This document shows, piece by piece, positions 1-64,000 of a stretch of 64,000 bases of DNA. Origin of the DNA: Chamaelirium japonicum (Eukaryota; Streptophyta; Magnoliopsida; Liliales; Melanthiaceae); contig CANTAL010000022.1 of the NCBI GenBank assembly GCA_947650365.1, positions 763,554 to 827,553 on the forward strand. The letters are read 5' to 3'. The first letter of the stretch is position 1; each line of letters opens with the position of its first letter. The notes under the pieces are model-generated. The model was not told where the DNA came from. It was given only the letters and a program-made list of their open reading frames with translations, and did not search any database. A program made the position numbers and the translations under genes.

Positions 1-643
1 CGCCGGGCGGAGCCGGGGAGGCTAGGGGTTCCGGTCGGCGAGGCCCATGGGGGGTTGGATCTAGCCCCATTCCCTTTTTCCTGTAGATAGGGCTTATCCC
101 ATCGACCGACGGGTTTTGTGTTTGTTTTTTCGGCGGTGCGGCTCCCTCTTGGCTCGGATCGGCGGCAGCTGCTCTAGGCACGAGGGATTCTGGCCGGATT
201 GCAGAGGGATTGGTGGTCTGGACCAGGCCGAATTATGCCGTGGTGTTCCCGGCCCCTCCTCTGTTTCGGTGCGAGCTCCCGGTGGTTTCGAGGCGACGAC
301 AGCTGGTTCCCGAGGCTGATCGGAGCGGTGCGACTGTTTCTTCCTCACCGTCGACGCTGATGGTGGTGGTGGATCTGGCTGGTGATCCCCTCTTTTGTCT
401 TGATATGTGGTGTCTCCTCGCCGGTGTCTGACGTTTGGTGTGCACGCCATAGCGGCGATGTGGTTGACCTGCTGTTGTGCAGTTGTTTCTCGGTCTATTG
501 GTGTTCTTGGTGGTTTCCCAATGGGTTGCCTTTCTTACCGCTGCTGTGTGGTGGTGTAAGCTTGCACCGGACTGTGGTGCCTCCTTGAGGTCCAGTGACC
601 TCTCCTTTGAAATATCAAAAATAAAAATAAAAATAAAAATAAA
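1..643 (+). repeat. A-tailed retroposon family, copy 1 (cut by window edge)
   Basis: This GC-rich, gene-less block ends in a run of AAAAT repeats (about 617-643). It resembles two other blocks here (52745-54275 and 60304-61674). Shared landmarks are a stretch reading roughly 'cctgta.ataggg' near the front, a 'gtgtttg/gtgttcgtc' stretch, and a tail of the form 'gtggtgcctcc..gaggtcc..tgacc' before the A-rich end. The A-rich end and dispersed copies suggest a non-autonomous non-LTR retroposon. No protein domain was recognised, and the overlapping reading frames in it look incidental. Its 5' end lies outside the window. Confidence 0.45.
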
Positions 644-898
644 AATAGCAGCCCCACTTGCAGTTGCAATAGGACACGTCACAACAAGATAACTCTTTCT
701 TTTAAAAGCTTCAAACCATTTGCAGCATAAAATGGTTCATAGCATCATCTGTCACTCTTCCTTGATCAAACTGCACCCATTATGTCATTTGTGCTTCTAC
801 AGTAGGAGAATCTTTTAACAGAGAGGAGGAGGAAAAGAAGAGAACATAACCCAGAATACAGTTAGTTATATACTTTACAAACCTACACATCCTCCTCT

Positions 899-922
899 AG
901 AGAGAGAGAGAGAGAGAGAGAG
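899..922. repeat. (GA)n microsatellite next to the miR169-like site
   Basis: About 12 GA dinucleotides, read as CT on the NF-YA transcript. The tract abuts the miR169-like site at 920-940 and would lie in the NF-YA 3'UTR. Confidence 0.8.
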
Positions 923-940
923 CCAAGAATGAATTGCCTT
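920..940 (-). promoter_or_regulatory. miR169-like target site in the NF-YA 3'UTR
   Basis: The plus strand reads GAGCCAAGAATGAATTGCCT, so the NF-YA transcript carries its complement. Compared with plant miR169 (CAGCCAAGGATGACTTGCC), positions 2-8 pair, one G:U wobble and one internal mismatch follow, and TTGCC pairs again. The site lies about 180 nt downstream of the NF-YA stop. That is the usual place for miR169 control of this family. The identification rests on the visible match plus known NF-YA biology; cleavage is inferred. Confidence 0.8.
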
Positions 941-1091
941 TCAAAGAAAAGATTGCAAGTGAGTTCCCCTTTCTAGAGGAGTGGCCGCATGCCTCCCTAT
1001 TCTGAGCCCACCTTTTTCTGAATCAGCGACTCATGCGAGCACGATCTCTAAACTAGAAGCACGATGCTGGAAACACACTGGCATGCTCATT

Positions 1092-1116
1092 GGGGGGGGG
1101 GGGGGGGGGGGGGGGG
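1092..1116. repeat. G25 homopolymer just after the NF-YA stop codon
   Basis: An uninterrupted run of 25 G, read as C25 in the mRNA, starts a few nucleotides after the NF-YA stop. Its exact length is doubtful because such tracts are hard to sequence. Confidence 0.85.
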
Positions 1117-1120
1117 TTGA

Positions 1121-4100
1121 TCATTTGATGGCGACGGCCCTGTTCGGGGCCCGATCCACCAGGATACCGCCTCGCTGCTGTCCGGAGCAGTCCCCATCCT
1201 CCACCCTCTCGAAGGCTGACAACTGGAAGCCAGGGTGCTCCTTGCAGGCCTTGTTGCTGGTCGTATGTGAGTTACGTGCGCCTTTCATCCCCGGCCTTCC
1301 AACCGCAAGCATAGTGCTGGCCGAATCGCGGTCACCTGAACAGTCTGAGGGCAGTGCGTCGGAGCTGCAGGGACTTTCTGACTTTGTTAGATGGGGAGCA
1401 CCTGGATTCACCGGCTTCTCAGGGTTAGGGTTAGCAGCATTAGCATCGGTGCTCTTTGTATTGAGAAAGCGACCACCGCAACCCCTTGCTCTCCTCATCG
1501 CATGTTGGTGACGAGATTCGTGAAGATATGGCTGCAGAAAGTAACATCATCAACGAACCCATATTATTGAAGCATAACAATGGATGTCATATCGCTTGAT
1601 GGACCGTGCAATTTCTAATACTCTCACTAGTTTCTCTATTACACTCAATAGGGCCGAAACAACCATGATCATTGATCACTTTGATACATTAACTGAAGTA
1701 AACTAGCCAAAGTTTTAAGTTGAATCTATTTATAAGACAACTCAGCTGGCTTCAGATCAAGATAAACATGAAATCACTGAAAATAATGACTAACACGTGC
1801 AAGCTCTCTGATTTGATGCATGGATCATTACTTTGGGAAGTGACGAAACAGACCGAATAGTAAAGATCGATACGAGGGTAACACTAGGAGGGATAAATTA
1901 ATACCCAGTAAATTTTAGGAAGGACAAGGGTGATGCCAGTCTAGGGTGAGCTGAGAGAAAACTGAAGTTGGTTTAGACCAGTGCAAGACCAATTAGGACA
2001 TGGGTAAATAGGTGCTAAATGAAGGTTGAAGGAACTGAAAAAGGAGAGGAAATGCACAAAAGACTCGGCTGGAGATAGTGAAAAAGAAATTGAAGAAACC
2101 TAGCATAATCCATGCAGCAAACCCTAACTGATGGGAAGATTGTTGTTTCTGTTAATGCATACATCCATACTTTTGTGGGCAGTACCAAGTGCCGGCCCAG
2201 CCTGGATCCAAACCAACTATTACATCTAAACACGAGGAAGGGCGTTCAGAAGTAAACATGAAAGCTAAGATATATGTACATTACAGAACTACACAAAACC
2301 CATGTGAACAGTAATATAATCCAGCAGTCCAATCAGACAAGTTAAAACTCAGAACTAAAGGCAAACTTTTCGACCTCTTCTAGACCGATGAACTCCGCAA
2401 GGTTTTTGTGACTTTTCGTACTCACAACCTCAGTCATTCCCCTCCCCTTGGAGGCTTGCTTTGAGAACAAATTCTACCGGTTCTTTATCATGATTGGTAT
2501 TCAACCAGCCTCCTCATCCTCCTCCTCGGTCTTCTCCAGCTCACCACTCCTCCTCATGCCTTGACAACACTACATCATCGCTGCAGCTGATTCACGTGAG
2601 CCGTGGTTCCCCAAGTAAGCGGTTGATCCCGGACCAGTCCGGAGGTAAGGATCTCAACCCCCGCGATTTTTCTTTGAGTCCATTATTGCCCATAATGTGA
2701 CTTGCCAAGTTGGATCTGCTATGGAGATTCAAAATTTGAATCCCACTTTTAATGATGGTAGCGAGTTTATAGCGCAGCAATACCCGATTCCCTGGAGCAG
2801 AAATGTTGGAGAGGAATTGGTTGTTTTCTAAGGAGAGAGAGCCGATCTCCTGAGAGATATCAGCCTTGACCCCATTGATGTAGGGATCTGGTACATGCAG
2901 CTAGGCAGCTCTAACGGGACTTTACCACCCAAACCTCTTCCTTACTCGTGGTTAATCATGTTGTGTCTGACCAAGATTCTGAATCCAGAGAGGAGCCCAG
3001 GAGGGAGGCAGGCCAGACTCCCAAGTTTTTGTTGGTGCTGGTCCCGTGAAGACCAACCCATATTCAGTTGGGCTTAGCCTGATTATAAAACCAACACCTA
3101 TTTAGTATCTAAAACTCTTTTGATAAAAAAAACCCACAATTATGATTAAAGGCAACCTGACAGCTCTTAAATGACCTAAAAGGTCTGTCTGGACCTACAA
3201 TCGTCAAACGGAATTGGAATTTAATTCCGTTTGTGATCTTGAACTCATGCCATTGAGCCTAACCTGGTTAGGCTAAGGTACATAGGATGTTAACCTAAAT
3301 TTTAAATTTTAGGACTGACAGTTGAAGTGAAATTACTTTTATACCCCTATATAGTATTTAGACCAAACTCCATCAATCAAACTCGGAATTCGATTCCACA
3401 AACTTTTGGCGTCGATCTTGACCTATAAGAAAGTTAACTTATAAATTTACCATTGTACCCAGCCATTTTTTAATAATTACCTTTACGTCCCTAGGTATTA
3501 TTTGAACCATAACTTGACCAATCAAATTTGGAATCGAGTTCCGATTGGGGCTATGGACTCGTAACACTCCCGCCTACAACCCTATGATAAAACATGAAGG
3601 AAGATGAGTAGATAACTCTTAGCCATATAAGTTTAACATATATTTTTCTATGATAATGATATTCAGGAATTTGTTGCAAACCACGGGACTCACACCCTTT
3701 CTTAAATCACCACTTGAACTCAAGTTGGGGATTCGGTCCAAGATTTCCAGTTAATTATATGTTATTAGAATTACGATTATTTCAACATAAATGTTGGCAT
3801 ATGATATGGAAACCTTGACCATTTGTGGGGGTGTAGCTTGCCCGACTAAGGCTGAAATGACTTTGGGTGTGGAGTTTGCTCGGCTAAGTAGCCGAAATAC
3901 CTCCGGATTTGGGGCTTGCCTAGATGCGGCCTGAAAAAAATCCTAGATGTGGAGCTTGCCTGGTAAATGATCTTATGTGTGGATTTTGCCCGGCTAAGAC
4001 TGGAATGACTATAGGTGTGGAGCTTGCCTGGCTAAAGTCGACACGATTCTGGGTTTGATACTTTGTCCCGGACAAGGTCTAAAAGAGTTACATCATGTCA

Positions 4101-7100
4101 ATTGTTCCATATGTGCAAGTTAATTAATGTTAGAAATGTTGTTTCTATAACATAATAATAATTCGAAAATATTGTGTATCATGGACCTACTGGGCCAATG
4201 AAAATATGTCAAAGCTCACACCCCTACAGATGAACATGTTATAGATCTTGGTGGAAGGTCGTTGCGGCTCAGAGTATTTGCGATCTTGCTCCGAGCTTCA
4301 TTTGCTACCGAGGCGGGGAGGACGCTCCGACGTGCTGTGAGCGAGGAACCAAGAGAAAAGCTTAAGCAAAGGAAGGAGTAGGGCGTAAAGACGCGTCGAG
4401 GGACTTCTGGGCTCTCTTGCAATCCGTCTTGCCTATCCGTGGATAGTATAGTGAAGGGAAGGCCATTGGTCTCCCACTCGACTTGCCGGGGATGGTTTTT
4501 TCTGCAAGGGTTTCCACCTAAAATCTCTGTGTACTTTCTATTACCGCATCGAGTAGGACCTTATATGCATCCACTTGTTAGGACTACGAAGAGAGATGAA
4601 AGGTTGAGAGATTGCTTTATTGAATATTCATTGATGATGATTGCTATGTTTATTTTGTGTTCTTTCCATGCATTCGTGATCTATCTTGTTTGATACTGTT
4701 CCTCTAATTTCAATAGAGGAAGTTTTAGCCATCCATCCCTTCTTAGGGTTTGTGTACATTAGCACACCTCATACCCTCGCTAGGGATACACACCCACAAT
4801 TGGAGTAGAGGGATATCATTCGAAAAAAGTAAGACCCAGTCTACGAGCCCTACTTAGAAGCAGAGAATGGTAGGAGGAACCTTGAAGAGGAATTCAAGAA
4901 AAATTTTATAAGTATTTTTATTTTGTTGGAAAAGCGATGTAATGAACCTTTTGGTATTAATAAAATGGCTCTCATTTCATATTATAGAAATATGGAAAGT
5001 GTGGTACTAAGTTGTTCGTTCTAACACCCCAATATTATATGGTTTGAATAAACCTTAAAATATCGGGGCGTTACAGAGGCTAATGGGTTTGAGCTATTAT
5101 ATAATGGTGGATCTGGCCAGTAACTTTTGTCAACCAAATTTCATGTTTTCTTCTCTCTAGTTTGGTGCAAAGTTTTGCAACAACTTACTTCCTGGGATGC
5201 CACAAAACTCCTTGGAGAGATGACTATAAAACAGTAAGGTGCGGCTCAGCTCCTTAGTCCTTACTAAAAGTGTGATGCTTCTAAAAATCATCCCTTCTCT
5301 GTATAGCATTTTAAGTATTGCTTATTTCTTGATTTCAGCTAATTCTCCTAGATCTTAACCTAAACTACTTATTGGGATAATCAATAAGCCTAGATCTACA
5401 AGAAGCCTCCTCTAATCCTTTATATAATCCAGAATTTCTGCTATAAATTTTATTTCAACAAACCCATATTTTGATGTTTTACCCCACAAATCTTAGAAGC
5501 CCATTTTAGAACACAAATATGGGTACTACAACTCAACATATATACATAGTGCTAAATTTATAGTTTATAAGTCAAATTACGAAATCAAAAAATGTATAAT
5601 TCTTGGTTAGTATATGTTCTAATTATGCACCTAAATTCCTGAGCCTTACAATAGAGAGAACAGCATAGGACATCAATAATCATGTCAAGTAAAAATAAAA
5701 TCTTATAGTTGCACAGTATGACTAAAAAAAAAAGCACTTGAAATGAACAGTCTTAGCTTCTAATAAAACCAGAATTTTAATAGGATATCCTCCAAGGCAC
5801 ATAATCTTGAGGAAATGCATGTAATAAATAAAACTTGAATTTCTTCAAAGGGGAGGAATAACGAAAATAGGAAGTTTAGCTATTCTAACTGCTTTACTCA
5901 ATGACATGTCGTCAAAAACATAGAATCTTGAGGTTAGAAAATGCCTATGTTCTATTACTCAAATCCATATATGAAGGTATCAACACATGATTCTTAGAAA
6001 AAAAATATTGAAGTATCATGGTGAAACAACAAGTCATTTATATTCAATTCTTTTTTATAAGAATAATGTGTTGATACATTCATATAATCATATCTGAATT
6101 TGAGTAATAGATACGTAGTCATTTTCTAACCTCAAGATTCTATTTTTTGACGACCAGTAGTTTGGTAAAGCAGTTAGAATAGCTAAACTTCCTATTTTCG
6201 TTATTCCTCCCATTTATTTCCTGCATCCCCTCAAGAATCTGTGTCATGGAGGATGTTCTATCAAAATTCTAGTTTTATTAGAAGCTAAGATTATTTTTTT
6301 CAAGCGTTTTTCTTTTGTTTCTAGCCATACAGTCCAACGATAAGATTTTACTTGACATGATTAATGATGTACTATAAATCCAACAGTAAATTACATGGAC
6401 TTATGTTGCACATGGGAGATATTCTATGCAGGTAACTAAAAAAATTTATAAAAGAAAGTGAATTGAGTTTATATGAATCTACCTTTCTAGCTTTAATAAG
6501 TTTCCTTTCAAGCTCAAGTTTGGCACGCGACTGCCTTCTCCTTAGAATCCCATGGTATTGTTTGGCATTTACATAAACAGGTTCCTCTGTCATTTCGAGA
6601 CGCAAAGGCATGCGGATATGTGGCATTCCAGGTAAGTGAGGATGCACCTGCAACATATGCCACAGAGCGGTAAATTTAATTTCTCACTATTCATAACATC
6701 AAAAGGGGATTATGGAAAGCTGTCCTTTAAGCCCTAGGTATGGGTTTTTTTGTCTTTCTGAGTTAAGACATCTAGATCTCAATAGTTTCTGCAAAGGTAG
6801 ATACAGAAAAAAGGCCTAAAAACATGCTCCCACGGGCCACGGCCGAGCATTACACCACAATCCAGGACCAAATTTTCATGAATATTCTAGGTGTATTTTG
6901 TACACACTAAAAATCTGAAAGCAATCTAAAAATACAGATATCAAGTCATGTCGAATATAAATTTCATCATGAAGGTCCAATGATCATATAACCAACATAC
7001 CGAAGCTAAACATATGGAAAGCAGGATTCATAATGAAAAAAGGAAACATTAATCAACTACCACTGAACAATGTTTTTTGAAGTTGACCAATGTGGCATAC

Positions 7101-8729
7101 ATCGAACTAAATGTAGCAGTGTTATCTAAGAAAAATTCAAGCAACTTACATACCAGAGCTTGAGTTCCATAAGCAGTCATTAGCCCAGTATAATAAGGGT
7201 CAGAGAATGCATATGCTGCACATGCCTGCAAATAGTGATAAGACGCACTGAGAATATCTTTAGCAGTAAACATAGCTGGTCTTGTTAAAGAGATGATTAA
7301 CATGCCATATATAACCCAAGAAAGATATACGCAAAAATATAACCAATGATTCATACTAACAGTGCATTAAATAAATTGGAAAAACAACAATTCCTACAAC
7401 TGATTGGCCAAGTTCCATCGGGATATGAGGTGCAAGGTATTCAGGCATCATAGGAGGCATGGAAGATGAGACAGATTGCAGTGGCTGGTGTTCCTTTCCA
7501 TAGCTTCCATCTGATCCTACAAATAAGGTCTTTGTGAGAAAAAGATGTATCCTACATGGGAACTACTATCCCTTTCTTAACCTTGTAGAGTGTAAATCAG
7601 TTGGAACATAAAAGATAGAATACATGTTACAATTGATCCATGTATAAACATACTCATCTACCCTAACAACTGTACAATACTATAACAACGTAGAAAATGG
7701 AAGCCAACACTAATTATAGTGGATTCTAAAAGTAGGTGATGTTTCACTCTCTTATGCAACTCCGTGTGCTTCACAATTACATCTGCATGACATGGTCATA
7801 GTGTATAATGATTATTTTAGTACTATAAATATATTGTCAATCATGTTGGTTTATTGTTCACTAGACAATCACCACCATGACAATAAAGACTGAAGTCAGA
7901 CTTCATTAAAAACACTGAAGATGTTTAGGTGATGAAAGCTTTTAAAATGCAAAGCATAACTAAGAATACCAGCTAAACTTGTTTGTCAATTAATATACAG
8001 AGAACGGGAGAACAGCAAAACACCGCTTTGTTAAAACAGAATAAATGTCAATTGTTGATATCCACTTAGCCAGTGATGATTCTAAGGAAATATTTCGAAT
8101 ATTAAAGTTACCAAAGTGAATGTGTATGCCACAATTTGCACAACCATGCACAAAATCATGTGACAGTTAAAGTCGATGCATCCCACCAATTTCTTGGTGA
8201 ACAAGAAAGTTCAAAGCAGCAGCACATGTAAAGGACGACTGTACATAACTTAGAGAACTCTGATATTTTCCTTTTTTATTCTATATTGGCTCAGGAAAAG
8301 TAGAAACGAGTTCCCTAGTGACCATATATATGATCGTTATAAATAAATAGAATGCTCAGTATATAAAATTTCAATTAAACTAAACAGAGTAATATAATAG
8401 GATAGTCCATCAATGAAAGAAGTTAAGAACATGCATAGCAAACAGGTTGAGAGTAAATTACCTGTTTGTGTCCCCAAATCCTGAATCTCTTTACAACCTT
8501 CATCGGTATCATCAACACCGTCATGCAGTTGGGATTTCCCACTTTTCATCCCACCACCAACTACTGGGGGGTCTACACAGGGTGGTTTACTGGCATTCTT
8601 GGATAACACTCCTGGTGAGGTGGCACCAAACCCAGGACCGTGCCACCACGGTTGAGCACCAAATGTGGATGGAAGCGCACCTTGTGCATCCGGCCCTACT
8701 TTATTCCCACCACCGCATCCTGATTCCAT
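1121..8729 (-). CDS. NF-YA: NF-YA subunit of the CCAAT-binding NF-Y complex, 5 coding exons
   Basis: Sequence-specific subunit of the nuclear NF-Y trimer, which binds CCAAT boxes with NF-YB and NF-YC. Exons read on the minus strand: 8729-8462, 7516-7398, 7225-7154, 6647-6483 and 1531-1121. All junctions are GT-AG and keep frame, giving 344 aa. Exon 2 could instead end at 7401, which also keeps frame and removes one codon. Residues about 174-208 hold the NF-YB/NF-YC-binding helix ([19 protein letters not shown]). Residues 209-234 hold the DNA-binding half ([20 protein letters not shown]). Intron 4 (1532-6482, 4951 bp) splits exactly between them. The serine/glycine-rich N-terminus and the C-terminus ending in RAVAIK fit the family. 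The ATG at 8729 opens the family-like MESGCGGG. No lesion is seen in the exons. Regulation by miR169 is likely (site at 920-940). Confidence 0.93.
1532..3550 (-). other. Intron 4 of NF-YA, distal part without recognised gene
   Basis: Part of the 4951-bp intron. At about 2490-3080 the plus strand has short open stretches rich in Pro/Ser codons and a phrase ([20 protein letters not shown]) that could be a decayed transposon ORF1, but I cannot name it. The rest is AT-rich with no feature seen. Confidence 0.35.
3551..5075 (+). mobile_element. LTR-like block, probably a Ty3/gypsy solo LTR, in NF-YA intron 4
   Basis: The block opens with 'gtaacactcccgcc' and closes with 'atatcggggcgttaca'. This is the GTAACA...TGTTACA style of end seen in many plant gypsy LTRs. 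It contains a degenerate tandem repeat at 3825-4055. No internal coding region is attached, so a solo or partial LTR fits best. No convincing target duplication was found. It is an old fossil. Confidence 0.4.
3825..4055 (+). repeat. Degenerate tandem repeat, about 5 copies of 40-55 bp
   Basis: Repeats of the theme 'ggtgtggagcttgcccggctaag...gaaatgact' vary in length and sequence. They lie inside the LTR-like block at 3551-5075. Confidence 0.6.
5670..6370. repeat. 700-bp inverted repeat (foldback) beside NF-YA exon 4
   Basis: Left arm 5670-6002 and right arm about 6053-6370 are reverse complements with scattered mismatches and a loop of about 50 bp. One 46-bp stretch (about 5846-5891 against 6163-6208) looks perfect. 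Outer ends read 'catcaataatcatgtcaag' and its near complement. No protein is encoded. It could be a foldback MITE or an inverted duplication. If kept in the pre-mRNA it would form a long hairpin about 110 nt from the exon 4 donor site. Confidence 0.85.
6648..8461 (-). other. Introns 1-3 of NF-YA
   Basis: Intron 1 is 7517-8461, intron 2 is 7226-7397 and intron 3 is 6648-7153. They are AT-rich, and I see no repeats or genes in them. Confidence 0.8.
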
Positions 8730-8789
8730 GCCACGTAATCTTCCAATTCAAATTGCAGCTTCCCGACCCTACTATATAGACGAAGACAT
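8730..8789 (-). other. NF-YA: Probable 5'UTR part of the first coding exon of NF-YA
   Basis: Upstream of the start codon the minus strand has a pyrimidine-rich stretch followed by TGATCCTAG, a reasonable 3' splice site ending at 8790. Exon sequence would then start at 8789. A second possible AG lies about 20 nt further on. Inferred from sequence pattern only. Confidence 0.4.
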
Positions 8790-8879
8790 CTAGGATCAGC
8801 AAAACAAGCATAAATATACACTTTTTTTTCTTTTTCTTTTAACCGAGCAATGCAGAAATCACAAGATCATCAGGTAATT

Positions 8880-10970
8880 TGTGATAATGTGGAATTTAAC
8901 TTTCTATAAATTTAATACCTCAACAATTCTCAAGATGGATGATAAGTGAAGAAACTAATAACACATAAGAACACAAGATTTAAGTGGTCGCCTCATAAGC
9001 CTACTCCACCAGAGAGGGAGGGGGAAGAGTTTCATTCATGCGAGACTCCCAATCAGAGCCCCTCAATATAGAAGAATACAACCAGCCTAAATTAGCCAAT
9101 AATTAATCACACATCAGACAATTACAGAGGGTGAAAATATGAATCAATATATGGCCCATTAAAGCTCCCCACATTGGCTCCTCAGTTACATCAATCAAGA
9201 TCCCCATGATTCCTCCTCCTCCAACACTCCACCTCAAGTTGGGGCGAAGATATCAATCGAGCCCAGCTTGGATAAAACAGGTCGAAATTTGGCTAGAGGA
9301 AGATCCTTTGTACAAATATCTAACATTTGTTGATTGCTCTGAACATAGGGTGTACGTACAACTCCGGCTTGAACTTTTTCTCGAACGAAATGGCAATTGA
9401 CTTCTATATGCTTAGTTCTTTCATGAAAGACTGGATTCGAAGCAATGTGAATTGATGCTTGGTTGTCACAAATATGTCAGCTGGATAGAGGAAACAAACC
9501 CCAAATTGTTTAAGAGAGCGCGAAGCCAAAGTACTTCATTGGTCAAACCGTCAAAGATGTTATGACGCAATGTTCTGCCTTAGCACTTGAACGAGTAACA
9601 TTCTATTTCTTGCTTTTCCAAGTACCTAGATTCTCCCCCAACGAATGAGCAGTATCCAGTAGCAGATCGTCGATTAACTAGGCAACTATGCTATTAAGTC
9701 GGGACTAGTCGGCGACTAGTCCCTGGGCGGCATTTTGCCGACCGATTAATTTCGATTCCGTCATTGCTGGGCGGAATCCCGACTAGACCCGACTAGTCCC
9801 CGACTAACGACTGCCGACTAGTCCCCAGACAGTATTCTGCAAGCAATTTTTTTTTTTGAAATGAGTCTTTACAAGCAATTTTGTTTGGATTTTTTAACAT
9901 TAGCTCAAAGTCTTGAGTCGCAAGACTCACAACTATGGTTCTTCCCTGTAATCATCTGTTGAGCACCTGAGAATCTCAGATAAAAATATAGACAAATAAT
10001 TAGTTTATTTGTTGATATCCATATAACCCTATAATCAAAATTGGGATTGTTCACTGATTAAAAATCATCAAACAAATATTGTGATGAATTCTTAGTTTTG
10101 AGTCTTTTGACATGGGCATGAAGCCAATACAACTGTGTTATGTTAGACTGTTACTTATGTATTTATACCCATGCTGTGAAGTGTGAAGGTATGTATTGTT
10201 ATTAACCGACTAATATCATATACTTATCGACATTTATGCTAGTTCATATATCATATATGCTTAGGGAGCCGACTAGTCCCGAATTAGTCCTGACTAGTCC
10301 TAATCGGCCCTTGGCCGACTAGGGCCGACTACCGACTTTGACTGCATAGCTAGGCAACCTACCCAATTTGCATATGTATACCCAACGATGCATGTATGAC
10401 CCACGTTTATGCATCCAGATGCCTTATCCTGGAGATCCCTTTTAAGTATTGGAGAATTTACGCAACATCAGTTATATGGTTAGTTCAAGGAACATAATGT
10501 CTTACCAAACTGACATCATTGGTTATGCCAGGACGAGTGTTGTTGAGGAAAATTAGTCGCTCAACCAAACGTTGAAACTGCCCAATATTAGTAAAGGGTT
10601 TACCATCCAAATTATGTTTACAGATTACAACTATATGTAGGAGTTTCTGAAGTCTTGACTCCAAGCTTGTCTGTTTCTTGTAAAAGATCTAAGACAATTT
10701 TTTTACTTCAAGAAAATCCCTTCTTTTAATAAGCAAATTCTATGTCCATAAAATACTTAAACAATTCCAAGTCTTTGATAGCAAATCGAGTATGGAGTAA
10801 AGTCTTGAGTTTGGCGATGGAGTCTTTATAATCTCCAGTAATGATAATGTCATCAACATAAATTAGGACGTTTGTAGTTCTGAAATCTCTTTTTTTGTGG
10901 ATGAAATCACGGAAATATGATTTCCGCCCAAATTTTCCTCGTTCTTTTGTGGATGAAATCACAAAAAAAT
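8880..10970 (-). mobile_element. Ty1/copia remnant with 3' LTR, interrupted by a hAT element
   Basis: On the minus strand, 10962-10726 gives a copia reverse-transcriptase piece with the YVDD core (LIYVDDIIITG). About 9490-9230 gives the RNase H end ([18 protein letters not shown], then [13 protein letters not shown]). A purine tract is followed by an LTR starting TGTTGGAGGAGG at 9226 and ending near 8880. The element is a broken fossil with many breaks, and its 5' half is missing. The hAT element at 9686-10349 sits inside it. Confidence 0.75.
9686..10349. mobile_element. Non-autonomous hAT element with 8-bp target duplication
   Basis: The flanks carry the perfect 8-bp duplication CTAGGCAA (9678-9685 and 10350-10357). 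Ends are CTATGC...AAGTCGG and the inverse. The interior is rich in GACTAGTC/CCGACTAG motifs near both ends and AT-rich in the middle, with no transposase frame. The 8-bp duplication places it with hAT. Confidence 0.8.
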
Positions 10971-12377
10971 GATTTCTCGGGTGAATTGATTTCCTTGCCT
11001 AGCAAGGATATCGTATCCAAGCTAAACCTATAGAAATTGGGTTTCTCTTCTCATTGTGGAAACCTCGACATCCCAAGGCGAACTTCCCCCGAGACCTTCC
11101 ATAGCCTTTGTCCCCTCTAGTCATCATTCCTAAGACCTCTTAGTCCCCTCTGGCTATCATTCCGACGTGCAGGACCTCGTCAGAATTCTTCATCCCATAA
11201 AACGTTGTTGATTTGGGTTTTTTTATTTTTTTGAAAGTAAGGTAGTGATTTGGGGTTTTGGATTTGTATAGATCATCCACAATGATATATACATATGCGT
11301 TACTGATTTTGGTTTTGGAATTCCTGGGGGTTTCTGGTTTATTTTTTGTGTTTTATTTTAAAACTTTCGGGTTACAAAGTATCAGTTGGTAATAGTGGTT
11401 AACAACTCCCCCTTTCAGAGAAGACCATTTCACCTCTCTGGCAGGTAAAAAACAGCTCCCCTCTTCTTTCCCCCCTTGTGTTTGTCTCCTTCCTTCTCTT
11501 AGTTGTTTTGTTTGGGTACTCTTTTATGTTCAATGCAATAAAATCTTGATGCTGTTTTTGTTGGGTTTTGCAATACCCATGTGGAGTAGTGGGTTGGTCT
11601 TTATAGAGCTCTGATTCACCTCCAACCCTCTTGTAAATCCTTAAGGGTTCAATAGGATTTATGTGTTTGATTTCTTCCCTTAATTTCCCTATTAAAAAGA
11701 ACAGTAGAAATCTATTAGATTTCCACTATGTTTGCTTTATTTCCTTCATTTTCCCGCTAAACGAACAACGGAAATTAAGTGGCGTGGAAAGAATTTATGA
11801 AGATATTGTTTCCTTTATTTTATTTCCCTGGAAACCAAAAGAACGGATCATCCCAAACGGAATCCCTAGTTTTCCCAGCATAATTAAACACAAAAATGGC
11901 TTGATTCCATGGTATAAAGGTACTAAAGTTCAAGAACAAAGGAGAACATATTAAAGTAGAAAAAAATGAGTATCAAACCCAAAGAACGGGCGAATTAACT
12001 TCGGAAATCAAAATTCAAACGCGCACAGGAATCACGAGTGATTCGACAACCCAAAGAACAGGCGAATCAATATCAGTACAAAAAAACAACACTTCAGAAG
12101 TTGAAATCTTAACGCCAACAGAAATTAGGAGTAATTCAACCCAAGATAATTCAAACCAGCACATCTACCCAGCATAAGCACCCTCAGCTTCCACTCCGCA
12201 TCTAATCAAAACCAACACGATTGGCACCTAAAGATACATAATTACAGGCGAATCCAACAGCATCTTATAGAACCGATCAAACAAAAAAAAAAAAAAACAA
12301 GAACAAGTAGAACCCTAATCAATCATCCAGAACAAAAACAACACCCAAAGAAGAGGGGAAAGGGTTTGTGATCTCAC
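10971..12377. other. No gene recognised
   Basis: Pyrimidine-rich stretches at 11400-11520 and AT-rich DNA, with no protein domain. It is probably part of the NF-YA 5'UTR intron if the exon at 12378 is real. Confidence 0.4.
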
Positions 12378-12480
12378 CGTTACAAGCAGGGGCTCGAAGA
12401 AACCCTAGAATTCTCCCCTCGAACGCGAACTCCCACCATCGCCCGCTACAGTATCAAAGAGCAAGAGAGGAAAGTTCCAT
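12378..12480 (-). other. Candidate non-coding first exon of NF-YA
   Basis: On the minus strand, a GC-richer leader-like stretch containing 'tagggtttcttcgagcc' ends in AACG|GTGAGATC, a strong 5' splice site after 12378. NF-YA genes often have a long 5'UTR intron. If joined to 8789 the intron would be about 3.6 kb and would hold the copia and hAT insertions at 8880-10970. The start boundary is a guess, and the exon could belong to another transcript. Confidence 0.4.
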
Positions 12481-12589
12481 GGGCTGATCAAAGCCTCATT
12501 AAAGGGATCATCCGAATACATCTCAGTTCCACTGGGCTTTCAAGAAGGGAACTCGATCTTAGCCCTCTTTCTCCCCCCTTTTCTTTAGG

Positions 12590-12671
12590 ATAAATTACAC
12601 TTTGCCCCCTGAAGTTTTGCTCAAAAAACGCTAAAACCCCCGGTAGTTTATTTTGTTTCAAATCGCACCCT
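12590..12671. repeat. Partial MITE end (Mutator-like 'GGATAAATTACACTTTGCC' family)
   Basis: One terminal arm of the MITE family also seen at 24114, 43236 and 60928. It is cut off and followed by 'gcttgtttggttgctgtg', which looks like the start of a Tourist-type MITE. Confidence 0.65.
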
Positions 12672-12718
12672 AAGAGCTTGTTTGGTTGCTGTGTTTTCAA
12701 CCTATGATTTTAAAAACA

Positions 12719-15700
12719 TCTATATAACATGGCACGGCGGTCTACATGCTGACTAGACAAAACTGAACAACTTGCTGACTAGACAAAAATGGACGGATAG
12801 ATTTGATCATCATCTCTTGATCTAACCATAGAGCGGGGCTCATCCCTTCACTTCTTCACAAGGGAAGTCCCTCAATTAATACAGAATTAATTGGCTCACA
12901 AAGAAGGCAACCCAATCACCCGACGAAAATCACTCTCAAATCTCAATTAATATAAGAATCTTTAGAGTAAATTACACTTTGCCTCCTGAAGTTTAGCTTA
13001 AAAACACTAAACCTCTTTATAAATATAAAACAATATTTTGCCCCCTTCAATTCAGTTTCGATCAGATAAAAATCACCAAACAAGGAAATTATATAGTTGA
13101 CAAAAGGGTGTATTGTGCTAACATTTCAAACTTTAGGGAGCGATTTGGAACAAATCTATATAACAGGGCACGACGGTCTACATGCTGACTAGACAAAACG
13201 GAACAACTTGCTGACTAGACAAAAATGGACGGATAGATTTGATCATCATCTCTTGATCTAACCATAGAGTGGGGCTCATCCCTTCACTTCTTCACAAGAG
13301 AAGTCCCTCAATTAATACAGAATTAATTGGCTCACAAAGAAGGCAACCCAATCACCCGACGAAAATCACTCTCAAAACTCAATTAATATAAGAATCTTTA
13401 GAGTAAATTACACTTTGCCTCCTGAAGTTTAGCTTAAAAACACTAAACCCCTTTATAGATATAAAACAACATTTTGCCCCCTTCAATTCAGTTTCGATCA
13501 GAAAAAAATCACCAAACAAGAAAATTATATAGTTGACAAAAGGGTGTATTGTGCTAACATTTCAAACTTTAGGGAGCGATTTGGAACAAATCTATATAAC
13601 ATGGCACGGCGGTCTACATGCTGACTAGACAAAACGGAGCAACTTGCTGACTAGACAAAAATGGACGGATAGATTTGATCATCATTTCTTTATCTAACTA
13701 TAGAGTGGGGCTCATCCCTTCACTTCTTCACAAGGGAAGTCCCTCAATTAATACAGAATTAATTGGCTCACAAAGAAGGCAACCCAATCACCCGACGAAA
13801 ATCACTCTCAAATCTCAATTAATATAAGAATCTTTAGAGTAAATTACACTTTGCCTCCTGACGTTTAGCTTAAAAACACTAAACCCCTTTATAGATATAA
13901 AACAACATTTTGCCCCCTTCAATTCAGTTTCGATCAGATAAAAATCACCAAACAAGGAAATTATATAGTTGACAAAAGGGTGTATTGTGCTAACATTTCA
14001 AACTTTAGGGAGCGATTTGGAACAAATCTATATAACATGGCACGACGGTCTACATGCTGACTAGACAAAACGGAACAACTTGCTGACTAGACAAAAATGG
14101 ACGGATAGATTTGATCATCATCTCTTGATCTAACCATAGAGCGGGGCTCATCCCTTCACTTCTTCACAAGGGAAGTCCCTCAATTAATACAGAATTAATT
14201 GGCTCACAAAGAAGGCAACCCAATCACCCGACGAAAATCACTCTCAAATCTCAATTAATATAAGAATCTTTAGAGTAAATTACACTTTGCCTCCTGAAGT
14301 TTAGCTTAAAAACACTAAACCCCTTTATAGATATAAAACAATATTTTGCCCCCTTCAATTCAGTTTCGATCAGATAAAAATCACCAAACAAGGAAATTAT
14401 ATAGTTGACAAAAGGGTGTATTGTGCTAACATTTCAAACTTTAGGAAGCGATTTGGAACAAATCTATATAACAGGGCACGACGGTCTACATGCTGACTAG
14501 ACAAAACGGAACAACTTGCTGACTAGACAAAAATGGACGGATAGATTTGATCATCATCTCTTGATCTAACCATAGAGTGGGGCTCATCCCTTCACTTCTT
14601 CACAAGGGAAGTCCCTCAATTAATACAGAATTAATTGGCTCACAAAGAAGGCAACCCAATCACCCGACGAAAATCACTCTCAAATCTCAATTAATATAAG
14701 AATTTTTAGAGTAAATTACACTTTGCCTCCTGAAGTTTAGCTTAAAAACACTAAACCCCTTTATAGATATAAAACAACATTTTGCCCCCTTCAATTCAGT
14801 TTCGATCAGATAAAAATCACCAAACAAGGAAATTATATAGTTGACAAAAGGGTGTATTGTGCTAACATTTCAAACTATAGGGAGCGATTTGGAACAAATT
14901 TATATAACATGGCACGGCGGTCTATATGCTGACTAGACAAAACGGAACAACTTGCTGACTAGACAAAAATGGACGGATAGATTTGATCATCATTTCTTGA
15001 TCTAACTATAGAGTGGGGCTCATCCCTTCACTTCTTCACAAGGGAAGTCCCCCAATTAATACAGAATTAATTGGCTCACAAAGAAGGCAACCCAATCACC
15101 CGACGAAAATCACTCTCAAATCTCAATTAATATAAGAATCTTTAGAATAAATTACACTTTGCCTCCTGACGTTTAGCTTAAAAACACTAAACCCCTTTAT
15201 AGATATAAAACAACATTTTGCCCCCTTCAATTCAGTTTCGATCAGATAAAAATCACCAAACAAGGAAATTATATAGTTGACAAAAGGGTGTATTGTGCTA
15301 ACATTTCAAACTTTAGGGAGCGATTTGGAACAAATCTATATAGCATGGCACGACGGTCTACATGCTGACTAGACAAAACGGAACAACTTGCTGACTAGAC
15401 AAAAATGGACGGATAGATTTGATCATCATCTCTTGATCTAACCATAGAGTGTGGCTCATCCCTTCACTTCTTCGCAAGGGAAGTCCCTCAATTAATACAG
15501 AATTAATTGGCTCACAAAGAAGGCAACCCAATCACCCGACGAAAATCACTCTCAAATCTCAATTAATATAAGAATCTTTAGAGTAAATTACACTTTGCCC
15601 CCTGAAGTTTAGCTTAAAAAACACTAAACCCCTTTATAGCTATAAAACAACATTTTGCCCCCTTCAATTCAGTTTCGATCAGATAAAAATCACCAAACAA

Positions 15701-15771
15701 GAAAATTATATAGTTGACAAAAGGGTGTATTGTGCTAACATTTCAAACTTTAGGGAGCGATTTGGAACAAA
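12719..15771 (+). repeat. Tandem array: 7 units of 436 bp, Helitron-like 5' end fused to a MITE
   Basis: Units start at 12719, 13155, 13591, 14027, 14463, 14899 and 15335, an exact 436-bp period. Each starts A|TCTATATAAC, the same first bases as the Helitron at 21241, then runs about 225 bp into a MITE arm beginning 'gtaaattacactttgcc' and stops at 'ggaacaaa'. Shared variants pair units 2 with 5 (agggcacgacgg), 3 with 6 (cggcgg, ctaactata, ctgacgttt) and 4 with 7, so a 1308-bp trimer appears to have been duplicated. Units differ by only a few bases. The array lies just upstream of the putative NF-YA first exon. Confidence 0.93.
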
Positions 15772-15838
15772 ACAAACTACATGGGAGTTAATGTTTTTTG
15801 AGCAAAACTACAGAGGGGCAAAGTGTAATTTATCCTAA
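15579..15838. mobile_element. Complete MITE closing the tandem array
   Basis: The last array unit runs into a full MITE ending 'gtgtaatttatcc'. Flanks are gaatcttta and taatctttg (7 of 9 alike), a likely 9-bp target duplication pointing to Mutator. This MITE seems to be the source of the MITE half of each array unit. Confidence 0.6.
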
Positions 15839-16019
15839 TCTTTGGGAAATTTTATTCATACCCCAAAAATCTGTAACTAGCCCCCGTTTCCCTATCGTTT
15901 CTCAATAACTTACTCAGCGACCCTTTAATACCAATATCCTTTTCTTTTGTACCCCAAACCTCAAAGCCCTAACTTAGCATCTTTTGTACCCCCAACCCAA
16001 CCCAACCCAACCGAAGGTT

Positions 16020-16227
16020 TGTTTGAACTTCCTTAGCCCTAGCCTAATCCGTCGGGTTGGCCAGGTTGATCAGGTTGTGCTGGATGGGTTGATCGGCTTC
16101 AATATGGTAGAGAAGAAATAATTTGGGTTGGGCTCGGGTTGGGTTCAGGTTAGCCCGCCCAAATTTGGCTTGGGTTCGGGTTGGGCTCGGGTTGGGTTCC
16201 GGTTGGCCCGCCCAAGTTGCAGCCCTA
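16020..16227. repeat. Truncated hAT MITE, GGGTTGG-rich
   Basis: It ends 'gcccgcccaagttgcagccctac', the common hAT end TAGGGCTGCAAC read inverted, and is filled with GGGTTCGGGTTGG-type repeats. No matching left end was found. Confidence 0.45.
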
Positions 16228-16241
16228 CGTCTGCCTTCAAG

Positions 16242-16691
16242 TAGGGGTGGCAATGGGTTGGGTCGGGTCGGGTGAGACATAGGTATAAGGGCAAAACACC
16301 CAACCCGAACCCGACCCGTTTAATAAACGGGTCAAAAACTTAGACCCAAACCCGACCCGTCCCGTTTAACCTGTTTACTAAACGGGTCGGGTCGGGTCGA
16401 GTTGGCTCAACAAAATCCATGTAAACCTATCGGGTTGGGTCAAGACAAGTCGGATTGGGCTGGATTTGATCGGATTGGGTCGGGTTGGCTCGGGTCGGGT
16501 CGGGTTGACACGACCCATTTGGTAAACTGGTCAAGTCGGGCCAATCGGGCTATAAGTACAAACCCGAACCCGGCCCATTAAATAAACGAGTCAATCGGGT
16601 TGACCTTTATATGACCCGAACCCGTTTAGGCCAAATCTAAACCCGCTAACTTTGGGTTGGGTTCGGGTCGGGTCAAGGATTGCCACCCCTA
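16242..16691. mobile_element. hAT MITE, 450 bp, TSD CCTTCAAG
   Basis: Ends TAGGGGTGGCAAT and ATTGCCACCCCTA are perfect inverse copies. The 8-bp duplication CCTTCAAG is at 16234-16241 and 16692-16699. The inside is filled with GGGTCGGGT/ACCCGACCC motifs. It encodes no transposase. Confidence 0.93.
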
Positions 16692-16829
16692 CCTTCAAGT
16701 ACCAGCCAACTGCATGGGGTTTATTTAAGAGTGGGGTGGATTCAAGAGTGCATATAATTAGGGTATATTTAAGGGGGTATGTGTTTGATTGGGGCATAAT
16801 CAAGTTGGAGCGGGCCATTTAACTTTATT

Positions 16830-16928
16830 AGTTTAGGGTCTAGATACGATTAGTTAAACGGGTCGGGTCCGGGTCTAGGGGTTTTGGACATGACCCCGAA
16901 ACTAGACACGACACGATTAGTTAAACGG
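16830..16928. repeat. hAT MITE fragment
   Basis: Phrases such as 'cgattagttaaacgggtc' and 'gggtctaggggttttggacatg' are the same as inside the hAT elements at 19437 and 40768, but no terminal repeats are present. Confidence 0.5.
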
Positions 16929-17140
16929 GTCTCTCTCTCTGCGTGTCTGTGTTTGTGCCCGTGCTAAATGGCTACCAAAACGGCCTGGTGCTTTGGTTAC
17001 CTCACTCACGGCCGGCAGCCTCTCAGCCCACAGCCACCATACCTACCATTTAGGCCCGGCCCATTATGAAAAAAAATAAATATAAAAAGGCCCCATTTAG
17101 AATTTTCGCCTTAGGCCTCAGTTTGTATCGAGACGGCCTT

Positions 17141-17141
<1 letters not shown>

Positions 17142-17226
<85 letters not shown>
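17142..17226. repeat. (CT)n microsatellite, about 85 bp
   Basis: About 42 CT repeats. Open frames of alternating Arg-Glu or Leu-Ser across it are products of the repeat, not genes. Confidence 0.95.
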
Positions 17227-17228
<2 letters not shown>

Positions 17229-17269
17229 GGTAGCGGAGTTGGGGGTTGGTTGGTCGCATCGAAGGCTCC

Positions 17270-17405
17270 CGTTTCGTGCCAATCGGCACGGGCATGCCGA
17301 AGGCAATCAGGTGTGTTGTCGTCGCATAGGACGGTGGGGGTGGTGATCCCTGGGGGGTGTGTTCGGCGGCTCGCTGCAGTGCCGACAGGCACGGGCATGC
17401 ACTAG
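17270..17405 (+). mobile_element. Helitron 3' end
   Basis: Short hairpin GTGCC-gaca-GGCAC (17379-17392), then GGGCATGCACTAG and a T at 17406. This is the CTRR|T terminus of Helitrons. It closely matches the 3' end of the whole Helitron at 21241-22174. No A|TC start was found upstream, so it is truncated or its start is unclear. Confidence 0.65.
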
Positions 17406-17419
17406 TATACAAACAATTC

Positions 17420-17606
17420 AGGGTTGTTTGGTTAGTAGGGTGTGACAAGTGAAAATAGATGCACACTTGCTAAATTTGTACATCATTTGCACATAAAACT
17501 GTGCAAATAAAATTTTACCTAAATACATAAAACTTTAATTGTACATGTCACATGTGCAAATAGATGTACGCGCGCCTTATTTGCACAGCAACCAAACAAC
17601 CCCTAA
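17420..17606. mobile_element. Tourist-like MITE
   Basis: Ends GGGTTGTTTGGTT and AACCAAACAACCCC are inverse copies around an AT-rich core. A clean TAA/TTA duplication is not visible. It abuts a partial Mutator-like MITE. Confidence 0.6.
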
Positions 17607-17776
17607 AGTTTGAAATGTTAGCACAATACCCTCTTTTGTCAATTACTAAATTTTCTCATTTGGTAATTTTTATCTGATCAAAACTAGATTGAAGGGGAAA
17701 AATTGTACTTTTTTAACTATAGAGAGGTTAAGTGTTTTTGAGCTAAACTTTAGAGGGCAAAGTGTAATTTATCTTT
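17607..17776. repeat. Partial Mutator-like MITE
   Basis: It carries the family core ('gaaatgttagcacaatac', 'tttggtaatttttatctgat') and one end, 'gggcaaagtgtaatttatc'. The other end is missing at the junction with the Tourist-like MITE. Confidence 0.6.
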
Positions 17777-17779
17777 TTT

Positions 17780-18970
17780 TATCTAAACGAATCTTACACC
17801 GAGTTATGAGTCATGACCTTCTTGTCCTCGTTCATATTTATAGTGTGACTACAATATTCATCTTTGATTAAGTTATTTTGATCCACAGCTTAGTTGCCAA
17901 GATGACTGCGGCCACTCGTCAAGGGCATTTTTGCCCTATAAATAAATGATGACTGTTTAGTTACACAAACAGCCAACCAGATTACTACAACCCTTTTAAT
18001 GTATATGGTACAATATGTTTTTGAAGACTTAGCCATAAGTCCTTTTAAGAGAATCGTTTTGAGTTAAAGGACATACAAGATATTAGTTTTACACTAGATT
18101 CCTTCGCGAAATACAATATTAAATCAAGTCTCCCAACCACCTGTTTTGTTTGTTCAAACCATCCAAATGATAAAACTAAATTTTGCTACGGTGATTTCAC
18201 TGCCCTAATTTTTTTAAGGGAGCTATTTTTTTAATAAAAAAATAGATTTTTGTTATAATGATTTTACTGTAGTAAAGAGTAAAAATCTGCAACGCAAAGA
18301 GCAATAATCTTTGCAAATTGTTACTCTTTGCTTTAGTTGTCACTGTAACGACTTTTTTTTACAGCAAGATTTCTCACACACAAAAAAATACTACAGTGAT
18401 TTCACTGTAGCTAAGAATAACGATTATTTTTACGAATTGCTACAGTGATTTGTGTCAAACATTTGAATTATACATGCTTTTTCTGTACATCCGCATGTAG
18501 AGGTAAAACAGATACTTAAAATAAATTAGTTACTGAATAACGTCACTAAACCCAAACGCTGCCTATCCTTTAGCTAGCAGAACATCTACTGCAATTACCT
18601 AGCTACACATTAACTTATATTTCTTGTCAAAGTTATATCGCACGCATTGTGTGTGGGTACCAACGCCAAAGTAGTATTGCTTGCCGCATCACCATCCCCT
18701 TTTCATACTATGTCGTGGGAGTCGGGTTCGAAAATGTAACTTCACTTCTTGGATCCAAGAACCAGTCCCTAAATGAATTGCAGCCCGCCATCGTAAATAG
18801 GAGATGTAGATACATCTTGATGTGGCATCAAAGCAACTATCTGATGCATCCCCCGACCGATGAATCACGCTCACACCAAACCGACAGACATCAAACAATT
18901 AACAATTGAATCACACTTAACCTAATAGTTCATGGTATCGGACGAATATAAGGCTAGTATGGAAAATTGG
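17780..18970. other. No gene; repeated CAGTGATTTCACTGTAG palindromes
   Basis: AT-rich DNA. Between 18190 and 18460 the phrase 'ctac(a/g)gtgatttcactg(ta)' recurs, itself nearly palindromic, which suggests a decayed MITE. No coding feature was seen. Confidence 0.35.
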
Positions 18971-18998
18971 AGGGGATCGTTACAGGAGAGGAGTCATC

Positions 18999-19180
18999 TC
19001 AGCAGCCTTCTCTGATCTCGTAGTGAGAGAGGCACCCCCCAGCACCCCCCACCAGGATGATCCTCCCACTCTCGTTACGAAGCACAAATCCTGCTCTGGC
19101 TCTTCCTGAATCTTGCGAAGCGTCCCCATTGAAGTTGAGCTTAATCTCCCCCGGATCAGGTGGCTTCCACTTGAAGCTTC
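18999..19180 (-). pseudogene. LINE RNase H domain fragment
   Basis: The minus strand reads WKPPDPGEIKLNFNGDASQD, then ARAGFVLRNESGRIILVGG. This is the start of the RNase H domain (W-PP-G-KLN-DG) found at the 3' end of plant L1-type LINEs. Only about 58 residues remain and the catalytic Asp of the NxDG motif is Asn. No flanking LINE parts were recognised. Confidence 0.65.
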
Positions 19181-19436
19181 GAAAATAGGCAATGAAAACA
19201 TAGAATAATAAATAACAATAATAAAGCAAATAAATATTCATTGTAGCTCAAGATCAGGCTGCATCACTGAGATGATCAATCGTTGATTGGCCAGTTGATG
19301 GTATCTCGGAAAAGATTTGATCAGTCTTCTTGGTCGATTGATTGGCATAAAACTCAGAAGATTATTGGAAGTTATGGGAATGAAATTCTAAAATTCTCAA
19401 CCAAGAGGACTTAAAACTTCCTATGAGGGGTACGGA

Positions 19437-20314
19437 TAGGGCTGGCGATTTCGGACCCGACACTAAGTTAGCGGTCTGGGTTAGGGCTAAACGGGTTCGG
19501 GTTGTAAATGGGTCATCATGATAGACCCGTTTAATAAACGGGTCGGGTCCGGGTTTAGGGTCTGGACACAGTAGACCCGTTTAAAATTCAACGGGTCGGG
19601 TTGGGTCGGATCGGGTCTACCCGTAATATGATACTATAATATATAGTATCATCGGGTCTATCGGGTTAGGTCCATAATTACCAAATCGGGCGTTTTTTTG
19701 AAAAAAACGCGTATAGAACACGTATCGACCCGAAGACGTAGTACACAGAAAAAAAAAACTCGTTTTTTTGAAAAAAGCTTCCATACGTGTTTTATACGCG
19801 TTTAAAATGGAAAAAACGCGTATAAAACACGTATAAAGCACATCGGGTTTGGTCCAGGTTTAAATTGGGTTCGGGTTTTATTTTATTCGTGCTTAATAAA
19901 CGCATATGCTATATGTTTTGAATTTTTGATTACTTAATATTGGAAAATAACATATATACATACTTGGTATAATTTTTAAGATTTTTTTTGTTTTTTTCGA
20001 TGTTTTCACGTTTTTTTTTTCCGTTTTTTTCATTTTCATCGTATCTTTCCGATTTTTTTCTTTGCCGTTTTTTTTCCGTTTTCCGACTTGATAACTATGG
20101 TTAGGTCGGGTCGAGTCGGATTGGGTCGGATCGGGTCAACTGAATAAACCCGTGTGGTAAACGAGTCTAACGGGTCTTATCGGGTCTACCCGTTTATAAA
20201 CGGGTTAGGTAGGAGTTTAGGATCTAGACACGATTAGTTAAATGGGTCCGATCCAGGTCTAGGGGTTTTGGACACGACACAAACCCGACCCAACACGATC
20301 CATTGCCACCCCTA
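19437..20314. mobile_element. hAT element, 878 bp, with TSD 7 of 8
   Basis: Left end TAGGGCTGGCGAT, right end ATTGCCACCCCTA. Flanks ggtacgga (19429-19436) and ggtaccga (20315-20322) differ at one base. GGGTCGGGT-rich sequence lies at both sides of an AT-rich core (19620-20100) with repeated AAAAAACGCGTATA motifs. No transposase. Confidence 0.85.
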
Positions 20315-20657
20315 GGTACCGAGGAAAAGAAAAGTTGCGAATTAGGCAAAAATCAATAATTAGATTTCTCTGTAATGACAATTTTGAACCCGAGTTCGCT
20401 GCTTTGGCTTGGGTGGACTGTAGTGCTTGTATGTTTGCGTGGTAGCCTTCTTTTAATGAAAGTTTAGTATGAATTACAAAAAAAAAAAAAAAGCTTGTCA
20501 CATTTGATTGGACTATCGGGTTAGCCCATTTATTTCTTTAACTAAATTAATATAATGTCACCATCCAAGATCAAGAAGTGTATCAGATGATGCATTCAAC
20601 AATAGATTAAAGCAAGCCAAAGCCCATATATTAAAAACCTAAATAGGGGTGCCCATA

Positions 20658-20998
20658 AGGTCAATTATAAAAAAACCTCTCCTGAACTATACACCCCATT
20701 TCATAATGGTCTCTCAACGTTTTTTTAACAATTTGATCCCTTAGCTATGCTCAGTCTGCATTTAGCCCCCTTTGTCAACTTTTATTCCAAAATTGCCCTT
20801 GTCCTGGTAAGCATAAGTTAAACATTCTAAAACAATTCTGAGTCTTATTGGAAAATGATAAGGATATTTTCGGGATAAATAGTTGACGGAGGGTGCTAAA
20901 TGCAGATGGAGTATAGTTCAAGGATCAAATTGCTAAAAAAAAAGGTTGACGAACTAATATGAAATACATAGTCCAGGGGTGGCTTTTGTAATTTACCC
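20658..20998. mobile_element. MITE, about 340 bp, AATTTACCC type
   Basis: Ends GGTCAATTATAAAAAAACC and the inverse of GGGTAAATTACAAAAGCC, with matching inner arms ('tgaactatacaccccatttc' against 'gaaatacatagtccagg'). It is related in style to the GGGTAAATTAC family. No clear target duplication. Confidence 0.55.
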
Positions 20999-21193
20999 AA
21001 AATTAAAAGCCATAGTAAGGGACCACCACATGAACCACCGCTCCCCTTTAATTTTTCCGTGAAAAATTTCAATTGGGGATTGCAAAACTTAAGAGCAATG
21101 ATCAAGACGACCAAGTGATTGACCATTGTAGGGTGATGCTTGCAAGATTAAGTGTTGTCAGGATTAACCACATATTCAGAGAGGCTAAATACC

Positions 21194-21195
<2 letters not shown>

Positions 21196-21225
<30 letters not shown>
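21196..21225. repeat. G30 homopolymer
   Basis: Thirty uninterrupted G just upstream of the Helitron at 21241. The length may be a sequencing estimate. Confidence 0.85.
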
Positions 21226-21226
<1 letters not shown>

Positions 21227-21240
21227 GCCCATATCTAAAA

Positions 21241-22174
21241 TCTATATAACATGGCACGATGGTCTACAAGCTAAATAGACAAAATGGAACAACAAACTGA
21301 CTAGACAAAAACACACAAGTTGAGTAGACAAAAATGGACCAAATAGATATAACCATTTGTTCAAAAATCAACGCTCGATCTCTATTCCCCCTTCAACCAA
21401 CTACCTCCCCTTATTCTCTTTTTCTATCTATCACCACAATCAATTGCTTCCTTATCTAGTCATCGAAAAATTTTGAAAAAAAAATAAAATATTTTCAAAG
21501 AAAATATCCTATAAATCAGCTGGATGATCCGAAATCCCCTCTTAACTATCTAATTTGGACGCTCGATTCAAAAATCTGTTGATCAAAATAAAAAAACTGT
21601 GAATTGAACCCCAAACATGGGCATCTCAAAATCTGACCATCAATTAACCCCGAGCCCAAGCCCGAGCCCCTGCTCCCCATTGCGAAGAGGAAGAGAAGGA
21701 TGTCGGGTGGAGGAAGGAGAGGGAAAGTTATGACCATATTTTAGAAAATAGAGAGGTGGAGTTTTTTTCTGGCTATAGAAGAAGGAAATATAAATAAAAG
21801 AAAAGAGTATAAAGAGAAAGAAAAGATGAGAAAAAGAGAGAAAAAATTATGACCATATTTTAGTAAAGAGAGAGGTAGTGTTTGTTTTGATTCCCATCGG
21901 GGCGCCCATCGCCACTGTCATCGCCTAAAAACATGAACATTAAGTAACCTTTCGATTTTATTATAAAGTTCATGAGTTCTTGAAGAAAGGAATTTTGTTG
22001 CCCCCCTAATGTGCTTTTCATCAACGGTTGCCGTTGCAATGCTGAAGCCGCAAAAGATGGCCGGGGCTGTGTGACAGGAAGGGGCATACATTTCGCCTCC
22101 CTCTCCGAAGGCGCCATGGTGCGTTGCCACCGAAGGCGGTCGTTTGAGTGCCTGCAGGCACAGGCATGCACTAG
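21241..22174 (+). mobile_element. Non-autonomous Helitron, 934 bp, both ends present
   Basis: It starts TCTATATAACATGG after an A (21240) and ends GCATGCACTAG before a T (22175), the A|TC...CTRR|T signature. Ten bases before CTAG sits the perfect palindrome GTGCCTGCAGGCAC (22148-22161). Near the 5' end the phrase 'ctgactagacaaaa' recurs. No Rep/helicase frame is present, so it would depend on another Helitron. Its first about 120 bp match the start of each 436-bp unit in the array at 12719. Confidence 0.85.
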
Positions 22175-22355
22175 TTAAAAACCATAAGAGGGGATTCCTC
22201 TTTTCCCATGCAAAATAAATGTGAGCCCCTGTGCTTCTCTTCCTATACGCGGTACGGCTACTCGTGGACCACTCCTCTCTCTCCTATCTTCTCACACATG
22301 AATTTTTTTCAACAAATTAGGTATAGGTCATTAACTATTTTGCAGTGTTAGCTGC

Positions 22356-22488
22356 TGTTAACATTATAGTCCCACCTCGGTTGTGGTAACCCAATGATGA
22401 TACATTACGTAAGATTACCTCTCTATATATAGAGGGAGAACATACATCATTGGGTTACCACAACCGAGGTGGGACTATAATGTTAACA
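22356..22488. mobile_element. 133-bp palindromic element with LTR-like ends and 5-bp TSD
   Basis: It starts TGTTAACA and ends TGTTAACA. Arms of about 43 bp are perfect reverse complements around a loop that includes 'ctatatatagaggg'. GCTGC is duplicated on both flanks (22351-22355 and 22489-22493). TG...CA ends, a 5-bp duplication and 'agtcccacctcgg' near the end are all features of TRIM/LTR ends. I read it as a foldback made from LTR ends. A small foldback DNA transposon is the alternative. Confidence 0.75.
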
Positions 22489-22493
22489 GCTGC

Positions 22494-23905
22494 AAAACAC
22501 CATACTTTGCTATATTAGTTAAGATCCCTACAAATATACATTCGTATTAAGAAAGAGTATATATTTATCTTCAAAAAAGGTATACATTCGTTTAAAAAAG
22601 AGTATATATTTGCCTGGAGGGACTTGAGCTATAATTTCAAAATTATCATGTCCTGCAACTAAAAGTCATCTCTCAAAAAGGACTTATGTCAAACTTTCCC
22701 GTTTTTCTTTTCTTTCTGCCATATGGACGTGAGATGCCCTTTGCATGTTTCTCTTTCGGTTATGTTTATTTCTTGTGTTTCTTATTGAACTTTTCTCTTT
22801 GTAAGATGTTGAGAAGAATGTGTTCTTTTTCTGACCCCATGGAAATCCTCGCGCTTTTACAGTGTTCTATTTTCCGAGTCACCTTCTACCCCGTGCATCT
22901 TCATCCATCGGCTAAGCTTTATCTTGCAACAGACAGAGAGAGCGATCGTCGGTACTATCTTTCCTCCTACGTTGATCTTTTTTATTGGCCATCACCGGTG
23001 TCCTCTGCATCCTTCTTTTATAGCCATATTTCGATCGCAATCATCATTATTATCTAAACCATTAGTTGGCTTCGCTTAATCATTGTTGGAGTTTCATCAT
23101 TTCTTTTCTTTTATCTTGCTTGTGTGCTAATTGCTGAAATTATTATCGTGCAAGACTTGTTCGAAGTTTAAATCTACTGGCATTGCTTGTTTTCTTTATC
23201 AATCAACATATCAGCATACTAATATAGATTAGATTGCTATCTTTTTATCAAGTGTGCTCTTAGTTGATGCATTTCATATTTAGAATCCAAAAATAGCCCA
23301 TAAATCCGTACTGTTAATAACTAAGCTTTCGTGCTTCGCAACCCGTTTTACATTACATGATATCGGAGCCTTCCTTCGGTACTATCTTGCAGTGGAGCTT
23401 TATCTTCGCAACCCGGTACACTAATCATACATAATCAATCAAACAAGTCGTACGCATACGTCGCGCGGGTAATAACAAGAAGCACAGTCAGATCGAGCGC
23501 GCTCGAGAGCTCCCGCCCGAGGAAAATCAGTCTGCCTGTCATAGGGATCCTCCAACTAGTTATGCCTAAATCCTTGCAACAGTTCCTTAACTTCAACAAA
23601 TCAAAAGAAAGAGAGTTGAAAACCCACCAACACCAAAGTAATCACATCAGCATGGAGCAAGCAAACAAAAGAAAAAAAAAATCCTAGCAAAAAAAGGGAA
23701 AAAAAAATGCCCCACATAACAAAAAAAAAGAGAGGGAGCAATAGGCCATGGTACAGCATTTCTTCCACCACCCCTCCAGACATCTGGGGATTGGGGACAC
23801 AATAAGAAATCAGACACAATTTTCTGGGCAACAAATATGTTACATATACACACACACACAAAACAAACACAAATCAAATGGAGCTGAACTCTCTCTCCTT
23901 TCATT
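22494..23905. other. Intergenic; probably holds the LOG 3'UTR near its right end
   Basis: No gene recognised. The stretch next to the LOG stop (about 23600-23905) would be its 3'UTR and contains a short CA repeat (about 23848-23862). No poly(A) signal could be assigned. Confidence 0.4.
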
Positions 23906-25505
23906 TCAAGAAGGCATGAGAGTGTGCCCACTTGAAGTAGGCTCAAATAATTGGTCCACTTCCCAGCTTTGTCTGGGTGCAACCCTGTCATGAAGTGGTG
24001 CATACTCCTGCAAGTAACAGTAAGAAACAACAACATATCATTCCCTTGGCTTTTTCCCTGCACTTGGTTTCTCTCACCAACCCAATAATTCAAGCAACCA
24101 ACCAAAAACTTTAGGGTAAATTACACTTTACCCCCTTGAAGTTCAGCTCAAAATCACTTAGCCCCCCTGAAGGTTTTTTTGGTTCCAATCAGTATAGTTT
24201 GAAATGTTATCACAATACCCCCTTTTGTCACCTAATAAATTTCCTCTTTTGGTAATTTATATCTGATAAAAACTGAATTGAAGAGGGCAAAATGTGGTTT
24301 ATTAAATATAGGGGGGTGGGGGTTAAGAGTTTTTTGGGCTAAACTTCAGGGGGTAAAGTGTAATTTACCCAAAACTTAAAAGGAAAAACAAGATCAGTTA
24401 AGAAATCCATTGGCAATCTTTTCCTCTTCTTCTGGCTAGTTTTTCTCCCCCTTCCCTCCCTCAATTACCTCCATTTTCCTCATCAGCTCATCTGCAGTCC
24501 CTGCTGAGACCACAATGTGCCTTGCTGAGGCCTCTATGAAGCCCTCCTCCACCCCTTTGTCAAACAGGGCAAGCAAGCTGTTGTAGTACCCATCCACATT
24601 CAGTAACCCCACCTGCCCTCCCCCCAATAAAATTTCAGTAAAGGCCAGTCTACGTAAACAAATGAGAGTGAACCCAGGTCACCAATTTCAAAAAAAAATC
24701 TTGGGGTTGGTTAACAAAGGATTAACTCACTGGTTTCTCATGGATCCCAAGCTGAGACCATGCTATGATCTCCAACAGCTCCTCCATGGTTCCATAGCCA
24801 CCTGAAACAGGTTCAGATGATCTAAATGAAAGCTGGTTGATAGGAAAAACTTGGGTGCTGGACCTTGAGAGTTCATGAGTTTGGGACTCACCTGGAAGGG
24901 CAATGAAAGCATCAGCATGCTTAGCCATCTCTGACTTCCTCTCATGCATGTCTGCAACTGTTCTGGACTCTCCAATGGTTTCTCCTGATATCTGCACACA
25001 AGGGGATAGAACAGTGCTGTTACCATACGAGAACAGATCAGAGGGGGAGAGAGGATTGGGGGGGTGGGGGGGGTGAAGCTTCACCTCATGGGGGATGAGA
25101 CCTCTGGGGATAACCCTGTGATGAGAGACAAGGGGAAACGTTTCTCATACAACAGATGCAATTCAAAACAGGGTTATCAGAAACAGACCAGAGAAGGTGT
25201 TACCCAAGGACATGGCAGCCACCATCAAAGACAGTCTGAGAGATCAGACCCATCAAGCCTACACTTCCACCACCATAGACAAGGTCTATTTTTCTCTGAA
25301 CCTGCAAGGGGGGGGGGAGTAAGGCTTTAGGGTTGGTTCACTATAGTAGATGAATAGATGGGGAATTAATAATGCAAAGATCCAAATGTTAGCAAGAGAA
25401 ACAAGAGCAGTATTGTGCTTCACATGAATGTTTAATGCTATCTTCCTTTAAATATCAGAAAAAGAGAGTAAATTGATCTTAATTTGTCACCAATAACCCT
25501 AGAAG

Positions 25506-25568
<63 letters not shown>

Positions 25569-25968
25569 AAAGAAGTAAATAATCTAATCTTCCTTAAATG
25601 CAACAAATCATGGGCAAAATCCAACAGGAGAAGGAACCCAGAATGGGAGCAAGAGAAACTAAAGTACTGTTAGCCTTAAATGCATCAAAACTGGGGCATA
25701 ATCCAGAAGATGAAAAGAACCCAAAATGAGAGCAAGAGGAACTGAAGTACTGTTAGCCTTGATGAGGCTCATTTCCTATGATTCATTTTCCTAAAATGGA
25801 TTCTTGCTTTCTGATATGCCTTTGATTTCTCACCAGTTGCTTTCCAAGGTCAAGGGCTGCATCACTGAAGGAAGCCCTGTTCCCTGACCTGCTCCCACAG
25901 AAGACACACACCCTCCTGAACCTCCTCTTCTTCTCACCCCCCACAGCCTCCTGTTCTCCTGTCTCCAT
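23906..25968 (-). CDS. LOG: Cytokinin riboside 5'-monophosphate phosphoribohydrolase (LONELY GUY), 7 exons
   Basis: Releases active cytokinin bases from their riboside 5'-monophosphates in one step, in cytosol and nucleus. Exons (minus): 25968-25834, 25301-25204, 25115-25085, 24991-24892, 24801-24731, 24612-24469, 24007-23906. All introns are GT-AG and in frame, giving 226 aa, normal for the family. Seen: [12 protein letters not shown] near residues 18-29, the [11 protein letters not shown] loop at 53-63, MHERK at 103-107, and the signature PGGYGTMEE at 121-129. The C-terminus [15 protein letters not shown] matches the usual last exon. The ATG at 25968 fits the family start; an in-frame ATG at 26124 would add an unlike hydrophobic leader. 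A MITE (24114-24370) lies in intron 6. Which LOG paralogue this is cannot be told. Confidence 0.94.
24114..24370. mobile_element. Mutator-like MITE in LOG intron 6, 257 bp
   Basis: Ends GGGTAAATTACACTTTACC and GGTAAAGTGTAATTTACCC. Flanks aaaacttta and aaaacttaa (8 of 9 alike) look like a 9-bp target duplication. No coding capacity. It lies wholly within the intron between the last two LOG exons. Confidence 0.85.
25508..25566. repeat. (GA)n microsatellite in LOG intron 1
   Basis: About 29 GA repeats within the first intron. Confidence 0.95.
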
Positions 25969-26212
25969 CCCAACAAGAAGAGGGAGGAAAGAGAAGCAGC
26001 AATGCCCACCAAGACAGACACAAGGGGAGAGAGAGGAGGAAAAGGCAATGGAATCAAGGGGAAATGAATTCAAACACCTCCAGCAGCACAAGGACCCCCC
26101 TTTAAACCAACACACAAACCCCACTTTTGTCTCCTCAAACAGCTAGTCCTTGGTGTTGGATTGAGCCCAACAGGGATCCATCTCCATCTCCTCCTTTATC
26201 CCCTCCCCTCTC

Positions 26213-26215
<3 letters not shown>

Positions 26216-26247
<32 letters not shown>
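26216..26247. repeat. (CT)n tract upstream of LOG
   Basis: About 16 CT repeats (GA on the LOG sense strand), some 250 bp upstream of the LOG start codon, in the 5'UTR or promoter. GA tracts of this kind are often GAGA-factor (BBR/BPC) targets in plants; that role is inference here. Confidence 0.8.
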
Positions 26248-26249
<2 letters not shown>

Positions 26250-28113
26250 GGGCTCTCTTTCCTGAATCTCAGAGAATAAGCCAACACCAATATCTAACTT
26301 TGTGCACACCAATCAGCTCTTTTGTGCTGCCTTTTTCCAATAGAGTAAGCCAATACCAATTTACTGCCACTTATCCTGTCTCTCTAGATGATACCATCCA
26401 CATCTTTGGAATCAATGAAGCTTTTTACCCACTTTCTGTTGGTTGTCTCCTATTGCCTTTATTTGCCCTTGTGACAACTGTATGGCTCTTCAGACCTCTC
26501 AGCCAACCATTCCCCATTTGGGACCTGGACCTCATAAGCCTCAATCTCAATTAAGGGAAAAAAATAAAGGAATGATTCATATTCTTCACTAAGATATGCA
26601 CATCAAAGCAGGTGAAGGGAGATCAAACTAAACAGCTCAAACTAAACAACATGTAGCAGGTTCTTCAGTGTATGAAACCATTTGACTTCTCTGGGCTCAC
26701 CACATGGTGGTCCTATCAACTGAAATTCGCTTTTGCAGTGACTTATGATGGTTTTACTGTTATGTTGGATGGAGTCTGATGGGTTGATTAGAAGATTGGG
26801 ATGCTGTCCCTCGACATGCCGAAGGCCCTCGGGGTAGGGTGGTCCCATTGTGGGGAACGAAGTCTGACGATTTCGGAGGTATTTTGGTATTATTTTTTAC
26901 GGTTTTATGTAGACCCTAACTACAAGGACCTCGCATCCATAGCTTCGTTGCTACGCCTCAGGTGTAGTTAACCACTCTAGAAGTTTCAGAATTTGATGAT
27001 TTTTGAAGAGGATGATCACCTGACCCGAGATAACACAGCCACCAAAAATCGCCAATTTCTAAAACTTCTAGGATCATCAAATGTTAGAAACTTTATCGAC
27101 CGTCCATTATAACCATTAATTTGAAGAGCATATTTGATGCATCTAGAGCTTTTAGAATATTTTTATTTTTTTGTGGATGTGCTATCTAATGCGAGGTGAT
27201 CATCCTAAAAAAGAATCAATAAATTTTGAAACCTCTATCCAATGATTCCAATGTTGTGTCAAACTTTGTGGTGTGTTTCATTCCGACCGCCAGACCCTGT
27301 ATTTATTGTATGTCTTTTATTTTTGCCTCGGAACATAGCAGAATCAGCTGTGAAGGGAAAACGTAGACAATTTACTGAATCTCGTTAAATCTTTGAGTCT
27401 TTTTTGGTTGTATGATTGCATCTTGTTCTTTCGTTTATGTTGTTATCCGAAAGTCCGCACAGCAGAAAGAGCGAGCCTTGACGTGTGATGAACCACCACC
27501 AGTAGACAAGGATCACCCCACCGAGGAGATCGAAAAAGAAACAAGCACAATGAGCAATCACACACGATGCATTCCGGCAACGACTATTAATGGATTCACT
27601 AGCATAGGGATACACGAGTACACGTTTGGTTGTCGCTTATAATCCCTCACACACCCTCAAAAAGATCACACAAGGAGAAAAAGATTCGCAGCCCCTCTCA
27701 CCCAGAAGAACAAAGAAAAACCCATACACCGAAATGCTAGGTCTCCAATGGGTCACCCTCCCTCTCCCTTGATGATAACCGCCTTCCAAATCCTGGAAAA
27801 TCCCCTTAGAATTACTTGGATCGTGCTAGACCCCCATATATTATACACGAACATATCCTAGTTGTGGGAAGAATCCTGTGCGAAAACGTAGCCCGGACTG
27901 CCCTAACCACATATAGCTGCCAGCTCGATTTCACCCTGGTGACGCTCTGGGGTGCCCAAGCGGATTTCCTGGAAGTGGGTCTCTTGGTTTTGCCAGCCAG
28001 TGTACCCGGGGCGCCCAGTCTGGCGCTTGGGCGAATTTCCTATGCAGTAAGCTGCTTCCACTCCTCCACCGCTCCATCTTCTATTCTTCATTTGTGCATG
28101 AACCTTAAGGACG
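26250..28113. other. Intergenic DNA without recognised gene
   Basis: Upstream region of LOG, then unassigned sequence. Short open frames show no domain, conserved motif or splice context. No TATA box for LOG was identified. Confidence 0.45.
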
Positions 28114-28118
28114 TTATG

Positions 28119-28856
28119 TGTGACGACCAAGATCCAATAGCCAAGAGCCAAGACTCCTGAGGTTGTGACGCCAAGATGGATGAGGTGAGGTGTCCAAAGC
28201 TACCGAGTTAGTCCCACATCGCCTGGAGAGAAGGAGATCCTGAGGTAATTATATAATTTTCCCTCCTAAACATAGATCGAAGACGCGTTTTAAAAACCGT
28301 GTGCTGCTATGGATTTCGAAAGAACTCCATAGTTAATCGTGCTCGAGCGGAGAGTACTACTAGAATGGGTGAACCCTTTGGGCAGTTCTCGTGCGGCCAC
28401 GAACAAAGCGGACGATATCTTGTGTGTTTGGGGCAGATGTTACAATATGGTATCAGAGTTGGTTCTCCTCGCTATGGGGGGGTCTAACCCTACACGTGGA
28501 CGTGTAACCCTTAAGGGGTGTGGATTGTGATGACCAAGATTCAATAACCAAGAGCCAAGACTTCTAAGGCTGTGATTCCAAGATGGATGAGGTGAGATAA
28601 GGTGAGGTGTCCAAAGCCACCGAGTTAGTCCCACATCATATAGAGAGAAGGAGATCATGATCTACTTATATATTTTTCCTCCTAAATATACAAGATGCGT
28701 TTTAAAACCTTATGTGGCCGCTACGGATTTTGAAAGAACTCCGTAGTTAAGCATGCTCGGACGAGAGTAGTACTAGGATGGGTGAACCCCATGGGAAGTT
28801 CTCGTGTGGGAATGGGCAAAGCGGACAATATCTTGTGTTTGAGATGGGATGTTATA
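28119..28856 (+). mobile_element. Cassandra TRIM, 738 bp, both LTRs, TSD TTATG
   Basis: LTRs at 28119-28444 and 28526-28856 (TGTGA...TTACA/TTATA) enclose only 81 bp. A primer-binding site for initiator tRNA-Met (TGGTATCAGAG) starts at 28448, and a purine tract (aaggggtgtgga) precedes the 3' LTR. TTATG is duplicated at 28114-28118 and 28857-28861. Each LTR holds a 5S rRNA-like stretch (28297-28400 and about 28711-28812), the hallmark of Cassandra. Such elements code for no protein. The two LTRs differ at many positions, so the copy is not recent. Confidence 0.95.
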
Positions 28857-28861
28857 TTATG

Positions 28862-30277
28862 TGGCTTGTTTAAAGCCAGATGTTCAATAATCTCCACCTT
28901 GACTTCAAATAAGATATGAGCAATACCTTGAACACAAACTCCATCTCTTCGAATAATGAATTTATCACCTGATCATTGTCGTCGCCTTTGCTCCGGAGAC
29001 GGAAGCCCAATCACCGAGTTTGGTAATTGCCCAAGTAGTTAGAATTGGCCACTGAAACCCACCTCCTGACTATCCTCGCCCTTGATCGTGCTCCACATGC
29101 ACTATTGTTCTTCTTTGAATAGATCTCCCGGCTACTCTGTATAGGCCTCCACCAAATGTCCCCTTCATAATCATGGAAGATTCGTCCCAAACCTTCACAA
29201 CTCTACCTCACCGATGAACTTGCTCTGAGAGAATTTAGCATGAAAGTAAGACTAGATTTCCTCCCCACACCGGAACATGACAGACATCCTTGAGTGTTTG
29301 TACTCGACCGTCAGGCATCTCTTGTCGAATATCTCTGACTTTCTTTATTGACACCTTGGAGCCGTGGCCAGCTGTCAATATGCCACCTTCGTACTCTATA
29401 GACTTATGGAGCCATATCCTGTATGAAAAAATATGATGTATGGCCCCATTATCGATTATCCAGTCCTGATCGGATATAGTATCAGTGGTAGCCATCAGGA
29501 TGTCCCCCATGTTGAATTTGTCTGACGTGGCATAATCTGCGGATCTGTCATCCCTGACAAATTTCTTACCTTTGGATGACCCTGAGCAATCAGATTTTTC
29601 TCAATCTTTCCACTTGCACTCTAGTTTATAGTGCCTGGATTGACCACACTTCTAGCAAGAGCATTACTTCTTCTTCCCCTCCGCTTGCACCCTCAAAGCC
29701 TTGGATTGGTTGTCACCACCCGCCTCGCTTTAACTCTACAACCGAAGCTCATTTGAGAGAAGTATACATGTGACATCCTCCAACTTGATCGATTTATTCC
29801 CGTAAAGTATCATGACCTTCAGATGCTTGTAGGGCTGGGGTAGTGAACCGAAAAGAAGTAGCGCATTGTTCGTCTCCTTCATCTATTCATCAACATTAAG
29901 TAACTCTTCTTGTAGTTGATTGAAACCGAAATATGCTTTGCAATCCCTGTACATTCTTCTATCTGAAGATTCTAGATCTTTGCTTCAGTTACAACTGGTT
30001 TATGAGTGACCAGGTCATGTACATGCTCTCCAACTTCTCCCACAGCTTTATCGCAGAAACCTCCCTGGAGACGTTCACCAACATGACCTTTGCGAAAAAC
30101 ATCTGAATTGCGCTCACTGGCTTCAAATCAAACTCAATATTCCACTTGTCGTTCGTCATCATGTCCGGCTTGACACCCTTCAAAGATTTATGCAACCCAT
30201 CTTGAATCAATGCATCTCTGACTTTTATTTGCCACAAGTCAAAGGTGATTCAGCCATCGAAACACGCGATCTAGTGT
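28862..30277 (-). mobile_element. Ty1/copia remnant, gag and protease side, cut by the gap
   Basis: The minus strand from about 30237 reads a copia gag piece (MWQIKVRDALIQDGLHKSL, later AIKLWEKLESMYM). A zinc-knuckle-like stretch lies near 29600-29650. About 29490-29250 reads the protease/pre-integrase side (DQDWIIDNGAIHHIFSYRIW). It is a broken fossil with several breaks. No LTR was recognised. The element may continue into the gap. Confidence 0.7.
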
Positions 30278-30777
30278 NNNNNNNNNNNNNNNNNNNNNNN
30301 NNNNNNNNNNNNNNNNNNNNNNNNNNNNNNNNNNNNNNNNNNNNNNNNNNNNNNNNNNNNNNNNNNNNNNNNNNNNNNNNNNNNNNNNNNNNNNNNNNNN
30401 NNNNNNNNNNNNNNNNNNNNNNNNNNNNNNNNNNNNNNNNNNNNNNNNNNNNNNNNNNNNNNNNNNNNNNNNNNNNNNNNNNNNNNNNNNNNNNNNNNNN
30501 NNNNNNNNNNNNNNNNNNNNNNNNNNNNNNNNNNNNNNNNNNNNNNNNNNNNNNNNNNNNNNNNNNNNNNNNNNNNNNNNNNNNNNNNNNNNNNNNNNNN
30601 NNNNNNNNNNNNNNNNNNNNNNNNNNNNNNNNNNNNNNNNNNNNNNNNNNNNNNNNNNNNNNNNNNNNNNNNNNNNNNNNNNNNNNNNNNNNNNNNNNNN
30701 NNNNNNNNNNNNNNNNNNNNNNNNNNNNNNNNNNNNNNNNNNNNNNNNNNNNNNNNNNNNNNNNNNNNNNNNNNNNN
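30278..30777. other. Assembly gap, 500 N
   Basis: Exactly 500 N, probably a fixed-size scaffold gap of unknown true length. It falls inside retrotransposon sequence on its left side. The open frame drawn across it is meaningless. Confidence 0.99.
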
Positions 30778-32110
30778 AGATTAGGTGTGTGAAACCCTAA
30801 TCCTTTATTTTTCTTTTCTGTTCCTTAGCCCCACAGCCACCCCATCTCTCTCCATCTCACCCGCAATCCCCCCCTTCTCCTTGCCCACGTCGCCCGACCC
30901 TCGAACCCCTGTCCGTGCAGCCCTTTCGGCCTCGGCCCCCATCCCGAACCCCCTCCCCTCCCTAACCCGACCCGGCCGACTCTTCCCCCCATCTCCCGCA
31001 CGGCCCTTCCGGCCCCCGCCCCTTGCCCTTGCCCTACTGGCCCTACCCGACCGGCCTCACCCCGATCCCCCTCCCTCCCTCTGCCGACCACCATCCCGAG
31101 CCCCTCCCTCCACCCCTACCCGACCGGCCGCATCCCACCACCTCCCCTTTCCTCCCTGCAGCCCACCCGAACACCCCCTCTCCCCCTTTATCGCCTGATC
31201 CCTCCCCCTCCCGGTTCTCTCTTGTGATCTAACCCGACTCCCCCATTATTCCGAAACCCCTCGGCATGCCCACATGGCAGACCCCGACGTGGACCATGGG
31301 ATGATCGAAGACGAAGACGGGTACCTCGACATCAACTCCCCCTTCCTCGACTTTCAATTCTCGGAAGGAGAGAGCGTGGAGGAGTACGTGGAACGGATCC
31401 GCTACACCGTGGTTTGTGACACTGAAGCCTGCCTCGGCATCAGCGAGTGACATCATCGCTGGCACCCTGACGCGCCGGTGCATCGGGACATAGTGTGCCT
31501 CCACCTGCTTGCAAATCCTCGCCCCGAGACGAGCGCTGCCCCGGAGGCCCCAGCACCACCATCGCTCGCCCGGCAGTCCTGCCGACTCCGGAAAACGCTC
31601 CTGCGCCACCATCTTCCCCTCCTCAGTAAGGATTCTCCTACTCGATCAGGTATCATCGTGTCTCACCCATTGGATCTCTAGTATATTATCATTGCCAACT
31701 GCTGCCCCTGTCGTGAGGTTGAGTGTCCACCTACCCGTAGCGCTGTTAATCTAAATATTGCCAGTACGACTATTAGCCGATAATTGTAAGGATTGTTCTT
31801 TATCACCTGATATCGAAAGCGATCGGTATTGCTATAGTAGTTCCCAATGCATCTGCCCGTGTTATTTATTTGACTTAATTTTCCCGCTTGGTATCAAAAT
31901 TAATAGTAAGCCCTGCCTGCTCAATTAATTAATAACATTCTATTCACCTGCATTGTTTCGCATCACCTATGTATAGAGGTACATAACCCAGTATTAAGAT
32001 TTGAAATTCCGAATCCACGGAACCCCGTAAAAGCCCGCAATCATGTGCGGAACCTTGTTGTAGCGAATGGTAGGTGTTCGAGCTTTTTCTGTTAGGTTTG
32101 GTAGCGCGTT
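30778..32110. other. C-rich then AT-rich DNA, apart from the small frame no gene
   Basis: 30820-31200 is strongly C-rich and gives proline-rich frames on both strands, which I take as a composition effect. From 31690 on the DNA is AT-rich with nothing recognised. Confidence 0.4.
31274..31450 (+). CDS. Small acidic open frame, 58 aa, unknown
   Basis: The frame starts MADPDVDHGMIEDEDGYLDI and later reads EGESVEEYVERIRYTVVCDT before a stop. It is rich in Asp/Glu and unlike its surroundings, which are C-rich with Pro codons in all frames. It follows a pyrimidine-rich stretch just right of the gap, so it may be the visible end of a larger gene or of a retrotransposon. I do not recognise the family. 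Splice sites were not resolved. Confidence 0.25.
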   Translation: MADPDVDHGMIEDEDGYLDINSPFLDFQFSEGESVEEYVERIRYTVVCDTEACLGISE

Positions 32111-32119
32111 GGCTGCGCG

Positions 32120-32600
32120 CGGCATGAGGATGGCTCAATAAGATTCAGTCAGATTGGCCTTTGATGATTGGGCAACACCCATACGTTTCGTGGTTAAGTG
32201 ATGAATTCTGGCCCTTCATCTTAATCTTATGGGTGGATGGATTAGACTTTAGACGTTAGGGTTTTGGGGTAGTGTTCCGGTTTAGTTATAAATAGATGCA
32301 TCTACGTACAATCATTAAGTTAATCCTTTAGCCAAGTTCTGAACCGGAAACGCCTCCTCTAGTTCCTCATGGATCGGCCTCCTCTCCTTCCTTCATCATC
32401 GGTGCGTTGCAAGGAGCTGTGCGGGAATTCACATCCAGGATCAAGCAAACATCTTCAGATCGTCGTCCTTGATGCGTTATGGCCGTTGGTATAATCTTCT
32501 TCTACTTCTGCTTATCATTGTTGATCCGATCTTTGTGTTGTTTGTTTCGGATCTAAAGAAATCCATGTAGATTTCTTACATGAGTATCGGAGCTAGGTTC
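32120..32600 (+). mobile_element. LTR end with primer-binding site, LTR retrotransposon remnant
   Basis: A TATA-like 'ttataaatagatgc' (about 32287) is followed by a pyrimidine-rich leader, an end near 'tttcttaca' (32580) and then 'gagtatcggagctaggttcg'. That stretch resembles the tRNA-Met primer-binding site TGGTATCAGAGC plus its extension. The internal region after it is short and unrecognisable. Left boundary uncertain. Confidence 0.5.
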
Positions 32601-33200
32601 GTAACTTATTTCTATTTTTTCAGATTGAATTGTCACAGGATATGGTAGGCTTGAAGGCATCGCATCGTAGGAAGGTGGTGTCGTGCGGGTCTACTCGTGC
32701 GATGCGGCGAACCTCACTGACTAGCCAACCGACAGAATCAACAACGATGTGCTCGACCTCATGGCCAGTTGGCTGTGCCACACGACCCCCATGGTGGCCG
32801 GCTATGCCATGTGCTGCGGGAGACAGTTGTGGTAATGATTGCACGTTTCCCCACTTACCAGTAAGGTTCGGGGTGAGGGTTTCGGGAGATGGGCTTAGGG
32901 TTTTTTGGTTTTAACCCTAAACCCATATAAATTATAATTATGTACCTCCCCTTTCAATTTAACCCAATCCGATGTACTCAATTCCGAGCCCATTAATAAT
33001 CTGATTTTTTTTCGCCGTGAATAGCCAATTTGTAACTCTTCATAAAAGCTACAATTCGACATATAGTACGAGCATTAATTGGGTCAATTTTGGATGATTT
33101 TAAGGACTTTAATTTTGCGTGTTTAAGTTAGTATCATATAACAAGCAATTATTTTTGTATCATTTAACAAGCAACTACAGTTGTATTCCAATAGTTTACC
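32601..33200. other. Unassigned, maybe internal remnant of the LTR element
   Basis: A 94-residue open frame (32630-32914) shows no known domain. It follows the primer-binding site, so a decayed retrotransposon interior is likelier than a gene. Confidence 0.3.
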
Positions 33201-33329
33201 CCACTATTTCGGTCTCAGGTGGTCGTAGGATCGAATCCCAAATTTGTCTTACGCGTTATAGGGTGTAAATAAAGTGGTGCACCTGTGGGTAGAAACAATG
33301 CTCAGTCCTTTGCGAGGAAAAAAAAAAGT

Positions 33330-33440
33330 TGCGGTCATGCAGTCGGCATGTTTCAAACCTTGGTCTCTCTTGTGCAATAACACTTATAGATGTCGCTCTA
33401 ACCAAGACATGTATGTCTTCAAAAAAAAAAAAAAAATTTC
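33330..33440 (-). mobile_element. tRNA-derived SINE-like fragment
   Basis: The minus strand reads 'cttggttagagcgacatc' (A-box-like) and, about 35 nt on, 'aaggtttgaaacatgcc' (B-box-like), beside an A-run (plus-strand 33421-33436). A second B-box-like phrase 'ggatcgaatccc' lies on the plus strand at about 33229. Fragmentary. Confidence 0.35.
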
Positions 33441-33459
33441 CATGCAACAAGGGAGCAAC

Positions 33460-33720
33460 CCTTTAAGGTCATGTTTTGCTAGGCATCATTGGAAATTAGG
33501 GCTTCCATGAGATGGGCTTATGTGGGAAGCTAAAAACAGTTTCCCGCAAAAGCTTGTATAGAAGCTTTTTGGGAAAATCGATTATCTCATTCAAAATAGC
33601 TTCCCATAGAAGTTCCAAACATGAGAGATACTTTTTAATGGGGTGATCAAACATGCCCTAATAGCTTCTCGCAAAAAGCTACTGGCGGGAAGCCATTTCG
33701 GAAGCCCAGCCAAACACGAG
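33460..33720. repeat. Possible MITE with GGGAAGC motifs
   Basis: The left side has 'aggtcatgttttgctagg' and the right side 'agcccagccaaacacgag', roughly inverse. The inside repeats 'agcttcccgcaaaaagc' in both directions. Ends and target site are unclear. Confidence 0.35.
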
Positions 33721-34598
33721 CAAAGTTCCTTAGATTTTCAAATTGTCTGTGTTGTGAAAATTGGCACACTCTGATACTAGTTTCTTATGAAAACTGAAAC
33801 ACTTTGATACCAGTTTGTTGTGAATCCTGCTAGACGATACCGGATGAACAATCCGATACCGATTTGTTTCGACCACACTGGGTCCACGTACAAAGATCAA
33901 TTGCACAAACGATCCTCCGACAGATTGATGCGGAACAAGCAATCCAATACAAGTAGAGAAACAGAAAAACAAAAATAAAACAATCACAGAGGGGAGACGA
34001 GAGATTTATGTGAAAACCCTTGTGAAAAAAACCACGGTTGAAGATGATCAGACGATCCACTATAATGAAAAACCAAATGGAGTTGCAAGCAATGCTCAAC
34101 TCCAACGAGATGAAATTCCTACGTCGAGAGCAGCTTCTTATTCTTCAAACCCTCATCAAGCCCCTCCAAGTCTCCCTCAAAGATAACAATATGTCACCAT
34201 CCTTCCCCAAAACCCTAGACCATTTTATATATTGAGGGAATAAATATACAAGTATCCCACACAACTTCTCTCCCAAAATTCCCATCCGACGACCCTAAAA
34301 CAAAATCCAAATCGTGTTAGGAAAGACCAAAACTCGTGCAAACAGAACGAGTCATGCGCACGATCTGGGAAAGTTGTGCACAAGACTCTGTTGGCGCTCG
34401 AGTGACCAAAGTTGACGCCCAGGTGAAAAAGGACGCGACAATACGGTTTTTTCTGGAATCTCGGGCATGTCGTGCACACGACCTGGACTCGTTCTTGTGC
34501 ATGACCTGGTCACCGGGTGTGTCATGTGCACATACTGGCTCATGCGCGCGAGCTGTTCTGGACTTGAATTGAGCCATCTTCAACAGTCTAGATGAAGA
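33721..34598. other. Unassigned DNA, LTR-retrotransposon-like composition
   Basis: 33940-34560 looks like retrotransposon leader/LTR sequence, with repeated 'gtgcacacgacctgg' and 'gcatgacctggtcac' phrases. No protein domain or element boundary could be set. Confidence 0.3.
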
Positions 34599-35637
34599 GG
34601 GTAGAATAGGGGTGGCAATGGGAAGGGTTCAGGTCAGACCCTACTCGGACCCATATCCATACCCATTTGGGTGGAAGATGTTCCATACCCGACCCATACC
34701 CATTCGGGTTTTAGGTTTTGTGAGGAACAATAATCTGGTTGGTTGCTGGGTTTAACATCATCAGGTTCTCCTAGTTGGTGGGTTTTGGGTGGCGATTTTA
34801 ACATCATCAGGTTCTCCCCCGAGAAGACTGGCTCCACATGCAACTTCAGAGCAATGAAAGGTTTCTCTAGGTTTGTGAGGAACAATAATCTGGTTGATTT
34901 ACCCATGTTAGGTAGGCTATACACTTGGTCTAATAATTTCTACTGCTCCCGCCTGGATAAATTCCTTGTTAACGACATGTGGGTTTTTCCAATATAGCAA
35001 CTCTATTCAAACAGCTCTCACCTCCTTCGTCTCAGATCATGTACCACTGCTATTGGATACAAAATATTCCCGCCCACCATGTCCTATCTTCCGCTTCGAG
35101 AAGATGTGGACTTTCAAGGAGGAATTTGATACTCTTATTTTCAAATGGTGGGCCGAAGCACCTCAAGGCAACAACTCAGCCACGACCATCACTTCTAAAT
35201 TCCATTTCTTGCGCAATAAGATACAAATTGGGCTCGGGATTTTTTCAGCTTCATCACCAAGTCCAAATCAGATTTACTGAAGAAGATCAACACTCTTGAC
35301 GTCAAAGCTGAAGCCATACCACTATTTGAATCGGACGTTTGCACTCTTACTAACCTTAATAACTCTCTATAAAAGATTCTTCTACAGGAAGAGTCTATGT
35401 GGAAGCAGCGATCCAGAGAAAAGTGGACAGCGCTTGGTGACCTTAACACTTCCTATTTTCATCGGATAGCTAACAGAAGAGGACGCAAAATCCTCATTAC
35501 CACCTTTAATGTTGGTGACAGTTACTTTCAGGCTCAAACTTCTTATGGATTGATACTAGATTGGGATAACCTCCCATTTAAAAGGCTATCTGATCCTTCC
35601 ATCATTAATCAGCCTTTTCATGAGGAAGAACTGAAGA

Positions 35638-36377
35638 TGTGACGGCCAAGATCCAATAGCCAATAGCCAAGACCCAAGACTCCTGAGGCTGGGATGCCAA
35701 GATGGATGAGATGAGGTGAGGTGAGGTGAGGTGTACAAGGCACGAGTTAGCTCCACATCGCCTGGAGAGAAGGAGATCATGAGCTACTTATATAATTTTT
35801 CCTACCAAATATAGAAAACGCATTTTAAAACCGTTCACCGCTACAGATTTCATAAGAACTCCATAATTAAGTGTGCTCGGGCGAGATCAGTACTAGGATG
35901 GGTGACCTCCCTGGGAAGTTCTCATGCGGGAACGGGCAAAGCGGACAATATCTTGTGTTTGGGGCGAATGTTACAAAATGGTATCAGAGTCGGTTCTCTT
36001 CGGGATGGGGGGTCTAACCTTACACGAGGATATATAACCCTAAGGGGGGTGGATTGTGACAGCCAAGATCCAATAGCCAAGAGCCAAGCCTCCTGAGACT
36101 GGTATGCCAAGATGGATGAAGTAAGGTGAGGTGTACAAGGCATGAGTTAGCCCCACATTACCTGGAGAGAAGGAGATTCTGAGCTACTTATATAATTTCT
36201 TCTCCCAAACATAGAAGACGCGTTTTAAAACCGTGCACCGTTACGAATTCCGTATGAACTCCATAGTTAAGCGTGCTTAGGCGAGATCAGTACTAGGATG
36301 GGTGACCTCCCTGGGAAGTTCACGTGCGGGCATGGGCAAAGCGGACAATATCTTGTGTGTTTGGGGCGGATGTTACA
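35638..36377 (+). mobile_element. Cassandra TRIM inside the LINE, 740 bp, TSD GAAGA
   Basis: LTRs at 35638-35975 and 36055-36377 flank a 79-bp centre with the tRNA-Met primer-binding site (TGGTATCAGAG from 35979) and a purine tract (aaggggggtgga). GAAGA is duplicated at 35633-35637 and 36378-36382, so it inserted between the endonuclease and reverse-transcriptase parts of the LINE. The 5S-like parts are at about 35831-35930 and 36231-36335. The LTRs differ at a moderate number of sites, so it is not very young. Structurally whole; it never encodes protein. Confidence 0.95.
35831..35930 (+). promoter_or_regulatory. 5S rRNA-like Pol III promoter region in Cassandra LTR
   Basis: It retains the 5S internal control regions: an A-box-like 'attaagtgtgctcgggcgag' and a C-box-like 'ggatgggtgacctccctggg'. 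This is the best kept of the five 5S-like stretches here (others near 28297, 28711, 36231, 58089 and, inverted, 58440). The flanks and ends differ from a true 5S gene. Confidence 0.8.
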
Positions 36378-39300
36378 GAAGAAGGCTACCTTTTAGATGA
36401 ATGCCGATGGAGTGCCAGGCCAGGATGTGCTACCAATTCTCTTCTTTCAGAAATATTGGTTGGTTGTGAACCAAGATATATGCACCTTCATCAAAGATTT
36501 CTTCGATTTGAAAACTTCACTGTACAGCATTAATTTATCTTGGATCATCCTTATTCCGATGTCTAATAGAGCAACTGGCTAGGTAACTTTTTACCTATCA
36601 GTCTTTCAAACTACATATATAAAAGCGTCACCAAAATCCTGACTAATAGATTGAGTGTAGTCATGGATAACCTCATCCACAGCTCCCAAACGACATTCAT
36701 TAAAGGTAGAAATATCTTACATATATGAGTTGCTTCAGCTCAAGATTTTATTTTTCATCTACTAGAAACAGGGGGAGGTGTCTTACTGAAACTTGATTTT
36801 GAGAAAGCCTTTGACAAGATGGATTGTAATTTACTCATCAAGTCCTTAATAGCTCGGAACTTCCCTTTTAATTTGATCAATATGATTTGGGACATTCTCT
36901 CTTTCTTCAAGTTCTCATGCCTACTCAACAATGCAAAGGAAAACTACTTCAAGATGGTCAGAGGCATTAAACAATGGTGCCCTCTCTCACCCTATCTCTT
37001 CATTCTTATTGTGGACATCTTTGATGCTATTCTAAAAAGATCGGCTTCCACAAATTTGTTGTAAGGTATTGGGGATGACTCTTGGAGAGTGAATAACCTT
37101 TACTTTGTGGACGATACCTTACTGTTGTGTGAAGCAGACCTCACACAAGTGGTGACCTTGAAAATCATCTTATATGGATTTGAACTTTGCTCCGGTCTAA
37201 AAATCAACTTCAACAAGAGCTCTTTACACTATTTGGGATGCACTACGAAGCTTGGAGATTGTCTAACCAAAGCTCTCAATTGCAAGTTAGGCAAACTTTA
37301 TGCCAAATATCTGGGCCTTCCCCTTAATGACAAAAAGATGGCTAAACAATAGTGGTTCACGATCATTCAAATAATTAAGAAAAGACTCATTGGATGGAAA
37401 GATAAGCACCTTTCTATACGAGATCGCCTCACTCGTATTAATTCATTGATTTTGGCTATGCCATATTATATTATGAGTTTTTACTATTTCCCGACGTGGG
37501 TTATTCAGATTAAGACAAAGATTCTTGTGGAAAGAGGCAGAAGGAAACTCGGGCGCTTATCACCTTATGAAGTCGAATAAAGTGTGTTCTCCCAAAACAA
37601 GTGGTGGACTTGGTGTTCTTAATATCAGATATTATAACACGGCCTCTCTGAGCAAGTGGTGGTGGCGCCTATAATCAGCTACATGAGACAAATGGAAAGA
37701 CATTATGAAGTACAGATACTTCAGGAGATACTCTCCTTTCCAACTACGTTACAGGATCTCCGGCAAACTTTTACCTATTTGGAGAGGTGTTGTAAAGGTT
37801 AAAGAAGTTTATCGTTGGGAAAACAAATTTATTTTGGAGAATGACATGAAGATTCGATTTTTGGAAGACAATTGAATTGGTGACCAACATCGTAATATTG
37901 TATTTTCTGAACTTTATGCTCTAGTTAGATTCAAAGAAGTTAGCATAAGATCACATGTCTCAATATACGGAGCAAGCACCATCTGGAGACCTATGTTCAT
38001 GAGGAGAATCACAGGAGATCTCGAGAAGAAGCTAGAAGCCTATATTCTATACTCTCCCAATTCTCCATCACTGACACCACATACTCCTATTCTTGGAGAA
38101 TCAACTCCTCCGAAAAGTTTTCCATTAACTCGCTTTATAAGCTAATGAATGGCGGGATTGCTTCCAGCAAGTCAGAGAAGATCTTTTGGAAGGCCAAGGT
38201 CTCCTCAAAAATAAAAATCTTCATGTGTCTTGCAGAGCAAGATAAAATCCTTACGAAGGTTAACTTGGCCAAATGAAAATACCTAGGTACACATGACCTT
38301 CTTTGCTCTCTTTGTAGCGGAGCCAAAGAGACTTCTGTGGGTGCAAAAATTATATCGGACCAGACCAGACCCATATGGGTCCGCGCAACGGCCCAACTAG
38401 GCAAGCCCAGGCACAGGATTAGTGCCACCTTAGTATTGCCATATCATCACTGTCATATTAGCACATGCTTCATCTATGAAAGAACCCCTATGACCTACAG
38501 AAAAAGGGTTGGTTAGTCATTCAATCAGAGGAGAGGATTCCAGATCCTGAGCCAGAGCTCTCTTTTCTTCTTGCTCTCTTCTAGTTGCTCCGTGCAACTC
38601 TACTGTACGAAGCTTCTCTTGGCCCATCGAGAGAATGCTCACCCCTTATTTACTCATATTATAGTGGGGATTAGGTGGCACATCTCGTCCGGAGACATAG
38701 ATTGCAAGATCAAACTTCGACAACAACTCTCTGTGTTATTTTTCTCTCGAGTTTCTAATCACCACAACATATAATCCATCTAATTCAATCAAGAATTGTG
38801 GGGCGAGATCTCTGATCAAGACGGCATAAAAATTTCTCCCACAACTTCGTGCCACATCATCCTATTATGCAGTTTCGTGAGACCTATTTGGGACCTGATG
38901 AAAATCACTCTTCATATCAAGGGCATTCGACTTCAATTCCATCCCTTTGGATACTGTAGAGAAAAAAAATAGTTAGTCAGGACCATAGGAAGATCGATTT
39001 GGGATATTATAGTGATGGTCATTGCATGGAACATCTAGTTAGAGTGCAATAGAATCGTCTTCCAGCAATCTTCCACCCCACAATCGGAATTGATCCGCAT
39101 AATCAAAAGTACGCTAGAGCTTTGGAGCACTACCCTAGCTGATCCTTTAAAATTTAGTCTGCTGGATCGTATTGCTAGCTTCTGATTTATGTCCTTGTTT
39201 TTTAGAGTTTGCTTTCATTTCTATCATGTGATTAACTTTGTTATTATTTATATACTAGTTGGGGTCTAGGCCAAACCCCACCCTCCCTCCCACCCTAGAA

Positions 39301-40070
39301 GGATTTCTGAAAAAAAAAAGTTAGATGCCAATAGGGTTTTGGGTATGGGTATTGAGATACCCATACCCATGCCCGGATGTTAATTGAGTAGAGTTCCTAT
39401 ACCCACACGCTACCCTAACCTTGTTTTGGGTACAAATCTATACCCATACCCAATGTTATGGGTAGGGGTGGATCCGAACCCGACCAGCCCAACCCGAATA
39501 ATGGACAAGCATGGACAAAGCTAGTTAAAAACTTGGACAGATTTGGACAAAAAAATGTCAACCCGATTTCAATTTGGACGGGTTTGGGCACCGGTCTTCC
39601 CAACCCGAGGAACCCAAGTATAGTGGCATACTTGCATCCCGTGGAATTCATAATATTTCTATGCTTTGGTAGTTTTCTTTATGCAAATCAAAGATTACCT
39701 GTTTGATGTTGAATACTAAAAATTTGTTTGAAATATATGAGGATATAGATTTGAGTTTATGTTTTCTTTATGCAAATTAAATATATGTTGGTTTTTTAAT
39801 GCAAATCAAAGATCTGTTGGTTATTTTTTTCCAATCTATTTATGTTTCACAAGTATTTCTAATTGGGCAACCCGCCCAACTCCTCCATGTTTTTGCAAAT
39901 TGGGTAACCCGAGCAACTTGAATGGGCAAGCATGGATTGGGCTTCCACGGGCAAAACGGGTTAGGGTTTTTTTAAATCAGGTTGGGCACGGGTAGACCCT
40001 TCAACCCACCCAAGTCCCACCCTCAGTTACAGTGGGTTTTTCGGAGTCCGTTGCCACTCCTAGGGTAGAA

Positions 40071-40759
40071 GGAAATTTTTGGCATTGTGCGGCCAACTCG
40101 CGCACGTGGAGAAGTAAACTGAAATAGGGGAATAAACACTTGGAGGTAAGAAGATTTAGACAAAAATAACCTCTGCAAATCGGAACTCTAATATTATGTT
40201 AAGTTACCATTTCACCCGGGGGCATACCAATAGTGAGATGGGGCTCTAAGGACCTTTCCCCTTTCCCCATTTCCTTTCCTTCTTTCTTTCGTTGTGGCGG
40301 TCTTGAATAGGTCATTGACCTCGCCCCTGCATGCTTTCGTCGGCTTGCGGTCTCGGCGTGGATGCCGGCTCCGGCTCAGCGTTGCGTGGAGGCTCGTCAG
40401 AGGTCTTGACGACTCGTGGTGATGTGGCCCCTTTCCCTGGCTTGTCTGTGTTTTTTTTTGTTTTGGGTTATGTTATGTGGTCCTGCCGAAGTGCGGCGGT
40501 TGCTGGGGGTACCGTCGGTGAGCGGTGGTGGATGGTTCAGTGAGCTAAGAGAACAGTAGGAAAGACTGAACTCCAAGAACATTCAATACCTATAGCCTGA
40601 GATGTAGAGGCTAATCAGTGAACCGCACACATGATTAGCCGAATACGGTATCAACTGAAATTGAACTCCACAGAAATTTATGGGCTCTTTGAGTGTGATG
40701 TGAGACTAGTCATCTGAAGACCCCCTACTTTCATGAGAAAGGGAATGTTATTTGTTTGC
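40071..40759. other. No gene recognised
   Basis: A GC-rich patch (40310-40540) recalls the A-tailed retroposon family in base composition ('gcggcggttgctgggggtacc') but without clear ends. Confidence 0.35.
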
Positions 40760-40767
40760 CCAAAAAT

Positions 40768-40940
40768 TAGTGCTGGCAATGGGTCGGGTCGGGTCAGGTC
40801 GGATCGTGTTCGTGTCATGTCCAAAACCCCTAAACTCGGATCTGACCCATTTAACTAATCGTGTCAAGATCCTAAACCTGTATCCGACCCGTTTATAAAC
40901 GGGTAGACCCAGTAAGACCCGCTTAAATTTGCACTGACCG

Positions 40941-40998
<58 letters not shown>

Positions 40999-41337
40999 GT
41001 AACCGGGGCGAAGCCGACAATCGTGTGCAGCCGATCATCGGTGCCCCGACGTCCAATCTCTGGTGTCATGTAGTCCAACGCCCCCGATCCGACCCCGGTC
41101 CAGCCGACGGCCGACGCCCCCGACCTAGGTCCACCCGACGTCTGACGCCCTGTCGCTCGATTCCCCAATCTTTGTGCCCCGACACCTGACCTCCGGTGCT
41201 TGTCACTGACGCCGATCGCTCCAATTCTGCCTCGGTCGACCCCGATTGCCGGCTTCCCCGTCATCCCGATCGCTGGCCCACCATTTCGGAGCCCAACCGG
41301 CTCCGACCGGCCATCCTCCACCTTCACCCCCCCCCCC

Positions 41338-41372
<35 letters not shown>

Positions 41373-41672
41373 AACACGCGCCCGTGTGCACGCCCCCCAC
41401 CCCCCCAAACCGCCTGCACGGTTGCACACCGACTAACAATCACCATCTCTCTCTCTCTCTCTCTCTCTCCTAATCATAGCTGTCCGTTGAACCCATCACA
41501 CACTGTGATTTTTAAACGGGTCAAACAGGACAGAGACAAAATCCAAACCCGGCCCATTTACTAAATGAGTTAGTCGTGTCGACCGTTTACGACCTGAATC
41601 TGTTTAACCCATATCTGAACCCGCTAATTTCGTGTCGGATCTGCCGTGTCAAGTCCAAAATTGCCAGCCCTA
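40768..41672. mobile_element. hAT element, 905 bp, TSD CCAAAAAT
   Basis: Ends TAGTGCTGGCAAT and ATTGCCAGCCCTA. Perfect duplication CCAAAAAT at 40760-40767 and 41673-41680. Family motifs (gggtcgggtcgggtcagg, cccatttaactaatcgtgtc) lie near both ends. The middle (40944-41470) is different: a (GA)24 tract, GC-rich DNA, then CT and CA tracts. No transposase. The unusual middle may be captured DNA. Confidence 0.92.
40944..40991. repeat. (GA)n microsatellite within a hAT element
   Basis: About 24 GA repeats. Mirror-like (CT)n/(CA)n tracts occur at 41339-41372 and 41446-41469 of the same element. Confidence 0.95.
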
Positions 41673-42017
41673 CCAAAAATATTTAATGTTCAGAAGAAAA
41701 AAAAACACAGGGCACTGCTCATGTTTAGTAGGCTCTTTGTTGGTGGGACTCCATGATGGGGTTCATGCTTCACCACTCCTTGGACCCATGTCATCAATGT
41801 GAACAAGGAAATAGTTTCCCATCCTTATCTTTGGAATCCATGATACGTGTCACATGCTCACAAGCAATGTTGTTCTTATGTGATTTTGTGAAGCAATTGT
41901 GAGTGCCCTTCCCTTAGGCCTCCACTAACATTAGATTCAACCCGAGAGATTAGTCCGAGCCTGAAGTGGGCCATTGTCATAAACGTTTCCAGACACCCAC
42001 CGATCTAAAAAGAAAAA

Positions 42018-42110
42018 TGTTATATTTGTTGGTTGATAATAGTCCCACATTATCTAGGGGTGGAGGTTTTCGGTCTTTACCAATGCCAGCTCTGATACTA
42101 AGTTACTAAT
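42018..42110 (-). mobile_element. TRIM-like LTR junction remnant
   Basis: The minus strand reads TAGTATCAGAGCTGGC (42085-42100), a tRNA-Met primer-binding site. About 25-40 bp on comes a second LTR-like end with 'agataatgtgggac' and 'aatataaca'. The very short centre fits a TRIM. The boundaries of the LTRs were not settled. Confidence 0.4.
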
Positions 42111-42287
42111 CTTGTGTCCCCTCAAAACCGATTATGAGAAAGAGGGGACAACATGTTTATGAAGACGAAACTCCCGCCCTTATCCATTGGATTTTTTATT
42201 TCATGATTTCTCAAAATTCTGATAAATCTGCACTATTAACTTATAAATAGCAATTATCTTTCTATGTCAGCTGTTATCTCATTATAG

Positions 42288-42556
42288 TTTCCAACTGATA
42301 GCTTAGTTGGTAAGACATACGCAACATACGGCATTGGCCAAGGGCTCGAATAAGTGCTATACAGCATATTTCCTCTTGCTCTGTAGTGGAGGACCTTTCT
42401 CTTGTCTTTGTGGTGAGCTTTCTTACCTGTGGTGTTATTAAAAATCACAATAACTCCCTCGTTGCTATGGCGACTTTCGATCTTTGGTTTATATTGTGCC
42501 GGCGCACTGACATGTGATATGCTGACCACTATTGTGGTCCCTTCAAAAAAAATATA
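42288..42556 (+). mobile_element. tRNA-derived SINE, about 265 bp
   Basis: The head has an A box (gatagcttagttggtaagac) and, about 35 nt later, a B box (gggctcgaata), as in a tRNA gene. A non-tRNA body and an A-rich end (cttcaaaaaaaatata) follow. The tRNA part does not fold as an intact tRNA by eye. No target duplication found. Confidence 0.6.
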
Positions 42557-43235
42557 TCACATTTTAATGCATGTGGATGAGTATTTCTTTCACTGATTTA
42601 TGTAAAAATTTAAATGTATTTTCTTGTCTTCATATTCTCTAGTTTCATTAGTTTTTGAAAAATCAAAGATAAACCCTTAAACCATCTTAGGCTTTGTTCT
42701 TCTCATCTCTCCTCACTTAAGAAAACGAAGATGACTTCCACTAACTAACATTTGCGTTGCCTTCATTTACTCTCCCTTTTCCTTGTTCTTATGAGAGAAA
42801 AAATTAAGCTAGAAAATTAATTTTGTCAGTTTATTTTCACCCGATTTTTTAAAAAAATGATACTTTCGTTTAAACTAGAGAGAAAATGAAGTAGACCCAT
42901 TGGGAGGAAATAAAGGCCGCAAGTGAATTCATTTCCACCGACTTAAAATGAAAAGAGCAATAGAAACAGAAATAAAGTCAGGAGGTGGATCCATTTCTGC
43001 CGGGACCGTGTCAGTTGTCGTGCAATGGATTGGGCTACGTGGCGAGAGCCACTCGAAGCCGGGGATCGGCATGCCGGCCATTGACCCACACATAACCCCC
43101 ATAAGGAGGCATTGTGATCTCTAAGGGTCACCTCCTCTCATGAAGAGCATATCTCTCGACTCAAATCAAGCTATCGTGTCCATACTGTATAAGGAGATAT
43201 CATCTGGTTGGGCAACTAGGAGGCATATTAGTTTA
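42557..43235. other. No gene recognised
   Basis: AT-rich DNA with short open frames lacking any known domain. Confidence 0.45.
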
Positions 43236-43478
43236 GGGTAAATTACACTTTGCCCCCTAAAGTTTATCTAAAAAAGATTTAACCCCGCATATAGTTAGAA
43301 ACTACAATTTGCCTCCTTCAAATCAGATAAAAATTACCAAACGATGAAATTAAGTAGTTGACAAAAGGGGGTATCGTGCTAACATTTCAAACTTTAGAGA
43401 CCGATTTGGAACAAAATAAACAAAGAGGGGTTAAGTGCTTTTGAGCTAAACTTTAGGGGGGCAAAGTGTAATTTACCC
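43236..43478. mobile_element. Mutator-like MITE, 243 bp
   Basis: Ends GGGTAAATTACACTTTGCC and GGCAAAGTGTAATTTACCC. Flanks attagttta and attaatcta (7 of 9 alike). It has the same orientation and core as the MITE half of the 436-bp array units. Confidence 0.82.
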
Positions 43479-43817
43479 ATTAATCTATGTACATGGAACA
43501 CATGGGGGGGAAGATTAGGTCCTAAATTAGGGTGGCAGTTAAAGGGAGAATCATGATGGAGATTATAATAGGATTCACTAGAAGGTCAAGGCCAATCCAT
43601 GAGCCTAATCCCTTTGATTAGTGTTTGTGCTTAAAAAGCTCAAATACCAAACGCAGATTCCCGAATCCTTGAGTTGGTAGACCCATTGAAGCAAAGTTTG
43701 AATTTGTTTCACCCAGTAGCCCCACAGGGGCTCACACAGTGGACCTACCATGCTATTTTTTTCTTCTCCCTATGCTAGTGGTTTTTTGAGATTCCCTGTG
43801 CTGGCATCACTTGCCAC

Positions 43818-43820
<3 letters not shown>

Positions 43821-43890
<70 letters not shown>
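43821..43890. repeat. (GA)n microsatellite, 70 bp
   Basis: Thirty-five GA repeats directly followed by 'ctcgggtcgggttgag', a hAT-family-like stretch. Confidence 0.95.
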
Positions 43891-43895
<5 letters not shown>

Positions 43896-44145
43896 CTCGG
43901 GTCGGGTTGAGTTCAACACTAATCCAACCCTAAGTTACAAAATGTAAACCCTAACCCAATCCAGCCTGATAGAAAACCCAACCCGATGAGGCCAACCAAT
44001 CCAAATTGGCTCGGGTTGGGTTGGATCCTGGAAACGGAGTTTACCGTACCTATAGATATTATAAGCCTACTGCCATTTCATTGTAGCAGCTATAGTGAAC
44101 CGTCTCTCTCTCCCTTTTAAACAGGAATCCGTATTTTGTGCACGA

Positions 44146-44171
44146 GGGGGGGGGGAGGGGGGGGGGGGGGG
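44146..44171. repeat. G-rich tract G10-A-G15
   Basis: A near-pure G run; its length is uncertain for technical reasons. Confidence 0.8.
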
Positions 44172-44240
44172 ATAACTAATTTTATATAGTGTCCCTTTGA
44201 CTTGTTCCAATTAGCTGGATGTAATGTTGTGCGGGCCTAA

Positions 44241-44491
44241 GGGTCTGTTTGGTTGGAGGGAGTTGAAAACGGCGTGTTCCATCTCACGCGTGTTCTGCTA
44301 AAACAGCTGTTTGGTTTCGTGCGGAGGCTTCCGACCAGATGAGTTTCAACTTCTCCGTGGATTTTGATTGTATAGAAAACGCGTGAGTTTGTACCCCACG
44401 GTTTTTCAGGTGGAGTTCCAACTCAGTCCGATTGTACCCCATGCGTGAGTTGGAACACACCGGTTCCAACTCCCTCCAACCAAACAGACCC
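44241..44491. mobile_element. Tourist (PIF/Harbinger) MITE, 251 bp, TSD TAA
   Basis: Ends GGGTCTGTTTGGTTGGAGGG and CCCTCCAACCAAACAGACCC are perfect inverse copies. TAA flanks both sides (44238-44240 and 44492-44494). No coding capacity. Confidence 0.92.
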
Positions 44492-44804
44492 TAAGAGGGA
44501 CTTGGTCACTTGAGGTTGGTCATTCTATCTCCTTCGTTTTCGCAAAAAATCAAACAGGCAGTGAGATGCGAGGATTAGTGTCCGATGCTAAGATTATATG
44601 TCGGGTGAAATCCACCAGTTGGATTAGATATGATTGGTGAAACTTATATTACGCCATCCAACTGCTCCGGTTCTGGTTGCATCAGGTTGAACCCAAGACC
44701 TCAACCCTAACTTAATTCAATCCTAGCTCGGGTTGGTATTTCTCAACTCTATCCCAATCCCTATCATAACTTGGGTTGGGTCACGTCGGGTTCAGATTAG
44801 CCCA

Positions 44805-44807
<3 letters not shown>

Positions 44808-44887
<80 letters not shown>
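44808..44887. repeat. (GA)n microsatellite, 80 bp
   Basis: About 40 GA repeats, again directly after a 'gggttgggtcacgtcgggtt' hAT-like stretch. Confidence 0.95.
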
Positions 44888-44889
<2 letters not shown>

Positions 44890-45263
44890 TACCTGTGACA
44901 AACCAAAGTCAAATTGGGTGGTTAGCAATGTGAGACCAGCAACTACCTGAATGGTTGTTAGGATGAGCAACAACAGCCTTCTCTTTCGTTTGGGGGGCTG
45001 TAAGGGCTGAATTGCTTGAATGATTACCTCTTTGGGTAAAAATTTCAATTCTAGTCCGATCTTTATGTACATATTTGGCAGATAGTTATCATGCAGCACA
45101 TGTAAAGCAGTACTATTTATTGGATCCTAATGCTGCCCAAACTTTTTTTTTTTTTTTTTTTGTGTGAAAAACAACTGGAAACTAAGTCAATGCATGCTTT
45201 GAAAAAAAAGTACATCAGGATATGTCATGGTTAGTCAGAGCTAACATATCGGGAAAGACATAG

Positions 45264-45640
45264 CTATCCCATCGAATAGTGTGATCCGCACGCACCATTT
45301 GCCAGCACAGCTAACCAATTCGTAGCTTGATTGGTCTCACGATAGATGTGGTTGATCCGAACCCTACGGAGATTACGAAGGAGCTCACGTATATCTTGAC
45401 TAAGATAGTGATCCCCGCCACCGAGCCTTGCCCAGTTGATGACCATCCGGACTCGCCCTCCACCGAAATGCGTCTACCTGCATGAATGTTGATAGCCGTT
45501 CGAAGACCTTCCCACAAAGCTCTGACCTCCGCATTAATAACAGAAAACGATTGTAGAGGTATGGCGGCCGCACAAATGATTCACCCACCATGACCTCTGA
45601 TGATGTAACCTGCACCGGCTGCATCGTAATTGCATCCCAA
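45264..45640 (-). pseudogene. LINE RNase H domain fragment
   Basis: The minus strand, in more than one frame, gives ELCGKVFERLSTFMQ/ALWEGLRTAINIHAGRR, VEGESGWSS, and DIRELLRNLRRVRINHIYRE followed by TNQATNWLAVLANGA. This is the E-x-ALWEGL, VE-DS, HI-RE-N-AAD-LA order of plant LINE RNase H. Frame changes and Glu-for-Asp in VEGES show decay. No poly(A) or reverse transcriptase adjoins it. Confidence 0.65.
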
Positions 45641-48600
45641 ACTCATGCACAAAGGCATCACATTATCATGTAGTGAATTTACCAGCATGATATTTCTTTG
45701 GTATGTGATCAAGATAGGTTAAGGCCAAAACCGAATCACAACCGTCCGTTACTCCTAGTACGATCGGTGAATCACAAAAGGATGGGCACTCAGCCCCAAA
45801 TAAATGGCTGTGGCTTTAACCTATCTGAAACCTCAGAGGATCCTTACCCTCTATTTCTTTATGCTCACCGGGGTACGCTCTCTCTCTAAGAATAGAGTTG
45901 AGTTTGTTTTCCCCCTTAATCTCCAACAAATATCAAAGCCTTGTTAGGGTGGTTATCGGGAACAAAAGAGGGCTGGGGAATGCCCAACGATTATGTCGAA
46001 AAGAAGGGGTGTCGGGAATAAAGTGATGTTCGGGCACATGGGCTGGTGCCACAAAAATGAGGATACGTTCTATAGGAGCTTTCCATTATTGCTCTGAAAA
46101 TATTGTGCTATAGGCACATGGTGCTGCAGGAATGTTCCTCAGGCACAATGCCAAACGGTATGTTAGTGTGGAATAGATCACCCGAGGGGTACCTTAACAA
46201 AAGTTAAGCTAAGATACTAAAGTGTAATTCCAATGCCCTAACTACCTAAGAAGAGATCAAAACTAATCACACAAAAGTCAAGGACAATTTATAACTAGAG
46301 GTGATTCTCATGTGCAATTTATCAAACAATTGGAGGAGGAACCAAACACTAACAACAAAGTGCACTCTCTCAAGCAAAAGAGCAAACACTTGGTGCACGC
46401 TCTTGTCCTCACACGACGGCTTTAATGGCCATAAACATACAAGGTCCTATGCAATATGCAAAGTAAAGTAAAGCATGCCAATATATTTTTAGGTGAAAAC
46501 CCAATCAGATAAAAACCACACGAGCAATACTCGAACGTGCAATCAATCCACTAGAATCAAAAGAACCAACACAAAAAGTTAAGAAACATACCCTCAGAAC
46601 ACTTTCACTATAGTCCACATACTCGTGGAGATGGTTGGACTGCATTTGCATTGTCGTCATCATCCCGGCACATTCCTTTCCATAAACCTTGTGGATCTTC
46701 CTCACACGAGATCAACTCTAGATCCAGGGACCACATTGTGTCCTCAACACCTCAATTGAAGGAGATCTCGCCTCACAAAACAAGCTCAGGTTCTTGTGCC
46801 ATCACAACAACCCTAAGTGCCGCCGCAATGCTCTCCAGTAGCATCAAAAATATAAGAATGAAGAGTGGGAGAGAAAAAACTTCAATGACTCATCCCGCAA
46901 CAGAGGCTTGTCTCCTCTTTGATGGAAAGTATCAACAAATAATTTAAATCAGATTTGATGCTCCATCAAAAAGGGCTTGCTCAAATTTTAATGAAGAACA
47001 CGAGCCACTGGCCCCTCACACAGAAATTCAAGGATAAGAGGAGAACCCTCTTCTTTTCCAAGCAAAACTCTAACCCCTTGTGTATCTATGTTCTCTAATG
47101 AGAGAGAGGTAACATGAGGTCTTACATAGATTAGGAAACCATTGGAAAACATTTAAAACCCGAACCCAAACATTGGGGGCGGATTGGACCCGAAACAGGA
47201 AAGAGAATCCTGTGCAGGTCGCTCCGCGCATGGCCATATATATATGCATGGAGCCAACTCGAGAGGAGAGGTGAAATACTCTCTATATTCCATGTGCAAG
47301 GTCCATGCGTATGGAGACATAGAGACAGATCTTTCATGTGTAGGAAACATGCACATGCACTATGTAAAATGATGCAGCTCCAGAATGGCTCTAATATGTA
47401 TTGTTCATATGCATAAACTGTATAAAATCAGCACAAATGTAAAACTTTTTCTTAGGATAGCCAAAGGGTCTTTTAGCATAACAGTTTTGCATATTTTTTA
47501 TTTACATTAAGTTATTTTATATAAGTAAGCATATACACCCTTATTTGGATTTAATATAAATATTAAAAAGGTCAAAATCTAAGAGAATTCAAATGTAATT
47601 TTCTAATTACTATACAAAATCGAAATTCAGTTTTTGCTAAAAAAAAGTTCGGTGAAACAAAACCCCCAAAATAGTTTAGACCGAAAAAAATCTTAGAAAC
47701 CTGGGAGTATAAGATATTTTTAAATTCATAAACAATTTCTTTCATAAAAACATATTTTTTTCTCTTAGACAGTCAATTTTCAGAATTTCAAATTTCAGCC
47801 CATTGAATTCGAATGCTATATCAAATTTGAAAAAGTCCAAAAAGTGTCTGATCAAATCCAAATATAAATAAATGCATGAAAACATGTATTTATCTTCGAA
47901 ATACATGCAAGTGCGCTATGTACGCCTATGAGCTTCCAGACATGATCAACGTGACCAAATGTGAGGTCCACAGTCCATGTAAAGCTAAACCCAATAAGGA
48001 TGGGCCTGAGTGATTGTTGATTGGGCTTTCCATATGTATACATGTTTAAGGTTACTGAGCTTCATTATGAGATCAATCCTATCTGTCAGATCGATTGATT
48101 TCTCAGATGAGGAGGAATCATAAAGATTATAAATAATGGTACTTGGTCTCCCTCTCGGGTAATGACTTCTCTACATGAGTTTTCTAGATGCTCCATTTGT
48201 CCACACTAGAGAAAGATCCATCAAGCCTCAGGGAGTGAAAACCAAGTTTAGGGAACACGCATTGGAGATTATGATTCACACAAATTCTTTATCTATGAAT
48301 TCTTCTGCTTTTGATAACGATCCTAAACTATTAGAAGGAGGATCTCTCATGAATGAACCAGGACTAAAATCCACTTACACATTATGCTTCAGTTAAAACA
48401 CAATTCGGATTAAAGCGATACAATAAATTCGATAAAATACTAAAAATGTTTTATCCAGTTTGATTATGCCTTATTTACTGATTGAAGTCCAATGCTTATC
48501 CAAAGTAAGAGATCATACATGTTGGAGTGTCGGTTCTTTAAATGCTTCTTTTGATGCAAATGTGTCCGTAACAAATCTTTGGGGTTGCATAAGCACACAC

Positions 48601-49130
48601 GGATATGAGGACTACTGACACACTTTAACTTGCAATACTGGAAATGATTTCATCATATAAGCTACTAGTAAAAAACTCGGACAATGCCTGAATGAGCTTG
48701 ATGCACACCATTTGACACAGACGACATCGCAAAAGAGAGAGATTAACATCAAATGATCATTAAATACCATTGAATAAGTATTTATCATCTTTATTGTAGG
48801 TTTTTAATAGGATTTAAAAGTGAGCTATGTTCACACACAGAAGAAGGATTCTCTCTTTAAAAGACGTCCATGTGTCACAACACGAGAGAGTGACTTTCAT
48901 TTTAGTATTGTACTATTAGATATGATGAAACATACAAAATCACGTAAGAAACATAAAATGCATTATCTTTCTCTATTGAATACATGGTTGTTATATGACT
49001 CGGTGTTACAACTCAACCCTAAACACCAACCTAGACTCTACACAAGATTATAACTTATAGCATGTCACATGCACACTTAAAAGAGACATCAATATCCCTA
49101 TTCCTTCTTATATAAGATGTTATATTCATA
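45641..49130. other. Long stretch without recognised gene
   Basis: AT-rich DNA with retrotransposon-leader-like pieces around 46300-47100 ('acacgagcaatactcgaac'). Short open frames show no domains. An alternating ATATATAT patch lies at 47235-47244. Confidence 0.4.
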
Positions 49131-50995
49131 CTGTTGGAATTGGATCCGCTAATCAGAGTCGCAGCGGAAGCAAAAGAAAGATCCGAAGATCATACGGTGT
49201 ATGTTTCATTACAATTCGTGATACAAAACAATCTACATGCAAATCTATAATCTTAGCATATGTGCGGATACCCTAGAGGCATACTACGATCTACGGAAGA
49301 CATGCATGCATCTACTTAGGTGTTTAGATTCATTATACCTTATGGATCTATGATCCGGAGATTACGGAGCGATGAAGAACCGCATTTGAATCGCAAGGGA
49401 AACTGTCGGATAGCACCTTGTCCTTTGCGAATTGAAGAATCCTCGAAATCTCGTCTCTGAGTGCAGGGATTTCGAGCCGACGGAAGAATCCGTTGCGAAG
49501 ACGATGGCGAGCCACGAGATTGTCTCCTCCTCTTTATCCTTTCTTCCTTCTCCTTCCTTCCTCTTCCTTCTCCCTTCTTCTTCCTCTCTTTTCCTTGGCC
49601 GAAACCACAAAGGAGGAGACTAGGGGTCGGATTTTTGGAGGGGAGGGAGTAGAAGCATTAGGGCCGGCCCTCCCCTCCTTATTTCCTTTATAGGGCCGGT
49701 CTCCCATGGCTCCAAGGAGCCTAGGGCCGGCCCCTAGGTGGATAGGGATGAGGGGGGGGGGGGGGGGTCGGATTTAGGTCTTCCGGGTGTCTATCGTGAA
49801 GTCCGGACGAAAACGCACTTTACGAAAAGCGGAAAACTGAAAGTGAGACTGAGTGAGGTGCACTACTCGGAATCGAGTTCCGTCAGCGCCTGTGAGCTCT
49901 TGGAATTATTCCGCTCAATCTAAGATCCATATTCAATATGTTTTGTGCCATTTTTCAGTATTTACCAAAATACCCCTACGGCCCGTAACACACGTGAATT
50001 AGGTTCTTAGGCTTCGGGCTTGCGCTCCACCGCGCTACTTCGCATCCAACGTATCCAACTAGGTCGGGGAACAATTCCTATACGCAACGACAGGGTGGAA
50101 CCTTCAGGGTTCGGGATCTCTAGCTACAACCGGATCCCTGATTAACTGTTCCGGTGATACACCGAAAGTTCCGTTAATCAGCCCTAATCCGATTAACTAG
50201 CGTAGCCACCCAGAGTGCGACGCGAGTTGAACTCTAGTGATCCTAAACTTATGTTACTCCCTCGTAACCCTATTCTCTACTATACTCCGATAATCCTTAT
50301 CCCTCCTATTACTGGTGCCATGATACGACTCGGGCGGTGGGGAGCACCGTCAGATCCCGATCGATCATCTGACTAGGGTTTGATGACTTGTCATCTATAA
50401 CACCACACACCTTCCGGTGCTATGCCTAGCATCCGGAACATCGTCAGTCATACTGACAACCACCAGGCCTGGGTTAACTGTGTGGACAGATTGACTCATC
50501 AAAACGCACCCATCCAACACTAGACGTCGGATAACCTGTAGGGATTACATGTCACTCAAGCGCCAGCCGGGTAACCCAACGTACCGTGGTATTGGACTAT
50601 GGAAGGTCCGCACACGTTGGCACATCAAAGCACCACTCAACTGGTTGGCCCAGTGAGCATGGTCCCTCAGGGTTAAGGACAGATTATCTATAGTAGTAAG
50701 ACGGTTTCTGCACCAGTGTCTGAATCACTGAACTGTGCACCGTTTTGGTTCCTGTTCAACACGATCATCGTGCTTGGTCAGGTGAATGGGAATCCCACGT
50801 TCCCATGGTGGAGACTTCACCACATCCTCTACCTGCCAACAGCTTGTTCTCGGTGAAGCGATCGGTATTACCTAAGCTGTGAACTAGTTCTAGGTCTACA
50901 CAGAACTGGTCCACTGGGTCTCCCAAGCATGGATCCTCCATGCGCCTCAGTGGCCTACTGTGTTCCCTAGGGTTCTTTTATTATATGAGTATTTT
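49131..50995 (-). mobile_element. Large LTR-like block of an unassigned LTR retrotransposon
   Basis: It begins 'tgttggaattggatccgc' and has 'cagagtcgcagcggaagc' close by, a phrase common at plant LTR retrotransposon ends. The block is moderately GC-rich, without reading frames, and clearly different from its AT-rich neighbours. Family and right boundary are uncertain, and no coding parts were recognised. A G16 run lies at 49752-49767. Confidence 0.35.
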
Positions 50996-51199
50996 TATAT
51001 ACCAGAGTAGTATTCTAATTAAAGCAATAACCAAAGTCATCTTTATTAATGTTAATACAGAAAATCCACGCTAAGGACACGAGCTACAACACATACATAT
51101 AAACATAATCAAATAAGGAATAAGTATTTGTAAGTGCATATATATAGTAAAGTGAGCTTACATAAATACTCATTAGACACAGAAACTCTCCCCCTTCAT

Positions 51200-51540
51200 A
51201 TTATGCTCTAGATATCAGTTGATGTACCAATAATATATCGCTAAAGATATGAAAAAGATGCGATACAAGTCGATAATCTTAAACATATAGGTATGGAATA
51301 CCAACAATATACTGCAAGGTTGCATTATAGGTAACATCTCCCAATACAAATAAATGTATAGGGTTACCAATAATATCCCACAGGATTAATCAAGTGGAGC
51401 AGATATAAGTCCCCAACAAACAATATTGTGTAGGGGTATCAATAATATCTCATCAAATACTGAAAATATGAACGAGATATATATGCAACCTCAATACGAT
51501 GAAAATCTTATGAGGTACCAATAATCTCTCCCAGATAAAA
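51200..51540. repeat. Degenerate tandem repeat, about 5 copies, period near 70 bp
   Basis: The phrase 'ggtaccaataatatc' recurs near 51225, 51293, 51361, 51432 and 51515 with changes. Units are AT-rich. Confidence 0.6.
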
Positions 51541-52744
51541 GGAAAACATGTATCAATGATGCAAAACATAAAATAAGCAGTCAAAAGATGCACATGGTTG
51601 ATATGCAATATAACACAATATGCACAAGATATATCAGTCCAAGTATAGTTCAACACAATGACTACAATAATAGTTGTAACAATAAATATCAAACAAATCA
51701 AAGAGCCATCAAATATGTGCTAACAATATGTATTATGCCAAATAACCCTATAGTGATCAGATGCCGCTCTTGTGATGTTTTGATAAGATATTGAAATCAT
51801 AGAAAAGAAAATTATTATCATCAAATGGTTAATTGGTAGGTTCATTTTTTTGTATACTACTCTCTTACCATTTACAGTACAATTCATATCATGTTTCATC
51901 ATACCCTTGAGTGTTACTATTTATTTATTTATTAGGTCTTCTATGACAGGGATTACTGTATATTTTGACTACTATGTTTTTAAAAGTGTTTTGTGTTTTT
52001 GATCCCTCAGTAAGGCAATTTAAAACGGTTTAATCGTCTTAAATGTTTATTGAAACCTACCAAGAGAGTTAGGATTTTACTCTTTTATGATTAATTCATC
52101 GGTTGGACTCCATTTAACTACCAATCCTGTCGATTCACTGTGCATAGAAAATATCTAATAAATCAAGTAAGTTGGATTAGACTCTAAAAAATTTTATGAC
52201 ATAAATTTCTTTTGATGGAGTTTAGGATTTCATAATCTCATCAAACTTCAAACGAAACATGTATGTCATAATCTATAGTACCATTGCCTTCAGGATTGCT
52301 TCGACTGAACATCTGGCTAAGTTTATGAGTTTGGGATTTTTATTTGGAGAAATCTAGAAGAAATTGGCATTTATTTTAATTTTATTTTGGAGTATGTTAG
52401 AAGGTTTAAAAAGGATGTGGGATTTGTTGTTTAAGGGCGGGTTGTTTCAGGTACCTTTCATTCATATGCAAATATTAGCATCTTTATTGTTAATAAAATA
52501 CACTGTCCCCCTATAAAAATAAAGAGCATACAAGACACATGTAATTTACATCGTTTGGCCAAAACCTATGTACACTGATGATAATGCCTCGAAAGGATCA
52601 ATCTTTCTCACACACAAATACCCTCCTTAGAAAAGTGCTTTCTCTCACAAATGGTGGATTGTACTTACCTAAAAAGAATTAATGCAGCTCAAATAACACC
52701 ATCCTGGAGGGCTTGGAGCGCCTCCTTTATCCCCCTTTCTCATC
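51541..52744. other. AT-rich DNA, no gene recognised
   Basis: No domain, terminal repeat or RNA gene seen. Confidence 0.45.
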
Positions 52745-53361
52745 AGGGTTAGGGTTTTAATTTCTCCTTCTCTTGGCCTCTCCGGCAACCACCGGTGGCT
52801 CCAGGGAGACCGAGAGATCGAGCTGATAGCGGCTCAGAGGTTGGATCTGCTCCCCCTCCCATCCCCCCTGTACATAGGGGCATCCCTTTGGCACAATGTT
52901 TTTGTGTTCGTCTGGATCGGAGTCGCTAAGGCCTCCTCCTCCTCCTCAGATTAATGCTCTCCCACTGCAGATCGAGGTCTTCCGGTCGTTTTCATGGAGG
53001 GAGTGGTGAGTCTGGACCCAGGCCGGAGTCCGCCGAGGGTTTTTCCAGCCCCGTCCTTTGCCCGACATGAATCCCGGTGGTTCGAGCGGTAGATCCTGGT
53101 TCGTTGATCAAGAAAGCGAAGCGGATCTTCGTCTTCAACCTTGCCAGAGTTGCGGGAGAAAGATATGGTGGTGGTATGTGATTTTGGTGACGCTTTGTGT
53201 GTCTCTATTTGTAGTTTTTAATTTTCTTTTGTTTTCTTTTTCTTCTACCGTCAGAGGTTGGCGAGGTGGACTTTGTGGTGCGATTGCGTTATTTCCGCCG
53301 GTGTATTGCGTTCGGTGGTGTGTCTCCCCTTGGTTGGTGGTGGTAGTGTTTGGTAGCTTGT

Positions 53362-53392
<31 letters not shown>

Positions 53393-54275
53393 GGGGGGGG
53401 GGAGGACTTGCCGGCCACACCCGATCGTCAGATGGAGCGGCTCGACTCCACCTCCTTCCCGAGGTACTTGTAAAAAGACCGAGGCTCTCTTCCGAGCCAA
53501 GGCCCCTCCGACGCTCAAATCAAGGAAGGGAGAAACTACGAGAGGAGGACCAAGCGTGGTCTAAGGTTTGGGAGTAAGAAATTGCTTACCTGCCTATGAT
53601 TGGGCGAGGTTCTTTATAGACTTTCTCATGCGTGTCGTGTGTGTATTGCTCGTGGGATTTCTTCCGAGAATCTCGGGATGATTATGGCGGATCTTTCACG
53701 ATCGGACGCCATTCGTTTCTTTCCTTCTATACTCCTGTTGATCATGGGCCCCTGATACGTCATGGGCTACCCTTGATCTTAATGGGCGAGATATCATCGG
53801 AATCGTCCAGCCTGGCAAATCCCTAAAGTTTGTTGAGGCCCTTAGGCCATTAAGTGTGCCTCCCGATCTTTCGTCGCCCATGGGCATCCCTCCACCGCCT
53901 ATTAGGTCGGTCTTCTCGGGGGTCGGGTTTGCCAAGCTAGGCCCACGACCTGCCCGACCTTTTCCCCGACCTGGTTCCCATCGTTGGGCTCAGATTCCTT
54001 CGAACCCTCTCTAGGGCTCACCCATTGTTGAGGGCGCAACCCGTGGACTGGATCGGGACCGGTCCAATCGGTTCGGTTCTTCGGCTCTCCAGGCCGGGCC
54101 GAGCCGGGCGATTCCATTGTACACGAGTCATAATCTGGTCGGCGCACCGAAAACCCCCTTCTACAACTAGTGTTAGTCTCACCGCTGGTGTGTGGTGGTC
54201 ATGCTTGCGCCGGGATATGGTGCCTCCCGGATGTCCATTGACCCCCACCTTTGAGCTACCAAAAATAAAAAAGAG
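52745..54275 (+). repeat. A-tailed retroposon family, copy 2
   Basis: The start resembles that of copy 3 ('agggttagggttt...cttggcctctccggcaacc'), followed by 'ccctgtacataggggcatccc' and 'tgtgttcgtctggatcggag'. It ends 'gatatggtgcctcccggatgtccattg...ctaccaaaaataaaaaag', matching copy 1. A 27-G run lies at 53376-53402. Open frames across the GC-rich middle carry no known domain. The part 53480-53830 may be a separate LTR fragment ('ccgagccaaggcccctccgacg'). Confidence 0.5.
53376..53402. repeat. G27 homopolymer after a (GT)n tract
   Basis: Twenty-seven G directly following eight GT repeats, inside retroposon copy 2. Confidence 0.85.
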
Positions 54276-54815
54276 GAACGCAGCTCAAAGTTGGCATTTG
54301 CCATCTCTTAACATGGCAAACCCACCTCTCGAAGCCCCAAAGTTATGATCCCTCATACACTAGGATGTATGTGCATTTTTATAGAAGAACAAAATGCAGT
54401 TTAAGGAGGGGTCCCAAAACCATAAGAGTCATTTCCAAAATGCACTGAAGGTGCGAGATGCACATGCCTTTTGTTCGTTGGTTTTCACCCATGAAACCGC
54501 AACAGAGGTGATCTTTGTCGTATGTTCTATCTTACTACATACCAAACGCTATTTCTGTGTTTCTGTACCAAAGAATCTGGGTTCAGCAAGATTTTTGTGC
54601 CACATACCAAATGCATTTTTTGCATAAGATTGTGCCATCACATTCTAGCTGAGGCACAAGCCTTAGGTAAGAAACAGAGAAATGGCATGTGCCTTATGCA
54701 AAACAGCCCCTAGGCTACGGGTTGGTATCTAGGCTTGGTCTTGTGTTCAAGCTAGATTGGACAGGGCTCCAATTTGGAGCCAATCAACACATTATCCATA
54801 AGCTCCAACACAAGA
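54276..54815. other. No gene recognised
   Basis: Mixed sequence between retroposon copy 2 and the segmental duplication. Short frames have no known domain. Confidence 0.4.
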
Positions 54816-54945
54816 TCCTATTGAGATACTTATATGTATTAAGATAAACATCATTTCATTGTGTATGTGACTTTTACCCACTATCCTATAGATTGGACTA
54901 TTGCCCTAATGAGGAAAAAAATATTATTTCATTTTCCAAAACCAT

Positions 54946-54949
<4 letters not shown>

Positions 54950-55026
<77 letters not shown>
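54950..55026. repeat. (CT)n followed by (CG)7
   Basis: About 31 CT repeats, then about 7 CG repeats. The matching place in duplication copy 2 (about 59371-59386) has only a few CT repeats. Confidence 0.95.
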
Positions 55027-55631
55027 ACCCACACCTACCCACACATAGGGTTTACTCATTGCATAGCCATTCTACAATTAAAATATATGATTTAATCGAC
55101 TGTATATAAGAGTTTGTCTCAGCAATAGAATACTACTTTATGCATGGATGACTGTGATGCTGCTCAAGTAATACATGGAGTGGAATATCGAGCCAGTACA
55201 AAAGAGTTGTGGCACGCCCATTGCAATCGCAGTACAACAACAATCACAACCATCCATGACGATTGTGATACATGATGGGTGCAAGGTTTGAATTTTTGAT
55301 CTTTCAATCTAATATAGTTTGATACTTTGATTTCAGATATAACGAACAAACAAATAACGAAAGAAACAAACAACAATTCCGAATATGAAACTGTATAATT
55401 TACGAAGTATCTTTCAATCTAATATATTTTACGAAGTATCGTGGACTTTGTTATCACTTGCGTTCGTCCTTAACATTTTTTCCAGAAATCCTTTTTGTAT
55501 GCATGTCCTATCCGATCGGGTGTCTACAACTAATTTGGTTATAAAGACTTGGTCGTTGAAATATAACTGCATTTAAATGTCAGTTTGTTGGTAGGCTAAG
55601 TGCAACAACCAAATATATCAACCATAAAGCA

Positions 55632-57286
55632 TTAAATTCTCTCATCGATTGCCGAAGAAGGATCGTGATCGTGTGGCGCGTGCCTTGCAGATGCCAATAG
55701 TAGAGGGGCCATGGCTGCACCTTGGTGTTCCCATTGATGGGCGAAGAGTCCCTGCGACCTCTTTCAGTTTGTTTTGGCAAAAATGGCGACACACTTGGCG
55801 GGATGGGCAGCATCAAATTTATCTCAGGCTGGGCGGCTTGTTCTGGTGAAGCATGTTTTATCAGCCATCCCGGTTCATCTTATGGTTACGGGTGGTTTAC
55901 CTCGGGGGATTCTGCATAGGATGGATCGTCTTTGTCGAGTATTCCTATGGGGCCACTCCAGTGAGAAGCGTCACCTATATTTGGTTTCTTGGAGGAAATC
56001 ACTAAGGAACGATGCCAAGGGGGCCTTCAATTGCAGAGCTTTCTTACACGGCAAGTGCAACATGGGATAGCCTCTCTGGAATATCTTTTATCCAATCTGT
56101 TAAAGGGGGCAGTGTGGATTCGAAATAAGTATCAAATATCGGTGGAAAATTGGCAATCTTGGAGAGGATAGAGACCTTCAACGGGGATGACATCATTGCT
56201 TCACTTGGTGGGGGAGGTGGGTCAGTTTCTCAGTAGGTTGAGACCTAAATACCGTATGTGCCTACATCGACTACGTGGCGAGGGGGGCGGGAGTCCTGCA
56301 GAAGAACCAAGTTGGTTTGGGGCTCCTCTGTGGATGCTCAGGGTTCCCCCTAAAGTGCATCTGTTTATGTGGAAAATGCTCCATGGGGCTTTACCAATAG
56401 CGGTGTTATTACGTCGTCGGATTCGGTTTGGAGGTGGGGCATGCCCGTGGTGTGGTGATGAGAATGAAAATGTGCTTCATTTGTTTTGGAGTTGCACTCG
56501 AGCGAAGCAGTATTGGTTGGTGGTTAGGAGATTGGCGGGATTCAATTTCTATTCCTTGGACATACTTCGGCCGAGTACTCGTGAGGAAAGGGAGAAGGTT
56601 TCTCCCCTACCTAATGAGGTTTTGGCAATAGCCATGTGGCAGTTGTGGAAAGCTTGATGTGACAAATTATTTAGTCAAAAGGAATATCCAATTTAACAAA
56701 TTGTGAAACAGGGGATCGCTATATGTTCACAATTTGTTCGGGCGGCTGTTCCGTTGGTGCTGAGGGAAGCGTGGCAACTAAAGGCTGAGTTTTTGCTATG
56801 GACGGATGGCGCATTTCACTCTTCGGAGGAGTTGGCGGGAGGAGCGTGGGTTCTTGTTTCTAAAACGGGAGAAGTGCGGGCTGCAGCAGCTTTTAGGGGT
56901 CGGGCTAGCTCACCTCTTCATGCGGAGCTTATGGCAATTCAGAGTGCTTTAAAGGAATTGAGGCGGCGGCTTCTTCAGAATGGGGTGATATTGATAGATG
57001 CCGAGCAGGCCCGAGATGCTCTGGTGGTGAGTAAGGGGGTGTCCGAAACCCTTTGTCCCATCCTGCTTGATTGTCAGAGAGTGTGGCAGTGTGTGCCGGC
57101 GGTCTCGGTCAGGTGGATTCCTAAGACAACTAATAGCTAGCGCCGCTCACTGGTTGGCTCAGCGGGCTATGAGGGAGGCTATGGAAGGTTTTTGGGAGAA
57201 TGCGTTTCCGCCAGTATTAAGTGCCCTTGTGATGGAGGACTTCAGGATCATTAGGTTGTGATCCCATTTGATGTAACAAAAAAAAA
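55632..57286 (+). mobile_element. LINE (L1 type with RNase H), 5'-truncated, TSD ACCATAAAGCA
   Basis: An 11-bp duplication, ACCATAAAGCA, lies at 55621-55631 and 57287-57297, and an A-run closes the 3' end. Coding parts in order: end of the reverse-transcriptase region (EGPWLHLGVPIDGRRV, about 55698), the zinc-binding domain (PPKVHLFMWKMLHGALP, GACPWCGDENENVLHLFWSC, about 56345-56500), and RNase H (LLWTDGAFHSSEELAGGAWV, HAELMAIQSALKEL, about 56793-57130). Several frame changes and stops show it is inactive. The empty site survives in duplication copy 2 at 61906-61915. Confidence 0.93.
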
Positions 57287-57897
57287 ACCATAAAGCACAC
57301 TGAAAAATGGAGGGATGGAGTGACCATTGAATGAAAAATAGTTCCTAGAATAAGTTATGCCCAAAAGTTGCATGGTCTTTGTTGGGAATAAAATCGTCCA
57401 TCCTTCCACGATTCCCATTGTTCAAAGTTCGCCGCCAGAGTAAAGTCGTCGCGGAGCTCCAGTCTTTCCCTTCGTCAATGAAAAGCGTGCGAGTTGGAGT
57501 TGGTGGGTTGCAAGGAAAGGAAAGTGCCAGAGATGGCTGATTCCTTATGGAGCACGGACCCTCCGGTGCTTAAATCAGCACTCTAGAAGAAACGAAGGGC
57601 AGCTAGTGGATGGGGAGAGTTAGGTAGTGGGGACTTGCAACGATTCTTTTTCCAAAAAAATCCCTTCTAACATTGCCTTGGATGGGCTTTTTATAGGTGT
57701 TCGAGAGACAGAGACGGAGACATGTGTCGGGTCACATGGCAACCAGGTGCGGCACGCGACTAGTAGAAGCACCTCTCAGGGCAGTCTCGGGTTGTCGAGT
57801 ATGGGTGGTGTCATGTGGTAGGGGCACCACGCTGCTGAGAGGACGTCCATGTAGTGCTCTAGTATAAGTACATAAATGTCATGTTGGAGCAGAGAGT

Positions 57898-58237
57898 GTG
57901 ACGACCAATATCCAATAACTAATAACCAAGACTTCAGAGGTTGTGGTTTCAAGATGAATGAGGTGAGGTGAGGTGAGGTGAGATGAGATATACAGGACTG
58001 TGAGTTAGCCCCACATTGTCTGGAGAGAATGAGATCATGAGCTACTTATATAATTTTTCCTCCCAAATATAGAAGTCGTGTTTTAAAACCATGTGTCAGT
58101 ACAGATTTCATAAGAACTCCACAGTTAAGCGTGCTCGAGCAAGAGTGCGTAGTACTAGGATGGGTGATCTTTTGGGAATCCTCGTGCGGGCACGAGCAAA
58201 GTGGACAATATCTTGTGTGTTTGGGGAGGATGTTACA
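57898..58237 (+). mobile_element. Cassandra solo LTR
   Basis: One complete LTR (TGTGACGACC...GATGTTACA) with its 5S-like part at about 58089-58190. Flanks gagag and gggag match at 4 of 5 bases. It sits at the right edge of duplication copy 1 and meets an inverted Cassandra piece directly. Confidence 0.88.
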
Positions 58238-58612
58238 GGGAGCCTCATCCATCTTGGCATCATAGTCTCAGGAGTCTTGGCTATTGGGTATTAGATATTG
58301 GTCGTCATAATCCACCCCCCTTAAAGGGTTACTCGTCCACGTATAGGGTTAGACCCCTCTCATTGTGAGGAGAACCGACTCTGGTACCATTTTGTAATAT
58401 CCTTCCCAAACACACAAGATATTGTCTGCTTTGCTTGTGCCCGCACGAGGACTTCCCAGGAGGTCACTCATCCTAGTACTCCTCTCGCCAAAGTATGCTT
58501 AACTACGGAGTTCTTAAGGGATCCGTAGCGGTTACGATTATAAAACATGTCTTCTATGTTTAGAAAGGAAATTGATTATATAAGTAGCTTAGGATATTCT
58601 TTTCTCCAGACG
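58238..58612 (-). mobile_element. Truncated inverted Cassandra piece
   Basis: Read on the minus strand: an LTR part with 5S-like sequence (58612-58393), primer-binding site (about 58389-58377, TGGTACCAGAG), short centre, purine tract (aaggggggtgga), then the first about 70 bp of the 3' LTR (58307-58238). Both outer parts are cut, so it is a fossil. It is joined tail to tail with the solo LTR. Confidence 0.85.
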
Positions 58613-58624
58613 GATCATCGGCAT

Positions 58625-59245
58625 GATACGTCTCTTCCTCCAAGGACCCCATAGCGAGGTCAGCGAGACATGGTGCGATCTGACATGGATCTTCGAGTGA
58701 AAGAGCTTCCAAATACTCTTGAGAATTCATATCGGATCAGCAAGTGGTCAAACGTCTCATTTGCCAACCCACATAGCGGGCACGTGGTGTCCGAGATTGA
58801 AAGGTGGCTCCTCTTTAGTACGCTAACCTTGGTGAGGATCCTGTCCTTCATGACTAGCCTAACAAAGATCATTGCCTTGAGAGGACATCTGATCCTCCAG
58901 ATCTGCTTCGCTAGAGGGCAGATCACTCCTCCAAATTTAATGAACTGGTAGAAATAGCACAACGAAAATTAGTCATTTGAAGTCTATTTGCATCATGCAA
59001 TATCCGGTTCCTCCGTGAGAGAGATGGGTTGAAGGAGATCCAGCAATTCGCCTAATTGTGGAATCAATTTCATCGGAAAATGGACCATTGAATCTCAATC
59101 ACTAGGTCGTGGAAGAGCCATTGATTAACACTTGCGATCTAACCAAGGCTATCTTATTGGGAACGAGGTCGACCAACTGGTGAAAGAGGGAACAAAGAGG
59201 TAAATCCTCGATACACGCCTTTTCAAAATCTGATACGCGAGCCAT
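58625..59245 (-). pseudogene. LINE fragment, zinc-binding (zf-RVT) domain
   Basis: The minus strand reads AKQIWRIRCPLKAMIFVRLV, then DTTCPLCGLANETFDHLLIR. This is the W-P-K-F-W...C-x2-C...E-T-x2-H-L order of the domain after LINE reverse transcriptase. Upstream (to about 59240) more LINE-like coding remains in broken frames. No ends or poly(A) found. Confidence 0.7.
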
Positions 59246-59451
59246 CTGTAAAAGATACTTATATGTATTAGGATATACATAATTCTATTGTGTGTGTCTC
59301 TTACCCACTTTTCTATATATTGGACTCTTGCCCTAATAAGAGAAAAATTATTATTTCTTTTCCAAAACCATAGCTCTCTCTCTCACACCTACACATGTGA
59401 GATTATGTCTCAATAATAGAATACTAATATTTACCAACCCTTTGTTATGCA

Positions 59452-59950
59452 TAGGGGTGGCAATAGGTAGGGTCGGGTCGGGTTGAGACATATGTATAAG
59501 GGCAAAACACCCAACCCGAACCCGACCCGTTTAATAAACGGGTCAAAAACTTAAACCCAAACCCGACCCACCTAATAAACGGGTTGACCCGACCCGACCC
59601 GTTTAACCCATTTACTAAACGGGTCGGGTCGTGTCGGGTCGGGTTGGCTCGGGTTGGGTCAACAGAAACCATGTAAACCTGTCGGGTTGGGTAAAGACCA
59701 GTCGGATTGGGCCGGGTTTGATCGGGTTGGGTCGGGTTGGTTCGGGTTGGGTCGGGTCGGGTTGACACGACCCATTTGTTAAACGGGTCAAGTCGGGTCA
59801 ATCGGGTTATAAGTACAAACCCGAACCCGACCCATTAAATAAACGGGTCAATCGGGTCGACCCGTTTATGACCCGAACCCGTTTAGGCCAAACCCAAACC
59901 CGCTAACTTCGGGTCAGGTTGGCGGGTCGGGTCACGAATTGCCACCCCTA
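59452..59950. mobile_element. hAT MITE, 499 bp, TSD GTTATGCA
   Basis: Ends TAGGGGTGGCAAT and ATTGCCACCCCTA. Perfect duplication GTTATGCA at 59444-59451 and 59951-59958. Duplication copy 1 shows the empty site (tttatgca, 55137-55144). Almost the same sequence as the MITE at 63120 and close to that at 16242. Confidence 0.95.
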
Positions 59951-60303
59951 GTTATGCATGGACGGCTGTGATGCGACTCGAGTCACACATGGGGTGGAAT
60001 ATCGAGCCAGTATAAAAGAGTTCCCACACGCCCATTACAATCACAGTACAACAACAATCACTACCATCCAAATTGACGATTGTGATACACGATGGATGTG
60101 AGGTTTGAATTTTAGATCCTTTTATTTTAATATAGTATTATTAGATCAGATTAGATGGCATCTAAACGGTCTAGTATCACGTCGATGCTCATCTGTCTCG
60201 TTAACAACATGTTTAGTATTTAGATATTTTAACATGCACCCTCTATTACTTGGTCACATATCATATTTAAGTTTGATTCAAGAGATGGCTGACAAACTAA
60301 CAA

Positions 60304-61674
60304 GCCCCCACTTTCCCCTAGGGTTAGGGTTTCCTTCTGGCCTTGCTCTCGGCCTCCTCGGTCTCCGTTGGCGGATCCGGAGAGGTCGGGAGGTGGATCC
60401 ACACAGCCTGGGGGGTAGGATTCGGCCCCTTTCCTTTCCCCCTGTGAATAGGGGCTACTCCGGCGGTCGGTGATTCTGTGTTCGTCGCACCGAAGTCATG
60501 GCTTCCCCCCTGCGGTCGGTTGACGGACGTCCCTTGCTCGGCACCGGGGTCCGTTTTCCCGTCGAGGGATGCGGGATGGCCGGGTTCTGACCTCGGTGTG
60601 AGCAGTGGCGGACCCAGGAATTCACTCTTGTGGGGACATAAATTCTAATATAGAGATATAAAGAGTGGGTTTTGGCATACATCTTGTCTTTTTTTTGTTG
60701 TTGTTGGGTGGGGGGGGGGGGGGGGACTCGGCTAATCGCCTGGCCGGGGGTAAGGAACAGGCCACCATCTCCGACCATGAGTTTTGGACAGAAAAGACAT
60801 GCATGAACGAAGGTCCGATGATCCGAGAATGACCGTACGATGCAACTTGTGTGCGAGACTGCGATCTGCGAGCACTACAAACCTGCGAGGTGCGGATGTG
60901 AGACAAAAGAGATGAATTAGTTTTTTATGTAAAATTACACTTTACCCCCTGAAGTTTAGCTAAAAAACATTTAACCCCCCTGTAGTTTATTTTGTTCCAA
61001 ATTGCTCCCTAAAGTTTGAAAATTTTAGCACAACACTCCTTTTCAACAACTCAATTTCCTCATTTGGTGATTTTTATCTAATCAAAACAGAAATGAATGG
61101 GGTAAAATGTAACTCTTTAACTATAGGGTGGTTATGTGTTTTTGAGCTAAAGTTCATGGGACGCAAGTGTAATTTACCCTCTTTGAAATCTTAGTGGGGG
61201 CATGTACTTGCCCCCACTGGCCCTTAGTTGGCTCCGCCAATGGGTGTGAGGTTCTTCGCCGGTGGCTTTTCAGGATACCTCCTCGGCTCAATGGGCGGTC
61301 TCTTGGCGGATGGTGGCGGTCGATGGCGGAGAGACGGTGGTTGCAACTCTGATCTAAAGGTGCCGATCTGCTAGAGATGGCGATGGGTCGCCAATTTTGG
61401 TTTGTTTTTTTAGCCCGTGTCTCTTGGGTTTTTAGCAGATGGACCATGATGTATATAGCGCCAATGGTGGCGCCCTCCCTCTTTGCCGTGATCTATGTTC
61501 CACCGCCTAGTGACGGTCTCTGTAGGTGTGCCAGTAGTGGCACTTCTGTCTGTATCCCCGCCAGGCGGCGATCGTCTTCCCCCACCTAGTGGTGGTTTTC
61601 CTATGCAGCTCCGGCATGTGGCGCGTCCTAGAGGTCCGTTTGTGACCGCCCCTCATAAATATACCAAAAAAAAA
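60304..61674 (+). mobile_element. A-tailed retroposon family, copy 3, with nested MITE
   Basis: Likely 12-bp duplication acaaactaacaa (60292-60303) and acaaacaaacaa (61675-61686), 11 of 12 alike. It starts in 'gcccccactttcccctaggg', has 'cccctgtgaataggggctac', 'tgtgttcgtcgcaccg' and ends 'cctagaggtccgtttgtgacc...ataccaaaaaaaaa'. Duplication copy 1 has the uninterrupted site near 55345-55375. No protein domain. Contains a MITE at 60928 and a G16 run (60710-60725). Confidence 0.65.
60928..61179. mobile_element. Mutator-like MITE inside retroposon copy 3
   Basis: Ends 'gtaaaattacactttaccc' and 'gcaagtgtaatttaccc' with the family core 'cctcatttggtgatttttatc'. No clean target duplication. Confidence 0.75.
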
Positions 61675-62466
61675 ACAAACAAACAACAATTCCAAATATG
61701 AAACTGTATATTTTACAAAGCATCGGGGACTTTTTTTATCACTTGCGTTTGTCCTTAACAATTTTATAGAAATCCTTTTTTCATGCATGTCATATCAGAT
61801 CAAGTGTATGCAACTAATTTGGTTAGAAAAAACTTCGTCGTAGAAATATAACCTCATTTAAATGTCAGTTTGTTGCGATGCTAAGTGCAACAACCAAATA
61901 TATCAACCATAAAGCCCGCTAAAAAAAAATGAGGTGATGGAGTAACCATCGACTGAAGAAAAGTTCCTAGAGTAAGTTATGCCCAAAAGTTGCATGGCTT
62001 TTATCGGGGATAAAACCGTCCATCCTCCCTCGATTCCCACTGGTTGAAGTTCGCCACCAGAGTGAGGCCACCGTGGAGCTCCAGCCTTCCCCTCCGTTGA
62101 CGGGAAGCGTGCAAGCTGGAGTTGGTGGACTGCAAAGAAAAGAAAGTATCAGAGACAGTTGGCTCCCTATGGAGCACGGACCCTCCGATGCCTAAGTCAG
62201 CACTCTCGAAGAAACAAATAGTGGTCTAGTCATCGGGGAGAGCTAGGTAATGGAGATTCACATTGATTTTTTTCCAAAAGCAACCTTTCAACAGTGCCCC
62301 GAATGTGCTTTTATAGGTGCTCGGGAGATTGAGACGTCAACACGTGTTAGGCCACATGGTAACCGGGTGGCCTGGATGTCATGTTGTAGGGGTGCCGCGC
62401 CACACAGAGGACCTCTACGCGGTGATCTAATGTAAGTGCAAAGATGTGATCAGGTTGGAGCAGGGA

Positions 62467-63119
62467 TCCTCCGCGTGTAAATTCCTAATTAGTGCAGGTT
62501 GGCACCGGCCTCGTCTAGGGAGCCAGTCAAGGGAGTGGAGCACGTAGCTCTCCTTTGCCACGGGTTGCACTGCAATAGCAAGGTCAACAACCTGCTCATG
62601 TCAACTTCATGGCGCATCCCTCTGTTCTTGCCTTTGGCTTTCTTTGACATCCTCCCCGCCTTGTCACATGGGCACCCCTCATGCGGCTACGCGGACAACC
62701 AGCGGGCGACCCGTTTTAGGCACCAACAAGCTTTTTAGTAGAGTTATGTGCCCTGCTCATTGAGAGGTGGTTAACTTTTGATCTTGCTCTTGGTAAACCG
62801 ATAATGGTGAACATTTTAATCAGTTCGGCAAAAGTTCAGAAACATAAATCATAAAAAAAATCTTATATCACATTAGCTGCTATTTTGTATAAATGGATAT
62901 CAAAACATATATTTATAATTAAAATAAAATAAACATCAAATAAAATAGTTAAATTAATAAATTATTTATATAATTTGTAAAGAATTCAGAGATTACTCGG
63001 ACAATACATAGGGTACCGAATAATTCAAAGAACAATTATTTTGCCTTTTAAGCTAGCGTATTACTCACGGATTTTAAAAAAATTCAGAGAATATTGTTAC
63101 TATGCTCTGGACCAGCGGT
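62467..63119. other. No gene recognised
   Basis: A 79-residue open frame (62499-62738) has no domain I know. 62800-63100 is AT-rich. Confidence 0.35.
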
Positions 63120-63638
63120 TAGGGGTGGCAATGGGTTGGGTCGGATCGGGTTCGGGTCGGGTTGAGACATATGTATAAGGGCAAAACACCCAACCCGAAC
63201 CCGACCCGTTTAATAAACGGGTCAAAAACTTAAACCCAAACCCAACCCGCCTAATAAACGGGTTGACCCGACCCGACCCGTTTAACCCGTTTACTAAATG
63301 GGTCGGGTCGTGTCGGATCGGGTTGGGTCAACAGAACCCATGTAAATCTGTCGGGTTGGGTAAAGACCAGTCGGATTGGGCCGGGTTTGATCGGGTTGGC
63401 TCGGGTTGGTTCAGGTTGGCTTGGGTCGGGTCGGGTCGGGTTGACACGATCCATTTGTTAAACGGGTCAAGTCGGGTTATAAGTACAAACCCGAACCCGA
63501 CCCATTAAATAAACGGGTCAATCGGGTCGACCCGTTTATGACCCGAACCCGTTTAGGCCAAACCCAAACCCGCTAACTTCGGGTCGGGTTCGGGTTCGGG
63601 TTCGGGTCGGCGGGTCGGGTCAAGAATTGCCACCCCTA
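63120..63638. mobile_element. hAT MITE, 519 bp, nearly identical to that at 59452
   Basis: Ends TAGGGGTGGCAAT and ATTGCCACCCCTA. Flanks ccagcggt and caggcggt match at 6 of 8. Long stretches equal the 59452 element base for base, which suggests recent spread of the family. Confidence 0.9.
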
Positions 63639-64000
63639 CAGGCGGTCCTAGCTGACACACCCTTCAATGATTACTTGCCACACTAGCAACGTCCTAGAGA
63701 TCATGGCGGTTGTCCTCATCCCACGCTTTATGCCACGCCAGTCATCGTCGACGATCATGGAGCTCAGCCTAATCAAGGGAAGAGATAGTGGAGACCAATG
63801 TGGCGTAGATGGTCAGAAAAGAGCCATAGGTTATGTCTGCCTATTATACTACAAATCATCAATGCACTATGTTTACAGGATCATTTTACCTGAACCCTAT
63901 TGCTGGTTCGTGGCATGACGTAGTGTTGAGCTGCTCCATTTAGCTCCATGGCTTGATTGCCCAGTCAGACAAGCCTTAGAAGGCTTTATGGTCTTACTTG
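63639..64000. other. No gene recognised
   Basis: An 83-residue frame (63667-63918) shows no known domain. Sequence runs off the window. Confidence 0.35.

What the first reader, a model, noticed from the sequence alone, without database searches (positions are those of the whole stretch)
12719..15771. Exact 436-bp tandem array of Helitron 5' end plus MITE, with a three-unit higher order
Seven units keep an exact 436-bp spacing. Each opens at A|TCTATATAAC, the start of the Helitron at 21241, and fuses it to a MITE. Shared variants pair units 2/5, 3/6 and 4/7, so a 1308-bp trimer was itself duplicated. This satellite-like growth from two transposons could come from rolling-circle read-through of a Helitron followed by unequal exchange. 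It lies directly upstream of the putative NF-YA first exon.
Basis: partly seen in the sequence, partly recalled or inferred. Interest (0 to 1): 0.85.

Follow-up and report, generated by a model that had tools for sequence, protein, structure and literature searches.

The report
Truncated-Helitron tandem array in a plant
Seven head-to-tail copies of the front part of a jumping gene sit inside one copy of it; this is a clear example of a process already described for plant Helitrons, with good traces of how it starts and spreads.

Summary
The array is real: seven units at an exact 436-bp step, 12719-15771. It is the 5' part of one non-autonomous Helitron (12719-17405; TC...hairpin...CTAG) inserted A|T in a Tourist-like MITE that itself interrupts an older MITE. 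The MITE in the unit is not a new fusion: it is a passenger of a dispersed Helitron family in this 1.52-Gb genome. Unit 7 runs on into the intact MITE, the Helitron body and a single 3' end. The higher-order pairs are 1/4, 2/5 and 3/6, not 4/7. The junction GGAACAAA|TCTATATAAC was found 7 times genome-wide: 6 here and once on contig C18, in a short Helitron carrying a dimer related to the last unit types, so the tandem form has moved. Five further places show other truncation points joined to TC. Best reading: Helitron-driven, 5'-anchored partial duplication, then unequal exchange; the class 'multiple 5' ends, single 3' end' credited to Xiong et al. 2016. New member of a known kind. The further places were found through 5' ends, so the anchoring still needs an unbiased census.

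The parts
12719..17405 (+). Helitron 1, non-autonomous, TC ... hairpin ... CTAG, inserted A|T with no target duplication; 4687 bp including the array
   Evidence: 3' end homologous to the Helitron at 21241-22174; terminal pattern (up to 3 mismatches) only at 17379-17406 and 22148-22175, 0 expected; flanks joined
12719..13154 (+). unit 1 (436 bp)
13155..13590 (+). unit 2
13591..14026 (+). unit 3
14027..14462 (+). unit 4 (pairs with 1)
14463..14898 (+). unit 5 (pairs with 2)
14899..15334 (+). unit 6 (pairs with 3)
15335..15771 (+). unit 7, continuous with the rest of the Helitron; most divergent; C at col 306 like all family copies compared and C at col 266 like most of them (L009 has T there as units 1-6 do)
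15580..15836 (+). intact resident MITE (MITE-A'), flanked by direct repeats AATCTTT (15573-15579, 15837-15843); the units end inside it
   Evidence: aligned with copies at 43232, 24106, 60921; same flanks in family copies
16242..16691 (+). second resident MITE (MITE-D), 8-bp direct repeat CCTTCAAG
   Evidence: relatives at 59452-59950 and 63120-63639
17276..17289 (+). inner hairpin GTGCC-AATC-GGCAC like the 3' end but without CTAG after it; also in L018, L011 and L009 with small changes
17379..17405 (+). terminal hairpin GTGCC-GACA-GGCAC and CTAG 3' end
12674..12718 (+). left part of the Tourist-like MITE-B, the Helitron's target; TAA at 12671-12673
17406..17603 (+). right part of MITE-B; TAA at 17604-17606
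12585..12673 (-). outer part of the older MITE-A that hosts MITE-B
   Evidence: joined copy aligns without a break to 15838-15584 at 85%
17607..17776 (-). rest of the older MITE-A
21241..22174 (+). Helitron 2, 934 bp, single copy, relative sharing both ends

Best explanation
The array is a truncated-Helitron tandem. A member of a non-autonomous Helitron family, already carrying two resident MITEs, lies A|T in a Tourist-like MITE (shown). Its 5' segment (bases 1-436, ending at no known terminator) was duplicated head to tail so that each copy starts at the Helitron's 5' TC and joins the TC of the next (structure shown). The likeliest cause is a rolling-circle transposase of the Helitron type: it nicks at the 5' TC, copying starts, stops early, and the unfinished 3' end is joined to the TC held by the enzyme (inferred). 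The first duplication grew by unequal exchange between the direct repeats, and units 1-3 were later duplicated as 4-6 (pairing shown, exchange inferred). A Helitron carrying two of the unit types stands on another contig, so a tandem form has been mobile (shown; direction inferred from the tree).
For: Left edge at A|TC with 1-bp ambiguity and no other microhomology. Unit 7 flows into the intact MITE, body and the single 3' end. The array junction, up to 2 mismatches, was found 7 times in 1.52 Gb, 6 here and 1 at C18:3020979, control 0. Recurrence with other truncation points joined to TC: 394 bp (L070), 102 bp (L084/L085), 572 bp (L089), about 1240 and 1396 bp sharing one junction (L081/L082), and 124 bp in a related subfamily (L088); the leftmost TC in these five places is preceded by A. 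Truncated units are closest to the Helitron directly downstream for C4_394, C2_572 and the window (U4 against U7); the 102-bp one ties; the 124-bp and both C8:16.5-Mb units had no eligible comparison; the set was 42 fetched loci. Among the first 100 exact 5' ends by position on C1 there are 13 same-strand neighbouring pairs within 3 kb and 0 opposite-strand ones; 0.37 expected for each; five of these are whole head-to-tail elements, see full report. Published: Helraiser needs its 5' end, not strictly its 3' end, and truncated products occur (PMC4778049, abstract and passages).
Against: The further cases were found by searching for 5' ends, so duplications starting elsewhere are under-counted, and no unbiased control was obtained (the internal probe was too specific; a body probe did not complete). 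In 42 loci, 3 places had 5'-anchored duplications and 1 of these also carried internal ones of 76 and 155 bp. The array at C1:7.25 Mb has four 5' ends and one 3' end, but its repeated sequence begins upstream of the first TC. One 185-bp case has G, not A, before its leftmost TC (L090). The 102-bp case has a 4-bp TCTA match at its breakpoint, which allows slippage. The 572-bp junction has two bases (AC) before TC that do not align with L018. The tree does not resolve unit 7 as sister to units 1-6: copies L009 and L014 fall in the same cluster, though holding the array units together is not rejected (p-AU 0.997). No transposase, circle or intermediate was observed; the search for the Rep domain (PF14214) did not complete.
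Confidence: 0.65

Rival explanations
1. Terminator-less circle (as a review describes the model of Xiong et al. 2016): recombination removes the 3' terminator from a Helitron circle, rolling-circle copying makes a concatemer of 5' parts, and this integrates as a new insertion. It too is Helitron-driven, so its odds overlap with those of the best explanation.
For: Many 5' ends and one 3' end, several to several hundred repeats, is the published pattern (PMC12628747 passage). Exact equal spacing fits a concatemer. The C18 copy shows that a tandem form can sit at a new site.
Against: The last unit is continuous with a whole Helitron body and 3' end, which a terminator-less circle alone does not give. 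Five further places have other truncation points, four of them with only one truncated unit in the stretch seen, which better fits single local events.
Confidence: 0.25
2. A Helitron inserted into an internal A|T site of another copy; later recombination between the two 3' parts removed one of them, leaving two 5' parts and one 3' end.
For: Insertion of one Helitron against another seems common here: the precise junction GGCATGCACTAG|TCTATATAACATGG occurs 785 times with up to 3 mismatches, control 0, and in 27 of 30 fetched loci no stretch of 100 bp or more at 90% identity was seen between the two sides (1.5 kb a side, first four hits per locus). The 102-bp breakpoint is a natural A|T: the next base is T in 13 of 13 copies compared.
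Against: The natural sequence at other breakpoints is not A|T: GTTGACA|AAAGG in 12 of 13 copies, ACCGGG|TTGGG in 9 of 9, and at the window breakpoint GGAACAAA|A in 13 of 13, with an A|T one base further on in most. Copy L011 does read AAA|TTAAAC. The natural sequence at the 572- and 124-bp breakpoints was not examined in this way.
Confidence: 0.12
3. An ordinary tandem duplication (end joining or replication slippage) whose left break fell on TC by chance, followed by unequal exchange.
For: Breakpoint homology is 1 bp, which suits end joining. The family also carries internal duplications of 76 and 155 bp that do not start at TC.
Against: The same left edge in five further places with other truncation points, although those were found through 5' ends.
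Confidence: 0.15
4. Assembly artefact.
For: The assembly has gaps (500 N at 30278-30777) and long repeats are error-prone.
Against: Units differ at 29 alignment columns with a structured pattern, and the junction is also found on another contig.
Confidence: 0.03

Closest known systems
[quoted passage not shown] not held, known here only through passages in PMC12628747, PMC6591975, PMC10095026 and PMC5148889)
   Same: Several 5' ends in tandem, a single 3' end, truncated units, several copies.
   Different: Here the unit ends inside a resident MITE, the copy lies 5' of an NF-YA-like gene on a 2.08-Mb contig of unknown chromosomal place, and a three-unit higher order and a dimer at a second site are seen.
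Helitron/Helentron elements with central satellite-like repeats (PMC12628747 passages)
   Same: Tandem repeats carried inside a Helitron and able to move with it.
   Different: Those repeats are in the middle of the element; here the repeat includes the 5' terminus itself.
Mothra Helitrons of rice (PMC4683698, part of abstract and passages)
   Same: Non-autonomous Helitron with blocks of direct repeats that change number, ascribed by the authors to slippage or unequal crossing-over.
   Different: Mothra's first repeat block starts about position 80 and is a family feature; here the repeat includes position 1 and was found in one copy and one derivative.
Helitrons of Fusarium and other fungi (PMC5148889, passages)
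   Same: A copy inserted 2 bp upstream of another's 5' end; copies with several 5' termini; three copies in tandem in Metarhizium acridum, for which the authors weigh repeated insertion against rolling-circle replication.
   Different: Non-canonical Helitron2 type; no seven-unit equal-spaced array in the passages seen.

Membership tests
Helitron (canonical) | 5' TC | tested here: met
   TC at 12719 and 21241
Helitron (canonical) | 3' CTRR preceded by a hairpin | tested here: met
   GTGCC-GACA-GGCAC, 9 nt, CTAG at 17402-17405; the fold is not stronger than shuffles (z -0.11), so it rests on the conserved stem
Helitron (canonical) | insertion between A and T, no target duplication | tested here: met
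   ACA^TATAC at the joined flanks; A before TC in 27 of 30 family 5' ends, the other three being one 3'-end CTAG, one 3'-end-like CTAT and one truncated-unit junction
Helitron (canonical) | Rep-helicase protein in an autonomous partner | not tested
   The search for PF14214 in the genome did not complete
Truncated-Helitron tandem arrays (Xiong class) | multiple 5' ends, single 3' end | tested here: met
   seven 5' ends at 12719-15335 and one 3' end at 17405
Truncated-Helitron tandem arrays (Xiong class) | accumulation in centromeres | not testable with these tools
   the window lies on contig C34 of 2,083,030 bases, chromosomal place unknown
Truncated-Helitron tandem arrays (Xiong class) | made by rolling-circle copying | not testable with these tools
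   needs circles or intermediates
Tourist-like (PIF/Harbinger) MITE for MITE-B | 3-bp TAA target duplication and matching terminal inverted repeats | tested here: met
   TAA at 12671 and 17604; GAGCTTGTTTGGTTGCTGTG against GGGGTTGTTTGGTTGCTGTG; the family name is recalled and no second copy of MITE-B was compared
   no exclusive shared variant, 5% bootstrap

The most novel reading that the evidence does not exclude
In this Helitron family, aborted rolling-circle starts leave a scar in place: the host A primes copying of the first n bases, and the transposase then joins the TC it still holds to the unfinished 3' end, giving host A-[1..n]-[whole Helitron]-T with n arbitrary. Each such scar adds a working 5' end, and an inner 5' end can launch a new copy: the C18 Helitron (dimer of unit types c and 7) would have left an array of at least four units by starting at the next-to-last unit.
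Probability: 0.35. Interest if true: 0.6.

Novelty: new member of a known kind. Interest (0 to 1): 0.42.

Why it matters
Where satellite DNA comes from is an old question. Here several steps can be read in one genome: single Helitrons, one-step duplications joined to the 5' TC with different end points, a seven-unit array with a trimer higher order, and a dimer at a second site. Together they make the in-place abortive-copying idea testable by a census of breakpoints and by alleles. The single locus is not unusual for plant Helitrons.

Tried and rejected
A cryptic terminator at the truncation point: the strand around it folds no better than shuffles (z -0.05), and no CTRR stands at the break. 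The block 12585-15838 as one MITE with an internal satellite: rejected, because the outer MITE continues at 17607 and the inner MITE has its own AATCTTT direct repeats. Full-length head-to-tail junctions as proof of concatemers: not accepted, most neighbours examined differ. The internal 40-mer control was too subfamily-specific (21 hits). The 3'-end probe (2886 hits with up to 2 mismatches, control 0) shows 1 close same-strand pair among the 100 places listed (C1:32729339/32730342, read off the listing); its list samples a different fraction of copies than the 5' list, so I do not use it as a control. Never answered by the busy server: the count of CTAGTCTATATAACATGG, a body probe, and PF14214. 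Of the 13 close pairs, 11 were examined: five whole head-to-tail junctions (C1:9445190 seen only as the junction locus L028, the other four with both elements), one truncated tandem (L090), three in the C1:7.25-Mb array, two unclear (L093, L095); two were not fetched.

Full report
OBSERVATION. TRF reports 12718-15771, period 436, 7.0 copies, 97% matches, score 5840. Cut at each TC, six units are 436 bp and the seventh 437 bp; the units differ at 29 columns, 5 to 15 differences per pair. The first 71 bp of unit 4 match the Helitron at 21241 at 88.7%, and the 5' 18-mer occurs eight times in the window against 0.07 expected.

HIGHER ORDER. Eight columns are parsimony-informative: 2/5 (col 12), 3/6 (cols 96, 109, 272), 1/4 (cols 116, 317), 2/7 (col 368), and col 19 dividing 1,3,6 from 2,4,5,7. 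Mean differences by offset 1 to 6 are 10.5, 9.6, 6.75, 11.7, 11.0 and 13.0; the offset-3 sum is reached by 1.3% of unit orders, and the best-of-four-offsets statistic by 2.2%. Bootstraps: 3/6 98, 1/4 71, 2/5 48, 2/7 44, 4/7 5. In a tree with 34 family copies and the two C18 units: 3/6 98/85, 2/5 96/83, 1/4 87/70, U1-6 with C18A 91/90, U7 with C18B 94/92, C18A with U3/U6 96/77. So units 1-3 were repeated as 4-6 and unit 7 lies outside.

WHERE IT SITS. The 3' end of the Helitron at 21241-22174 has a homologue at 17365-17417; the pattern GTGCC-N4-GGCAC-N-GGCATGCACTAGT occurs at these two places only, 0 expected. The array is therefore the 5' part of Helitron 1, 12719-17405. Removing it joins ...TTTTAAAAACA^TATACAAAC..., A|T. 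That sequence lies in a Tourist-like MITE with TAA at 12671 and 17604 and matching ends; no second copy of this MITE was compared. Removing this MITE joins 12673 to 17607, and the joined sequence aligns without a break to the MITE at 15838-15584 (85%) and to copies at 60921, 43478 and 24109. Unit 7 continues into the right half of another MITE of that family, 15580-15836, flanked by AATCTTT, then Helitron body holding a further MITE (16242-16691, CCTTCAAG repeats), then an inner hairpin without CTAG and the terminal one.

THE FAMILY. In the window's own genome (G000, 1,518,659,071 bases; window at C34:763554-827553) the unit gave 4102 first-look candidates, of which 40 were scored; apart from the array and C18 the full-length matches are dispersed copies at 93-96%. 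The twelve fetched copies L009-L020 carry the MITE and at least the first part of the body (the output of 42 was cut). Of twelve copies examined for the MITE's flanks, 7 have AATCTTT on both sides, 3 have a changed base on the right, and 2 gave no match in the script. The Helitron-MITE combination is thus older than the array. The 40-base 5' end occurs 331 times (up to 2 mismatches, control 0), the 14-base end 2540 times exactly (control 7), the 35-base 3' end 2886 times (up to 2 mismatches, control 0).

THE JUNCTION. GATTTGGAACAAATCTATATAACA with up to 2 mismatches was found 7 times: 6 here and C18:3020979 on the minus strand; control 0. The C18 element is an 848-bp Helitron: a 436-bp unit (position 2 reads A, in a TA-repeat flank), a second unit cut at base 297, and a 3' end 98.3% identical over 118 bp to 17292-17409, with CTAG. 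Unit B shares with U7 col 118 T, 140 G, 266 C, the extra A and col 19 A; unit A shares with U1-6 col 266 T and 306 A, and with U3/U6 col 272 C. Col 266 T is not exclusive: L009 has it too. The dimer junction has therefore moved to, or from, a second site. If the tree is right (C18A inside the U1-6 group beside U3/U6), at least four units existed before the split and the copy began at the next-to-last unit; support is moderate.

RECURRENCE. Among the 100 places listed (of 331) four close same-strand pairs outside the window stand out (102, 124, 394, 572 bp), and L081/L082 show a further array. Their junctions: CTCTTGA|TC, TTGCAAA|TC, GTTGACA|TC, CTATCGAC|TC, and ACCGGG|TC twice; the leftmost TC in the five places is preceded by A. 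The downstream Helitron is the closest relative of the truncated unit for C4_394 (98.2 against 97.7%), C2_572 (98.5 against 97.5%) and the window (U4 and U7, 97.7% against 96.8% and 96.6%); the 102-bp unit ties, and three comparisons had no eligible rival. The comparison set is only 42 fetched loci.

COUNTER-EVIDENCE. The cases were found through 5' ends. In 42 loci, 5'-anchored duplications occur at 3 places, and 1 of these also has internal ones. The C1:7.25-Mb array has four 5' ends and one 3' end but its repeated sequence begins upstream of the first TC. L090 has G before its first TC and its two units are only 90% alike. The 102-bp breakpoint has a 4-bp TCTA match, and the 572-bp junction carries two bases that do not align with L018.

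HEAD-TO-TAIL WHOLE ELEMENTS. GGCATGCACTAG|TCTATATAACATGG occurs 785 times (404 + 381, up to 3 mismatches, control 0). Of 30 fetched, 3 (L029, L041, L053) show 100 bp or more at 90% identity between the two sides; 1.5 kb a side and the first four hits per locus were looked at, and L029 and L030 overlap. L030 holds four 5' ends in a row with three CTAG-type junctions; its best neighbour matches run from 75 to 89%, with one stretch of 127 bp at 93%. These look like insertions of one Helitron into the A|TC boundary of another, a different process from the truncated tandems. Five of the 13 close 5'-end pairs on C1 are of this kind, so the clustering is not all truncated tandems.

MECHANISM. Shown: left edge at TC, varied right edges, single 3' end, a dimer at a second site, a duplicated trimer. 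Inferred: Rep-type nicking at TC, early stop, joining of the held TC to the unfinished end, and unequal exchange. Helraiser work supports the chemistry: a model with a 5'-phosphotyrosine intermediate, a required 5' end, a 3' end not strictly necessary, truncated products, circles (PMC4778049, abstract and passages). Plant arrays with several 5' ends and one 3' end are credited to Xiong et al. 2016 by a review (PMC12628747, passages) and by PMC6591975 (passages); the original was not held. Searches (listing 25 of 78, 13 of 13, 12 of 12, 15 of 34, 2 of 2 and 7 of 7 papers) showed none that, by title and abstract start, describes this locus or a family-wide set of in-place 5'-anchored duplications; only passages of eight papers were seen.

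GENE CONTEXT. PF02045 (NF-YA) lies on the minus strand near 6483-6584; the array is upstream of that gene. A first exon next to the array is not shown.

Noticed in passing
L028-L057; genome-wide: 785 precise Helitron 3'-end|5'-end junctions (up to 3 mismatches); most neighbours examined are not near-identical, suggesting that the A|TC boundary of a resident Helitron is a favoured target.
   Followed up: partly
17276-17289 and 17379-17405: Two 3'-like hairpins 103 bp apart in Helitron 1, the inner one lacking CTAG; both also in family copy L018 (the held L009 and L011 stretches end at or just past the inner one), as if an old end had been bypassed and a new one gained.
   Followed up: partly
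L004, L014, L017 (also L011, L012): Copies whose 5' end runs into a TA repeat and reads TATATATAAC in place of TCTATATAAC; L011 and L012 show the same change without a long TA repeat.
   Followed up: no
C1:7247000-7254400 (L098, L092, L097): Another array with four 5' ends and one 3' end, units of about 470-594 bp, repeated sequence starting upstream of the first TC.
   Followed up: partly
9237-11000: ORF pieces that look by eye like Copia-type reverse transcriptase/RNase H between presumed NF-YA exons; the one piece sent to Pfam (9237-9476) gave only a weak unrelated hit.
   Followed up: no
24725-25144, minus strand: Lysine_decarbox (PF03641) exon, LOG-like by recall.
   Followed up: no
30278-30777: Run of exactly 500 N, an assembly gap.
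   Followed up: no
21196-21225: Thirty G in a row just upstream of Helitron 2.
   Followed up: no
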